A stretch of DNA of 48,317 bases from Leptolyngbyaceae cyanobacterium MAG.088 (lineage in GTDB: Bacteria; Cyanobacteriota; Cyanobacteriia; Phormidesmidales; Phormidesmidaceae). This document shows positions 1 to 48,317 of the stretch, piece after piece. The translations under genes were made by a program, and so were the position numbers. Location: positions 1 through 48,317 of the forward strand of contig JAHQVZ010000027.1 of the NCBI GenBank assembly GCA_019634055.1. Direction: 5' to 3'. The notes below the pieces were generated by a model. The model did not search any database and had not been told where the DNA came from. It saw only the letters and a program-made list of their open reading frames with translations. The number at the start of each line of letters is the position of its first letter. The stretch's first letter is position 1.

Positions 1-2418
1 CATAGCATCTTGGGCAAGCTCAGCTATGGTCAAACCGCCCAGGCGCGAAATACTGCCCTTAAAGCCCGCAGTCAATAGCTCAGGCCCAATGCCAATCGCT
101 TCAAAAATTTGTGCGCCCTGATAGCTAGACAGCAAAGAAATTCCCATTTTAGAAAGAATCTTCAGTAATCCAGCTTCTATGGCTTTACGATAATTAGCCT
201 GGGCTCCATTCAATGTAGTGACAGGAAGTTTACCCGTTTCCATGAGTTTCTGGGTTTTGCCGTTGGCCCACCAATGGCGAACACTTTCTAGGGCTAGATA
301 GGGACATACGGCGCTAGCCCCATAGCCAATCAGGCAGGCAAAGTGATGGGTGCCCCAGCATTGGGCCGTATCAACTAATAGCGAGGCCCGCATCCGTAGA
401 CCGTTGCTGATCAGATGATGATGCACCGCACCTACGGCTAGGAGTGGCGGGATATAGGTATGGGTGGCTGATAATGTGGCTGGGTTGCCGCTATTGTCGA
501 TGCGATCGCTCAGAATAATGACTTCAGCACCTGCCTTTACAGCGGCATCTGCTTGCACGCACAGCACATTGAGGGCAGATGCCAATCCATCAGGACCATC
601 TTCGACGGCGTACAGCGTTGAAACAGTCGCCGTCTGTAAACACCCTTGACGAATCAGCTCTAGCTCGTTGTCATTCAACACTGGAGAGTCCAGCTTAATT
701 AACTGACTGGGGTGCTCTTCCAATAAATTATGCCGCTGGCCCAACTGCATCTGTAGCGACATCACTAACCGCTCTCGCAGTGGGTCAATGGGGGGATTGG
801 TTACCTGGGCAAACCGCTGTTTGAAATAGTTGTATAGCAGATGGGGCTTATTCGAGAGCACTGCCAGGGGCGCATCATTTCCCATACAGTAAGTGGGCTC
901 TTTACCTTGGGCAGCCATATCCTGAATGATCATATCCAGGTCTTCAGCTGTATAACCGAAGGCAGTTTGCTGGGTTAATAACACCTGACTATCAAGCTGG
1001 GGCTGTTCTCGAAATAGCTGAGGAGAGACCGCCTGGCGATGGGTTCGTACCCATTCGCCATAGGGCTGGATTTGAGCCGCGCGCTTTTTAATATCCCAGT
1101 TCTTCAAGATTTCATGGGTTTCAAAGTCAATGGCAATCATTTGACCAGGACCCAATCGACCTTTTTCGACGATCTCCTCTGTCGGTAGATCAACCACACC
1201 CGCTTCAGAAGAGACCACGAGATAACCGCTCTGGGTAATGGCATAGCGAGCAGGGCGCAGGCCATTGCGATCCAGAGTGGCACCCACTTGCTTGCCATCG
1301 CTGAATACCACCAGCGCAGGACCATCCCAGGGTTCTTGCACACCGCTGTAGTACTCGTAAAAATCTGTGATTTCAGGATAATTTAATAGTTCTGGTTGGT
1401 TGAGATAGGCCTCAGGCACCATCATCATCAAGGCTTGAGCTGGGGTACGACCAGAACGTACCAGCAGTTCCATCACATTATCTAAGTTAGCGGAATCGCT
1501 ATTGTCAGCATTCACAATGGGTTTCAGCTGCTCAATGCTCTCTCCCCAAACCGGACTGGCTAAATCTGCTTCACGAGCCATCATCCAGTTGATATTACCG
1601 ATCAAGGTATTGATTTCACCGTTGTGACCCAATAGCCGCATGGGGTGGGCCAATGGCCACTTAGGCATGGTGTTTGTGCTAAAGCGACGGTGATATACCG
1701 CAAAGGCGCTTTCGTAATCACGGTCTTGCAAATCTAAATAAAATTGCCCGAGGATTTCACTTCTAACCATGCCCTTATAAACCATTGTGCGGTTAGAAAA
1801 AGAGCACATATAGGTTTCTTTTAACGCCGTTTTAAGCTCATCTGAGCCCTGGACGGCTTCTAAGGCTCTTACCCAGGCACGGCGTAGTAAAAATAATTGG
1901 CGCTCTAGTGCATCACCTTCTGCATTAGATTCCACCAGCACCTGTTCAATCTGGGGTTCAAATTCTTTAGCAAGTGCGCCTAACGTATTGGAGGCCACTG
2001 GCACCGGTCGCCAGCCAATGACGTGTACGCCAGCGGCTGCAGATACCTGGGCAAACTGTTGCTTGGCAATATCCGTTGCCTCAGGGTGGCGGGGTAGAAA
2101 CGTCATACCAACGCCAATGTGCTCAGGCTTCAATGCGGTCCCCTGGGCCCAGCGTTGCAAAATTTTCCAGGGAATAGCTGTCATAATGCCTGCGCCATCA
2201 CCAGACTCCTGATCGGCACAACATCCCCCACGGTGCTCCATACAGCTGAGGGCATGTAAGGCATCAGTCACCAAGCGATGACTGGCACGCCCCTGCTGAT
2301 CAGCAATAAAGCCTACGCCACAAGCATCTCGCTCCTCTGTTAGTGATTTAGGGCCCAAGGGCTTTAAGCCTTGATTTTTTTGATTCGATTGCACATTATC
2401 TAAACGCTTATTACCCAT
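1..2418 (-). CDS. gltS: Ferredoxin-dependent glutamate synthase, N-terminal part (runs off left edge)
   Basis: Transfers the amide nitrogen of glutamine to 2-oxoglutarate in the GS-GOGAT cycle. From the ATG at 2418 the frame is open to position 1 (806 codons, about half of the roughly 1,500 residues usual for the family). A short propeptide of 32 residues precedes Cys33 in the context RDACGVGF, the N-terminal nucleophile of class II glutamine amidotransferases, exposed by self-cleavage. The visible part is the glutaminase domain plus the start of the central/synthase region, ending GGLTIAELAQDAM. Ferredoxin- and NADPH-type large subunits cannot be separated on this part alone; the ferredoxin type is the usual one in cyanobacteria, and no small subunit is visible. 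No clear NtcA box (GTA-N8-TAC) was found upstream. Confidence 0.93.
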   Translation of the reverse strand, partial: MGNKRLDNVQSNQKNQGLKPLGPKSLTEERDACGVGFIADQQGRASHRLVTDALHALSCMEHRGGCCADQESGDGAGIMTAIPWKILQRWAQGTALKPEHIGVGMTFLPRHPEATDIAKQQFAQVSAAAGVHVIGWRPVPVASNTLGALAKEFEPQIEQVLVESNAEGDALERQLFLLRRAWVRALEAVQGSDELKTALKETYMCSFSNRTMVYKGMVRSEILGQFYLDLQDRDYESAFAVYHRRFSTNTMPKWPLAHPMRLLGHNGEINTLIGNINWMMAREADLASPVWGESIEQLKPIVNADNSDSANLDNVMELLVRSGRTPAQALMMMVPEAYLNQPELLNYPEITDFYEYYSGVQEPWDGPALVVFSDGKQVGATLDRNGLRPARYAITQSGYLVVSSEAGVVDLPTEEIVEKGRLGPGQMIAIDFETHEILKNWDIKKRAAQIQPYGEWVRTHRQAVSPQLFREQPQLDSQVLLTQQTAFGYTAEDLDMIIQDMAAQGKEPTYCMGNDAPLAVLSNKPHLLYNYFKQRFAQVTNPPIDPLRERLVMSLQMQLGQRHNLLEEHPSQLIKLDSPVLNDNELELIRQGCLQTATVSTLYAVEDGPDGLASALNVLCVQADAAVKAGAEVIILSDRIDNSGNPATLSATHTYIPPLLAVGAVHHHLISNGLRMRASLLVDTAQCWGTHHFACLIGYGASAVCPYLALESVRHWWANGKTQKLMETGKLPVTTLNGAQANYRKAIEAGLLKILSKMGISLLSSYQGAQIFEAIGIGPELLTAGFKGSISRLGGLTIAELAQDAM

Positions 2419-3177
2419 GGGCCAGTTACAAAAAGAAAATAGAAAACGATTGAACACTTATTGCCAGATAGCATTGCCAACGGTCAGTTCTGGCAGGGAT
2501 TAAAAACTAATCACCCCACGCATCATTTAGGGCGATTACGGTGACCTACAAAGTTGGCAGATGATGAAAAGTCAGCCTAAGAAAATGGTCTGTCTACAAT
2601 CAGTCGCCATGACTGAATAGAACCGTTTTGTATAATTTGATACCTTCGGTAACCCTGATGGAGAATTTGTCAAAAGCACTGCATTGCTTGTAAATAGTCG
2701 CAATGATGCCTTCGATATGACCGTGATCACACTAACTTCGTACTTTAAAAGTAAATCAAATTTAGTGATTCTTCACCAAAGCTAAACAAACCATATTGAA
2801 GATTCTCAAGATTTTAAGGATCGCTATTATCAAGCGCTTTGCTTGGATTCGTCAAGAATCTTTAAGCGCTTCCAAAGATAAGGTTTAGACCTTAATTGCG
2901 GTAGTTACTCTATTTGAATGCCCATTCTTGGTCTATTGTTGGCATGCTATTGGGCTAACTAGTAGGGGCTAACTGCCGGTGGGGTAATGGGATGAGGATT
3001 GTTGAGAGTCTCTAGTTAATGGCTGTCTTTGCCCATCATTTGATCGGTTATAGCTCTGTTAGTTCAGGTAGTACCCTTAGTTAGTTTGGCCTCAGAGTTG
3101 AGACTGTCTAGAAACTAAATAAAATGTCCCTCAGCTCTTTGTTGCTAAATCGCTTCATATCATTTGATTAGTTGCCT
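2419..3177. other. Intergenic region between divergent genes, no gene seen
   Basis: About 760 bp separating the divergent glutamate synthase and glycosidase-like genes. It must hold promoters for both, but no convincing -35/-10 pair, NtcA box, RNA gene or conserved small ORF was recognised. The sequence is AT-rich with several short AAG/CTT-rich stretches around 2810-2890. Confidence 0.5.
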
Positions 3178-5016
3178 ATGTCGGTGCAAGGTCCTTGGTC
3201 TCTTCACATGAGGTCGTCACTGAAATATTTGGTCTTGATGCTCTGTGTCTTTAGTTTTGTGCTGGGGGGAGCGCGCATAGACTCGCAACCGGCATTAACG
3301 CATGTTGCGGTGTCGTCTCTTGGGCGGTTGGCCCTGGTAAAAGCAGCTGAGCCGACGGCCAGTGGTCGACAGCTGCGGATCAATGGGCGGTTAGTGAATG
3401 GTGCATGGCAAAAACGACGGGATTTGATTGGGATTGTTGATGGCGCGATCGCAACCCAATTTGGCGTGGAATTAGGCAGCACAGGGACACCGACTAAGCA
3501 ACCAGTGTCTTGGTTTAATGGCATTAATCAAGGGATGCTGATTTTACCCGCATGGCGCTACGAAAATAATCGCTACGTCGATATAGCGTCTCTAACGCAT
3601 CAACATGGCTGGCAAGTCACACCCGATGGGGCGGTCTTAGATTTAAACTTGCCAGCTAGCCAGATCATGGGAATCCGGCAGGGTCGTCAAACCTGGGGTG
3701 ATCGACTGGTGCTGGATTTAACCCAAGCAGCGACCTGGCAGCTGAGTCCGACAGCGAACAATATTGTGGTGACTGTGGATGCGGCGATAGCGCAGAGTGC
3801 GATCGCAAAATTTAAACTGACTCCTACAAATAGTCTCAAAAATATCAACATTAGTTCTAGCGCTCAGCGCACGACCTTAACTTTGACGGTGGCCGACCAT
3901 CTTCATGCCCAAGTTTCGAGCCTAGCTGAGCCCCACCGGTTGATCTTGGATATTCGTCCTGATGCCCTAAAAGCCAAAGAGATCCTCTTAGCTGAGGGAG
4001 TGCAATTTCAGCAGCGTTACGTTGAACTCAACAAAAACCGCTTCCCCGTATATACCTTGAGCCTAGATTCTGACAATTCTGAATTTTCTCTATTACCGCT
4101 GTGGGCATTTCCTTCTCAGGCCCAAGGGCTTAAACCTCCGGATGCTTTAGCCGAGCAGTGGCAAGCTTCAGCCTTGGTCAACGGCGGTTTTTTTAATCGC
4201 AATAATCAGCTCCCCCTGGGAGCCCTACGCCATAACAATCGCTGGATTTCAGGCCCAATTCTAGGGCGTGGAGCCATCGGTTGGGATAACCAAGGTCATG
4301 TCGTTATGGATCGTCTTACCCTCTCAGCAACGGTGAGCGCCAATAATCAAACCTATTCTGTTGATGCCCTTAATAGTGGTTACGTTAAAGCCGGTATTGC
4401 ACGCTATACAGAAGACTGGGGTGCTCAGTACACTACCTTGATTGATAACGAAATTGTCATTACTGTTCAAAATGATCAAGTAGTGCGACAACGTACTTTG
4501 GGAATTGCTGGCCAAGATACTATTCAAATTCCCCCTGGCAGCTATTTACTAGTGTTGCGATCCTTCAATTCTGCTGCATCTGACTTTCCTGAAGGCATGG
4601 TCGTCGTCCTCAATCAGCAGGTACAACCCTCTAGTTTTGAGCAATTGCCCCATACATTGGGGGCTGGGCCATTGCTGATTAGCAATAGCCAAATCGTTCT
4701 AGATGCTCAGCGAGAAGCCTTTAGCGATAATTTTAGTCAGGGTAAAGCCCCCAGAAGTGCCATTGGTGTGACCTCTAGTGGTCAAATCAAGCTAGTCACT
4801 ATTCAAGATCGTGTAGGAGGTCCTGGCCCGACACTGACAGAAACTGCCCAAATCCTAAAAGCTATCGGATGTACTGAAGCTCTTAATTTAGATGGTGGCG
4901 GCTCATCGAGTCTGTATTTAAGTGGCCAGTTGGTTAATCGATATCCACATACAGCAGCCCGTATTAATAATGCTTTGGGGTTGTTTGCTAACTCGTCGAC
5001 GCTCAATCGTCCGTAA
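3178..5016 (+). CDS. Secreted phosphodiester glycosidase family (NAGPA-like) protein
   Basis: A 612-residue exported protein. The N-terminus has a basic patch (MRSSLK) then a hydrophobic segment (LVLMLCVFSFVLGG), a signal peptide or anchor. The ATG at 3178 was chosen; TTG 3172 lies just upstream, and ATG 3208 would start directly at the signal peptide, so the start is uncertain. The C-terminal ~250 residues fit the phosphodiester glycosidase/NAGPA domain: VNGGFFN, GVTSSGQIKLVTI and the signature ALNLDGGGSSSLYLSG. Characterised relatives release N-acetylglucosamine from phosphodiesters; the bacterial substrate is generally unknown, perhaps cell-wall or polysaccharide phosphodiesters. The first ~250 residues resemble AMIN-type beta regions, weakly supported. 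It is monocistronic as far as can be seen. Confidence 0.82.
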   Translation: MSVQGPWSLHMRSSLKYLVLMLCVFSFVLGGARIDSQPALTHVAVSSLGRLALVKAAEPTASGRQLRINGRLVNGAWQKRRDLIGIVDGAIATQFGVELGSTGTPTKQPVSWFNGINQGMLILPAWRYENNRYVDIASLTHQHGWQVTPDGAVLDLNLPASQIMGIRQGRQTWGDRLVLDLTQAATWQLSPTANNIVVTVDAAIAQSAIAKFKLTPTNSLKNINISSSAQRTTLTLTVADHLHAQVSSLAEPHRLILDIRPDALKAKEILLAEGVQFQQRYVELNKNRFPVYTLSLDSDNSEFSLLPLWAFPSQAQGLKPPDALAEQWQASALVNGGFFNRNNQLPLGALRHNNRWISGPILGRGAIGWDNQGHVVMDRLTLSATVSANNQTYSVDALNSGYVKAGIARYTEDWGAQYTTLIDNEIVITVQNDQVVRQRTLGIAGQDTIQIPPGSYLLVLRSFNSAASDFPEGMVVVLNQQVQPSSFEQLPHTLGAGPLLISNSQIVLDAQREAFSDNFSQGKAPRSAIGVTSSGQIKLVTIQDRVGGPGPTLTETAQILKAIGCTEALNLDGGGSSSLYLSGQLVNRYPHTAARINNALGLFANSSTLNRP

Positions 5017-5427
5017 AATTCTCGATGCTTGAAGCAAGCTTTAAGGTATTTTCCGTAAATTGAAGACTACGTTTAGTTGTCTGCTTCGGTGGCTCTACTC
5101 GTGACGTCTATCTAATTTCCACTGTTATGATGAGACCTGAATTAAAACCACTTTATTCAGCATCACAAACTTAAACAAAATACTGTGTCTATTTCAGAAT
5201 GCAGCATCTACGGTGAAGTGATGTCGTCAATCCCTGTAGCGCATTAATACACACCGTAACAAAATCGGTATTGAAACTTTCTACCAATACTTCTGGTCAG
5301 CGCATTTATAGCCTATTGCTCAGCGACTGCAGGTTAAGTTTTCCTTGACCTTCGTCAATGTCTACAAATTAAGCACAAAAAGTAGCTGTTATCTGTATCC
5401 GTACTTTTCTAAAAAGGAACTATTACC
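5017..5427. other. Intergenic region, nothing recognised
   Basis: Roughly 410 bp between the glycosidase-like gene and the cupin. Only a weak short hairpin just after the upstream stop (about 5027-5040) was noticed. The cupin has a clear Shine-Dalgarno (AAAAAGGAA, from about 5411). Confidence 0.4.
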
Positions 5428-5856
5428 ATGGTCCAAACTCAAGAACGGCCTAAGTCTTCCACTCCAGAAAACAAAGAGACTGTGACCACTGCCAAAGAAA
5501 CTTCTCCCATGTTTGACACACGTCCCTGGGGGTCTTTTACAGTCCTCGAAGAAGGTAAAGGCTATAAGATCAAACGCATCGAGGTTAAACCTGGGCATCG
5601 TCTAAGTTTGCAGATGCATCACCATCGCAGTGAGCACTGGATTGTAGTTTCCGGTACGGCTAAAGTTGTCTGTGGCGACAAGGAAATTTTACTGTGTACT
5701 AATCAATCTACCTATGTGCCTGCTTGCACAGCCCATAGGTTAGAAAATTCAGGCGTTATTCCTCTTATCCTCATAGAAGTACAGAATGGTGAATATCTAG
5801 GTGAAGATGACATCATTCGATATCAAGATGACTATGCCCGTACAAATGGCAAATAG
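5428..5856 (+). CDS. Stand-alone phosphomannose isomerase type II-like cupin
   Basis: A 142-residue protein consisting of one cupin barrel like the C-terminal domain of bifunctional mannose-1-phosphate guanylyltransferase/mannose-6-phosphate isomerase. RPWGSF opens the domain. Cupin motif 1 is visible as GHRLSLQMHHHRSEHWIVVSG, split here as GHRLSLQ, the triple His and SEHW-IVVSG; motif 2 is the P-x-C-x-A-H-R-x-E-N stretch. His and Glu metal ligands are present. The first ~25 residues are Thr/Lys/Glu-rich and probably disordered. A strong SD precedes the ATG. Likely role: interconversion of mannose-6-P and fructose-6-P for GDP-mannose and exopolysaccharide, inferred from family only. A 14-bp hairpin follows at 5914-5956. 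Confidence 0.85.
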   Translation: MVQTQERPKSSTPENKETVTTAKETSPMFDTRPWGSFTVLEEGKGYKIKRIEVKPGHRLSLQMHHHRSEHWIVVSGTAKVVCGDKEILLCTNQSTYVPACTAHRLENSGVIPLILIEVQNGEYLGEDDIIRYQDDYARTNGK

Positions 5857-5913
5857 TTTTTCTTTGAGTCGGTAAGTTCGTTAGCAAATTCAAAAATAGC
5901 TGTTACTACAGAT

Positions 5914-5956
5914 AGTGAGTGACCTAGGTAGACTTAACTTATCTAGGTCACTCACT
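5914..5956 (+). terminator. Hairpin downstream of cupin gene
   Basis: Perfect 14-bp inverted repeat (arms 5914-5927 and 5943-5956, AGTGAGTGACCTAG and its complement), extendable by three inner pairs, loop about 9-15 nt, 57 bp after the stop. No clear T-run follows, so a classical intrinsic terminator is not proven; it may be an RNA-stabilising 3' hairpin. Confidence 0.55.
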
Positions 5957-6043
5957 GTACATAAGCCGAGATCAGAATTTTTGCTTATAGATGTATGCTC
6001 TATTTTGTTTGAAATTCATTTTCCATAGAAAACAAAAACTTAA

Positions 6044-6073
6044 TTGACAATAAGACCTCGGAATCGATACGAT
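6044..6073 (+). promoter_or_regulatory. Likely sigma-70-type promoter of the str operon
   Basis: TTGACA at 6044-6049 and TACGAT at 6068-6073 with an 18-bp spacer, a near-consensus housekeeping promoter, about 45 bp upstream of the rpsL ATG. Transcription would start near 6080, giving a short leader of about 40 nt that contains the hairpin at 6098-6113. Confidence 0.6.
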
Positions 6074-6097
6074 GGGGTCTTGTGAAAACTTCGAAGC

Positions 6098-6113
6098 AAA
6101 GGCATTTGCCTTT
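6098..6113 (+). promoter_or_regulatory. Leader hairpin just upstream of rpsL
   Basis: AAAGGC-ATTT-GCCTTT followed by TT, ending only 6 nt before the rpsL ATG (6120). It occupies the place of the ribosome binding site and no separate Shine-Dalgarno is visible. It could lower translation initiation or act as a weak attenuator; this is inference from position. Confidence 0.4.
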
Positions 6114-6119
6114 TTCAAT

Positions 6120-6494
6120 ATGCCAACTATTCAACAGCTCATTCGGAGTGAGCGCAGTAACGCCCAAAAGAAGACAAAATCTCCAGCGCTGAAGAGTTGC
6201 CCTCAGCGTCGAGGTGTTTGCACTCGTGTTTACACCACAACACCTAAGAAGCCTAATTCTGCCTTGAGGAAAGTGGCTAGGGTAAGATTGACGTCTGGTT
6301 TTGAGGTTACTGCCTATATTCCTGGTATTGGCCATAACTTACAAGAACATTCCGTTGTGATGATTCGCGGCGGTCGTGTTAAAGACCTTCCTGGTGTTCG
6401 CTACCACATTATTCGTGGAACTCTTGATACCGCCGGGGTAAAAGATCGCCGTCAAGGTCGTTCAAAATATGGCGCTAAGCGTCCTAAGGAGTAA
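6120..6494 (+). CDS. rpsL: 30S ribosomal protein S12
   Basis: First gene of the str operon. The 124-residue product starting [12 protein letters not shown] matches the normal S12 length; the longer reading frame from 6072 would add 16 residues ([16 protein letters not shown]) absent from the family, and it begins inside the promoter -10, so it is rejected. Decoding-centre motifs are present: [19 protein letters not shown] and [14 protein letters not shown]. The usual streptomycin-sensitive lysines are retained (TPKKPNS). Followed by a 166-bp gap to rpsG containing a long-range hairpin. Confidence 0.97.
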
Positions 6495-6501
6495 CGGTTC
6501 T

Positions 6502-6570
6502 GCGGCAACGCACTACGGGAGGTTGGGCAGGTGTGGCCCTTGAGCTTTCGTGTAGTTGCAGTGCGTTCGC
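6502..6570 (+). promoter_or_regulatory. rpsL-rpsG intercistronic stem structure
   Basis: AACGCACT (6507-6514) pairs perfectly with AGTGCGTT (6560-6567), and outside a two-base bulge GCG (6502-6504) pairs with CGC (6568-6570). In E. coli, S7 binds the S12-S7 intercistronic RNA for feedback control; a matching role here is inferred from location only. Confidence 0.35.
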
Positions 6571-6660
6571 TAGTGTATCCGCCACATACTCTCTAGCTAA
6601 TTATTGTCGATGTTAATCGACTCTTAGCACTCAACTCATACCTCTTATCAAAGGATTACT

Positions 6661-7131
6661 ATGTCTCGTCGTTCGAGCGCTCAGAAGCGTGTTGTTCCAC
6701 CTGATTCTGTATATGGCAGCCGATTGGTCAGTATGATGGTTCGACGCATCATGGTCAGCGGTAAGAAATCCCTGTCACTTCGTATTGTTTACGGAGCATT
6801 TGAACTTATTAAAGAGCGCACTGGCAATGAGCCTCTAGAAGTTTTTGAGCAAGCTGTGCGCAATACCACACCCTTGGTTGAAGTAAAGGCTCGTCGTGTG
6901 GGTGGTGCTACGTATCAGGTCCCTATGGAGGTGCGTGCTGATCGGGGGACTGCTTTATCGTTGCGATGGATTTCTCAATTTGCTCGTCAGCGAGCTGGTA
7001 AAAGCATGGCCATCAAGCTTGCTAACGAGCTAATGGATGCTGCTAATGAAACCGGCGGAGCTGTTAGGAAGCGCGAAGAAACCCATCGTATGGCAGAAGC
7101 TAATAAGGCATTTGCCCATTACCGTTACTAG
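6661..7131 (+). CDS. rpsG: 30S ribosomal protein S7
   Basis: Full-length 156-residue S7, the primary binder of the 3' major domain of 16S rRNA and nucleator of the small-subunit head. Begins [10 protein letters not shown] and ends AHYRY, typical of bacterial S7; the signature around [17 protein letters not shown] and the [16 protein letters not shown] stretch are intact. It follows rpsL and precedes fusA by 63 bp in the standard str order. AAAGGA about 8 nt before the ATG serves as SD. Confidence 0.97.
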
Positions 7132-7194
7132 TCCAAAGTTTGGCTGGAATGTTAGCAACATGACTTTTGAGGATGTCGTTGTGAGACTACAGGT

Positions 7195-9270
7195 ATGGCA
7201 CGAACCTCTCCATTAGACAGAGTTAGAAATATTGGAATTGCCGCTCATATTGATGCCGGTAAGACCACCACAACTGAACGTATCCTTTTCTACTCTGGTG
7301 TTGTTCACAAGATTGGGGAGGTTCATGACGGTAATGCTGTGACTGACTGGATGGAGCAGGAGCAGGAACGTGGCATCACGATTACTGCTGCTGCTATCAG
7401 TACTAGCTGGCGTGACCACCAGATAAATATCATTGACACTCCTGGTCACGTTGATTTCACCATCGAAGTAGAGCGCTCAATGCGAGTCCTAGATGGCGTA
7501 ATTGCAGTGTTTTGCTCAGTGGGTGGTGTGCAGCCGCAGTCAGAAACTGTGTGGCGACAGGCCGATCGCTATAGCGTTCCCCGTATTGCCTTTGTCAATA
7601 AGATGGATCGCACTGGGGCTAACTTTTTTCGAGTTTATGAGCAGGTCCGTGAACGGCTTAAAGCTAATGCTGTACCTGTTCAGATCCCTATTGGTGCCGA
7701 AGACCAGTTTCGGGGGGTGGTGGACCTGGTCAAGATGCGGGCCCACGTTTATGCCAATGATTTGGGTACAGATATTGAAGAGGTTGATATTCCAGCGGAA
7801 CTTCAAGACCAGGCTGAAGAGTATCGGACGTTGCTAATTGAAGCGATTGCCGAGACTGACGATGTTCTTATGGAGAAGTATCTTGAAGGTGAGGAGCTAA
7901 CCCATCAAGAAATCATGAATGCTGTACGCAAAGGGGTTACTGACGGTGGTTTGGTGCCTATGCTATGTGGTTCGGCGTTTAAGAATAAAGGTGTTCAGCT
8001 GCTATTAGATTCGGTGGTTGATTATTTACCCTCTCCTTTGGAAGTTCCGGCTATCCAGGGTACTTTGCCCAGTGGTGATACGGGCGAACGACCACCTGAA
8101 GACGATGGACCGCTTGCGGCCCTGGCCTTCAAAATCATGGCAGATCCCTATGGGCGATTGACGTTTATTCGCATGTATTCAGGCGTCTTAGCTAAAGGGA
8201 GCTATGTTTATAACGCTACTAAGGATAAGAAAGAACGGGTTTCTCGTTTAATCGTCCTCAAAGCAGATGACCGGATTGAAGTAGATGAGCTTCGCTCTGG
8301 GGATCTTGGAGCTGTCTTAGGTCTTAAGGACACGACAACAGGGGACACAATCTGTACAACTGATAGCCCGATTGTGCTAGAGTCCTTATTCGTGCCAGAA
8401 CCCGTCATATCCGTAGCTGTGGAACCTAAAACCAAGCAGGATATGGAAAAGCTGGCCAAAGCTTTACAATCGCTGTCTGAAGAAGACCCCACATTTAGGG
8501 TGTCTACAAATCCTGAAACAAATCAGACGGTGATTGCAGGAATGGGGGAGCTTCACCTGGATATTCTCGTGGATCGTATGAAGCGAGAATTTAAGGTAGA
8601 AGCAAACATTGGCGCACCCCAGGTTGCTTATCGCGAAACCATTCGCAAGGCGGTTACCGCTGAAGGTAAGTTTGTGCGTCAAAGTGGTGGTAAGGGCCAA
8701 TTTGGTCATGTGGTTGTTGAGGTTGAACCAGGGGAGGAAGGCTCCGGATTTGAATTCAAATCTAAGATTGTTGGCGGTACGGTACCTAAGGAATACATTG
8801 GTCCTGCTGAAGCTGGCATGAAAGAAAAGTGCGAATCTGGTATTCTAGCTGGGTATCCCGTGATTGACCTTAAAGTCACACTGGTGGACGGTTCTTACCA
8901 CGATGTGGACTCATCTGAAATGGCTTTTAAGATCGCCGGATCAATGGCTATTCAAGATGCAGTCACAAAGGCTTCTCCAGTATTACTGGAACCTATGATG
9001 AAAATCGAAGTTGAGGCTCCTGAGGAGTTTCTAGGTGACATCATGGGAGACCTTAACTCTCGTCGAGGCCAGATTGAGGGTATGGGGTCTGCGGACGGTC
9101 TAGCTAAGGTGAGTGCGAATGTACCCCTGGCTGAGATGTTTGGCTATGCCACTGACATTCGTTCAAAGACTCAGGGTCGAGGCATATTCTCTATGGAGTT
9201 TAGCTGCTACGCGGACGTTCCGCGGAATGTGGCTGAAGCGATTATCGCTAGAAACAAAGGGAACGCATAA
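7195..9270 (+). CDS. fusA: Translation elongation factor G
   Basis: A 691-residue GTPase that drives ribosomal translocation and, with RRF, recycling. The G1 P-loop AHIDAGKT lies at residues 17-24, followed by RGITI (switch 1), DTPGH (G3) and NKMD (G4). Domains II-V are all present, with domain IV region GQFGHVV and C-terminal [14 protein letters not shown]. Length and sequence fit the canonical cyanobacterial EF-G next to rpsG and tuf, rather than an EF-G2 paralogue. No frame disturbance seen. Confidence 0.97.
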
Positions 9271-9295
9271 GTTAGTTTAGGGACACAGTAAATAC

Positions 9296-10525
9296 ATGGC
9301 ACGCGAAAAGTTTGAAAGAAGTAAACCCCACGTTAACATTGGCACCATTGGCCACGTTGACCACGGTAAGACCACTTTGACGGCTGCTATCACTATGACA
9401 TTAGCGGCGGCTGGCAGCGCTAAAGCTCGTAATTACGAGGATATTGATGCAGCTCCTGAAGAGAAGGCGAGGGGTATCACTATTAATACGGCTCACGTAG
9501 AGTACGAGACCGAAAATCGCCACTATGCTCACGTAGACTGCCCTGGACACGCAGACTATGTAAAGAACATGATTACAGGTGCGGCCCAGATGGATGGTGC
9601 CATTTTGGTTTGCTCTGCAGCTGATGGTCCGATGCCTCAGACCCGTGAGCATATTTTGCTTGCTAAACAGGTTGGCGTACCTCATATTGTTGTTTTCTTG
9701 AACAAGCAAGACCAGGTAGATGATGAAGAACTGCTTGAGCTAGTTGAGCTAGAAGTCCGTGAGCTGCTTAGCTCCTATGATTTTCCTGGTGATGATATTC
9801 CTATCGTTGCTGGTTCTGCGCTGAAAGCAGTTGAGGCACTTCAAGCCAATGGCAGCCTTGGTAAGGGCGATGATGAATGGGTAGATAAGATTCTTGAACT
9901 GATGGAACAGGTGGATGAATATATTCCTGCTCCCGAGCGTGACGTTGATAAGCCTTTCTTGATGGCGGTTGAGGACGTCTTCTCGATTACTGGTCGTGGT
10001 ACTGTGGCTACTGGTCGGATTGAGCGTGGTAAGGTCAAGGTCGGTGAGACAATTGAAATTGTCGGCATCCGCGATACGACTGAAAGCACAGTAACTGGCG
10101 TTGAGATGTTCCAGAAGACCTTGGATGAAGGTATGGCTGGTGACAACGTTGGTGTGCTTCTACGTGGTATTCAGAAAGAAGATATTCTGCGCGGCATGGT
10201 ACTTGCTAAGCCCAAGAGTATTACGCCTCACACTAAGTTTGAAGCAGAAGTTTATGTACTGAATAAGGAAGAAGGCGGTCGTCATACTCCTTTCTTTCCT
10301 GGCTACAAGCCCCAGTTCTATGTACGTACAACTGATGTAACTGGTTCCATTGCTAGTTTTACTGCTGACGATGGCAGTGCTGCTGAAATGGTTATGCCTG
10401 GTGACCGCATTAAGATGAATGTGGAACTGATTAACCCGGTAGCCGTTGAAGAAGGTATGCGCTTTGCTATCCGTGAGGGTGGTCGTACTGTAGGTGCTGG
10501 CGTAGTTTCTAAGATTACTGAGTAA
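9296..10525 (+). CDS. tuf: Translation elongation factor Tu
   Basis: Delivers aminoacyl-tRNA to the ribosome. 409 residues, the length typical of cyanobacteria and plastids because of an insertion around residues 180-195 ([15 protein letters not shown]). P-loop GHVDHGKT at 19-26, RGITINTAH switch 1, DCPGH G3 and NKQD G4 (Gln in place of Met, as often in this lineage). Domains 2 and 3 are complete, ending [10 protein letters not shown]. Lies 25 bp after fusA. A 12-bp direct repeat (TTACTGAGTAAT) spans its stop codon and recurs 5 bp later. Confidence 0.97.
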
Positions 10526-10543
10526 TAATTGTTACTGAGTAAT
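10515..10543 (+). repeat. Short direct repeat across the tuf stop codon
   Basis: TTACTGAGTAAT occurs at 10515-10526 (containing the TAA stop) and again at 10532-10543, with AATTG between. Each unit is also nearly self-complementary. Looks like a small slippage duplication of the gene end. Confidence 0.75.
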
Positions 10544-10559
10544 TTGTTTTAGTCTAATG

Positions 10560-10583
10560 CGAAGAAGGATTTATCCTTCTTCG
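10560..10583 (+). terminator. Strong hairpin between tuf and rpsJ
   Basis: CGAAGAAGGA, tetraloop TTTA, TCCTTCTTCG: a perfect 10-bp stem. The following bases (TTCCCTCGG) are not a clean T-run, so it is more likely a partial terminator or RNA processing/stability element that separates tuf from rpsJ than a full stop. Confidence 0.6.
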
Positions 10584-10640
10584 TTCCCTCGGTCCTTGGA
10601 CCATTTGAACCTTGATAATTGAAGGAAGCTTTAAGTCGTA

Positions 10641-10958
10641 ATGGCTACTATTCAGCAGCAAAAAATCCGTATTCGCTTGAAGGCATTTGATCGCCGTCTT
10701 TTAGATACTTCTTGCGAAAAAATTGTAGACACGGCAAATCGCACCAACGCAACCGCAATTGGACCTATTCCTCTGCCTACCAAGCGCAAAATCTACTGTG
10801 TTCTGCGTTCCCCTCACGTTAATAAAGATTCTCGCGAACACTTTGAAACACGTACCCATCGCCGCATTATCGATATTTATCAACCTACATCTAAGACGAT
10901 CGATGCTCTAATGAAGCTAGATTTACCTGCTGGTGTAGATATTGAGGTTAAGCTCTGA
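10641..10958 (+). CDS. rpsJ: 30S ribosomal protein S10
   Basis: 105-residue S10, a head protein of the small subunit that also serves as NusE in transcription antitermination in characterised bacteria. Starts [17 protein letters not shown] and retains the HKDSREHFE-type loop ([15 protein letters not shown]) and C-terminal [11 protein letters not shown]. In cyanobacteria S10 ends the str operon rather than beginning the S10 operon, as here. GAAGGAAG upstream provides the SD (about 10619-10627). Confidence 0.97.
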
Positions 10959-11220
10959 TTGGCTAAATTCACTGGTCTGCTCTAGGGTGGCTTATGGGCT
11001 AAGCAATTTAGCTTGGTGAAATAGCATCGGTTATTGAATTAATTGCTTGCTTGCAAACTCGTATATCTGTTTCCAGCCGTGATCAGATGTCTTGTATATC
11101 ACCTGAGATGGAGACTGTGCGAATCTAGTGGATGGGTTAGAATAATTGTACGCATCTACAGGGTTGTATGCTGCTCCTGTAGATTGCTTGTTTGACTAAA
11201 AGTATTTTTACCCCACCCTA

Positions 11221-11877
11221 ATGGATTCTGCCTCATCAGTCGCTGTCCGAGAGTTACCTTTATTCCCTTTACCTGAGCTGGTTCTCTTTCCTGGTAGGCA
11301 TTTACCACTTCATATATTTGAGTTTCGTTATCGCATCATGATGAATACGATCCTCCAGTCGGATCGGCGTTTTGGTGTCCTTATGATTGATCCTGATAAT
11401 GGTGAAATTTCTAAGGTTGGTTGCTGTGCAGAAGTTGTTCATTTTCAGCGTTTGCCAGATGACCGTATGAAGATATTAACCATGGGGCAGCAAAGGTTTC
11501 GGGTTTTAGACTATGTTCGCGAAAAACCATATCGTGTTGGATTGGTTGAATGGATTGAGGATGAATCGGTTGACAAAGATTTGACACCTTTAGCCTCTGA
11601 AGTGGATCAGCTATTGCGAGATGTTGTCCATCTATCCTCGAAATTGACGAGCCAGGAAATTGAGTTTCCTGAGAGTGTTCCAGAACTGCCATTAGATTTG
11701 TCTTACTGGATTGCTAGCACACTGCATGGTGTGGCACGAGAACAACAGCAGTTGTTAGAGATGCAAGATACTGCTAAGCGTTTGGAGCGTGAGGCCGATA
11801 TTTTAACGTCTACTCGTAATCATTTGGCAGCTCGTACAGCTTTGAAAGATGTACTGCCAGATGATAAGCCTTCATAG
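11221..11877 (+). CDS. LON peptidase substrate-binding domain protein
   Basis: 218 residues comprising a single LON N-terminal (substrate-binding) domain without ATPase or protease parts. The signature LPLFPLPELVLFPGRHLPLHIFEFRYR appears at residues ~12-40 (shown in parts: LPLFPLPE, LVLFPG, LPLHIFE, RYR). The C-terminal ~60 residues form a charged helix. Such stand-alone proteins are widespread in cyanobacteria downstream of the str operon; their role is not settled. A 262-bp gap separates it from rpsJ, so it may have its own promoter. No SD is obvious at the chosen ATG. Confidence 0.85.
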   Translation: MDSASSVAVRELPLFPLPELVLFPGRHLPLHIFEFRYRIMMNTILQSDRRFGVLMIDPDNGEISKVGCCAEVVHFQRLPDDRMKILTMGQQRFRVLDYVREKPYRVGLVEWIEDESVDKDLTPLASEVDQLLRDVVHLSSKLTSQEIEFPESVPELPLDLSYWIASTLHGVAREQQQLLEMQDTAKRLEREADILTSTRNHLAARTALKDVLPDDKPS

Positions 11878-11965
11878 TGAGGCTTTGACGTATAGCAGCA
11901 TTATTTACTATTCTCCCCATGCCTTCTTAGGCAAAGTATTTAGAGTTGACAGACTATTAGACTTG

Positions 11966-12808
11966 CTAATTCTGGACTTGAATTTGTTCATAGCTGCCAA
12001 AAATTTTCAAGCTTCTTGTGCAGTTTTTTAGAAGTTGTAAAGCGGCTTGGGTATTTGGGTCATCTAAGCTTGCTTCAATGTCAATGAAAAATCGATAGTC
12101 TCCCAGGGCTAGTTTAGTTGGCCGTGATTCAATACGACTCATGTTTATGCCTTGAGTCGCAAATAATTGCAGTGGCTTTAGTAAAGCGCCTGGTGTGTTG
12201 TCTGGCAATCTAAATGCTAAAGATGTATGACTTCCATGGCTTACCAAGTGTTGGCCTAGAACCCAAAAGCGAGTTGCATTGTCAGGGTTATCGTTGATTG
12301 GGTCTGCAAGTGTTGGGATGTCATACAGTTTAGCTGCCCACAACGGAGAGATGGCTGCAATGGTCTTATCGCTCGATAATCTAGGAAGGGCCTCAGTGGT
12401 GGAACTTGTTGCGATTTGAACCGCAGTGGATAAGTTGACTGCTAACCATTTTTGGCATTGGGTTAGGGCTTGGGGATGTGAGTAAACTGTTTTAATAGTG
12501 TTTAGACTATCGGCATGGGATAAGAGTGCATGGTGAATTGGGATTACCAAATTATTTTGAATTTTGAGGTTATCTAGTTCCCACAGCATGTCTAAAGTAT
12601 CGCGTACACTTCCACCAATAGAGTTTTCAATAGGGACTACGGCGGCGTCGGTTTCACCAATGGCAGCGGCTTTAATAGCTTTGGCAATAGTGTTGTAGGG
12701 TTTTAATGTTGGTAGTTGATTGTGATGTATTTTCAACCAATGGGCATAGTTAGTGGCTGCCAATTCGGAGTAGCTTCCGGCTGGTCCTAAGTGTGCAATA
12801 GAAGTCAT
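11966..12808 (-). CDS. pheA: Prephenate dehydratase
   Basis: Converts prephenate to phenylpyruvate in phenylalanine synthesis. 280 residues: a prephenate dehydratase domain starting IAHLGPAGSYSELAA, with the conserved Thr-Arg-Phe in NATRFWVLG, then a C-terminal ACT regulatory domain (around residues 195-275) with the ESRPTK motif expected for phenylalanine feedback binding. It is monofunctional, lacking a chorismate mutase domain. It lies on the same strand as rnhB and rne, with the + strand DUF1997 gene between. Confidence 0.95.
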   Translation of the reverse strand: MTSIAHLGPAGSYSELAATNYAHWLKIHHNQLPTLKPYNTIAKAIKAAAIGETDAAVVPIENSIGGSVRDTLDMLWELDNLKIQNNLVIPIHHALLSHADSLNTIKTVYSHPQALTQCQKWLAVNLSTAVQIATSSTTEALPRLSSDKTIAAISPLWAAKLYDIPTLADPINDNPDNATRFWVLGQHLVSHGSHTSLAFRLPDNTPGALLKPLQLFATQGINMSRIESRPTKLALGDYRFFIDIEASLDDPNTQAALQLLKNCTRSLKIFGSYEQIQVQN

Positions 12809-12980
12809 CTAGAAAATATATGGAGGTCATCAGTGCCCCCTGAAATAAAGGTGTTAGAGTTAGCTTAATAGCTTTTGAGCGAACTATTGTTTAATGGGAT
12901 GGCAGTCAAAGAAATCGGTTTTCAACAGCTGTCTATGCCTTGGGAATTTTATGTATGGTGCTGGGGTGAAATTTGACTGA

Positions 12981-13523
12981 ATGGTTCATTTTCATGCGTC
13001 ACAGTCTGTAGAAATTGCCATATCTCCTGCACCTGTGCCTATTCATCAGTATTTGAGTAATACTGAGCGGTTGGTATATGCTCTTGCGGATCCGAGCCAA
13101 ATCAAGGTTTTAGAGGATAATACGTTTCAATTTAGTATGCGTCCCATCAAATTTTTGATGTTGACGTTGGAACCTGTCGCTGATGTGAAAATATATCCAA
13201 ATGATTGTGACGAAATAATCATTTATTCAGATTCCTGTCGCTTAAAACATCAGGCATTACTTAATCGACATTTTTCATTTAAGCTTCAAGGCTGGTTAGC
13301 TGCCCGCTCTGACAACTCTGGGGTATCGGGTAATGCGGAGCTAGATATTCAGATTGACTTACCAGCGGCATTTAGGTTGACTCCTAAATCACTTTTAGAG
13401 TCAACAGGTAATACCATTGTTAATGGTATTTTAACGACGATTAAGCAACGCTTACAGCGTCGATTGCTCCATGAATATAAAGGCTGGACCACGGGGGTTT
13501 TGGCGTCGTCTCAGCTTCGATAA
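12981..13523 (+). CDS. DUF1997 family protein
   Basis: 180-residue protein matching the cyanobacterial/plant DUF1997 family, usually found beside rnhB and pheA. No signal peptide or membrane segment; the middle is rich in beta strands (RPIKFLMLTLEPVADVKIYP) and the C-terminus is an amphipathic basic helix (TTIKQRLQRRLLHEY). Function unknown. It sits on the + strand, opposite to the flanking pheA and rnhB genes; its 3' end is 31 bp from the convergent rnhB stop. Confidence 0.8.
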   Translation: MVHFHASQSVEIAISPAPVPIHQYLSNTERLVYALADPSQIKVLEDNTFQFSMRPIKFLMLTLEPVADVKIYPNDCDEIIIYSDSCRLKHQALLNRHFSFKLQGWLAARSDNSGVSGNAELDIQIDLPAAFRLTPKSLLESTGNTIVNGILTTIKQRLQRRLLHEYKGWTTGVLASSQLR

Positions 13524-13554
13524 TGATGATGCCTTCTAAGTTAAGTCGAGATCG

Positions 13555-14133
13555 CTACAGCAAAGATAGCTGCTGGCAACTTTTGAATGAACGACGATGG
13601 TATCTTGTGGGGCCTAATGCTTTTAGCCCAGCTAAATGTTTTGGGCTACCGTAGCCTTTATTCGAGGCTAGGTCGTAACCTGGGTAACGTTTTGCTAGTC
13701 GAATAATGAGCGTGTCTCGCCAAACTTTAGCTAATATGCTGGCGGCTGCGATCGCAACTATAGACTGATCACCTTTAATAATCGTCTTTTGTGCAATATC
13801 AAGCTCAGGGATAGGTTGATTACCATCCACTAGACATTGTGTAGGTTGAGGCGTTAAATGACTAATTGCCCGATGCATAGCCTTTAATGAAGCCTGTAAA
13901 ACATTTATTCGATCAATCTGATAAGCCGAAACCCAGCCAATTTGGGCATCAACAGAGGCTGAACGAATAATAGGGATTAAGCGCTGACGCTTTAGGGGAG
14001 TAAGAACCTTACTATCTGCCACGCCTTGTGTTTGTAGCCATGATTCTAAATCGGGCTTGAGCATTACCGCTGCCGCTACAACAGGTCCGAACAGAGCCCC
14101 TCGTCCTACTTCATCTACGCCAGCAATTGACAT
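13555..14133 (-). CDS. rnhB: Ribonuclease HII
   Basis: Removes RNA, including single ribonucleotides, from DNA-RNA hybrids. 192 residues with the active-site D7-E8 in AGVDEVGRG, VADSKVL, the third acid in CLVDGNQPIP and the distal ASILAKVWRD motif. The catalytic motif begins almost at the start codon, so the protein is a minimal RNase HII without N-terminal extension. The start lies 20 bp after the rne stop, so rne-rnhB form an operon. Confidence 0.95.
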   Translation of the reverse strand: MSIAGVDEVGRGALFGPVVAAAVMLKPDLESWLQTQGVADSKVLTPLKRQRLIPIIRSASVDAQIGWVSAYQIDRINVLQASLKAMHRAISHLTPQPTQCLVDGNQPIPELDIAQKTIIKGDQSIVAIAAASILAKVWRDTLIIRLAKRYPGYDLASNKGYGSPKHLAGLKALGPTRYHRRSFKSCQQLSLL

Positions 14134-14153
14134 TCGCCTAGCTTGGATAACAG

Positions 14154-16196
14154 TTAACCTGCTGTTGCAGACGACCGGCGACGACGACGACGAGTCGGAG
14201 GCGCTTCTGATTCATCTGATTCTGAAGTTTCCTGTTGAGAAACATTAACATCGACTACATCAACATCGGTTTCATTGGATGGGTCTATGCCAGAAGACGT
14301 AACCGTAATGTCAGAATTAACGATGTCAGAATGTTCATCTTCCGTTGCTAAAGCCAACGTTGGACTACTATCAAACTGTGATGTTTCAGTAGCTGCATCA
14401 ATGCTATTTTCCTCAGAAACTGATACTTCACCCGGTAAAACCACAGATACAACTACATTCTTAGTATCTTTAATCTCTTCTTGACTTAGCACTAGAGGAG
14501 AAACACCCATCTCAGCATAAATACGCTGTTCATCGGGTGTTAGAGCTACAGTTACTATCTTAGGAGGTGTTTCTGGTTTGCGGCTACGACCACGAGAACG
14601 CTTGCCGCGACTAGGCACAGCTTCTGTCGGGAGCTCCTCCCTTGAACTTTCTCCATTGCCTGTGATCATAGGAGAAGAGCCAATAATGGAGCCGACATTA
14701 CTGCCATTATTAGCCAACTTGGGTGGAGCAGCGGCTGATCTACCACGAGTACTTGGAGCATCGTTACCGCGCCGCCGCCGACGACGATTACGACCATTTC
14801 CCTTATCGTTGTAATCGGGGTGATTAACCAAATCGAGGGATTTCAGATTCTGGTCAGGTTCTAAACTACTTGATGAGCGCTCTTGGCGTGCCATGCGTAC
14901 ACTGGGCATCGGTACAACGCGGCTAGCTACTGCCGATTGCTGCACTTCCACAGGAGATTCACCCGGTAACTGAGCTAGATGGCCTAAACCTCCACAGGCC
15001 GTACAAGGACAACCAAATAATTCATAGATGTTTTGGCCTTGCCGCTTCCGCGTCAGTTCTACCAGACCTAACTCAGAAAGCTGAGAAATTTGAGGACGCG
15101 CTTTATCGGCTTGTAACGCTTTGCCAAAGTGCTCTAAAACTTGCATTTGGTCACGCCGAGATTCCATGTCGATAAAATCAACGACAATGACTCCTGCTAC
15201 ATTCCGTAAACGTAGCTGCCGTGCAATTTCTACAGCTGCTTCGCAATTAGTCCAAAGTACGGTTTCTCGAGCGGTTGCTGATCGAGTAAATGACCCTGAG
15301 TTGACATCTACTACCGTCAACGCCTCAGTGGGTTCGATGATGATATATCCACCTGATGGCAGATCGACGCGAGGCTTCAACGCTTCACGAATGGCGGCAT
15401 TGACCCGAAAGTACTCTAAGATTGGCGGAGATTCGGTACGATGATGATCCACCAATACTCCGGCTGGTAAGCGTCCATCACTCCAGCTCGATAGATGTTG
15501 CTTCACACGCTGCATACCAATGTCTGAGTCCGTCACAATCCGATTGACATCGGCATTGTAAACATCCCTCAAGACCCGTTGAATAAAATCATCATCGCGA
15601 TTTAACAAAGCTGGTGGCCTAGTGGCCATAGCTTCCTGTTGAATCATTTCCCAGCGTTTTTGCAACGCTTCTAAATCTTCGATAATGGCTTCTTCAGAGA
15701 CACTTTCAGCTTCGGTTCTGACCAATAGCCCCATGCCTGGTGGCTTTGTCAAAATACCCAAAGCCCTTAGCCGATGGCGCTCAGCCTCGTTACGAATTCG
15801 CCGAGAAAGATTTACCCCTCGTCCATAGGGCATAAGTACCAAATATCGTCCAGGCAAAGTGATTTTACCAGTCAGTCTGGGTCCCTTATTGCCTGTTGGC
15901 TCTTTCATGATCTGCACCAATACTTTTTGTTTGGGTGCAACTAATTCAGTAATCGGTCCCGGAGCTCGTTTTAGCTTTAGTGGCCCTAAATCGGACACAT
16001 GCATAAAGCCATTTCGCTCACTATCGCCAATGTTGATAAAGGCAGCATCGATACCTGAAAGGACGTTTTCAACAGTACCTACATAAATATCTCCAACTTG
16101 GTGGCTACCGGTGGCCACAATCAACTCTTGAATTTGATCTTCTGAAAAAACGGCGGCAGTACGATGCTGCTCCGCAATAATGATCTGCTTAGGCAT
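14154..16196 (-). CDS. rne: Ribonuclease E/G
   Basis: Main endoribonuclease for mRNA decay and rRNA/tRNA processing. 680 residues. N-terminal catalytic half has the S1 domain (GDIYVGTVENVLSGIDAAFI), the DNase I-like core with VDVNSG and VDFIDME catalytic acids, and the zinc-link cysteines in GCPCTACGGLG. The C-terminal ~240 residues are acidic and low complexity with two arginine clusters: NRRRRRRGND and the terminal TRRRRRRSSATAG. The latter matches the cyanobacterial tail peptide reported to bind PNPase. SD GAGGAA is 6 nt before the ATG, and a stable hairpin is 25 bp upstream. Confidence 0.96.
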   Translation of the reverse strand: MPKQIIIAEQHRTAAVFSEDQIQELIVATGSHQVGDIYVGTVENVLSGIDAAFINIGDSERNGFMHVSDLGPLKLKRAPGPITELVAPKQKVLVQIMKEPTGNKGPRLTGKITLPGRYLVLMPYGRGVNLSRRIRNEAERHRLRALGILTKPPGMGLLVRTEAESVSEEAIIEDLEALQKRWEMIQQEAMATRPPALLNRDDDFIQRVLRDVYNADVNRIVTDSDIGMQRVKQHLSSWSDGRLPAGVLVDHHRTESPPILEYFRVNAAIREALKPRVDLPSGGYIIIEPTEALTVVDVNSGSFTRSATARETVLWTNCEAAVEIARQLRLRNVAGVIVVDFIDMESRRDQMQVLEHFGKALQADKARPQISQLSELGLVELTRKRQGQNIYELFGCPCTACGGLGHLAQLPGESPVEVQQSAVASRVVPMPSVRMARQERSSSSLEPDQNLKSLDLVNHPDYNDKGNGRNRRRRRRGNDAPSTRGRSAAAPPKLANNGSNVGSIIGSSPMITGNGESSREELPTEAVPSRGKRSRGRSRKPETPPKIVTVALTPDEQRIYAEMGVSPLVLSQEEIKDTKNVVVSVVLPGEVSVSEENSIDAATETSQFDSSPTLALATEDEHSDIVNSDITVTSSGIDPSNETDVDVVDVNVSQQETSESDESEAPPTRRRRRRSSATAG

Positions 16197-16220
16197 CCAA
16201 TTTCCTCAAAAACTTATGCC

Positions 16221-16247
16221 GCTAACCCCACAGTCACCGGGGCTAAC
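16221..16247 (-). promoter_or_regulatory. Hairpin in the rne 5' leader
   Basis: On the - strand GTTAGCCCC (16247-16239) pairs with GGGGTTAGC (16229-16221) over 9 positions when two G-U pairs are allowed; the + strand version has two C-A mismatches. The structure is thus better in sense rne mRNA and sits 25 nt upstream of the start codon. Cyanobacterial rne mRNAs are known for long, autoregulatory 5' leaders; a role here is inference. Confidence 0.45.
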
Positions 16248-16610
16248 GTACGTAAGCTCAACGATTAATCCTTCAAATCTAAGAAGCCGCCCAAACCTAC
16301 AACCTTTGGCACCTTAATAAAAGTCAATCAGGCCCTGTTGAGGCCATGGGCAGGCTACAGAGAAAACCGCAGGAATCTAAAAACGTTACTGCTTAGCAGC
16401 TAGAAGTACCGTTTAGATAAATCCGATTAGAGTACTGGGGCCTCAGACAGACCGTAAGCGTCGCTAGTACATTGCAATCGCAAGTGTTCTGACAGAAGCG
16501 GAACTGGTCAGTACTCGCCTTTGATGAGCTGCAACTAACAAACTCTGTAGTTATCCTGCGGCAGCTTCAGTTGCAATGGATTATAGCTTGAGCCTGTTCA
16601 TATGACCAGG

Positions 16611-16654
16611 AAATTGAAATAAAAATTTCAATTTTGACAGAGAATAATTTATTC
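16611..16654 (-). promoter_or_regulatory. AU-rich inverted repeats in rne upstream region
   Basis: AAATTGAAAT-AAAA-ATTTCAATTT (16611-16634) is a perfect 10-bp inverted repeat; GAATAATTTATTC (16642-16654) is a 13-bp palindrome. Both lie in the 562-bp gap between rnj and rne. They may be RNase E-sensitive AU-rich leader sites if the rne transcript begins this far upstream, or promoter-proximal regulator sites. Confidence 0.35.
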
Positions 16655-16687
16655 CCAATCTTAAAGTTGAGAATATGGGGCATGCAT

Positions 16688-16750
16688 GTTTTTAACTTCA
16701 GGGGATTAACAACTATTTCTAGTACCCTGAAGCTAAAAACTATCAATGAG
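16688..16750 (-). terminator. Hairpin downstream of rnj
   Basis: 16-bp arms (16688-16703 and 16735-16750), core CTTCAGGG/CCCTGAAG flanked by TTTTTA/TAAAAA, loop 31 nt, starting 8 nt after the rnj stop. One position is C-A on the + strand but G-U in the - strand transcript, so the structure favours the rnj mRNA. Likely a 3'-end structure; the long loop makes it an atypical terminator. Confidence 0.5.
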
Positions 16751-16758
16751 GTAAAACC

Positions 16759-18630
16759 CTAAACAGCGACAACTCGCTTTTTAATCGGTTCAGTTGGCTG
16801 TAAAGGCGTCTGAATGTCAACGGGTTGCATTAAGAAAACAATCAGGGGGTAACGTTTGGGGAGTTGACGTCGCACGAAGTGACGAACTTCCTCTTCTAAT
16901 CGAGAACGCAGGCCATCCCAGCGCACCGTACGCTGATTGCCAGACGTATTAATGACCTCGCTCCAACGACTTCGCAATCCAGCTGTGACTACCTGGTAAA
17001 TTTTTTCCTCCCAATCTGCTTGAGATAGCTTGGTTACTACGCCCCTTAAGTGAACCGTAGGTTGAGCTAATAATTTACCGTTGATATCTACGGTAGTAGA
17101 TATGGTGATGATGCCATCTTCCGCTAACTGCTGGCGTTCTTTAAGCACTGTGCGACCAACAATGCCATTTCGAGACGAGTCTACTAACTCAATTCCTGAT
17201 GAAACCTTACCGGCGATTTGGATGCCTTTTTCGTTATCAACAGTAACAATGTCGCCGTTTTGAATGACAACCATATGCTCAGCAGGTATTCCCATACTTT
17301 GAGCCGTTGCTGCATGCTTCACGAGCATTCGATGCTCTCCATGAACGGGTAGGAAATACTTTGGACGCGTCAGCGCCAGCATGAGTTTTTGGTCTTCTTG
17401 AGCGCCATGGCCAGAAACATGTAAGCCTCGACCCTTACCGTAGATTACATTCGCTCCCTGGGCCATCAACCTATCAATAGTATTGACAACTGCAATGGTA
17501 TTACCGGGGATCGGATTAGCTGAGAAGATAACCGTATCGCCTGAACGTATTTTAATTTGGCGATGAGAACCATTTGAAATCCTTGTCAGGGCAGCCATAG
17601 GTTCACCTTGGGACCCTGTGGTCAAAATCATCGCCTTTTCATCGGGGCAGCTATTTAGGGCATTTAATGGTTTGAATAAATCGTCAGGGCATTTCACATA
17701 CCCTAAGCTGCGAGCATGGGCTATGACATTGAGCATGGAGCGGCCTACCACAAAGACTGAGCGCTTATGCTTTTGTGCTAGCTCTAACAGCATATTGACC
17801 CGATGCACTGAGGAGGCAAATGTGGTCACCATCAAACGACCGTCTGCTTCACTAAAAGCACGATCTAAGTTTGGGAAAACAGAGCGCTCAGATGCAGTAT
17901 GACCAGGTACTTCAGCATTTGTAGAGTCGCTGATTAAACAAAGTATTCCCTCTTCGCCATAGGCTGCGAGACGGGCTAAATCAAAATACTCGCCATCTAC
18001 AGGGGTATGGTCAATTTTAAAATCCCCCGTATGAATCACAATGCCAGCGGGAGTGCGAATGGCCACCGTGAAACTATCGGCCATAGAATGAGTGTTGCGG
18101 ATATATTCCACCGCAAAGGACTGACCTAGTTTGACGGTATCACGAGGCTTTACTGTTCTCAGTTCAGTGCGATCAGACACACCGGCTTCCTCTAGCTTGT
18201 CAGCCAGCAGTGCCATAGCCAGGCGTGGGCCATAGATAACGGGAATGTCAAATTGTTTCAGGTGAAAGGCAATGCCACCAATGTGGTCTTCATGACCATG
18301 GGTGACAATCATGCCCTTGATTTTGTGGCGGTTTTCTCTCAGGTAAGTGACATCCGGTAACACGATATTCACGCCGTGCATCTCATCAGATGGAAAGGCT
18401 AGACCTGCATCTAGCAGAATAATTTCATCATTAATTTCAAAGACACAGGTGTTTTTCCCAATTTCGTGTAATCCACCCAGAGGGATAATCTTAAGTGTAT
18501 TTTTATTCAGTGGACTGGTCGTTTTCGGTGCAGCTTTTTGAGGATGGCTTCGAACTCTCTGGTTGCCATTCTGATTGTTAACTTTTGTAGTAGTTCTAGA
18601 TCTTTGGCTTGTTCTAGATCGTTGACTCAT
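16759..18630 (-). CDS. rnj: Ribonuclease J
   Basis: Beta-CASP metallo-RNase with 5'-3' exo- and endonuclease activity. 623 residues. The metal motif HGHEDH is at 111-116, preceded by GGLHEIGKN and followed by beta-CASP motifs (TGSQGEP, SANPIPGN and HVSGHGAQED). A C-terminal RNase J domain of about 100 residues closes the protein. The first ~45 residues are Ser/Arg/Lys-rich and probably disordered, longer than in Bacillus RNase J, typical for cyanobacteria. It is on the same strand as, and 134 bp downstream of, dapA, matching the widespread asd-dapA-rnj order. Confidence 0.95.
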   Translation of the reverse strand: MSQRSRTSQRSRTTTKVNNQNGNQRVRSHPQKAAPKTTSPLNKNTLKIIPLGGLHEIGKNTCVFEINDEIILLDAGLAFPSDEMHGVNIVLPDVTYLRENRHKIKGMIVTHGHEDHIGGIAFHLKQFDIPVIYGPRLAMALLADKLEEAGVSDRTELRTVKPRDTVKLGQSFAVEYIRNTHSMADSFTVAIRTPAGIVIHTGDFKIDHTPVDGEYFDLARLAAYGEEGILCLISDSTNAEVPGHTASERSVFPNLDRAFSEADGRLMVTTFASSVHRVNMLLELAQKHKRSVFVVGRSMLNVIAHARSLGYVKCPDDLFKPLNALNSCPDEKAMILTTGSQGEPMAALTRISNGSHRQIKIRSGDTVIFSANPIPGNTIAVVNTIDRLMAQGANVIYGKGRGLHVSGHGAQEDQKLMLALTRPKYFLPVHGEHRMLVKHAATAQSMGIPAEHMVVIQNGDIVTVDNEKGIQIAGKVSSGIELVDSSRNGIVGRTVLKERQQLAEDGIITISTTVDINGKLLAQPTVHLRGVVTKLSQADWEEKIYQVVTAGLRSRWSEVINTSGNQRTVRWDGLRSRLEEEVRHFVRRQLPKRYPLIVFLMQPVDIQTPLQPTEPIKKRVVAV

Positions 18631-18764
18631 AAGTTCCTTAATGAAAGGTCAAAAAATGTAAATTTCTGAGAGCGTTTAAAGAGTTTCTGTGGAAACTCAG
18701 ACTTGATTTAAGGAGTAATAACTCTTTGGGGCTTGTCAGACTATTGCTGGAATAAGAGTTAGAT

Positions 18765-19664
18765 TTATACAACTGCTGTGGGCAGCAAATCTAACTCAGC
18801 CATCAATGTTTTAATCTCTTCAATTAGGTCAGTTGGAGCTTCACTCAGGGGTGAACGACAGGTGCCGACTGACCAGCCTTGTAGTTGCAACGCTGCTTTA
18901 ATCAAAATGGGATTGGTAGTTGCAAAGAGTGCTTTGCACAGGGGAAGTAGTTTTAGATGGATATCCCTGGCTGTTGACACCTGACCAGCTTCATACGCTT
19001 GAATCATCTGCTGTAAAGCATCTCCTGCTAGATGGCTAGCAACGCTTACGACGCCTGCAGCTCCCACTGCGAGCATGGGTAAGGTTAAGGAATCATCTCC
19101 TGAATAAATAGCAAACCCGGATGCTGTTAAACGACGAATTTCGCTAACTTGATCTAAATCGCCACTGGCTTCTTTGATGGCGATTATATTGGGAATCTCT
19201 GCTAACTTGGCGACTGTGGAGGCTTCTAGATTCCTCCCGGTACGCCCTGGTACGTTATAAAGCATGACGGGCAGGTTGGGGACAGCCGTTGCGATCGCAC
19301 TAAAGTGTTGCAATAATCCATCTTGGGGAGGCTTATTGTAATAAGGCACTACCTGAAGAGTCCCGTCTAGCCCCAACTCGGCTGCTTTTTGAGTGGCCTC
19401 AATGGCTTCCTTTGTACTATTGGAACCAGTGCCGGCAACAACTTTGCCACGACCACTAACGGCAGCTTTAACCACCTGAAACAGTTCATATTCTTCTGCC
19501 CAGCTAAGTGTGGGCGATTCCCCAGTAGTGCCACACACTACAACGGTATCAGTCCCATGGCTAACCAGATGAGATGCCAACTGTCGTGCAGACTCATAAT
19601 CTACGGCCCCCGCCTGATTAAATGGGGTGATCATTGCCGTGAGTATTCGTCCAAAATATGCCAC
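18765..19664 (-). CDS. dapA: 4-hydroxy-tetrahydrodipicolinate synthase
   Basis: Condenses pyruvate with aspartate semialdehyde, first step of the lysine/diaminopimelate branch. 299 residues, TIM barrel. Schiff-base lysine K164 in [10 protein letters not shown], catalytic tyrosine Y136 in [13 protein letters not shown], and substrate loop [10 protein letters not shown] are all present. Lies downstream of asd on the same strand, whose product is its substrate; the 206-bp gap leaves room for a second promoter. Start ATG agrees with family length. Confidence 0.96.
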
Positions 19665-19870
19665 GTTCTATCATCCTCACTACATCACAATCATGCTAAA
19701 AAATTGACAGACTAACACCTCCAAAAAGCTAGGCTAGGGACTATCTGATAATCAGAATCCTTAAGTTTTTTCGTTCAAGGAATACTTTGAAATATTGTCT
19801 TTTTAAAGATCGACATGTCCAAGCCATAAAACATTTGGTGCCTTAGCAAAGAGCAACTACTGAGGAGGTC

Positions 19871-20905
19871 CTAAACCAAAGCTTTGGACATTAGCGCTTG
19901 TTTGCTGACCAAAAGCTCAGCAATCTGAACAGCATTGAGTGCGGCTCCCTTCCGAATTTGATCGCCACTGAGCCAGAGCTCGAGACCGTTCTCATGGGAT
20001 AAATCGCGGCGCACTCGACCAACAAGTACATCATCTTGCCCACTGGCTTCCATTGGCATGGGGAAATAATTCGCCTGCCAATCCTCCACCACTTTAATTC
20101 CAGGTGCAGCTTGAAGCAGCTCAAGCGCTGTATCTACTGCCAAGGGCTGTGCGAACTCAACATTAATAGCTTCTGAATGGGCTCGTAAAACAGGTACACG
20201 CACACAGGTAGCACTGACGCGCAGATTTGAAACCCCAAAAATCTTACGGGTTTCATTCACCATTTTCATCTCCTCTTGGCAATATCCCTGTTCATTCAAA
20301 GGAGAATTATGAGGGAATAAATTAAATGCTAATGGGTAAGGAAATGAATTGGTAGGTGGTTCTTTACCTTCCAAAATTGCCTGAGCTTGCTGCTTTACCT
20401 CTTCCATTGCCCGCGCTCCAGCCCCACTTGCAGACTGATAAGTGGAAACCACAATCCGCTCAATAGGCTGCTGTTGATGCAGTGGCCAAAGGGCAACACT
20501 CATTAAGATAGTGGTGCAATTGGGATTAGCAATAATCCCTTGATGCCTCAGTGCCGCTTCAGGGTTAACTTCAGGCACAACTAGAGGCACTGAGGGCTCC
20601 ATTCGAAATGCACTAGAGTTATCAACCACTACCGCTCCGGCGGCGGCGGCTTTAGGGGCCCATTCCTTGGAAATAGAACCACCAGCAGATGCGAGGACAA
20701 GGTCAATGTCAGCAAAATTAACATCACTGATTGCCTTGACTTTAATCGGTTTACCCCGAAATGCCAACTCCTTTCCTGCTGAACGGGGGGACGCTAAAAG
20801 TGAAAGCTCTTGAACAGGAAAGTTACGTTTTTCCAAAAGCTCTAGCAGTTCGGTCCCAACGGCACCCGTAGCACCCATAATTGCTACACGATATGCTTCA
20901 GGCAA
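19871..20905 (-). CDS. asd: Aspartate-semialdehyde dehydrogenase
   Basis: Reduces aspartyl phosphate to aspartate semialdehyde, entry to lysine, threonine and methionine synthesis. 344 residues from a TTG at 20905: MPEAYRVAIMGATGAVGTEL, with the NADP-binding GATGAVG at about 11-17 and active-site Cys130 in NPNCTTI. A longer frame from TTG 20929 would add eight residues but those codons contain the Shine-Dalgarno GGGAGG (20915-20920), so the shorter start is preferred. Divergent from tig, with a 1-kb intergenic region. Confidence 0.94.
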   Translation of the reverse strand: MPEAYRVAIMGATGAVGTELLELLEKRNFPVQELSLLASPRSAGKELAFRGKPIKVKAISDVNFADIDLVLASAGGSISKEWAPKAAAAGAVVVDNSSAFRMEPSVPLVVPEVNPEAALRHQGIIANPNCTTILMSVALWPLHQQQPIERIVVSTYQSASGAGARAMEEVKQQAQAILEGKEPPTNSFPYPLAFNLFPHNSPLNEQGYCQEEMKMVNETRKIFGVSNLRVSATCVRVPVLRAHSEAINVEFAQPLAVDTALELLQAAPGIKVVEDWQANYFPMPMEASGQDDVLVGRVRRDLSHENGLELWLSGDQIRKGAALNAVQIAELLVSKQALMSKALV

Positions 20906-20914
20906 AAGATTTAA

Positions 20915-20920
20915 CCTCCC
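20915..20920 (-). promoter_or_regulatory. Ribosome binding site that sets the asd start
   Basis: GGGAGG on the - strand, 9 nt before the TTG at 20905-20903. It lies inside the longer open frame and argues for the TTG start at 20905. Confidence 0.7.
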
Positions 20921-21553
20921 TCTATTCAAAACTTCGTAATGTGAACATAAAAAATAAAAACTAGCCGTAATTGATCACTTATTCAGTAACAGTGCTCTTT
21001 CTAAGCAACGTTCAGATGATGTAGTTGAGTAAGAACGTCATGCTTAATAATCAATTCTCAAGCAAAAACTTTAAGCCAGCAACGAAAATTATCTATACTA
21101 ATCAGCCTTAAAACTAGTATCAAAACCTGGTAGGCCAGACAATTTACGCAAAAAAAACAAAAACAGCAACTATTGAGCATTTGAAAGACATACCAGGCAA
21201 TATCTCAAGTATCAGTTACCACATCTGCATTAGGACCGCTTCAAAAACGCTGACAAATAAATTAAATCTATTGAACCAGCCACCACGCCCTTTTCTCTAT
21301 AGAAAAACGTAGACAATGTTGATAACTATACCCTCAATAAAGAAAATCCAGTTTCTTCATCAGCAAATTTGTGAGTTCTTAACAGCTGACTGAAGACAAT
21401 AGACCTTGGATTGACGTCCAAAGTTCCAGATATCATTATTGTTAATCAATTAAGACCCATCAAGTTCTATAGCTATCATAATGTACTTAAAACTTGCTCA
21501 GCCTTGACCACGAGATTCCAGGTGATAGATAGGATTCCTATTCTATTTTACTA

Positions 21554-21579
21554 CATCGCTAAGTGATAACCTAGCGATG
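21554..21579. repeat. Inverted repeat in asd/tig intergenic region
   Basis: CATCGCTA (21554-21561) and TAGCGATG (21572-21579), perfect 8-bp arms with a 10-nt loop; on the - strand three further inner pairs are possible with one G-U. Not near any gene end, so it could terminate an unrecognised small transcript or be a regulator site. Confidence 0.45.
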
Positions 21580-21809
21580 CCTATTTATCCCTTCAAAAGC
21601 ATGCTCTTCATTAGTTTGCCCAGATACACCATAAGCCTAAGAGGGTGACCTTCCAAACGTTCACTTCGGACTTCTACAGTTCTGGATAGGAATAATCAGG
21701 TAATATAGCTAATTGCGCTCGTAGCATATAGCTTTGATGTTGATCAAACATCCAAGATCCTTTTACAGGCATAGGCTGTATTGTTTCTTGACTCAAGGCA
21801 GCTATCGGC

Positions 21810-21862
21810 TGAGATGTAAATGCTGCTTTTTCAAAGATAGGAAAGCAAAACTTTACATCTCA
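21810..21862 (+). promoter_or_regulatory. Stem-loop in tig leader
   Basis: Perfect 11-bp inverted repeat TGAGATGTAAA (21810-21820) and TTTACATCTCA (21852-21862); within the 31-nt loop GCTTT and AAAGC can pair as well. It ends 56 nt upstream of the tig ATG and is probably in the 5' untranslated region. Confidence 0.5.
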
Positions 21863-21918
21863 TCGATTTGTGGTAAAAACTCCTCTGCACAAGCAATAAA
21901 TTAAAACAGAAATCTCCA

Positions 21919-23289
21919 ATGAAAGTTACCCAGGAAAAATTGCCCGATAGCCAGGTTGGCTTAGAAATAGAAGTTCCTGCAGATGTATCTAAGCAAACCT
22001 ATGAGCAAACACTCCGTAAGTATATGAAGACGGCCAGTATTCCTGGGTTTCGTAAAGGTAAGGTGCCGCGGCAAATCTTGGTGCAGCAGTTAGGCTCAAC
22101 CAGGCTTAAAGCGGCAGCCCTTGAAGAACTGGTGCAGGCCGTTATTGATAAAGCCATTGCTCAAGAAAAAATTGAAGCTCTAGGCAATTATCAGCTTCGT
22201 TCCGGTTTTGAATCCTTAATTGAGGAATTTGAGCCCGGTAAATCCTTAATTATTTCAGCATCAGTAGATGTTCCTCCCCAAGCTGAACTTAAGCAGTATA
22301 AGGAGCTATCGATTAAGGCTGAAGAGGTTGTTTACAAGCCTGAGCGCATTGCCGAAACGTTGGAAAGTTATCAGCAAAATCTAGCTACGTTGGTGCCCAT
22401 TGAGGACCGAGCCGCACAAGAAGGTGACGTGGCCGTAGTTGATTTCGTTGGAAAAATTGCTGAGTCCGGTAAAGAACCGGTCGAATTTGAAGGAGGTAGC
22501 GCCAGCGAATTTCAAGTTGAAATTAAGGAAGGTCGCTTTATTCCCGGATTTGTCGAGGGCATCGTTGGGATGGCTTTAGGGGAAACTAAGGATGTGGATG
22601 TTACTTTTCCAGATGAATATCCTCAGGAAGACCTGGCTGGCAAACCAGCTGTTTTTAGCATTACCCTAAATGATTTGAAGGAGCGAGAACTTCCTGATCT
22701 TGATGATGATTTAGCAGAGGAAGTCAGTGAATTTGAAACCTTAGAGGAATTGAAGCAATCTTTAGAAGATCGTTTTAAGAAAGAGGCTGAAGATGCTACT
22801 CAATCCAATACTGAAAAAGCCCTTTTAGATGAGTTAGTCACTCACTTACAAGTAGAAATCCCTAAGACCTTACTGCAGCGCGAAGTTGATCATATTGTCA
22901 CTCAAACAGTGATGCAGCTATCTAATCAAGGCATTGATATTAATAAGTTTTTGACTAAGGAACTGGTCGAAAATATGCGTGAAAATGCTAAACCTGAAGC
23001 TATTGATCGATTACGTCGTACGTTGGCTTTGGGGGAAGTGGCAAAGCAAGAGTCTATTAACGTTGAAGATGATGCTATAGCCGCTCGCATGAAAGAGATG
23101 ATGGCTGAAGTGGATGACCCTACCAAAATCGACCAAGATCGTTTGAAGCAGGTCGTTAATGAAGATCTACTTAAGGAAAAGATTTTGACTTGGCTGTCGG
23201 AAAATGCATCCGTTGAGCTAGTGCCTGAAGGGACGCTCACTCAAGACGATGAAAGTGATGCAATAGAGGCCAACAGTGAGGAAGAGTAG
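21919..23289 (+). CDS. tig: Trigger factor (ribosome-associated chaperone)
   Basis: Peptidyl-prolyl isomerase and first chaperone met by nascent chains. 456 residues: N-terminal ribosome-binding domain with the docking signature as IPGFRKGKVPRQI (about residues 40-52), an FKBP-type PPIase domain (about 155-245, with GDVAVVDFVGKI and FIPGFVEGIVGM), and a helical C-terminal chaperone domain ending in an acidic tail (DDESDAIEANSEEE). First gene of the conserved tig-clpP-clpX cluster; 295 bp separate it from clpP, which may have its own promoter. Confidence 0.96.
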   Translation: MKVTQEKLPDSQVGLEIEVPADVSKQTYEQTLRKYMKTASIPGFRKGKVPRQILVQQLGSTRLKAAALEELVQAVIDKAIAQEKIEALGNYQLRSGFESLIEEFEPGKSLIISASVDVPPQAELKQYKELSIKAEEVVYKPERIAETLESYQQNLATLVPIEDRAAQEGDVAVVDFVGKIAESGKEPVEFEGGSASEFQVEIKEGRFIPGFVEGIVGMALGETKDVDVTFPDEYPQEDLAGKPAVFSITLNDLKERELPDLDDDLAEEVSEFETLEELKQSLEDRFKKEAEDATQSNTEKALLDELVTHLQVEIPKTLLQREVDHIVTQTVMQLSNQGIDINKFLTKELVENMRENAKPEAIDRLRRTLALGEVAKQESINVEDDAIAARMKEMMAEVDDPTKIDQDRLKQVVNEDLLKEKILTWLSENASVELVPEGTLTQDDESDAIEANSEEE

Positions 23290-23584
23290 TGATCATTTTG
23301 ACTGTCGACCGTAGCCTGGTAATTACCCTAGTGCATAGATGATGCTATCTATAGCTAAAACCGATCAAATTCTTTTAGAGATAAAAGGTGCTTAAGGTCA
23401 AGTGTTACTAGCTAGAAAAGGGGTTGTATAGCCATAAATTCTGAAAGTCAGCTAAAGGATTTCAAAAAAAACTAGTTAGTTACTGTTGAAATTGGTCGGT
23501 TTTCGCTAGAGTATGGGGGCCGTTTCCTGAACTTATCTCAGTGAAAGGATAAGGCATAATGTAGAGGACTCTGTTAATCACTAT

Positions 23585-24283
23585 ATGTATTCATCAACGT
23601 TTCATCCTTACCACAGTGCGACAGTGCCAGAGCTATCTGGTCATACGTTGTCTGCTGCTGGTATTGACGGAGCAATTAATATGCTGCCGGTGGTGCTGGA
23701 GCAGTCTGGTCGGGGTGAACGGGCTTTTGATATCTACTCACGGTTGTTGAGAGAGCGTATCGTTTTTCTTGGCAGTGGTGTAGACGATACGCTGGCCGAT
23801 TCAATTGTGGCTCAGCTACTATATCTAGACGCTGAAGATCCTGAAAAAGATGTCCAGATCTACATTAATTCCCCTGGGGGATCGATAACAGCCGGCATGG
23901 CCATCTACGATACGATGCAGCAAATTCGTCCAGATGTGGTGACTATCTGTTTTGGATTAGCTGCCAGTATGGGGGCTTTTTTGCTATCTGGTGGGGCTAA
24001 GGGAAAGCGTATGGCCTTGCCAAGCTCCCGTATTATGATTCACCAGCCCTTGGGGGGTGCCCAAGGACAAGCTGTTGATATTGAAATTCAAGCTCGGGAA
24101 ATTCTGTATTTAAAGCAGCGCTTAAATGAGTTGTTAGCTGGTCACACTGGGCAGCCTTTGGAGAGAATTGCAGAAGATACTGAACGTGATTTCTTTATGT
24201 CTGCTGCTGAAGCTGCCGACTATGGATTGATTGACACTGTGATTTCTCGCGATGCTGCCGCCAATTTGATGTCAACGCACTAG
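23585..24283 (+). CDS. clpP: ATP-dependent Clp protease proteolytic subunit (clpX-linked paralogue)
   Basis: Serine protease subunit of ClpXP. 232 residues, with catalytic Ser128 (GLAASMGAF), His153 (MIHQP) and Asp202 (TERDFF). The first ~40 residues extend beyond the E. coli protein and may include a propeptide (before [19 protein letters not shown]). In cyanobacteria with several ClpP paralogues, the copy between tig and clpX is usually called ClpP2; that number is an inference from context. The clpX ATG follows after 12 bp, so they are co-transcribed. Confidence 0.95.
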
Positions 24284-24295
24284 GTTAGGGCTGAT

Positions 24296-25642
24296 ATGTC
24301 TAAGTATGACTCCCATCTTAAATGTTCCTTTTGCGGTAAGTCGCAGGAGCAAGTGCGAAAGCTAATTGCTGGTCCAGGGGTTTATATCTGTGATGAATGT
24401 GTTGATCTTTGTAACGAGATTTTAGACGAAGAGCTATTTGATTCTAGTTCTGCGGTTACGCCTCCGGCACCTCGACGAGAGCAGCAACCTGAGCGTGCTC
24501 GTAAGTCTCCATCTCACATTTCCCTTAATCAAATTCCTAAACCTCGGGATATTAAAGCTTATTTAGATGAGCACGTTATTGGGCAAAACGAGGCTAAAAA
24601 GGTTCTATCTGTTGCAGTCTATAACCATTACAAGCGTCTGAGCTATGTCCAGTCAGGCGGTGATCCTGGAGAAGACAGTGTAGAGCTGCAAAAATCTAAT
24701 ATTTTATTGATTGGCCCAACCGGCTCAGGTAAAACGTTGTTAGCTCAAACGTTGGCAAAAATTTTAGATGTGCCATTTGCTGTGGCGGATGCCACTACGC
24801 TGACTGAAGCGGGTTATGTTGGTGAGGATGTGGAAAATATTCTGCTGAGGCTGTTGCAGGTTGCAGACTTGGATGTTGAAGAAGCACAGCGAGGCATCAT
24901 CTATATTGATGAAATTGATAAAATCGCTCGTAAGAGTGAAAATCCATCCATTACAAGAGATGTTTCTGGAGAAGGGGTTCAACAGGCATTATTAAAGATG
25001 CTGGAGGGGACGGTTGCCAATGTGCCCCCTCAGGGTGGCCGCAAACATCCTTATCAAGACTGCATTCAAATTGACACCAGTAATATTTTGTTTATTTGCG
25101 GTGGTGCCTTTGTTGGTCTAGAAAAAATTATCGAGCAGCGCATTGGGAAGAAATCCATGGGCTTTGTGCAAGGCTCGGGTGACCCTCAGACGCAGTTCAA
25201 TCGTGATAAGCGAGCTGCTGATGTACTGAAAAGCTTAGAGGCTGACGATATTGTTAAATTTGGGATGATTCCTGAGTTTATTGGCCGTATACCAGCTATT
25301 TCTGTACTCAATCCCTTGGATGAAGAAGCGTTGATGGCTATTTTGACCGAGCCTAAAAATGCGCTTATTAAGCAATTTCAGAAGCTGATGCTTATGGACA
25401 ATGTGAGTCTTGAGTTTAAGCCTGATGCTATTCGTGCGATCGCACAAGAAGGGTACCGACGTAAAACGGGAGCGCGGGCTTTACGCAGCATAATTGAAGA
25501 AATTATGCTTGACATTATGTACGAGCTACCTTCAAGAAAAGACATGAAGCGCTTCCACATCACTCAAGAAATGGTGGAAAAACGGTCTACTGCAGAGCTA
25601 TTACTGCATCCTTCTTCATTGCCTAAGCCAGAATCTGCTTAA
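24296..25642 (+). CDS. clpX: ATP-dependent Clp protease ATP-binding subunit ClpX
   Basis: AAA+ unfoldase that feeds ClpP. 448 residues: N-terminal zinc-binding domain with C10, C13, C32 and C35 (CSFCGKS and CDECVDLC), Walker A GPTGSGKT at 140-147, the GYVGEDVE pore loop, Walker [11 protein letters not shown], and the C-terminal D2 small domain. The recognisable [20 protein letters not shown] block is intact. A Pro/Arg/Glu-rich linker (55-75) joins the zinc domain to the AAA+ module. Smaller partner SmpB for tmRNA-tagged substrates is encoded 4 kb further on. Confidence 0.97.
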
Positions 25643-25716
25643 TAAAAACCGGTGATCCTCGTGTTGTGATACCCCAAAGTGCAACTCTATTGAGTGTGCA
25701 TTAGTTGAGGGAATGT

Positions 25717-26550
25717 ATGGCTTACGTAACACTCAACGGGGTTGATCATTACTATGAGTGGATTTGTGATGGGCCGCAAGGACATCGCCCAGCTTTAGTT
25801 TTTCTTCATGGTTGGGGCGGTTCAGCTCGCTATTGGGAGCGGACAGCCCATGCCATGAAACACCAATTTGATTGCCTATTATATGATTTGCGAGGATTTG
25901 GACGCTCGTCAGCAGCATCGTCTACGTCAGCTGAGTTAGGTTCATTAGAGAGTTTTGCTGAGGATCTTGATTGTTTATTGACAACCTTGAATTTAGAGCG
26001 CGTATTTCTTAGTGCTCATTCTATGGGTGCTTCGGTGGCTCTTTACTTTCTCAATAGCTTTTCTCAGCGTGTTAGCAAGACTATTCTGGTTTGCAATGGG
26101 TCGTTTGAATACGATGAGTTAGCCTTTAAGGCATTTCATCGATTTGGCAGCTACGTAGTCATGTTTCGCCCCTCGTGGTTATTGCATTTTCCGTTTGCTC
26201 CTCAAATGTTCATGTCAAGATTTCTTAAAGGGCAAATTCCTGATGCCGATAAAAAAATCTTTCTCAATGACTTTTTGCAGGCCGATGCTGCAACTGCCCT
26301 GGGAACCCTAAAGGCTTCAGTCAGTAAACATGCCACAGAAGCCATGCCCCAGGCATTTGCCGCTATCAATGTACCGACACTGATGATATCTGGACAATAT
26401 GACAAAATTACTCCTGCGGAGCTAGGGCGTCAGGCCGCCTCTTTAAGCACGCATATTAAGTACGTTGAAGTGCCAGGAACTGGTCATTTCCCAATGTTGG
26501 AGGATGCAGAAACCTATTTATCGATAGTTCGAGCTTTTCTTAACTCGTGA
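25717..26550 (+). CDS. Alpha/beta hydrolase
   Basis: 277-residue alpha/beta-hydrolase-fold protein. Oxyanion region HGWGGS at about 31-36, nucleophile Ser102 in SAHSMGAS, and the C-terminal His in GTGHFPMLED; the acid is probably the Asp in SGQYDKIT. No signal peptide. The ATG at 25717 was chosen over TTG 25705 because GAGGGAA lies just before it. Substrate unknown; the profile is that of general esterase/haloperoxidase-like relatives. Located 74 bp after clpX, possibly co-transcribed but functionally unconnected. Confidence 0.85.
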   Translation: MAYVTLNGVDHYYEWICDGPQGHRPALVFLHGWGGSARYWERTAHAMKHQFDCLLYDLRGFGRSSAASSTSAELGSLESFAEDLDCLLTTLNLERVFLSAHSMGASVALYFLNSFSQRVSKTILVCNGSFEYDELAFKAFHRFGSYVVMFRPSWLLHFPFAPQMFMSRFLKGQIPDADKKIFLNDFLQADAATALGTLKASVSKHATEAMPQAFAAINVPTLMISGQYDKITPAELGRQAASLSTHIKYVEVPGTGHFPMLEDAETYLSIVRAFLNS

Positions 26551-27106
26551 ATCGATCAATGTTGGGGGTCTCTAATATGTTTGATTTCCTTTAACGATGC
26601 ATTGCCATTGTGAGATGGAAATGTTTCAAGAACAAAGAGTGCTTGTCATTGAGGGAAGAATGATTAGTGCTCTTTATTTTTTGGATCATTAAAAGATTCA
26701 TTGTTGATCGTTCACATCTAAAAGAATTGTTTGAATTAAGGGGTAAATATTGAGCTAAATCTGATTTGCTTGATGTTATTTATGCTGAAAGTTAATAGCT
26801 TTAAGTTTGTTTCTTATGTGCTTGTTAAAATGTTACGGGGGTAAAAAAACATACAAATATAATTTTGTATAAATAGTTGACTCGCTCAGGAAAATCTCTA
26901 ATGTATGTTCGTAAATCCCCTCTGGTCAATGCTTTTGGGCGATTTATAAGAAAGTTATTTATTTTGTGGTTCGGGTGATTCTACGTAGGCTTGCCGCAAA
27001 TTTATGGATCGAATCCCGTAATCCAACGATGGTGTGCTTAAGTCAACATCCCGACAATGAGTTTAAATCACGATTTAACGCCCTGACACAGGATATTTAG
27101 CACACT
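26551..27106. other. Intergenic region upstream of sigF
   Basis: About 560 bp, strongly AT-rich. A weak promoter-like pair TTGACT (26877-26882) and TAATGT (26899-26904) with a 16-bp spacer, and an AT inverted repeat ATACAAA/TTTGTAT (26851-26870) just upstream of it, are the only signals seen. They could form the sigF promoter and a regulator site, giving a leader of about 200 nt. Confidence 0.35.
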
Positions 27107-27892
27107 ATGGCTACTCAAACCTCATCGCTTCGATCTCGTGGGATGGAGATGCTGATGGCATATAAACAACAGCCATCAATCAAGTTGCGCAATGATTTAG
27201 TCCGTTTAAATGCTGGTTTAGTGAGGAAAATAGCACATCGGGTTAGTCACCAATGTGCTGAACCCTACGAAGATCTTGAACAGATTGGCTACTTGGGATT
27301 AATTCGAGCTATTGAAAGGTTTGATCCAAGTCAAGGATGTGCGTTTAGTTCTTTTGCCGTTCCCTATATTCGAGGTGAAATGCTTCACTTCTTAAGGGAT
27401 CGTGGTACTACCGTTAAGATTCCTCGTCGTTGGCAAGATTTGCAAAAGGCTAGTCAAAAGTTGCAGGCTGATTTGCTGCGTCGCTATGGTCGTCAGCCAT
27501 CTGACCATGAAATGGCCGAAGCACTTGCTATTTCAGTAAAAGAGTGGCGTCAGGTAAAAATGGCTAATAAAAATAGGATGCCACTGAGTTTAGATGCTAC
27601 TGTTTGTCATCAAACTGACTCAACTATCACGTTGGGAGATACGCTTCCTGATATGCATTATCAGCTGTTGCAATCGCTGGAAGAAGATCGTCAGCAGGTA
27701 CAACGAGCGCTTAGTCAGTTAGAAGATAAGACGCGTTCAGCCATCGAATTTGTCTTTTTTAAGGGACTTTCTCGCAAGGAAGTGGCTGAGCGAATTGGGG
27801 TGAGCCCGATGACGGTGACTCGTCGTATTCAACGGGGAGTTGATCAAATGATTACTTATTTGCATCCCCAAACGCTGCAAACAGACCCATAA
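27107..27892 (+). CDS. sigF: RNA polymerase sigma factor SigF (group 3)
   Basis: 261-residue sigma-70-family alternative sigma factor of the cyanobacterial SigF type. Regions 2 (EDLEQIGYLGLIRAIERFDP, core binding and -10 recognition), 3 (HFLRDRGTTVKIPRRWQDL, QPSDHEMAEAL) and 4 (helix-turn-helix SRKEVAERIGVSPMTVTRR, about residues 220-240) are all present; region 1.1 is absent, as expected for group 3. In Synechocystis SigF is needed for type IV pilus genes and motility; the same role here is inferred by homology. No anti-sigma gene is adjacent. A strong terminator follows at 27973-28010. Confidence 0.93.
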   Translation: MATQTSSLRSRGMEMLMAYKQQPSIKLRNDLVRLNAGLVRKIAHRVSHQCAEPYEDLEQIGYLGLIRAIERFDPSQGCAFSSFAVPYIRGEMLHFLRDRGTTVKIPRRWQDLQKASQKLQADLLRRYGRQPSDHEMAEALAISVKEWRQVKMANKNRMPLSLDATVCHQTDSTITLGDTLPDMHYQLLQSLEEDRQQVQRALSQLEDKTRSAIEFVFFKGLSRKEVAERIGVSPMTVTRRIQRGVDQMITYLHPQTLQTDP

Positions 27893-27972
27893 GCTTTTGG
27901 GAAAGTCTGGGTGTTTAGCTACATTGAAATATAAAAGGTCTCTACTTCTAGTATTGGGCTTTGATGGACATA

Positions 27973-28010
27973 AAAAGTAGCGGTGGAACAATATTCCCAC
28001 CGCTACTTTT
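27973..28010. terminator. Intrinsic terminator after sigF
   Basis: Perfect 14-bp arms AAAAGTAGCGGTGG (27973-27986) and CCACCGCTACTTTT (27997-28010) with a 10-nt loop. The A-run on the left and T-run on the right make it bidirectional in form. It is 81 bp after the sigF stop. Confidence 0.85.
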
Positions 28011-28364
28011 GTCTTTATTGCCTCTGTCAGGTTAATTGGGAAAATGGATATTTCTTAAAGTCTTATGTAATAACGGCTAAGTTGACTAGCAATAGACGTA
28101 GCCTGTCTTTTGAAGATAGTCTTCGATGGTTATAGATGATTGCTGTAAGCCTTATGCCAGTTTTAGGTTTTGAATGTTGAATTCTAGAAACTCTTGCTGG
28201 CGGAGCGTTGTGGTCAAAGATTTGTAGCTACAGTTTTAGAACTTGCTATTAGCTTTTGATCGCAATCTATAGATTACGATATTGGGTTTGCCAAAAAATT
28301 AGGAAAAACGCATTCATTGGGTGTAATAAGATCAATAACCAGTTGAGTTGATGAAGGGGTAGCT
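28011..28364. other. Intergenic region, nothing recognised
   Basis: About 350 bp between the sigF terminator and the ATP-grasp gene. No RNA gene, repeat or conserved ORF was seen. It should contain the promoter of the downstream gene, whose GTG start is preceded by AAGGGG. Confidence 0.4.
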
Positions 28365-29906
28365 GTGATAAGTGAATCAGCCAACTGCGTAGTTCGAGAT
28401 AACTCAACCTTTAATCAGTTACAGGCTCGGTTAACGACATGCTGGCAGCCTATAGATTGCTTTGATCGGGCTCCTAGGCAAATTTTAGTTGTGCCCTCCC
28501 TCAGTCTTGATCAAGAGGAACTGAGGAAGATAGAGGGGGTACATCATTATGAAGAGCGGTTGCTATTTGCCTTGCTTCACTTGCGTAACCCTAATACATC
28601 GCTAATTTATGTGACTTCTCAGCCGTTACATCCCAGCGTTGTGGATTACTATCTGGAATTACTGCCAGGGATTCCGAGTTCCCATGCTCAAAATCGGTTG
28701 CGTCTTTTTTCTACCTATGACGGTTCGCAACAGCCTTTAACTCAAAAGATTCTGCATCGTCCCCGTTTAGTGGAGCGTATTCGTCAGTGTCTTGCTCCTT
28801 CAGAAGCCTATATGGTTTGCTTCAACTCTACGGCCTGGGAGCAGCAGTTGGCCCTGTCATTAAATATTCCCCTAATGGCGTTATCGCCGATGCTGCTGAA
28901 TTTGGGAACTAAGGCGGGGAGTCGTGAGATTTTTGCGTCCTGTCATGTTCCACATCCCATGGGGAGTTGTCTTACGCACTGTGTTGAGGACTTGGCTACG
29001 GCTACGGCTCAGCTTTGGGAGCAGCTACCAGAATTAAAGCGGATTGTGATTAAGCTGAATGAGGGGTTCTCAGGGGAAGGGAATGCTTTGTTGCTGTTAG
29101 ATGAACTGGAAGCCGTAGCGCCTGGTAAGGCAACCCACGACGAAAGGGTAGTCAGGATACTTGAAGCCTTTAGGCATAACATGCGCTTTCAATATGTGCA
29201 TGAAACGTGGGGCCACTTTAGTAGAAAGATAGGAGAGTTGGGTGCGATCGCAGAAGCTTTTATCGAAGGTGACATCAAGCGTTCCCCCAGTGTTCAAGGC
29301 CACATTACCCCCTTTGGCGAGGTGGAAATCTTATCGACCCATGACCAAATCTTAGGGGGGCCAGATGGGCAAGTCTTTTTGGGGTGTCGGTTTCCTGCAG
29401 ATAAGGCCTATCGGATGGAATTGCAGAAAATGGGGCGTTGTGTTGGTGAGGCATTGGCACAGCGAGGAGCCTTGGAGCGATATAGCGTTGATTTTATTGC
29501 GGTGCAGCAAGCGGACCAAACGTGGGATTTAAATGCAATTGAAATTAATCTGCGTAAGGGGGGCACAACTCACCCTTTTATGGCTTTACAACTACTGACT
29601 AACGGTAGCTATAACCTAGAAGATGGGCAGTTTTACACACCCCAGGGCCAGCCCAAATACTATCGGGCCTCGGATAATTTACAAAAAGAGCAGTATAAGG
29701 GGTTGTTGCCCAATGATTTGATGGACATCATCATGATTGAGCAATTGCACTTTAATTCTATTGCCGGAACGGGGGCCGCATTTCACCTGATGGGATGCCT
29801 CTCGGAATATGGCAAGCTGGGTCTCACCTGTATTGGCAATAGCCCTGATGAAGCGGAGCAAATCTATGGGCAAGTTGTAACTGCCCTGGATAAGGAAACC
29901 AGCTAA
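28365..29906 (+). CDS. ATP-grasp carboxylate-amine ligase, PGM1-related
   Basis: 513-residue ATP-grasp protein resembling the PGM1 peptide ligase of pheganomycin synthesis and its uncharacterised cyanobacterial relatives. ATP-grasp signs are in the second half: KLNEGFSGEGNALLLL (nucleotide-binding lysine and glycine loop), AFIEGD, and the metal-binding acids in DLNAIEINLRKGGTTHPF. The N-terminal ~180 residues form a domain specific to this family (QILVVPSLSLD, YVTSQPLHPSV). GTG start with SD GAAGGGG. No precursor peptide or other natural-product gene is next to it, so substrate and product are unknown. Its stop codon lies in a 13-bp tandem repeat shared with smpB. Confidence 0.78.
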   Translation: MISESANCVVRDNSTFNQLQARLTTCWQPIDCFDRAPRQILVVPSLSLDQEELRKIEGVHHYEERLLFALLHLRNPNTSLIYVTSQPLHPSVVDYYLELLPGIPSSHAQNRLRLFSTYDGSQQPLTQKILHRPRLVERIRQCLAPSEAYMVCFNSTAWEQQLALSLNIPLMALSPMLLNLGTKAGSREIFASCHVPHPMGSCLTHCVEDLATATAQLWEQLPELKRIVIKLNEGFSGEGNALLLLDELEAVAPGKATHDERVVRILEAFRHNMRFQYVHETWGHFSRKIGELGAIAEAFIEGDIKRSPSVQGHITPFGEVEILSTHDQILGGPDGQVFLGCRFPADKAYRMELQKMGRCVGEALAQRGALERYSVDFIAVQQADQTWDLNAIEINLRKGGTTHPFMALQLLTNGSYNLEDGQFYTPQGQPKYYRASDNLQKEQYKGLLPNDLMDIIMIEQLHFNSIAGTGAAFHLMGCLSEYGKLGLTCIGNSPDEAEQIYGQVVTALDKETS

Positions 29907-29918
29907 GGAAACCAGCTA
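29891..29918. repeat. 13-bp tandem duplication joining two convergent stop codons
   Basis: TAAGGAAACCAGC occurs at 29891-29903 and again at 29904-29916. The second copy starts with the TAA stop of the ATP-grasp gene; the next bases hold the reverse-strand TAG stop of smpB (29918-29916). The two genes therefore end 9 bp apart, inside a recent-looking slippage duplication. Confidence 0.8.
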
Positions 29919-30401
29919 ACGATTTTTCATCATGCGGGCGATGTCACGTTTTTCCTGCTTTTGTTTTAAGGATTCACGCTTATCGTGGAGCTTTTTACCA
30001 CGCCCAATGGCGATATTGACCTTGACCCGTCCTTTTTTTAGATATAGCTTTAGGGGAACCAGGGTCAGACCCTTTTCTTCTACTTTGCCGATTAGCTTAC
30101 GAATTTCGGCTTTATGTAGCAATAGCCGACGGGGACGGCGCGGGTCATGGTTATAGGCCTGATTGGTCATATTGTGGGGTGAAATGTGGACATTGAGTAA
30201 CCACACCTCTCCATTTTTGACCTGGGCATAGCCATCTCGCAGATTGACCTTGCCTGCTCGGATCGACTTGACCTCGGTACCTTTTAAGGCGATGCCTGCT
30301 TCATAGCTGTCTAAAATTTCGTAGGTAAAACGAGCCTGGCGATTGTCAGCCATGACTTTAAAGCCATCATTGGGCTGGGATTTTTTATTTGTCTTCGCCA
30401 T
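29916..30401 (-). CDS. smpB: SsrA-binding protein
   Basis: Delivers tmRNA to stalled ribosomes in trans-translation. 161 residues: an OB-type core starting around NRQARFTYEILDSYEAGIALKGTEVKSIR, the loop RPRRLLLHKAEI, and a basic C-terminal tail (KQKQEKRDIARMMKNR) that enters the decoding centre. All typical features are retained. The tmRNA gene itself is not in the window. Convergent with the ATP-grasp gene (9-bp gap) with the tail codons next to the tandem repeat. Confidence 0.96.
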   Translation of the reverse strand: MAKTNKKSQPNDGFKVMADNRQARFTYEILDSYEAGIALKGTEVKSIRAGKVNLRDGYAQVKNGEVWLLNVHISPHNMTNQAYNHDPRRPRRLLLHKAEIRKLIGKVEEKGLTLVPLKLYLKKGRVKVNIAIGRGKKLHDKRESLKQKQEKRDIARMMKNR

Positions 30402-30467
30402 GCTGACTTAATTTCTACAACGATGAAACAGTTTGATTCGCTATCCTTGGTCTGCTATTGTAGCGGG

Positions 30468-30734
30468 CTATTCCACTACGACACACCATTCATGTAGCTC
30501 GTAGTTGACGCAGCCATTTTGGATCAAGGGATCGGCTTTGACAATGGCTTCAGCTTCCTCTAGAGAGGATGCCTGGAATAGCAGCATGCCGCCACCGCGC
30601 TCAGCCCAGTAACCGGTTTTAGCCTGGTGCCCCTTAGCAATCAGGTCCTTAACATAGGCCACATGGTCAGGTACAAACTGGTCAAATATGGGTTTATTGA
30701 CGATGCCACGTTCGATTTTGACAAACCAGACCAT
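30468..30734 (-). CDS. YciI-like (dimeric alpha-beta barrel) protein
   Basis: 88-residue small protein of the YciI family. Typical pattern: short N-terminal strand (WFVKIERG), PDHVAYVKDLIAKGH helix, the GGGMLLFQASSLEEAEAIVKADPLIQNG block, ending in a strand (YELHEWCVVVE). Enzyme activity is known for few members, and the conserved His (DHV) and Asp (ADP) of the putative active site are present. Upstream of smpB on the same strand with a 66-bp gap, possibly co-transcribed. Confidence 0.82.
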   Translation of the reverse strand: MVWFVKIERGIVNKPIFDQFVPDHVAYVKDLIAKGHQAKTGYWAERGGGMLLFQASSLEEAEAIVKADPLIQNGCVNYELHEWCVVVE

Positions 30735-30803
30735 AGGTAAACTCTAGAGACAGCGGCCATTTGGCCTGACAAAATATATTGTAGAAAGATTAATGGCTAA
30801 CTT

Positions 30804-31379
30804 ATGAATTCGCAGCGATTCTTCATCGCTCTGGTGCCACCCCCGGAGATTCAAGCGGCTGTCGATGATATTAAGGCCTACTTTAAGCAACAGTATGGGG
30901 CCAGTAAGGCCTTTAATTCACCGCCTCACATTACCCTGCAGGCTCCATTTGAGTGGTCTAAGGAACGGGCTTTAGATGAGTTGACTGCGGGGTTGAATGA
31001 GTTTGCTACTGGTCGGCATGAGGTTGCGATCGCACTCCGTAACTTTGGAGCCTTTCCTCCCAAAGTTATCTATGTTGATGTCATTCATAATCCAGCTTTA
31101 ATGGCCCTGCAAAAAGACTTAGCCAGATTTATGGAAGTCAACTATGGCATTATCGATCGCCGTTATAACCACTTCTGCCCCCATATGACTGTGGCCTTTC
31201 GGGATTTAACCAAAGCTGCCTTTGAGCAAGCATGGCCAGAGTTTGTCAAGAAAAAGATTGCATTTGACTTTACTGCGCAGAAAATGACTCTGCTGCACCA
31301 TAACGGTCAAAAATGGCAGGTTTATCAGGACTATTTTTTGCATAAAACTATGCCCTCTGCCAACTCAGATCAAGCCTGA
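30804..31379 (+). CDS. 2'-5' RNA ligase family protein (2H phosphoesterase)
   Basis: 191-residue 2H-type protein with both HxT motifs, His42-x-Thr44 (PPHITLQ) and His127-x-Thr129 (CPHMTVAF), spaced 85 residues apart as in the two-lobed fold. Relatives act as RNA 2',3'-cyclic phosphodiesterases or reversible 2'-5' ligases; the physiological RNA substrate is generally unclear. It faces the long DUF1593-PKD gene, whose probable terminator hairpin overlaps the final codons here (31351-31393). A decayed copy of this gene lies at about 35510-35910 in front of a second DUF1593 gene, showing that this pair was duplicated. Confidence 0.87.
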   Translation: MNSQRFFIALVPPPEIQAAVDDIKAYFKQQYGASKAFNSPPHITLQAPFEWSKERALDELTAGLNEFATGRHEVAIALRNFGAFPPKVIYVDVIHNPALMALQKDLARFMEVNYGIIDRRYNHFCPHMTVAFRDLTKAAFEQAWPEFVKKKIAFDFTAQKMTLLHHNGQKWQVYQDYFLHKTMPSANSDQA

Positions 31380-31393
31380 GTTGACAGAGGGCA
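31351..31393 (-). terminator. Hairpin between convergent ligase and DUF1593-PKD genes
   Basis: 17-bp arms (31351-31367 and 31377-31393) with one non-Watson-Crick position that is C-A on + but G-U on the - strand. In - sense it is followed by TAGTTTTATG, so it fits best as the terminator of the DUF1593-PKD gene (stop at 31463). It lies within the last nine codons of the ligase gene and may serve both. Confidence 0.65.
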
Positions 31394-31462
31394 TAGATTC
31401 CAGCCTGCATTAAAGTCTATGGCTGGAACTAAGGCATTAACCCAAGAGAAGTGGGTAAGACG

Positions 31463-34400
31463 TTAGGCCCTCCACACTTCGATGCCGCACATATTGAGAG
31501 CATCTGCTGCAAGAGTGCCTTGAACAACTAACTGTCCATTGGCAATGGAGACTGTGCCCAAATCAAGTTTTTGCCAGGTTCCTGCGGAGCCGGATGTACG
31601 ATTAGACAGGACATTGCTGCCATTGACAGTGACAGAGAAAGTGACACTGCTATTGTCCTCAAAGACCCACAGATAGACGCGGTAGTCACCGTTGGGCATG
31701 TTTTTCATGGTGACACTCACCGGTCTGCCCCAGATAAAGCTTTGGAGCATAGCCCTTGTCGAGCTATCTACAGTTGGGCTTGGGGACGTGGTGGTGACAT
31801 AGGTTTTACCAACGGTGGAATAGTTGGGAGCAGTTTTACTTTCAAAGGCGACACCATCGACAGAGAGGGCATTGCCATTGAAGTTAATGGCCCGATATAG
31901 GGTGCCAGCGCTATTATTGCCGCCGTCATTGCCGCCATCATTGCCATTATCCGGCGTGGATGCGCCTTCATTGACTGTGATGGTGACGGTATCGGTATCG
32001 GTGGCTCCGTTATCGTCGGTAACAGTTAACGTCAGAGTATGGACACCCACTGTCAGAGGAACGGAGGCTGATGCCGTAGAGGCCAGGGTGGTATTGCCCT
32101 CTTTCCAGACATAGGAAACGATGCTGCCATCGCTATCAGATGAGCCAGTGCCATTGAGGGTCACCGACTCAACGCCATCACCATTGGTATCGGTGACGGA
32201 TTGATTGGTGCCAGCATTGGCAACGGGTTCCTGATTTTGGGGTGGGGGATTGTTCCCATCATCCGCTCTCCACACTTCAATGGCGGATATATTAAGCACG
32301 CCCCGTGGCATTTCACTCTGGACCGCTAATTGACCATTGCTGATGGAGACTGTGCCAAGGTTAAGCCGTTGCCAAGTGCCAGTGCTGCCAGAATCAATAT
32401 TAGTCAAAACAGTCCTGTCATTGACTTTCAAAGAAAATGTGAAGCTACTTCCATTGATCTGAAAGACCCAAAGATAGACCTGGTAGTCTCCATCAGGAAC
32501 GCTGGTCATGGTGACGCTGGAACTTCGGCGTCGAATAAAGCTCTGAATTAAAGCCTTTTTATTAGTGCCCACAGAAGGTATGGGCACGATTTGGGAAACA
32601 AGGGGGTTCCCAAATGTGGAATAGTTGGAAGCACTTTTGCCTTCAAAGGCGACGCCATCGACAGAGATGGCATTGCCATTGAGGTTAATGGCCCGATACA
32701 GATTGCCAGCGTTAGTGGGTGGGGTATTTCCGCCATCATTTCCACCGTCATTGCCGCCGTCATTTCCACCGTCATTGCCGCCGTCGTTGTTGTCATCGTT
32801 GCCGCCATCATTGCCGCCATCATTGCCGTCGTCGTTGCCGTCATCCGGTGTGGATGCGCCTTCATTGACGGTGATGGTGACAGTATCAGTGTCGGTGGCC
32901 CCGTCATCGTCAGTAACAGTTAGCGTCAGAGCATGGACACCTACTGCCAAATTAACGGAGGCTGATGCTGTAGAGGCCAGGGTGGTATTGCCCTCTTTCC
33001 AGACATAGGAAACGATGCTGCCATCGCTATCAGATGAGCCAGTGCCATTGAGGGCAATTTGTTCGATGCCGTCGCCATCGGTATCGGTGACGGTTTGATT
33101 GGCTCCAGCATTGGCAACGGGGCCCTGATTTTGAGGGGGAGGATTATTTCCACCATCCGCTCTCCACACTTCAATGGCAGAAATATTGAGAGCATCCTGG
33201 GACAGATTGCCTTGAACAACTAATTGTCCATTGGCAATGGAGACTGTGCCCAAATCAAGTTTTTGCCAGGTTCCTGCGGAGCCGGATGTACGATTAGACA
33301 GGACATTGCTGCCATTGACAGTGACAGAGAAGGTGACACTGCTATTGTCCTCAAAGACCCACAGATAGACGCGGTAGTCACCGTTGGGCATGTTTTTCAT
33401 GGTGACACTCACCGGTCTGCCCCAGATAAAGCTTTGGAGCATAGCCCTTGTCGCGCTATCTACAGCCGGGGTAGGAGCAGTGGTAGTGACAAAGGTTTTA
33501 CCAACGGTGGAATAGTTGGGAGCAGTTTTGCCTTCAAAGGCGACACCGTCAACAGAGAGGGCGTTGCCATTCAGGTTAATGGCTCGATATAGGGTATCAG
33601 CGTTAGTGGGTGGGTTATTGCCATCGTCGTTGCCACCGTCGTTGCCGTCGTCATTTCCACTGTCGTTGCCGTCGTCATTTCCACTGTCGTTGCCGTCGTC
33701 ATTTCCACCGTCATTGCCATCATCTGGTGTAGATGCGCCTGCATTGACGGTGATGGTGACCGTATCGGTGGCTGTAGCACCTTTGTCATCGGTGACAATC
33801 AGAGTGAGGGTGTGGACGCCTACAGCGAGTTCGACTTCGACTGAGCCCGCTGAATTGAGCGTTGCCACTGTTGTGTTGCCATCTTTCCAAACATAGGAAA
33901 CGATACTGCCATCACCATCGGTTGAACCAGTGCCATTTAGAAATACTCGTTCAGAGCCATCACCGTCACTATCGGTGACGGTTTGATCGGGGCCTGCATT
34001 AGCTGTCGGCCCCTGATTTGGTGGTAGTACTGTTATCTGTACGTCATCGGTGTCTCGGGCTCCACAAACGTCGATCACTGTCAGACGAAATGTGTAGGTG
34101 CCTGCCACCAGGTTGGTAACCGTTATTTCTGGTGTGGTTGCCCCAGTAAAGCCAATATTGGGACCACTGATCTGTGTCCATTCATAGGATGCGATGCTAC
34201 ATCCCACATCTATCCCGGAACCTGTGAGCGTAACTCCACTGGTAGGTAGCTGAATGGATTTATCTGGCCCTGCATCAACCACGGGGGCATCACTTAATGG
34301 TTCATGGCCATATAACCGCATGACCTTTTGCATAAAAGCCTGATGCCAGGCGTTGCGTTGTGAGATGCAGGTACCAATGCGGGCAAGAAAAACATTTGTG

Positions 34401-35374
34401 GCGTTGTACCAGGTGTTGGCAGGATTGGCATAGTCCCATTCATAGCCGCCATCAATCCCGATCCAGTAGTTAGGTCTTTCGGGGAATGGGCGAACATATC
34501 TGCCAGCCCAGGAGCCTCGAGTTGGATCATTAAGGTTATTGGCAGGGTCGAGTAAGTAGAGGACTGAATTGGTATCTAATGCTCGGAAATAGTTTGGAAA
34601 GACCTGCTTTATATTGGCTCCAAGGGCACCTGCGTATTGTTTTAGTTGATCATTAAGAATGACGGCTTCATTAGCCACACGTAAATCTTCATTGAAAACC
34701 ATTCCCATCCAGGACCAGTCCATTTCCAACCACCAAAGATCTGGATAGTTATTCCAGATCCTCATGCGGGCATCGCCCCAGGCATTCCAGTTATATGTCT
34801 GACCATCGCCATTGGCTAATGCATTATCCAGAAGATAGGTGCCAATTGAAATGAGACGTATTTTGCTTCGTTCTGCAGAGGTAAGTTTTTCTAGACTCTG
34901 GGGAACGCGGTGGGTGCCTCCCCAGACCAACATGTAGATAGGTCGAGAGTCGGCAAGTTGTGCTTCTGCCTTGATGGTAGAAATCGCTTGGTCGTGACTG
35001 GTGAATAATTTTGTGCGAAGAGAGGATGGGGCAGGATAGTCTAATTCTTGGAATTTGTAGGCTGAATTGTTGTAGTCCTGTTCGTACAGGTCTAGGGCTA
35101 TTTGGGTGCCTGTAACACCGCTATTGATATCGTCGGGCCATATACCGCGTATATCTAATTCGTTGGCGTACATCATGAGATGTGCCATTGATTGTCTATC
35201 GTCTGGATCGCCGCTACCAACCTTGATATCGGAGATGACAACGACGCGTGGTCTTTGATTGAGAGGAATGATGCCCTGTGCTGATGCTCCAGTAATTGAT
35301 AACAGACCATTCTTGCCCCAGGAACCTGCGGCAAAACCTAGGAGGGAGTTTCTTAAAAAAGCTCGCCTATCCAT
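31463..35374 (-). CDS. Secreted DUF1593/Sde182-type protein with PKD and malectin-like repeats
   Basis: 1,303 residues, the largest gene here. The N-terminus MDRRAFLRNSLLG is a twin-arginine signal. Residues ~40-360 are the DUF1593 (cellulose-binding Sde182, nucleoside-hydrolase-like) domain: VVISDIKVGSGDPDDRQSM with the acidic cluster D49, D56, D58, D59, and VWGGTHRV. Then PKD 1 (~366-455), PKD 2 (~456-550), Asn/Asp/Gly linker, malectin-like 1 (594-739), PKD 3 (~745-835), linker, malectin-like 2 (891-1037), PKD 4 (~1043-1130), linker and malectin-like 3 (1158-1303). Likely an exported polysaccharide-binding or hydrolytic protein; activity unknown. Malectin modules 1 and 3 and PKDs 3 and 4 are near-identical in DNA. 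The downstream 35945-37042 gene is a short paralogue of the first domain. Confidence 0.85.
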   Translation of the reverse strand: MDRRAFLRNSLLGFAAGSWGKNGLLSITGASAQGIIPLNQRPRVVVISDIKVGSGDPDDRQSMAHLMMYANELDIRGIWPDDINSGVTGTQIALDLYEQDYNNSAYKFQELDYPAPSSLRTKLFTSHDQAISTIKAEAQLADSRPIYMLVWGGTHRVPQSLEKLTSAERSKIRLISIGTYLLDNALANGDGQTYNWNAWGDARMRIWNNYPDLWWLEMDWSWMGMVFNEDLRVANEAVILNDQLKQYAGALGANIKQVFPNYFRALDTNSVLYLLDPANNLNDPTRGSWAGRYVRPFPERPNYWIGIDGGYEWDYANPANTWYNATNVFLARIGTCISQRNAWHQAFMQKVMRLYGHEPLSDAPVVDAGPDKSIQLPTSGVTLTGSGIDVGCSIASYEWTQISGPNIGFTGATTPEITVTNLVAGTYTFRLTVIDVCGARDTDDVQITVLPPNQGPTANAGPDQTVTDSDGDGSERVFLNGTGSTDGDGSIVSYVWKDGNTTVATLNSAGSVEVELAVGVHTLTLIVTDDKGATATDTVTITVNAGASTPDDGNDGGNDDGNDSGNDDGNDSGNDDGNDGGNDDGNNPPTNADTLYRAINLNGNALSVDGVAFEGKTAPNYSTVGKTFVTTTAPTPAVDSATRAMLQSFIWGRPVSVTMKNMPNGDYRVYLWVFEDNSSVTFSVTVNGSNVLSNRTSGSAGTWQKLDLGTVSIANGQLVVQGNLSQDALNISAIEVWRADGGNNPPPQNQGPVANAGANQTVTDTDGDGIEQIALNGTGSSDSDGSIVSYVWKEGNTTLASTASASVNLAVGVHALTLTVTDDDGATDTDTVTITVNEGASTPDDGNDDGNDGGNDGGNDDNNDGGNDGGNDGGNDGGNDGGNTPPTNAGNLYRAINLNGNAISVDGVAFEGKSASNYSTFGNPLVSQIVPIPSVGTNKKALIQSFIRRRSSSVTMTSVPDGDYQVYLWVFQINGSSFTFSLKVNDRTVLTNIDSGSTGTWQRLNLGTVSISNGQLAVQSEMPRGVLNISAIEVWRADDGNNPPPQNQEPVANAGTNQSVTDTNGDGVESVTLNGTGSSDSDGSIVSYVWKEGNTTLASTASASVPLTVGVHTLTLTVTDDNGATDTDTVTITVNEGASTPDNGNDGGNDGGNNSAGTLYRAINFNGNALSVDGVAFESKTAPNYSTVGKTYVTTTSPSPTVDSSTRAMLQSFIWGRPVSVTMKNMPNGDYRVYLWVFEDNSSVTFSVTVNGSNVLSNRTSGSAGTWQKLDLGTVSIANGQLVVQGTLAADALNMCGIEVWRA
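32061..33054 (-). repeat. Near-identical 100-bp direct repeats (PKD modules 4 and 3)
   Basis: 32061-32160 and 32955-33054 match over 100 bp with one difference (C/T in ATGCCGTAG versus ATGCTGTAG). Adjacent sequence is diverged, again pointing to local conversion between modules of the same gene. Confidence 0.82.
32727..32846 (-). repeat. Low-complexity tract encoding Asn-Asp-Gly linker (linker after PKD 3)
   Basis: Imperfect 12/24-bp tandem units (TTGCCGCC-GTCATTTCCACC-type on +) that encode DGGNDGGND-type repeats. Runs between the PKD and malectin-like modules; expected to vary in copy number. Confidence 0.8.
33614..33726 (-). repeat. Tandem 24-bp repeat encoding Asn-Asp-Gly linker (linker after PKD 2)
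   Basis: Three 24-bp units at 33641-33664, 33665-33688 (identical) and 33689-33712 (one change), flanked by related half units; the translation is NDSGNDDG-like. A shorter tract of the same type is at 31913-31952. Confidence 0.85.
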
Positions 35375-35599
35375 GGATTTTCTCCTAATACTTATGAATG
35401 CGGATACTTATGGATGCGGAGATGCTACAGGGAAATACAGATCACAAGCTTTGCGGAAAAAATAATTGCCAGGTTAAGAAAGGTATCGGCAATGCTTCAT
35501 CGTTAGCTTATGGATCCGCAGAATTTCTTCATCGTTCTTTTATCCCCTCCGGAAGTTCAGACTTACATCCATGAGATTAAAGGTTGTGCTTATATTTCC

Positions 35600-35619
35600 A
35601 TGAGCGCCATGGCGCTCAT
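35600..35619. repeat. Perfect 20-bp palindrome in ligase pseudogene
   Basis: ATGAGCGCCATGGCGCTCAT is fully self-complementary. The intact gene has no palindrome at the aligned place, though length there is nearly conserved. Confidence 0.8.
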
Positions 35620-35647
35620 AGGGCTTTGAATCCTTAGCCTCACAGCA

Positions 35648-35697
35648 TTAACGTCTTCAGTTTGAGTGGTCTCATGCGCTCAAACTGAAGACGTTAA
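35648..35697. repeat. Perfect 19-bp inverted repeat in ligase pseudogene
   Basis: Arms 35648-35666 and 35679-35697 (TTAACGTCTTCAGTTTGAG and its exact complement) with a 12-nt loop. No T-run follows. The left arm aligns to the intact ligase gene; the right arm does not, so the right arm seems to have been copied from the left. Confidence 0.8.
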
Positions 35698-35944
35698 CCC
35701 ATGGGGTGAACTATTTTATTGTGAGGATATAAAAAATAGGAGCGCATCCATACTTTTGGGGACTTTTGCCCAAAACTCATCGTTATGGATGGCATGCATA
35801 ATTCAGATGTAATGGCTTTATATCAAGCCTCTGACATATCTATGGCAGCCAAATTAACTTAGTCAGTTGCAATCTGACCTAACGCCGCTTTTCATCACGT
35901 ATGGTCAAATTTTCATAGAAAAGCCTTAGTGTTTGGCTTTACGG

Positions 35945-37042
35945 TCAAGTATTTGATGCATTTGGTTCCTGGCCATAGAGTTCTAGAACCTTTTGCATGA
36001 ATGCCTGATGCCATACATTGCGTTGAGAGATGCAGGTATTAATTCGAGCCGTGAAAACATCCCTGGCATTTTGCCAGGTCCTGGCAGGGTTGGCATAGTC
36101 CCATTCATGGCCGCCATCGATACCCGTGTAATAGTTTGGTCTTTCAGAAAAGGGACTGTAATATCTTCCTGCCCATGAGCCCCTCGTTGGATCATCAACA
36201 TCATTGGATGAATCCAGCAGGTACAGCAAAGAATTGGTATCCAAGGCTCGAAAGTATTTAGGAAAGACCTCTGTGATATGTGCCCCCAGAGCTCCGGCTT
36301 TTTGAGCTAAAAAGTCATTAAGCACCTTGGTTTCGTCAGCTATCTTCAGGTCCTGATTAAAAACCATGCCATTCCACGACCAGTCCATTTCCAGCCACCA
36401 TAGGTCAGGAAAGCGATTCCAAATATCCATGCGTGCCTCGCCCCAGGCATTCCAGTTATATTTTTGGCCGTCGCCATCGGCCAGGGCATTGTCTCGCAGA
36501 TAGGTGCCGATGGAAATAAGCCGTATCTTGCTTTGTTCTATAGGGGTAAGTTTTTCTAAGCTTTGGGTAACCCGATGTGTGCCTCCCCAGACCAGCATGT
36601 ACAGCGGCCGAGGATCGTTAACACTGGCCTCTGCTTTGACGGCAGCAATAGCCTGATCGTGGCTAGTCAATAACTTTGAGCGCAGATGTGAGGGGGGAGG
36701 GTAGTTAAGGTCTGGAAACTTATAGTCTGGAGTGTTGTAGTCCTGTTCGTAACGATCAAGAACCATTTGAGTTCCTTCAAGACCGCTATCAAGGCTGTCG
36801 GGCCAAATGCCCAAGATATCTACTTCATTGGCGTACATCATTAAGTGCGCCATCGACTGTCGATCGTCTGGGTCGCCTTTGCCAACCCGAATGTCAGAAA
36901 TGACTAAGATTCGTGGCTTGTTACTGAGAGGTTCTCTTGTTTGGTCTTCTGCTTCGGAAATAGGCCGGAGGCTATTGGCTGGGCTGCAAGAACCCATAGC
37001 AAGACCGATGAGCGAGTTCCTCAAAAAAGCTCGCCTATCCAT
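35945..37042 (-). CDS. Secreted DUF1593/Sde182-type protein, short paralogue
   Basis: 365 residues, only the N-terminal domain of the neighbouring 1,303-residue protein. Starts MDRRAFLRNSLIGLAMGSCSP: twin-arginine signal, with a Cys after the hydrophobic stretch that might be lipidated (weak lipobox). The acidic signature SDIRVGKGDPDDRQSM and VWGGTHRVTQSLEKLTP are kept, and the two domains look about two-thirds or more identical by eye. It ends at YGQEPNASNT, where the long protein continues into PKD modules. An SD-like TTAGGAGAA precedes both paralogues. Function unknown; predicted secreted, nucleoside-hydrolase-like fold. Confidence 0.83.
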   Translation of the reverse strand: MDRRAFLRNSLIGLAMGSCSPANSLRPISEAEDQTREPLSNKPRILVISDIRVGKGDPDDRQSMAHLMMYANEVDILGIWPDSLDSGLEGTQMVLDRYEQDYNTPDYKFPDLNYPPPSHLRSKLLTSHDQAIAAVKAEASVNDPRPLYMLVWGGTHRVTQSLEKLTPIEQSKIRLISIGTYLRDNALADGDGQKYNWNAWGEARMDIWNRFPDLWWLEMDWSWNGMVFNQDLKIADETKVLNDFLAQKAGALGAHITEVFPKYFRALDTNSLLYLLDSSNDVDDPTRGSWAGRYYSPFSERPNYYTGIDGGHEWDYANPARTWQNARDVFTARINTCISQRNVWHQAFMQKVLELYGQEPNASNT

Positions 37043-37107
37043 GGGCTGATTCTCCTAAAGGGTTAAGTGCGAATACTTTAAGCGCAGTAAAAACTACGGG
37101 CACCCCC

Positions 37108-37737
37108 TTATTCTTCTCGATATTTCCAGGCGGCCTGGAAAAAGTCTCGCTCACACACCATGGCGTAGCGATAGGTGGAACGAATTAACGCATTATCAGT
37201 GGCGTAGTCATCCACGATGGCCTCTAATTGAGCGGCTAAGGGTTCAAACTCGTCACTGCTGTAGGTGGCAATCCAATCTTTGTAGATATGCTCTGGAATG
37301 CCATTTTGCGCAAGCTGCTGACCCAAATAGGCATACAGACGCATGCAGGGCGACATAGCAACGGCTGTAACACCAATGGGTTGGCTCCAGGCGGTTGCGA
37401 GCAAAAAATCTGTATATTGCCGCGTGGCTGTGCCTGGGCTTACCAGAGCTAAATCTACATGCCAGGTCTGGGCATAGCTCTGGTGTAATTTTAGTTCTGA
37501 CAGCACCCCAGCAGCCAAATCATGGAATACATTAAAGCTTTGCCAGGAGGGGGCTTTAGCTGCTGCAATGCTATAGGCTCGGGCAAAGGCTTCTAAAAAG
37601 AATGCGTCCTGGCCCACATAGTAGGCAAAGGTTTCCTTGGGCAATGTGCCATTTGCAATGCCTTGTACAAACGGATGGGCAAGGCTTTCATTGGCAAGGT
37701 CCATGTGGTCTTGCCAAAGCTTAGAAGAAAGGGCCAT
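37108..37737 (-). CDS. tenA: TenA family protein (thiaminase II-like)
   Basis: 209-residue TenA/THI-4 helical protein. In characterised TenA the active-site Cys cleaves or salvages aminopyrimidines from degraded thiamin; here Cys131 (AVAMSPCMRLYAYLG) and Asp44 (YYVGQDAFFL) occupy the expected places, as do the KDWIATYSSDEF and FFQAAW blocks. So it is the TenA_C rather than the TenA_E type. Divergent from prfB with a 92-bp gap. No thiamin riboswitch was recognised upstream. Confidence 0.85.
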   Translation of the reverse strand: MALSSKLWQDHMDLANESLAHPFVQGIANGTLPKETFAYYVGQDAFFLEAFARAYSIAAAKAPSWQSFNVFHDLAAGVLSELKLHQSYAQTWHVDLALVSPGTATRQYTDFLLATAWSQPIGVTAVAMSPCMRLYAYLGQQLAQNGIPEHIYKDWIATYSSDEFEPLAAQLEAIVDDYATDNALIRSTYRYAMVCERDFFQAAWKYREE

Positions 37738-37829
37738 GGAGGTTAAATCGTCGGTCGGACTGCGGCTGACATTATAAAATTAATGGATTATGATCCCACC
37801 GGCACCCATCGCCGAATACCAATTGCCCC

Positions 37830-38955
37830 ATGCTAGATCTGTCTGACCTCAAACGCGAAAGCGATCTATTGACTAATCGCCTGGGCAAAGCTCAGGAATA
37901 CCTTTGACTTGCCTGCTATTCAAGCAAAAATTGATGATTTAGAGCAGGTGGCTGCCCAGCCAGACTTTTGGGATGATCAGGCACAAGCTCAAAAGACGCT
38001 GCAGGTCCTAAACGAATATAAATCTTACCTGGAACAGCTCAATACCTGGAATACGCAGCTTGGTGATATTCAGACCATTGCCGAATTGCTAGAGGTTGAG
38101 TCTGATTCGGCCCTTTTAACTGAAGCGCAAGAAACGGCTCAGAATCTGGCTAAATCGCTTGATCAGTGGGAGCTACAGCAGCTGTTGTCTGGTCCCTACG
38201 ATAAGCACAGTGCCATTTTGACTATCAATGCTGGTGCAGGGGGAACAGATGCTCAGGACTGGGCAGAAATGTTGCTACGGATGTATATGCGCTGGTGTGA
38301 ACAGCATAGTTACAGCATCAAATTAGTTGAGGAATCTAAGGGGGATGAAGCGGGTCTGAAGTCGGCCACCCTGGAAATTGATGGCCGCTATGCCTATGGC
38401 TATTTGAAAGCCGAAAAGGGCACCCATCGCCTGGTACGAATTTCGCCGTTTAATGCCAATGGCAAGCGTCAGACTAGTTTTGCTGGGATTGAGGTGATGC
38501 CGGTGTTGGATGACAATATCGAGCTAGATATCCCAGATAAAGACCTGGAAATTAAGACATCGCGTTCTGGCGGCGCGGGTGGTCAGAATGTCAATAAGGT
38601 GGAGACGGCTGTGCGGATTACCCACCTGCCGACCGGCTTATCGGTGCGGTGTACCCAGGAGCGATCGCAACTACAAAACCGCGAAAAAGCTATGGCACTG
38701 CTGAAGGCGAAACTTTTAGTCATTGCTCAAGAGCAGCAAGCCCAGGCCGTGGCAGACATTCGTGGTGACATCGTAGAAGCAGCCTGGGGCAACCAAATTC
38801 GCAACTATGTTTTTCATCCGTATCAAATGGTGAAAGACCTGCGCACAAACGTTGAGACGACTGCCATTGGCGATGTCATGAATGGTGATCTTGACCCATT
38901 TATTGAGGCTCTACTTCAGCAAGAAAATCAAATTACTCAAGAAACCACCCCATAG
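37830..38955 (+). CDS. prfB: Peptide chain release factor 2, with programmed +1 frameshift
   Basis: Recognises UGA and UAA and releases the chain. The gene starts at ATG 37830; 25 codons ([25 protein letters not shown]) end in CTT followed by in-frame TGA (37905-37907). Slipping one base gives CTT-GAC, continuing DLPAIQAK to 38955, a 374-residue product. The tripeptide SPF (205-207) and the GGQ motif (250-252) fall exactly where E. coli RF2 has them. The ORF read alone from TTG 37909 is therefore only the second part. Divergent from tenA. Confidence 0.93.
37893..37908 (+). promoter_or_regulatory. prfB +1 frameshift signal
   Basis: AGGAATACCTTTGAC: an internal Shine-Dalgarno-like AGG, the slippery CTT codon, in-frame UGA and the following C, the poor-termination context. 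Low RF2 slows termination at this UGA and favours slipping, an autoregulation known from many bacteria. The SD-like element is shorter than the E. coli AGGGGG. Confidence 0.88.
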
Positions 38956-39067
38956 ACAGTCCTTTGTCATATGGAACTGATACATTACTTAACACAGGCC
39001 CCCATGATGCTTAGCCGCAGTTTTCAGGGGGACTTTTAGCAGCGTAAAACTCATTTTAGTGAAAACC

Positions 39068-39244
39068 ATGGCCCAGTCTCCTCCTCCTTCTGTTGACACG
39101 CAACCTCAAGAACCCACCCCCAGTTATGTCAAATTAGCCATGCGCAATATGGTTAAAAAAGGGGGTAAATCCTTATTCCATTTTTTCCTAACCACCATCG
39201 GTCTGCTAGGACTCTTGGTTGGTTTAGCCTATCTGACACGGTGA
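39068..39244 (+). CDS. DUF3285 small membrane protein
   Basis: 58 residues from the ATG at 39068 (MAQSPPPSV); an earlier GTG at 39059 would add three residues. A Pro/Gln/Ser-rich start, a basic stretch (YVKLAMRNMVKKGGKSL) and one transmembrane helix (FFLTTIGLLGLLVGLAYL) match the cyanobacteria-specific DUF3285 family. Function unknown. The stop overlaps the GTG of ybeY (GTGA), indicating translational coupling in the prfB-DUF3285-ybeY-dgkA-trpG row conserved in cyanobacteria. Confidence 0.8.
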   Translation: MAQSPPPSVDTQPQEPTPSYVKLAMRNMVKKGGKSLFHFFLTTIGLLGLLVGLAYLTR

Positions 39245-39756
39245 TCTTGTTGACTAAACTAGTAAACCCTCAACTAGAACTTTGGGTAGAAACAAAAGAT
39301 CTTGAAACGATTATTCAACCCTCTGAGTTGCCAGCCACGACTACCTGGAAAGATTGGTTCTCTATATGGCTCAGTGTTCTCGCTCCCACTGCCTCACCGA
39401 TTGACTGCTACGAGGTTAGCCTTCTATTAACCAATGACCTGACTATTCAATCGTTAAATGCTAACTATCGGCATCAAGACAAAGCCACTGATGTGCTAGC
39501 GTTTGCGGCTCAAGAGACCGCAATACCTGGGGCTGAAACTATTTACCAAACGTGCCCTCTACCGCTTGGAGATGTCATTATTTCTGTAGAAACTGCCCAG
39601 CGGCAGCGGCATGATGACAATTATTCCCTTAGCCAAGAGTTAGCTTGGTTAGCTACCCATGGTCTTTTACACCTATTAGGATGGGATCATCCTAACGATG
39701 AAAGCTTGAAAATTATGCTAGAAAAGCAATCGTGTCTGTTACAACAGATTGATTGA
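39241..39756 (+). CDS. ybeY: Endoribonuclease YbeY (rRNA maturation factor)
   Basis: Metal-dependent RNase involved in 16S rRNA 3'-end maturation and ribosome quality control. 171 residues; the zinc site H140-x3-H144-x5-H150 appears in ATHGLLHLLGWDH, and the NANYRHQDKATDVLAF stretch is characteristic. GTG start overlaps the DUF3285 stop by four bases. The N-terminal ~40 residues extend beyond the E. coli protein, as usual in cyanobacteria. Confidence 0.94.
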   Translation: MILLTKLVNPQLELWVETKDLETIIQPSELPATTTWKDWFSIWLSVLAPTASPIDCYEVSLLLTNDLTIQSLNANYRHQDKATDVLAFAAQETAIPGAETIYQTCPLPLGDVIISVETAQRQRHDDNYSLSQELAWLATHGLLHLLGWDHPNDESLKIMLEKQSCLLQQID

Positions 39757-40021
39757 TCTATTGGCCAGATGAATGTTAAATCGCTGACTTAGATAGGTAA
39801 TATACGATCATAGATTTTGAAGAAGGTTAACATTAGTCTGCAGGATAATGGTGCTTTCGGGAAACTATCTAGTGGTTTCAGGCTTCGATTAACTAGGCCC
39901 GAAATTAATTAAGGGTTTCTCTATGGGCTAATTCCAGGATCCTGTTTTGACCGTTGCCAGTTGATTTCAATAGTTTTGTACGTTCGTGCGAGCTAACATA
40001 CATCACCTCTAAAGTTTGTGC

Positions 40022-40462
40022 ATGTCTATTTCTAATCTTCAAACCGTTCCTAAGAGTAAAAAGGAAAGCAAAACTGCTTGGCAGGTTGCCCCTGATTTAT
40101 TCAGCAGTTTTCGCTATGCGTGGGCTGGCATTGTCTATGCCACTAGAACCCAGCGAAACTTTCGTATTCATCTAGCGATTGGTTTGGTGGCTTTGTCCTT
40201 GGGGTTGATATTGCATATCAAGGCTATTGAAGCAGCTGTCGTTGCCATAACTATTAGTGCTGTTCTAGTCATGGAACTTATGAATACAGCCTTGGAGTCT
40301 GTTGTCGATCTAACGGTTGGCCAGACTTATCATGAGCTAGCTAAGATTGCCAAAGATTGTGCTGCTGGGGCTGTGTTGATCTCTGCTATGGCCGCTCTAT
40401 TGGTAGCCGGATTTGTTTATTTGCCGCCATTAATTGTGCTCTTGAACAACGGGATCGCTTAA
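40022..40462 (+). CDS. dgkA: Diacylglycerol kinase (DgkA family)
   Basis: 146-residue integral membrane kinase with three predicted helices (about 46-65, 69-85, 118-142). Family signature VMELMNTALESVVDL holds the catalytic and metal-binding Glu/Asn residues. Undecaprenol or diacylglycerol may be the substrate; most non-enteric relatives prefer undecaprenol. A TTG at 40016 could add two residues, but the ATG at 40022 fits better. Basic N-terminal stretch (KSKKESK) precedes the membrane part. In the conserved ybeY-dgkA-trpG order. Confidence 0.92.
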   Translation: MSISNLQTVPKSKKESKTAWQVAPDLFSSFRYAWAGIVYATRTQRNFRIHLAIGLVALSLGLILHIKAIEAAVVAITISAVLVMELMNTALESVVDLTVGQTYHELAKIAKDCAAGAVLISAMAALLVAGFVYLPPLIVLLNNGIA

Positions 40463-40490
40463 GCTGGGCTAACAGAGCTGTGGGCGGCCA

Positions 40491-41102
40491 ATGATTTTAG
40501 TCATTGATAATTACGATAGTTTTACCTATAACCTGGTGCAGTATTTAGGCGAGCTAGGTCAAACGCTCCCGATTGCAGCCGATATTCAGGTTTTTCGAAA
40601 TGACCAGATTACTGTAGACGAAATTCGTTCCTTGGTTCCGGATGGCATATTGATTTCGTCGGGTCCTGGAACGCCTAATGATGCGGGCATTTCTTTGGCG
40701 GTTATTCAAGAGTTGGGACCTACGATTCCCATACTTGGAGTATGTCTGGGGCATCAAAGCATTGGCCAGGTATTTGGTGGCACCGTTACAGCCGCTAGGG
40801 AATTGATGCATGGTAAAACATCCCCTGTGATGCATACTAATCAGGGGGTTTTCTTGGGGCTAGACAATCCGCTAACGGCTACTCGCTATCACAGTTTGGT
40901 GGTGGATCGAGAGAGCTGCCCTGAGTGCTTAGAAATTACTGCCTGGGTTGATGACGGTACGATCATGGGGGTACGCCATCGGCAATATCCTCATATTCAA
41001 GGTGTACAGTTTCATCCTGAAAGTGTCCTGACCGTATCTGGTAAGCAGCTATTGCATAACTTTTTAAGTTCTATCTCTGCTCGGGTCTCTGTGGCAGTTT
41101 AG
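40491..41102 (+). CDS. trpG: Anthranilate/aminodeoxychorismate synthase glutamine amidotransferase component
   Basis: 203-residue class I glutamine amidotransferase supplying ammonia to anthranilate synthase (tryptophan) or aminodeoxychorismate synthase (folate). Catalytic Cys in [10 protein letters not shown], and His/Glu in FHPESV near the end; oxyanion strand [11 protein letters not shown]. One amphibolic enzyme (trpG/pabA) often serves both pathways in bacteria lacking a second copy; which partner is used here cannot be told. Follows dgkA by 28 bp. Confidence 0.92.
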
Positions 41103-41251
41103 TGGTTTGTCGAGATATTGCATTCGGCGTTAATGCGGTTATAGTTTGCTGCAGAATTCAGAAAACTGTCTGCTCTACTTAGCGAGGATGCCAAGGCTGT
41201 GGCACTATAACAAGTCATGGACACTTGATCTCGATGGGATGTGAGGACAGT

Positions 41252-42010
41252 ATGAAACGGCGGCAATTGCTTCAGAATGCCGGTGCAGCATTCGTCGGTA
41301 CCCTTGGATTGGGCATTGCTTCAAATTGGCAAGCCTACCAAGCGCAAACGGGGACTTTAAGTATTACAGCCTTGGGGCATATGTGTTTCCGGTTTTCTGG
41401 CGGTGGCACAACGATTTTGACTAATCCATTTACTCCCATTGGATGTACTGAAGGGTATTCGGCTCCTGTGTTGAGCAGTTCAGATTTGGTTTTGGTGAGT
41501 AGTCGACTCTTTGATGAAGGGTTTATTCCTGAGAATGCAACGGTTGACTATTTAGATGAACCGGGAGTCTATGAAGTTAATGGGTTTGCTGTTCAAGGTG
41601 TGGGGATGCCCCATGATCGAGAAGGGGGTAGGCGGTTTGGGATTAATACGGCTTGGCTGTGGTCTCAATCTGGAGTCAAGGTAGTCCATTTAGGTGGAGC
41701 TGCTGCTCCTATTGATGTAGAGGATAAGATTTTGATTGGTCGGCCAGATGTACTCCTTGTACCTGTTGGCGGTGGACCAAAGGCCTATAATCCTGCAGAA
41801 GCGGTTGAGGCTGTTCAGAGTTTGCAGCCTAAAGTCGTTATTCCAACTCAGTATCGGACAACGGCTGCTAGCGCTAGTTGTGAATTAGAGGCTGTGGATG
41901 AATTTCTCAGTCTGATGGCGGGGACGCCCGTTGATCGGGTGGGCAGTACCTTAACGGTCCAAAGTGGTAGCCTGCCAGCAAGCGGTATGCGAATTAAGGT
42001 GGTTTCTTAA
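41252..42010 (+). CDS. Metallo-hydrolase-fold protein lacking the metal motif
   Basis: 252 residues from the ATG at 41252 (SD GTGAGG); the earlier ATG 41225 adds nine residues and has no SD. MKRRQLLQNAG is a twin-arginine-like signal followed by a hydrophobic segment (AAFVGTLGLGIA), so it is probably exported or membrane-attached. The remainder resembles UlaG-type metallo-beta-lactamase proteins (LGHMCFRFSGGGTTILTNPF, VHLGGAA), but where HxHxDH is expected it reads SSRLFDEG, and no second His cluster is visible. It is therefore likely an inactive or altered relative, common in cyanobacteria; function unknown. Confidence 0.8.
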   Translation: MKRRQLLQNAGAAFVGTLGLGIASNWQAYQAQTGTLSITALGHMCFRFSGGGTTILTNPFTPIGCTEGYSAPVLSSSDLVLVSSRLFDEGFIPENATVDYLDEPGVYEVNGFAVQGVGMPHDREGGRRFGINTAWLWSQSGVKVVHLGGAAAPIDVEDKILIGRPDVLLVPVGGGPKAYNPAEAVEAVQSLQPKVVIPTQYRTTAASASCELEAVDEFLSLMAGTPVDRVGSTLTVQSGSLPASGMRIKVVS

Positions 42011-42026
42011 CAGTGCAATTGGCCCC

Positions 42027-43346
42027 ATGACAATTACGCAGGAATATCAACAGCGAAGACAGGCTGTGATGACGTCTATTGGGCAAGGCACAGCTATTTT
42101 TGGCAGTGCTCCCACAGCGGTCATGCATAACGACGTGGAGCATCCGTTTCGGCAAAACAGCGACTTTTTCTATTTGACAGGGTTTAACGAGCCGGATGCG
42201 ATCGCAGTTCTGGCCCCTCACCATGAAGAACATCAATTTGTTCTGTTTGTGCGTCCTAAGAATAAGGAAAAAGAAACCTGGTCTGGCTATCGCACAGGGG
42301 TGGAGTTAGCTAAAGAAAAATACGGTGCTCAGGCTGCCTATCCAATTGAGGAACTAGCTGAAAAGCTACCGCAATATGTTGAAAATGCGGACCGGCTCTA
42401 TTACCACTTTGGTGACGATGGGCGCTTAGATCAGCATATTTTAGCCTTATGGCAACGCCTACTAGCAAAATATCCAAAGCGTGGGCGCGGGCCGATTGCC
42501 ATTGAAGATGGGCGGCTTTTGATGCAGCAGTTTCGCCGGATTAAAAACGCTAGCGAATTAGAGCAAATGCGCAAGGCCATTGCGATATCTGCCAAGGCCC
42601 ATAACCATGCCATGGCCATTACCCAGCCTGGCCGGTATGAATACGAAATCCAGGCAGAAATGGAGCATATTTTTCGGTTAGAAGGAGCCTTGGGGCCTGC
42701 CTATCCTTCGATTGTCGCCTCTGGTGCCAATGCCTGTATTTTGCATTACATTGAAAACGATCGCCAAATGGAAGCAGATGACCTGCTCTTAATTGACGCA
42801 GGTTGCTCCTATGGCTACTATAATGCCGACATTACGCGCACGTTTCCTGTTGGTGCACGGTTTACGTCCGAGCAACGCATTCTCTATGAACTCGTATTAG
42901 AAGCTCAACTACAGGCTATCGACGCTGTTCGTCCTGGACGCCCATTTAACGATTTCCATGACGCAGCAACTCGGGTCATTACTGAGGGGCTAGTGGATTT
43001 GGGATTACTTAAAGGCAACGTGGATACGTTAATCGAAGAGAAGAAGCACAAGGCTTTCTTTATGCATGGTACTGGTCACTTTTTGGGGTTAGATGTTCAC
43101 GACAGTGGGACCCTCCGTAACCCTGATAAAACCTGGCAACCATTTGCAACGGGTAATGTGGTAACGGTGGAACCTGGTATTTACATCGCTCCAAACTACG
43201 AGCCAGAGGAAGGTCAGCCTGATGTTGAGCAACGCTGGCGTGGCATTGGTATCCGGATTGAGGACGATGTATTGATCACCCAGGCAAGCCATGAAGTTCT
43301 TACCGCAGCGGTCCCTAAAAGTTTAGATGCCATGGAATCGCGGTAG
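42027..43346 (+). CDS. pepP: Xaa-Pro aminopeptidase (AMP-binding-protein P type)
   Basis: 439-residue M24B metallopeptidase removing N-terminal residues ahead of proline. N-terminal aminopeptidase P domain (HPFRQNSDFFYLTGF) and C-terminal pita-bread domain with the five metal ligands visible: LLIDAG, NADITR, HGTGHFLG, VEPGIY and GIRIEDD. The ATG at 42027 gives the family start MTITQEYQQRRQ; the longer frame from 41964 overlaps the preceding gene and adds a Cys/Trp-rich stretch unlike the family. Co-directional, 16 bp after the previous stop. Confidence 0.94.
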   Translation: MTITQEYQQRRQAVMTSIGQGTAIFGSAPTAVMHNDVEHPFRQNSDFFYLTGFNEPDAIAVLAPHHEEHQFVLFVRPKNKEKETWSGYRTGVELAKEKYGAQAAYPIEELAEKLPQYVENADRLYYHFGDDGRLDQHILALWQRLLAKYPKRGRGPIAIEDGRLLMQQFRRIKNASELEQMRKAIAISAKAHNHAMAITQPGRYEYEIQAEMEHIFRLEGALGPAYPSIVASGANACILHYIENDRQMEADDLLLIDAGCSYGYYNADITRTFPVGARFTSEQRILYELVLEAQLQAIDAVRPGRPFNDFHDAATRVITEGLVDLGLLKGNVDTLIEEKKHKAFFMHGTGHFLGLDVHDSGTLRNPDKTWQPFATGNVVTVEPGIYIAPNYEPEEGQPDVEQRWRGIGIRIEDDVLITQASHEVLTAAVPKSLDAMESR

Positions 43347-43650
43347 TCCTCAGTCTGTTCTCTCAGCAACGTATTTGTGGTGGCAGCTTGTATGAATTTA
43401 TTTTGATAAGGGTACTCTAACGGCGAGCTCGGCTTTGTTGTGCGCTAAGTAAGTACCTTGGTGATCTTGTCTGAAACCACAAAAGTTAGGTGAATCAAAG
43501 AAAGGGACAATCTCTAAACCGTACAATTTTTGATGTTCGATATCTTAAACATTGTACAAATGCGGTTAATCTTGTCTTGCGACATTGATCCTAGATTGGC
43601 CCAGGTGCTTAATGATCTTAGGATCATCACTGTTAAAAGGAACTGAAGCT
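43347..43650. other. Intergenic region upstream of the amidase
   Basis: About 300 bp. It contains GTACAAT...ATTGTAC-type inverted sequence around 43522-43558 but no convincing promoter or gene. The chosen GTG start of the amidase has AAAAGGA about 8 nt upstream. Confidence 0.35.
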
Positions 43651-45231
43651 GTGCATTGGAATTCTTCACTGGCTAGTAAGGTAGTCACTCGTGAAATGTC
43701 CTCCGGACTTATCTCTGGGGCGATTGGCATTTTAGGGGCTGTTTTGATTGCTTTGCCGGCTAATGCGGCTAATCTTCAGTTCTGGCGTTTTGATCAACAG
43801 CAAAGTCGTCTGACCTTTACGACTGATACTCAGGTTCGTCCAACGGCTCAGTTAATTTTTAACCCCACACGTTTAGTAATTGATTTGCCTGACACTCAGG
43901 TGACAAGTTCAGCTACTCAACAACAACTGCAGGAAGGATTGCAAGAGGTTCGAGTTGGCCAACTCGATGATCAAACAACTCGAATAGTGATCGAACTAGC
44001 CCCTGGCTATAGCTTAGATCCACAACAAGTTAAGGTGATAGGCGAGACCAGTCGTCGATGGTTTGTGCAGTTACCGGAGCTGTTAACGACCGATGGAGAA
44101 CCGGTCAGCCAGGTAGCTGAACGACCCGTTGCCCCTAATCAGGTAGATAATCAGACGACAGCTGATACTACTTCGAATGTTGAGAATCAGGACACTCAGG
44201 TTCAGAGTATTGTGGCAACGTCTGATGGCTTTTTTATTCGATTATCGGGTCCTGCTCCAGAGGTAGAGCTTCGACGTTCTCGTCCTCGTCGTCGTGATCC
44301 AGAGCGATCAATCACCTTAGAACTGTCCGATAGTTCCATTGCACCTGGCTTAACGTCGACTTCTTTGCCAGATAATCGCTACAGTGTCGAAAGCTGGGAC
44401 GTCTCTCAGGATGATTCAACGGTTTTAATTAAGATGACGCTGGGGGATGATAGTCCTGACTGGCGGACGATTGTGACTGAAATTAGCGATAGTCTGCGAG
44501 GGATTACTGTACTTCCCGACGGGGTTGCGATTCGCAACGTTCCTGACAGTGCCCCTAACAATAATAGTATTCCAGAACCCTCTGAACCCATTGGTAGTCG
44601 TCCTTCAAGGGATAGACCCGATAGAACGGCTAACCGTCCACCACCTGAGGTGACCTTGCCCCCTGAGTTACCTCGGGTTCGTCAGGGGCGTCTTGTGGTT
44701 GCCATTGATCCGGGTCATGGCGGACGTGATCCTGGTGCTGTAGGCATTGGCGGTCTTCAAGAAAAACAGGTGATTTTTCCCATTGCCCAGCAGGTAGCTT
44801 CTATTCTTCGAGAGCAAGGGGTCGATGTGGTCATGACCCGTAACCGCGATATTGAATTAGGTCTAGATCCTCGCGTCCAGATTGCTGAGCGTGCTGACGC
44901 GGATCTATTTGTCAGTATCCATGCCAATGCCATTAATCTCAGCCGGCCTGATGTGAATGGGTTAGAGACTTACTATTACTCCAGCGCAGGGGCTCGCTTT
45001 GCTCGCACGGTACATGATGTGGTCCTACGGGCTATGGGTATGTCCGATCGGCGTGTGCGACAGGCTCGCTTTTATGTGCTCCGACGTACCTCAATGCCCG
45101 CGATCTTAGTTGAGGTTGGGTTTGTCACTGGAGCAGAGGATATTCACAACCTGCGGGATCCAGAATGGCGTAGTGATATGGCAGATGCGATCGCACGCGG
45201 CATTCTTATCCATATCCAACGAGAGTTCTAA
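43651..45231 (+). CDS. amiC: N-acetylmuramoyl-L-alanine amidase with AMIN domain
   Basis: 526-residue cell-wall amidase. The GTG at 43651 was chosen because an SD (AAAAGGA) lies before it and the start MHWNSSL resembles cyanobacterial homologues; upstream TTG/ATG codons in the same frame lack one. Signal segment (ISGAIGILGAVLIALPANA), AMIN domain (about 45-150, e.g. ARLVIDLPDTQ-like FNPTRLVIDLPDT), a second AMIN-like region, a Pro/Arg-rich linker, and the C-terminal amidase_3 domain: VVAIDPGHGGRDPGA, SIHANA and ILVEVGF supply the zinc ligands and Glu. In filamentous cyanobacteria such amidases cut septal peptidoglycan to build cell-cell channels; inference here. Confidence 0.93.
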   Translation: MHWNSSLASKVVTREMSSGLISGAIGILGAVLIALPANAANLQFWRFDQQQSRLTFTTDTQVRPTAQLIFNPTRLVIDLPDTQVTSSATQQQLQEGLQEVRVGQLDDQTTRIVIELAPGYSLDPQQVKVIGETSRRWFVQLPELLTTDGEPVSQVAERPVAPNQVDNQTTADTTSNVENQDTQVQSIVATSDGFFIRLSGPAPEVELRRSRPRRRDPERSITLELSDSSIAPGLTSTSLPDNRYSVESWDVSQDDSTVLIKMTLGDDSPDWRTIVTEISDSLRGITVLPDGVAIRNVPDSAPNNNSIPEPSEPIGSRPSRDRPDRTANRPPPEVTLPPELPRVRQGRLVVAIDPGHGGRDPGAVGIGGLQEKQVIFPIAQQVASILREQGVDVVMTRNRDIELGLDPRVQIAERADADLFVSIHANAINLSRPDVNGLETYYYSSAGARFARTVHDVVLRAMGMSDRRVRQARFYVLRRTSMPAILVEVGFVTGAEDIHNLRDPEWRSDMADAIARGILIHIQREF

Positions 45232-45271
45232 GCACCTGGTGATGGTCTGTTTTATCTATGCTTATTCCTTT

Positions 45272-46336
45272 TTACTTATGCTCTGGGTGCTCAGTGGCTT
45301 CACAAGGTTCGCCTAGGGTATTGAGTTTACGAATGAGCTGTTGTAGTCGGCCAAAGTCACGATGATTAAACTGAAATACTATGCGGGGCAGTTGGGCGGT
45401 TTCATCACTCTGTTCCTCTGGTAGAGCATCTGTCATCTCAATTTTTCCAGTGGTTACGATATCGCCGAAGGTTGTATTCAATTCTTCTAAAGCCCCAGCT
45501 CTTAGGCATGAATTAAGTCGTAAGACTAAGCGTTCATCAACATATCGACTGGAATGAAATACCCGATAATAATTTGTAATTTCATTCCAGGCATCGTCAA
45601 TATTATCAGTCATGACATAGAGGCTAGGATCATCAGGACTAATCAGACGATTGGCCATTAGATGTTCATGAACATAGGTATTCCAACCTTCCCAATAGTT
45701 GCCACCAGGATGATCAATCAACACAATTGGCATTGGTTCAGCTTTACCTGTCTGCACCAGCGTTAGCGATTCAAAAGCTTCATCCTGAGTGCCAAACCCT
45801 CCTGGAAATACTGCTAGAGCATCACACTCTCTTAAGAAAAACAGTTTGCGTGTAAAAAAGTATTTGAATGTGAGCAGTTTCGGATCGTTTTCCATAATGG
45901 GATTTGACCCCTGCTCAAAAGGCAGTTGAATATTTAAACCGAAGGAATGCTCAACACCAGCACCTTCATTGCCAGCTTCCATAATGCCTGGGCCAGCCCC
46001 TGTCATGATCATAAACCCCTGTTTAGCAGCGCGCTGGGCAAATGTTTTGGCTAATTGATAGTCTGGATGATGACTAGGGGTACGAGCAGATCCAAAAATA
46101 GCAATCTTACGAGTATGACGGTGAGGATAGAAGCCCTGGAAACCCAGTTCCATATCCTGCAATGTATTGTTCAAAATCTTCCAATCTAAGCGATCAGCCT
46201 CTCGTCCAATCATTCTTACGAGGGTTTCTAAAATCTGTTGAATGACGGCCCCATGTTCCATAGAGGGCAATTGGGTAACAATTTCAGAAATCTTCTCTTG
46301 TAAGTGAGTTGGTAATTTTGTTGTAGAGGTGACCAT
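45272..46336 (-). CDS. LOG family protein
   Basis: 354-residue protein with the lysine-decarboxylase-like/LOG motif PGGFGTQDEAFE (178-189) and the nucleotide-site GAGPGIMEAGNEGA (113-126). Some LOG proteins are cytokinin-activating phosphoribohydrolases; this subgroup carries extensions on both sides (N-terminal ~75 residues and C-terminal ~120) of unknown role, so a general nucleotide 5'-monophosphate phosphoribohydrolase is only a guess. Convergent with the amidase (41-bp gap). No partner gene identified. Confidence 0.85.
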   Translation of the reverse strand: MVTSTTKLPTHLQEKISEIVTQLPSMEHGAVIQQILETLVRMIGREADRLDWKILNNTLQDMELGFQGFYPHRHTRKIAIFGSARTPSHHPDYQLAKTFAQRAAKQGFMIMTGAGPGIMEAGNEGAGVEHSFGLNIQLPFEQGSNPIMENDPKLLTFKYFFTRKLFFLRECDALAVFPGGFGTQDEAFESLTLVQTGKAEPMPIVLIDHPGGNYWEGWNTYVHEHLMANRLISPDDPSLYVMTDNIDDAWNEITNYYRVFHSSRYVDERLVLRLNSCLRAGALEELNTTFGDIVTTGKIEMTDALPEEQSDETAQLPRIVFQFNHRDFGRLQQLIRKLNTLGEPCEATEHPEHK

Positions 46337-46595
46337 AAAACACGAGTTAGTGAAGATTCTTAATCGTTAGCTCAGAGAGCCTGGATTTTCCATTGTATAG
46401 CAATGATTTCATCCAGTAAGATGTTTGTTTTTATATTGGTTTTGACTCAATACGTTGAGAGTGCTTTTCTATTCTTAATAAATAATTGTGCGCCAAATTC
46501 ACTATAGCTTTGCACTCAGAGCAGCACAGGCGTATGTCAGTCTGCGTTATTACACCAATAATCATCAGCGTAAGTTTCTCTCTTATCGAGAAAAC
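46337..46595. other. Intergenic region
   Basis: About 260 bp between the LOG gene and the palindrome at 46596. No gene was recognised; the - strand LOG promoter must be here. Confidence 0.3.
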
Positions 46596-46629
46596 TAAGG
46601 GTTCTAGCAACGCGTTGCTAGAACCCTTA
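46596..46629 (-). terminator. Perfect 34-bp palindrome, likely trxA terminator
   Basis: The sequence AAGGGTTCTAGCAACG followed directly by its complement, with one more T-A pair outside: no unpaired loop. On the - strand it is followed by GTTTTCTCG, a weak T-run, and stands about 100 bp after the trxA stop (46729), so it probably ends the trxA transcript. Confidence 0.6.
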
Positions 46630-46728
46630 AAAAATTACAAGTTGACGGATAGACTCACTAATGCATAACTTTTGGAATTTCTCAAGGCCAAAAAACTAAT
46701 TGAGCTAAGTTTACGAGTCCCTTAACAC

Positions 46729-47049
46729 CTACAGATATTTCTCAAGAGTGTTGGCTAATGTGGTCTTTGGTACAGCGCCAACTACCATATCAACACGTTG
46801 ACCATCCTTGAATATCATCAACGTAGGAATACTACGGATGCCGTACTGACTAGCAACCTTAGGATTATCATCCGTATTGACCTTAACAACTTTTACCTTG
46901 CCATCGTACTGTTCAGAAATCTCATCCACTACGGGGGCAACCATCCTGCAAGGGCCACACCAAGGGGCCCAGAAGTCTACAAGCACCGGTAGCTCACTTT
47001 TGAGAACTTCTTGTTCGAATGTCGAATCTGTGACTTGTGCGGCTGACAT
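46729..47049 (-). CDS. trxA: Thioredoxin
   Basis: 106-residue thioredoxin starting [16 protein letters not shown] from the ATG at 47049, chosen because AAGGA precedes it; the longer frame from 47070 is not supported. Redox-active WCGPC with C31 and C34 (FWAPWCGPC), cis-proline loop SIPTLM and C-terminal LEKYL are intact, so it is an m-type-like disulfide reductase. Upstream of it, 210 bp away on the same strand, is the Yfr1 small RNA and then guaB3, a neighbourhood conserved in cyanobacteria. Confidence 0.96.
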
Positions 47050-47259
47050 CCCTATATTCCTTGTCGACAAATATCAGATTCTTACCATAGCTGATTTTGG
47101 CCTGTGACTCATATCAGTATTGGAAAAATCAACCTTAAGAATACCCCTTTATGACCACTTCAATGGACTGAAAAAACTTTACGATTGCCCTTGCGAGTCA
47201 ACTTTAATCCTGTTCATTTACACTCATACAAACATTTCTAAATATCAAATTTTATCCAT

Positions 47260-47336
47260 ATAGGAACCGCCTAAACCAAATAGGTTTAGGCGGAGTGTGG
47301 TGTGAGGAGTGAACGGAAACTTCCGTCTCCGCTTTC
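47260..47336 (-). ncRNA. yfr1: Yfr1 small regulatory RNA
   Basis: On the - strand the invariant Yfr1 core ACTCCTCACAC sits at 47310-47300, unpaired between a 5' hairpin (ACGGAA/TTCCGT, 47326-47313) and a 3' terminator-like stem CCGCCTAAACC/GGTTTAGGCGG (47293-47267, 11 bp). A -10 box TACAAT at 47348-47343 and a TGGCAA-like -35 about 16 bp upstream suggest a start near 47336, so the RNA would be about 75 nt. Yfr1 is known between guaB and trxA in cyanobacteria, exactly as here, and acts by base pairing with mRNAs via its core. Ends are estimates. Confidence 0.87.
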
Positions 47337-47342
47337 AGTACT

Positions 47343-47370
47343 ATTGTAGGTCAAGTCTCAGCTTTTGCCA
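47343..47370 (-). promoter_or_regulatory. Candidate yfr1 promoter
   Basis: TACAAT (47348-47343) with a TGGCAA-like -35 about 16 bp upstream, on the - strand; the -10 box is strong, the -35 only approximate. Confidence 0.5.
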
Positions 47371-47571
47371 TCCCCTGCAACAAAGGTGTGACGGGGATTT
47401 TAAGTTTTGTTTTATTGTAATCGGAGTAAAAAATAAGAGATACAACACTTGGCCATAGTGAGGCAGTGATGCTGAGTATGAGAACGATTAAATTATGTAT
47501 TGGTAAAATATACTTTTGTTGAGAATTTATGCTGCAAATAGCTCAGATAAATAATCCGCAAATAGCTTTAA

Positions 47572-47615
47572 ATAGTCAGCAGATTAGCTTGCTCAAAACC
47601 TAATCTGCTGACTAT
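47572..47615 (-). terminator. Hairpin directly after guaB3
   Basis: Perfect 16-bp arms (47572-47587 and 47600-47615, ATAGTCAGCAGATTAG and complement), 12-nt loop, beginning 2 bp after the guaB3 stop. On the - strand it is followed by TTTAAAGC, so a probable terminator or mRNA-end stabiliser. Confidence 0.75.
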
Positions 47616-47617
47616 GC

Positions 47618-48317
47618 CTATTTGCCCATACCTAACTGTTGAGCTTTTTGATAAACCTTGCCTTCGGTGAGTAATGAAGGGGCAATGACGATATCTACAT
47701 CTTGCATCCCCTTTAAATCTTTTGCGCCCAGGGTCCCCATGCTGGTCTTTAAGGCTCCCAGTAGGTTGTGGGTGCCATCGTCAAGCTGGGCTGGTCCCCG
47801 TAAAATTTGCTTTAGGCTGCCTGTGGTGCCTACTTGAATACGGGTGCCTCTGGGTAACACAGGGCTGGGGGTGGCCATGCCCCAATGAAACCCTCGTCCA
47901 GGCGCTTCAGCTGCTCTGGCGAAGGGAGAGCCAATCATTACAGCATCAGCTCCGGAGGCGATGGATTTGCATATATCACCTCCGGTTATTAACCCTCCAT
48001 CAGCAATAACTGGTACATACTGTCCTGTTTCATGGTGATAGTCATCGCGAGCTGCCGCACAGTCAGAAACGGCTGTAGCTTGAGGAACGCCCACGCCCAA
48101 TACCCCTCTTGATGTACAGGCTGCTCCGGGACCGATACCCACTAATATTCCGGCCGCTCCTGCTCTCATTAAGTCAAGGGTGACTTCGTAGGTGACACAG
48201 TTCCCCAAAATGACCGGCATGGGCATCTCAGCACAGAACTGTGCCAGGTCTAGGGGAACGATAGATGCGGGGGCTAAATGATTAGTAGATACCACCGTTG
48301 CCTGGATAAAAACTAAA
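47618..48317 (-). CDS. guaB3: GuaB3 family IMP dehydrogenase-related protein, C-terminal part (runs off right edge)
   Basis: 233 codons visible of a roughly 385-residue family. The frame stays open to the window edge ([13 protein letters not shown]...), so the GTG at 48295 is internal. IMPDH-like motifs: [20 protein letters not shown] with the catalytic-loop Cys, [17 protein letters not shown], and [10 protein letters not shown]. GuaB3 proteins lack the CBS pair and were long of unclear activity; some relatives reduce GMP. Ends [16 protein letters not shown]. Upstream neighbour to yfr1 and trxA. Confidence 0.92.

Follow-up and report, generated by a model that had tools for sequence, protein, structure and literature searches.

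A gene resembling a 2'-5' RNA ligase that faces a DUF1593 gene twice in a row, with one of the two ligases decayed, raises the question of when and from which copy the repeated arrangement arose, and of whether the two genes belong together. Such a locus lies in the window analysed here, a stretch of 48,317 nucleotides (contig JAHQVZ010000027.1) from the marine cyanobacterium Leptolyngbyaceae cyanobacterium MAG.088, whose genome comprises 5.1 Mb in 377 contigs and is 91.7% complete. In this study, the locus was compared with those of seven other Leptothoe-type cyanobacteria (G001-G007), which together with the window genome form a genus sample of eight. The comparison indicates that a ligase-DUF1593 stretch was probably duplicated in tandem long ago, and that two species later lost opposite ligase copies and kept the DUF1593 copies. 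Within the sample, G005 is Leptothoe kymatousa TAU-MAC 1615 (hereafter kymatousa), G007 is Leptolyngbya sp. Heron Island J and G001 is a 70% complete genome; G008 and G021 are genomes outside the genus, in which the DUF1593 matches are 25-28% identical. PMC8225149 gives the DUF1593-bearing Heron Island J as free-living. A literature search at the level of listings returned no paper on this locus and none for the term 'DUF1593'.

An earlier note, made from the sequence of the window alone, had described a plus-strand ligase facing a minus-strand DUF1593 gene twice in a row, and this order, orientation and the coordinates were confirmed. The features of the locus, in window positions, are as follows.

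30468..30734, minus strand: YCII-domain gene (PF03795), left neighbour of the unit, often kept beside the ligase by synteny
30804..31379, plus strand: Lig1, intact 2H-superfamily phosphoesterase, '2'-5' RNA ligase'-like (PF13563, PF02834)
31463..35374, minus strand: DUFlong, 1303 aa, Sde182/DUF1593 nucleoside-hydrolase-like domain with PKD repeats and three 140-residue modules (PF07632)
35375..35509, no strand: spacer from the start of DUFlong to the start of the decayed ligase, common with the kymatousa DUFlong1-ligase spacer
35510..35964, plus strand: Lig2 pseudogene, its 3' end overlapping the 3' end of DUFshort
35945..37042, minus strand: DUFshort, 365 aa, single-module Sde182/DUF1593 protein (PF07632)
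37043..37107, no strand: spacer between DUFshort and TenA, common with kymatousa
37108..37737, minus strand: TenA-like gene (PF03070), right neighbour

Further to the left, an ATP-grasp protein (28365-29906) matched PF24923 (PGM1_C), with the BesA ligase model matched below its cut-off; its gene adjoins SmpB in those genus loci that reach far enough. The cyanobacterial small RNA Yfr1 was identified at 47265-47332 on the minus strand (Rfam, above the gathering score). No other Rfam match in the window reached the gathering score, and an RNA element at the ligase/DUF1593 locus was therefore rejected.

The intact ligase matched PF13563 (E 7.2e-22) and PF02834 (E 2.6e-13) in Pfam. The HxT motif is characteristic of 2H phosphoesterases, and two such motifs were read by eye in Lig1, at residues 42-44 and 127-129. 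Its nearest relative in the PDB is 2d4g (BSU11850; E 1.9e-9, residues 10-179), which carries the name YjcG, and we take Lig1 to be YjcG-like, as it shares both motifs and near whole-length similarity with phosphoesterases of this type. Unlike the named NCBIfam equivalogs, Lig1 scored below the cut-offs of TIGR02258 (RNA 2',3'-cyclic phosphodiesterase; 47.5 bits against 65.7) and NF010223, and it was therefore assigned to neither. Identity within the genus is 72% to the ligases of G003/G004 and 69% to that of Heron Island J. A 24-base inverted repeat, 92% complementary, spans the Lig1 stop codon at 31345-31399, between the convergent Lig1 and DUFlong, and looks like a two-way terminator.

Lig2 is a pseudogene, as the earlier note had it: it starts MDPQNFFIVLLSPPEV and meets a TGA after 39 codons, its body, rich in stops, runs across several frames, the second HxT motif has been lost, and no working reading frame carrying two HxT motifs is present. 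When the Lig1 protein was searched against the window by tblastn, Lig2 was matched in two collinear pieces (E 4e-8). The nucleotide similarity of the two genes, proposed earlier as a check, was found by blastn (115 columns, 69%, E 2.4e-6) and with a DNA profile of six genus ligases including Lig1, which matched 35491-35964 (E 9.8e-46). The Smith-Waterman score of Lig2 against Lig1 was 45, whereas none of 300 dinucleotide shuffles scored above a maximum of 28; against the Heron Island J ligase alone the same shuffle test was weak (score 26, reached by 12 of 300 shuffles). The similarity of Lig2 to Lig1 is beyond chance. Of the extent proposed earlier the start at 35510 stands, and the end, placed at about 35910, runs slightly further, to about 35960. 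Lig2 also contains an inverted repeat (35648-35697) whose 19-base arms match perfectly around a 12-base loop. Its arm was found nowhere else in the 91.7%-complete genome with up to two mismatches allowed, and a dispersed element was rejected, a 174-base query having matched only itself and its own palindrome; the repeat may have arisen by a template switch during decay.

Both DUF1593 proteins matched PF07632 (Sde182_NH-like), DUFlong at E 2.1e-19 and 70.5 bits and DUFshort at E 1.2e-22 and 81.2 bits, against a gathering score of 26.8. Their DUF1593 domains are 72% identical to each other, and DUFshort is 76% identical to the Heron Island J copy and 75% to the short copy of kymatousa. The PKD modules attributed to DUFlong in the earlier note were recovered as four K319L-like PKD stretches in Pfam; the malectin modules were not, since no model matched at E 0.001, the three 140-residue modules included. 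Of these three modules (window 31463-33600) the first and third have 127 of 140 residues in common without gaps, and the middle one shares 53 and 51 with the others, a pattern suggestive of recent internal copying or conversion. Long forms occur in three of the eight genus genomes (the window, kymatousa with two copies, and G001). The long proteins of kymatousa have 994 and 977 aa and that of G001 has 987 aa; the window's DUFlong, at 1303 aa, has one PKD stretch more. The PKD modules predate the split between the window strain and kymatousa.

To compare gene contents, the slot was defined as the interval between the YCII gene (minus) and the TenA gene (minus), in window orientation.

Window: Lig1, DUFlong, decayed Lig2, DUFshort
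Kymatousa: DUFlong2, DUFlong1, ligase, DUFshort
Heron Island J: ligase, then one single-module DUF1593 facing it
G003 and G004: ligase only, directly facing TenA, no DUF1593
G002: Uma2-family gene and a ligase C-terminal remnant (locus L048, 8293-8946 and 8979-9056)

The Heron Island J slot is a single-module locus of the kind that the earlier note had suggested searching for among relatives. The C-terminal remnant in G002 indicates that the ligase was lost there too. In G006 the ligase is on one contig and TenA on another, and the ends of these contigs are alike at 33 of 35 bases (counted by eye), so that the two genes most likely adjoin there; no DUF1593 match was found in that genome. The 70% complete G001 gave no match to TenA or the ligase. 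One intact ligase is present in six of the eight genomes and two in none, and DUF1593 is present in four. The species order is weakly resolved (58), and loss of DUF1593 in G003/G004 is therefore possible.

Both ligase slots are present in only two genomes, those of the window strain and kymatousa, and the comparison between them identifies which copy is which. The one working ligase of kymatousa sits in the slot of the window's Lig2, with a matching spacer and 5' end: Lig2 with its preceding spacer aligned to the kymatousa spacer and the 5' end of the working ligase with a score of 150 over 177 columns, compared with 45 to the window's own ligase and a null maximum of 30. Over the first 86 aligned columns of Lig2, 17 sites are shared with kymatousa only and 2 with the own ligase only (p 7e-4); in the remaining columns, the body of the pseudogene, the counts are 41 and 45, which is no preference. 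Identity over all 426 columns is 62.2% to kymatousa, 61.5% to G003 and 59.6% to the own ligase. In the ligase tree from all columns Lig2 pairs with the kymatousa ligase (SH-aLRT 95.7, bootstrap 83), and the AU test also keeps a pairing of Lig2 with the own ligase (p 0.12). Lig2 was earlier taken to be a decayed copy of the window's own ligase; its 5' end and spacer side instead with the kymatousa ligase. At that end Lig2 would be kin of kymatousa's working ligase and not a decayed copy of Lig1.

The reciprocal trace is found in kymatousa. Its Lig1 slot, the spacer between YCII and DUFlong2, holds a remnant of about 70 bases corresponding to the old upstream region and first codons, with a score of 52 against a null maximum of 28; for each of five reference ligases, none of 300 shuffles reached the score. 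In the DNA profile this remnant reached E 0.027, below the inclusion threshold. A different ligase copy has thus most likely been lost in each lineage, with remnants in matching places, Lig2 in the window and Lig1 in kymatousa. A third trace, between the two long genes of kymatousa, is weak: its score was reached by 1, 2, 2, 8 and 263 of 300 shuffles against the ligases of kymatousa, G003, G006, Heron Island J and the window, respectively, and nhmmer gave E 0.0016 with the spacer alone searched and 1.2 with six sequences searched. The spacers before DUFlong and before DUFshort are each common to the window and kymatousa, with neither score reached in 500 shuffles (score 36 for that at the start of DUFlong). 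In the spacer between DUFshort and TenA 32 of 37 aligned bases are the same in both genomes; this likeness was not found in Heron Island J, whose spacer is much shorter.

When the DUF1593 tree was built without an outgroup, all four long domains fell into a single clade (100/100), the window and kymatousa short copies pair (100/98), the Heron Island J copy lies in between, and the two long copies of kymatousa pair (86/94). The nearest relatives of DUFlong are therefore the long copies of kymatousa and G001, and those of DUFshort are the kymatousa short copy and the single copy of Heron Island J. A constraint tree joining the three kymatousa copies was rejected (delta lnL 71.6). With a Flammeovirga outgroup the support of the long clade fell to 81/100 and the short copies were without supported grouping. 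Rooting with G008/G021, or with the very distant Flammeovirga and Indioceanicola, settled no root; all of the four constraints placed on the root were kept (AU p 0.22-0.69), the Heron Island J gene as a pre-duplication copy being among the placements, and two of the four led to an identical tree. The single DUF1593 of Heron Island J may be such a pre-duplication copy or a later collapse. As the root choices were all kept and the long form is spread over three genomes, the earlier proposal that one copy of the window gained its PKD and malectin modules after the duplication is not supported. Over six pairs of DUF1593 copies dN/dS was 0.06-0.14 with dS of 1.1-2.6; the copies look constrained, and the ratios are rough as dS is high.

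Outside the genus, 33 genomes had a ligase match and loci were obtained from 24 of them (L016-L039). At least 14 of the 24 have SmpB and YCII next to the ligase, and at least four have TenA within the stretch, counts that are lower bounds as the loci span no more than about 3.5 kb and some end at contig ends. The SmpB-YCII-ligase block is kept without DUF1593 in other genera. In the phylum sample any DUF1593 match was found in 2 of 386 genomes, the own genome and G008 (26%). G021 gave a weak match similar to that of G008, and a short peptide pattern scan of genome contigs identified two loci, both Leptothoe. In a search confined to plasmid records, the nearest homologue found outside the genus is a single-module protein of 349 aa from Flammeovirga kamogawensis (33%), the neighbours of which are SusD-like and TonB-receptor genes, GH26, GH130 and an epimerase.

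These results bear on how the second unit was acquired. A tandem duplication that took place recently in this genome, after which one ligase decayed and one DUF1593 gene acquired modules, would account for a unit present twice in a row, and it is scarcely credible and was rejected: in the tree the window's two DUF1593 genes are not each other's closest relatives (delta lnL 75.8 for the constraint placing them together), a result that the earlier note had named as refuting its reading, and the long and short forms are common to other species. It is unlikely that the second ligase-DUF1593 segment was instead imported from another Leptothoe-like lineage and recombined at the ligase, which would make Lig1 and Lig2, and the long and short genes, xenologues. 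Such an import would fit the strong divergence of the window's short and long genes (dS 1.37) and their upstream regions, which are not significantly alike (score reached by 39 of 500 shuffles), so that the duplication joints are not visible. It would also fit G001, where one DUFlong lies at another place and hence has moved at least once; there it is flanked by direct copies of a dispersed repeat (L044, 2878-2971 and 6601-6694; two 33-base pieces in register over 94 bases), the 26-base core of which has 29 copies in that genome compared with none for a reversed control. Against import stand the same order and spacers in the window and kymatousa, and the phylum sample, which holds no close DUF1593 outside the genus.

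It is also very improbable that ligase and DUF1593 form a functional pair, joining for example RNA-end processing to nucleoside salvage, whose staying and duplicating together would reflect selection. The two adjoin in three of the four DUF1593-bearing genus genomes, but G003, G004 and G006 have the ligase with no DUF1593 match in the genome, and the G001 DUFlong has no ligase beside it. Moreover, the ligases decay and the DUF1593 copies stay, an export-type N-terminus was seen by eye in DUF1593 and none in the ligase, and the ligase keeps its place beside SmpB and YCII in other genera. Functional coupling was rejected on this synteny, within and outside the genus. As the ligase keeps its place elsewhere in the absence of DUF1593, the pairing most likely follows from where DUF1593 landed; the two are neighbours by position, and a functional link is unnecessary to explain them.

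The preferred reading remains the old duplication with reciprocal ligase loss, and it agrees with the earlier note in that ligase and DUF1593 were best explained as duplicated in one stretch. Because the ligase occurs without DUF1593 in several genomes of the genus and throughout the rest of the family sample, a DUF1593 gene would have settled between a resident ligase gene and tenA. The ligase-DUF1593 stretch would then have been tandemly duplicated in the ancestor of the window strain and kymatousa, giving Lig1-DUFlong-Lig2-DUFshort; the shared order and spacers and the trees argue for this ancestor, and the window's two DUF1593 genes not being closest relatives argues for a duplication older than the split of the two lines. 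Two working ligases would have been redundant, so that each line let a different one decay, the window strain Lig2 and kymatousa Lig1. The DUF1593 copies would have been kept, DUFlong probably being copied again in kymatousa. The better-kept 5' part of Lig2 lies directly upstream of the oppositely read DUFlong, and the DUFlong promoter may therefore hold it in place. A broader version, which we regard as tentative and somewhat doubtful, is that amplification of the ligase-DUF1593 segment recurs, with the ligase as disposable ballast: kymatousa would have reached three units, the very weak trace between its two long genes belonging to the third, each lineage would keep exactly one ligase, though not always in the same place, and the expansion would be driven by selection for the dosage or variety of exported sugar-binding DUF1593 proteins.

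As to function, the N-terminus of DUFshort (MDRRAFLRNSL) is twin-arginine-like by eye. The nearest solved relative by sequence is PDB 2yhg (Saccharophagus degradans Sde_0182; E 1.1e-7). A structure model was poor (mean pLDDT 58.5) with 2yhg as the top fold match, and its fold matches agree with the family assigned by sequence. The acidic residues D50, D57, D59 and D60 are invariant in six aligned Leptothoe DUF1593 copies. As described in PMC8910321, the nucleoside-hydrolase-like domain of Sde_0182, which the window copies share with scores above the cut-off, retains calcium and binds ribofuranose, and it shows no activity on nucleosides. DUFlong differs from Sde_0182 in that its PKD and other modules follow this domain, whereas the other domains of Sde_0182 named in that source precede it. 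The Sde0182_C domain gave no match in the seven genus copies scanned and is present in G008. The DUF1593 proteins are thus most likely exported proteins of the Sde_0182 type that bind calcium and a furanose or polysaccharide, with extra modules in the long form, and the sugar-use neighbourhood in Flammeovirga fits this predicted role. A PADLOC search of three proteins at E 0.01 gave no match, and an antiphage role was rejected. The ligase appears to be a 2H phosphoesterase carried along by position.

The event resembles divergent resolution, or reciprocal loss, a well-known kind of event for which the former term is used mostly with genome duplications. Here likewise one ancestral duplicate is represented by different copies in two species, with the lost copies as remnants in matching places; the difference is that a bacterial tandem pair is concerned, and that one gene of a two-gene unit is resolved while the other is kept in both copies. 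The case is ordinary in kind and unusually clear in detail, with evidence from both sides. As two related bacteria kept different tandem copies, the analysis indicates that the single working ligases of the locus are not orthologous between the window strain and kymatousa, a case of hidden paralogy that can mislead gene trees and orthology assignments based on synteny. The duplicated stretch, moreover, separates a gene that is kept, DUF1593, from its passenger, the ligase.
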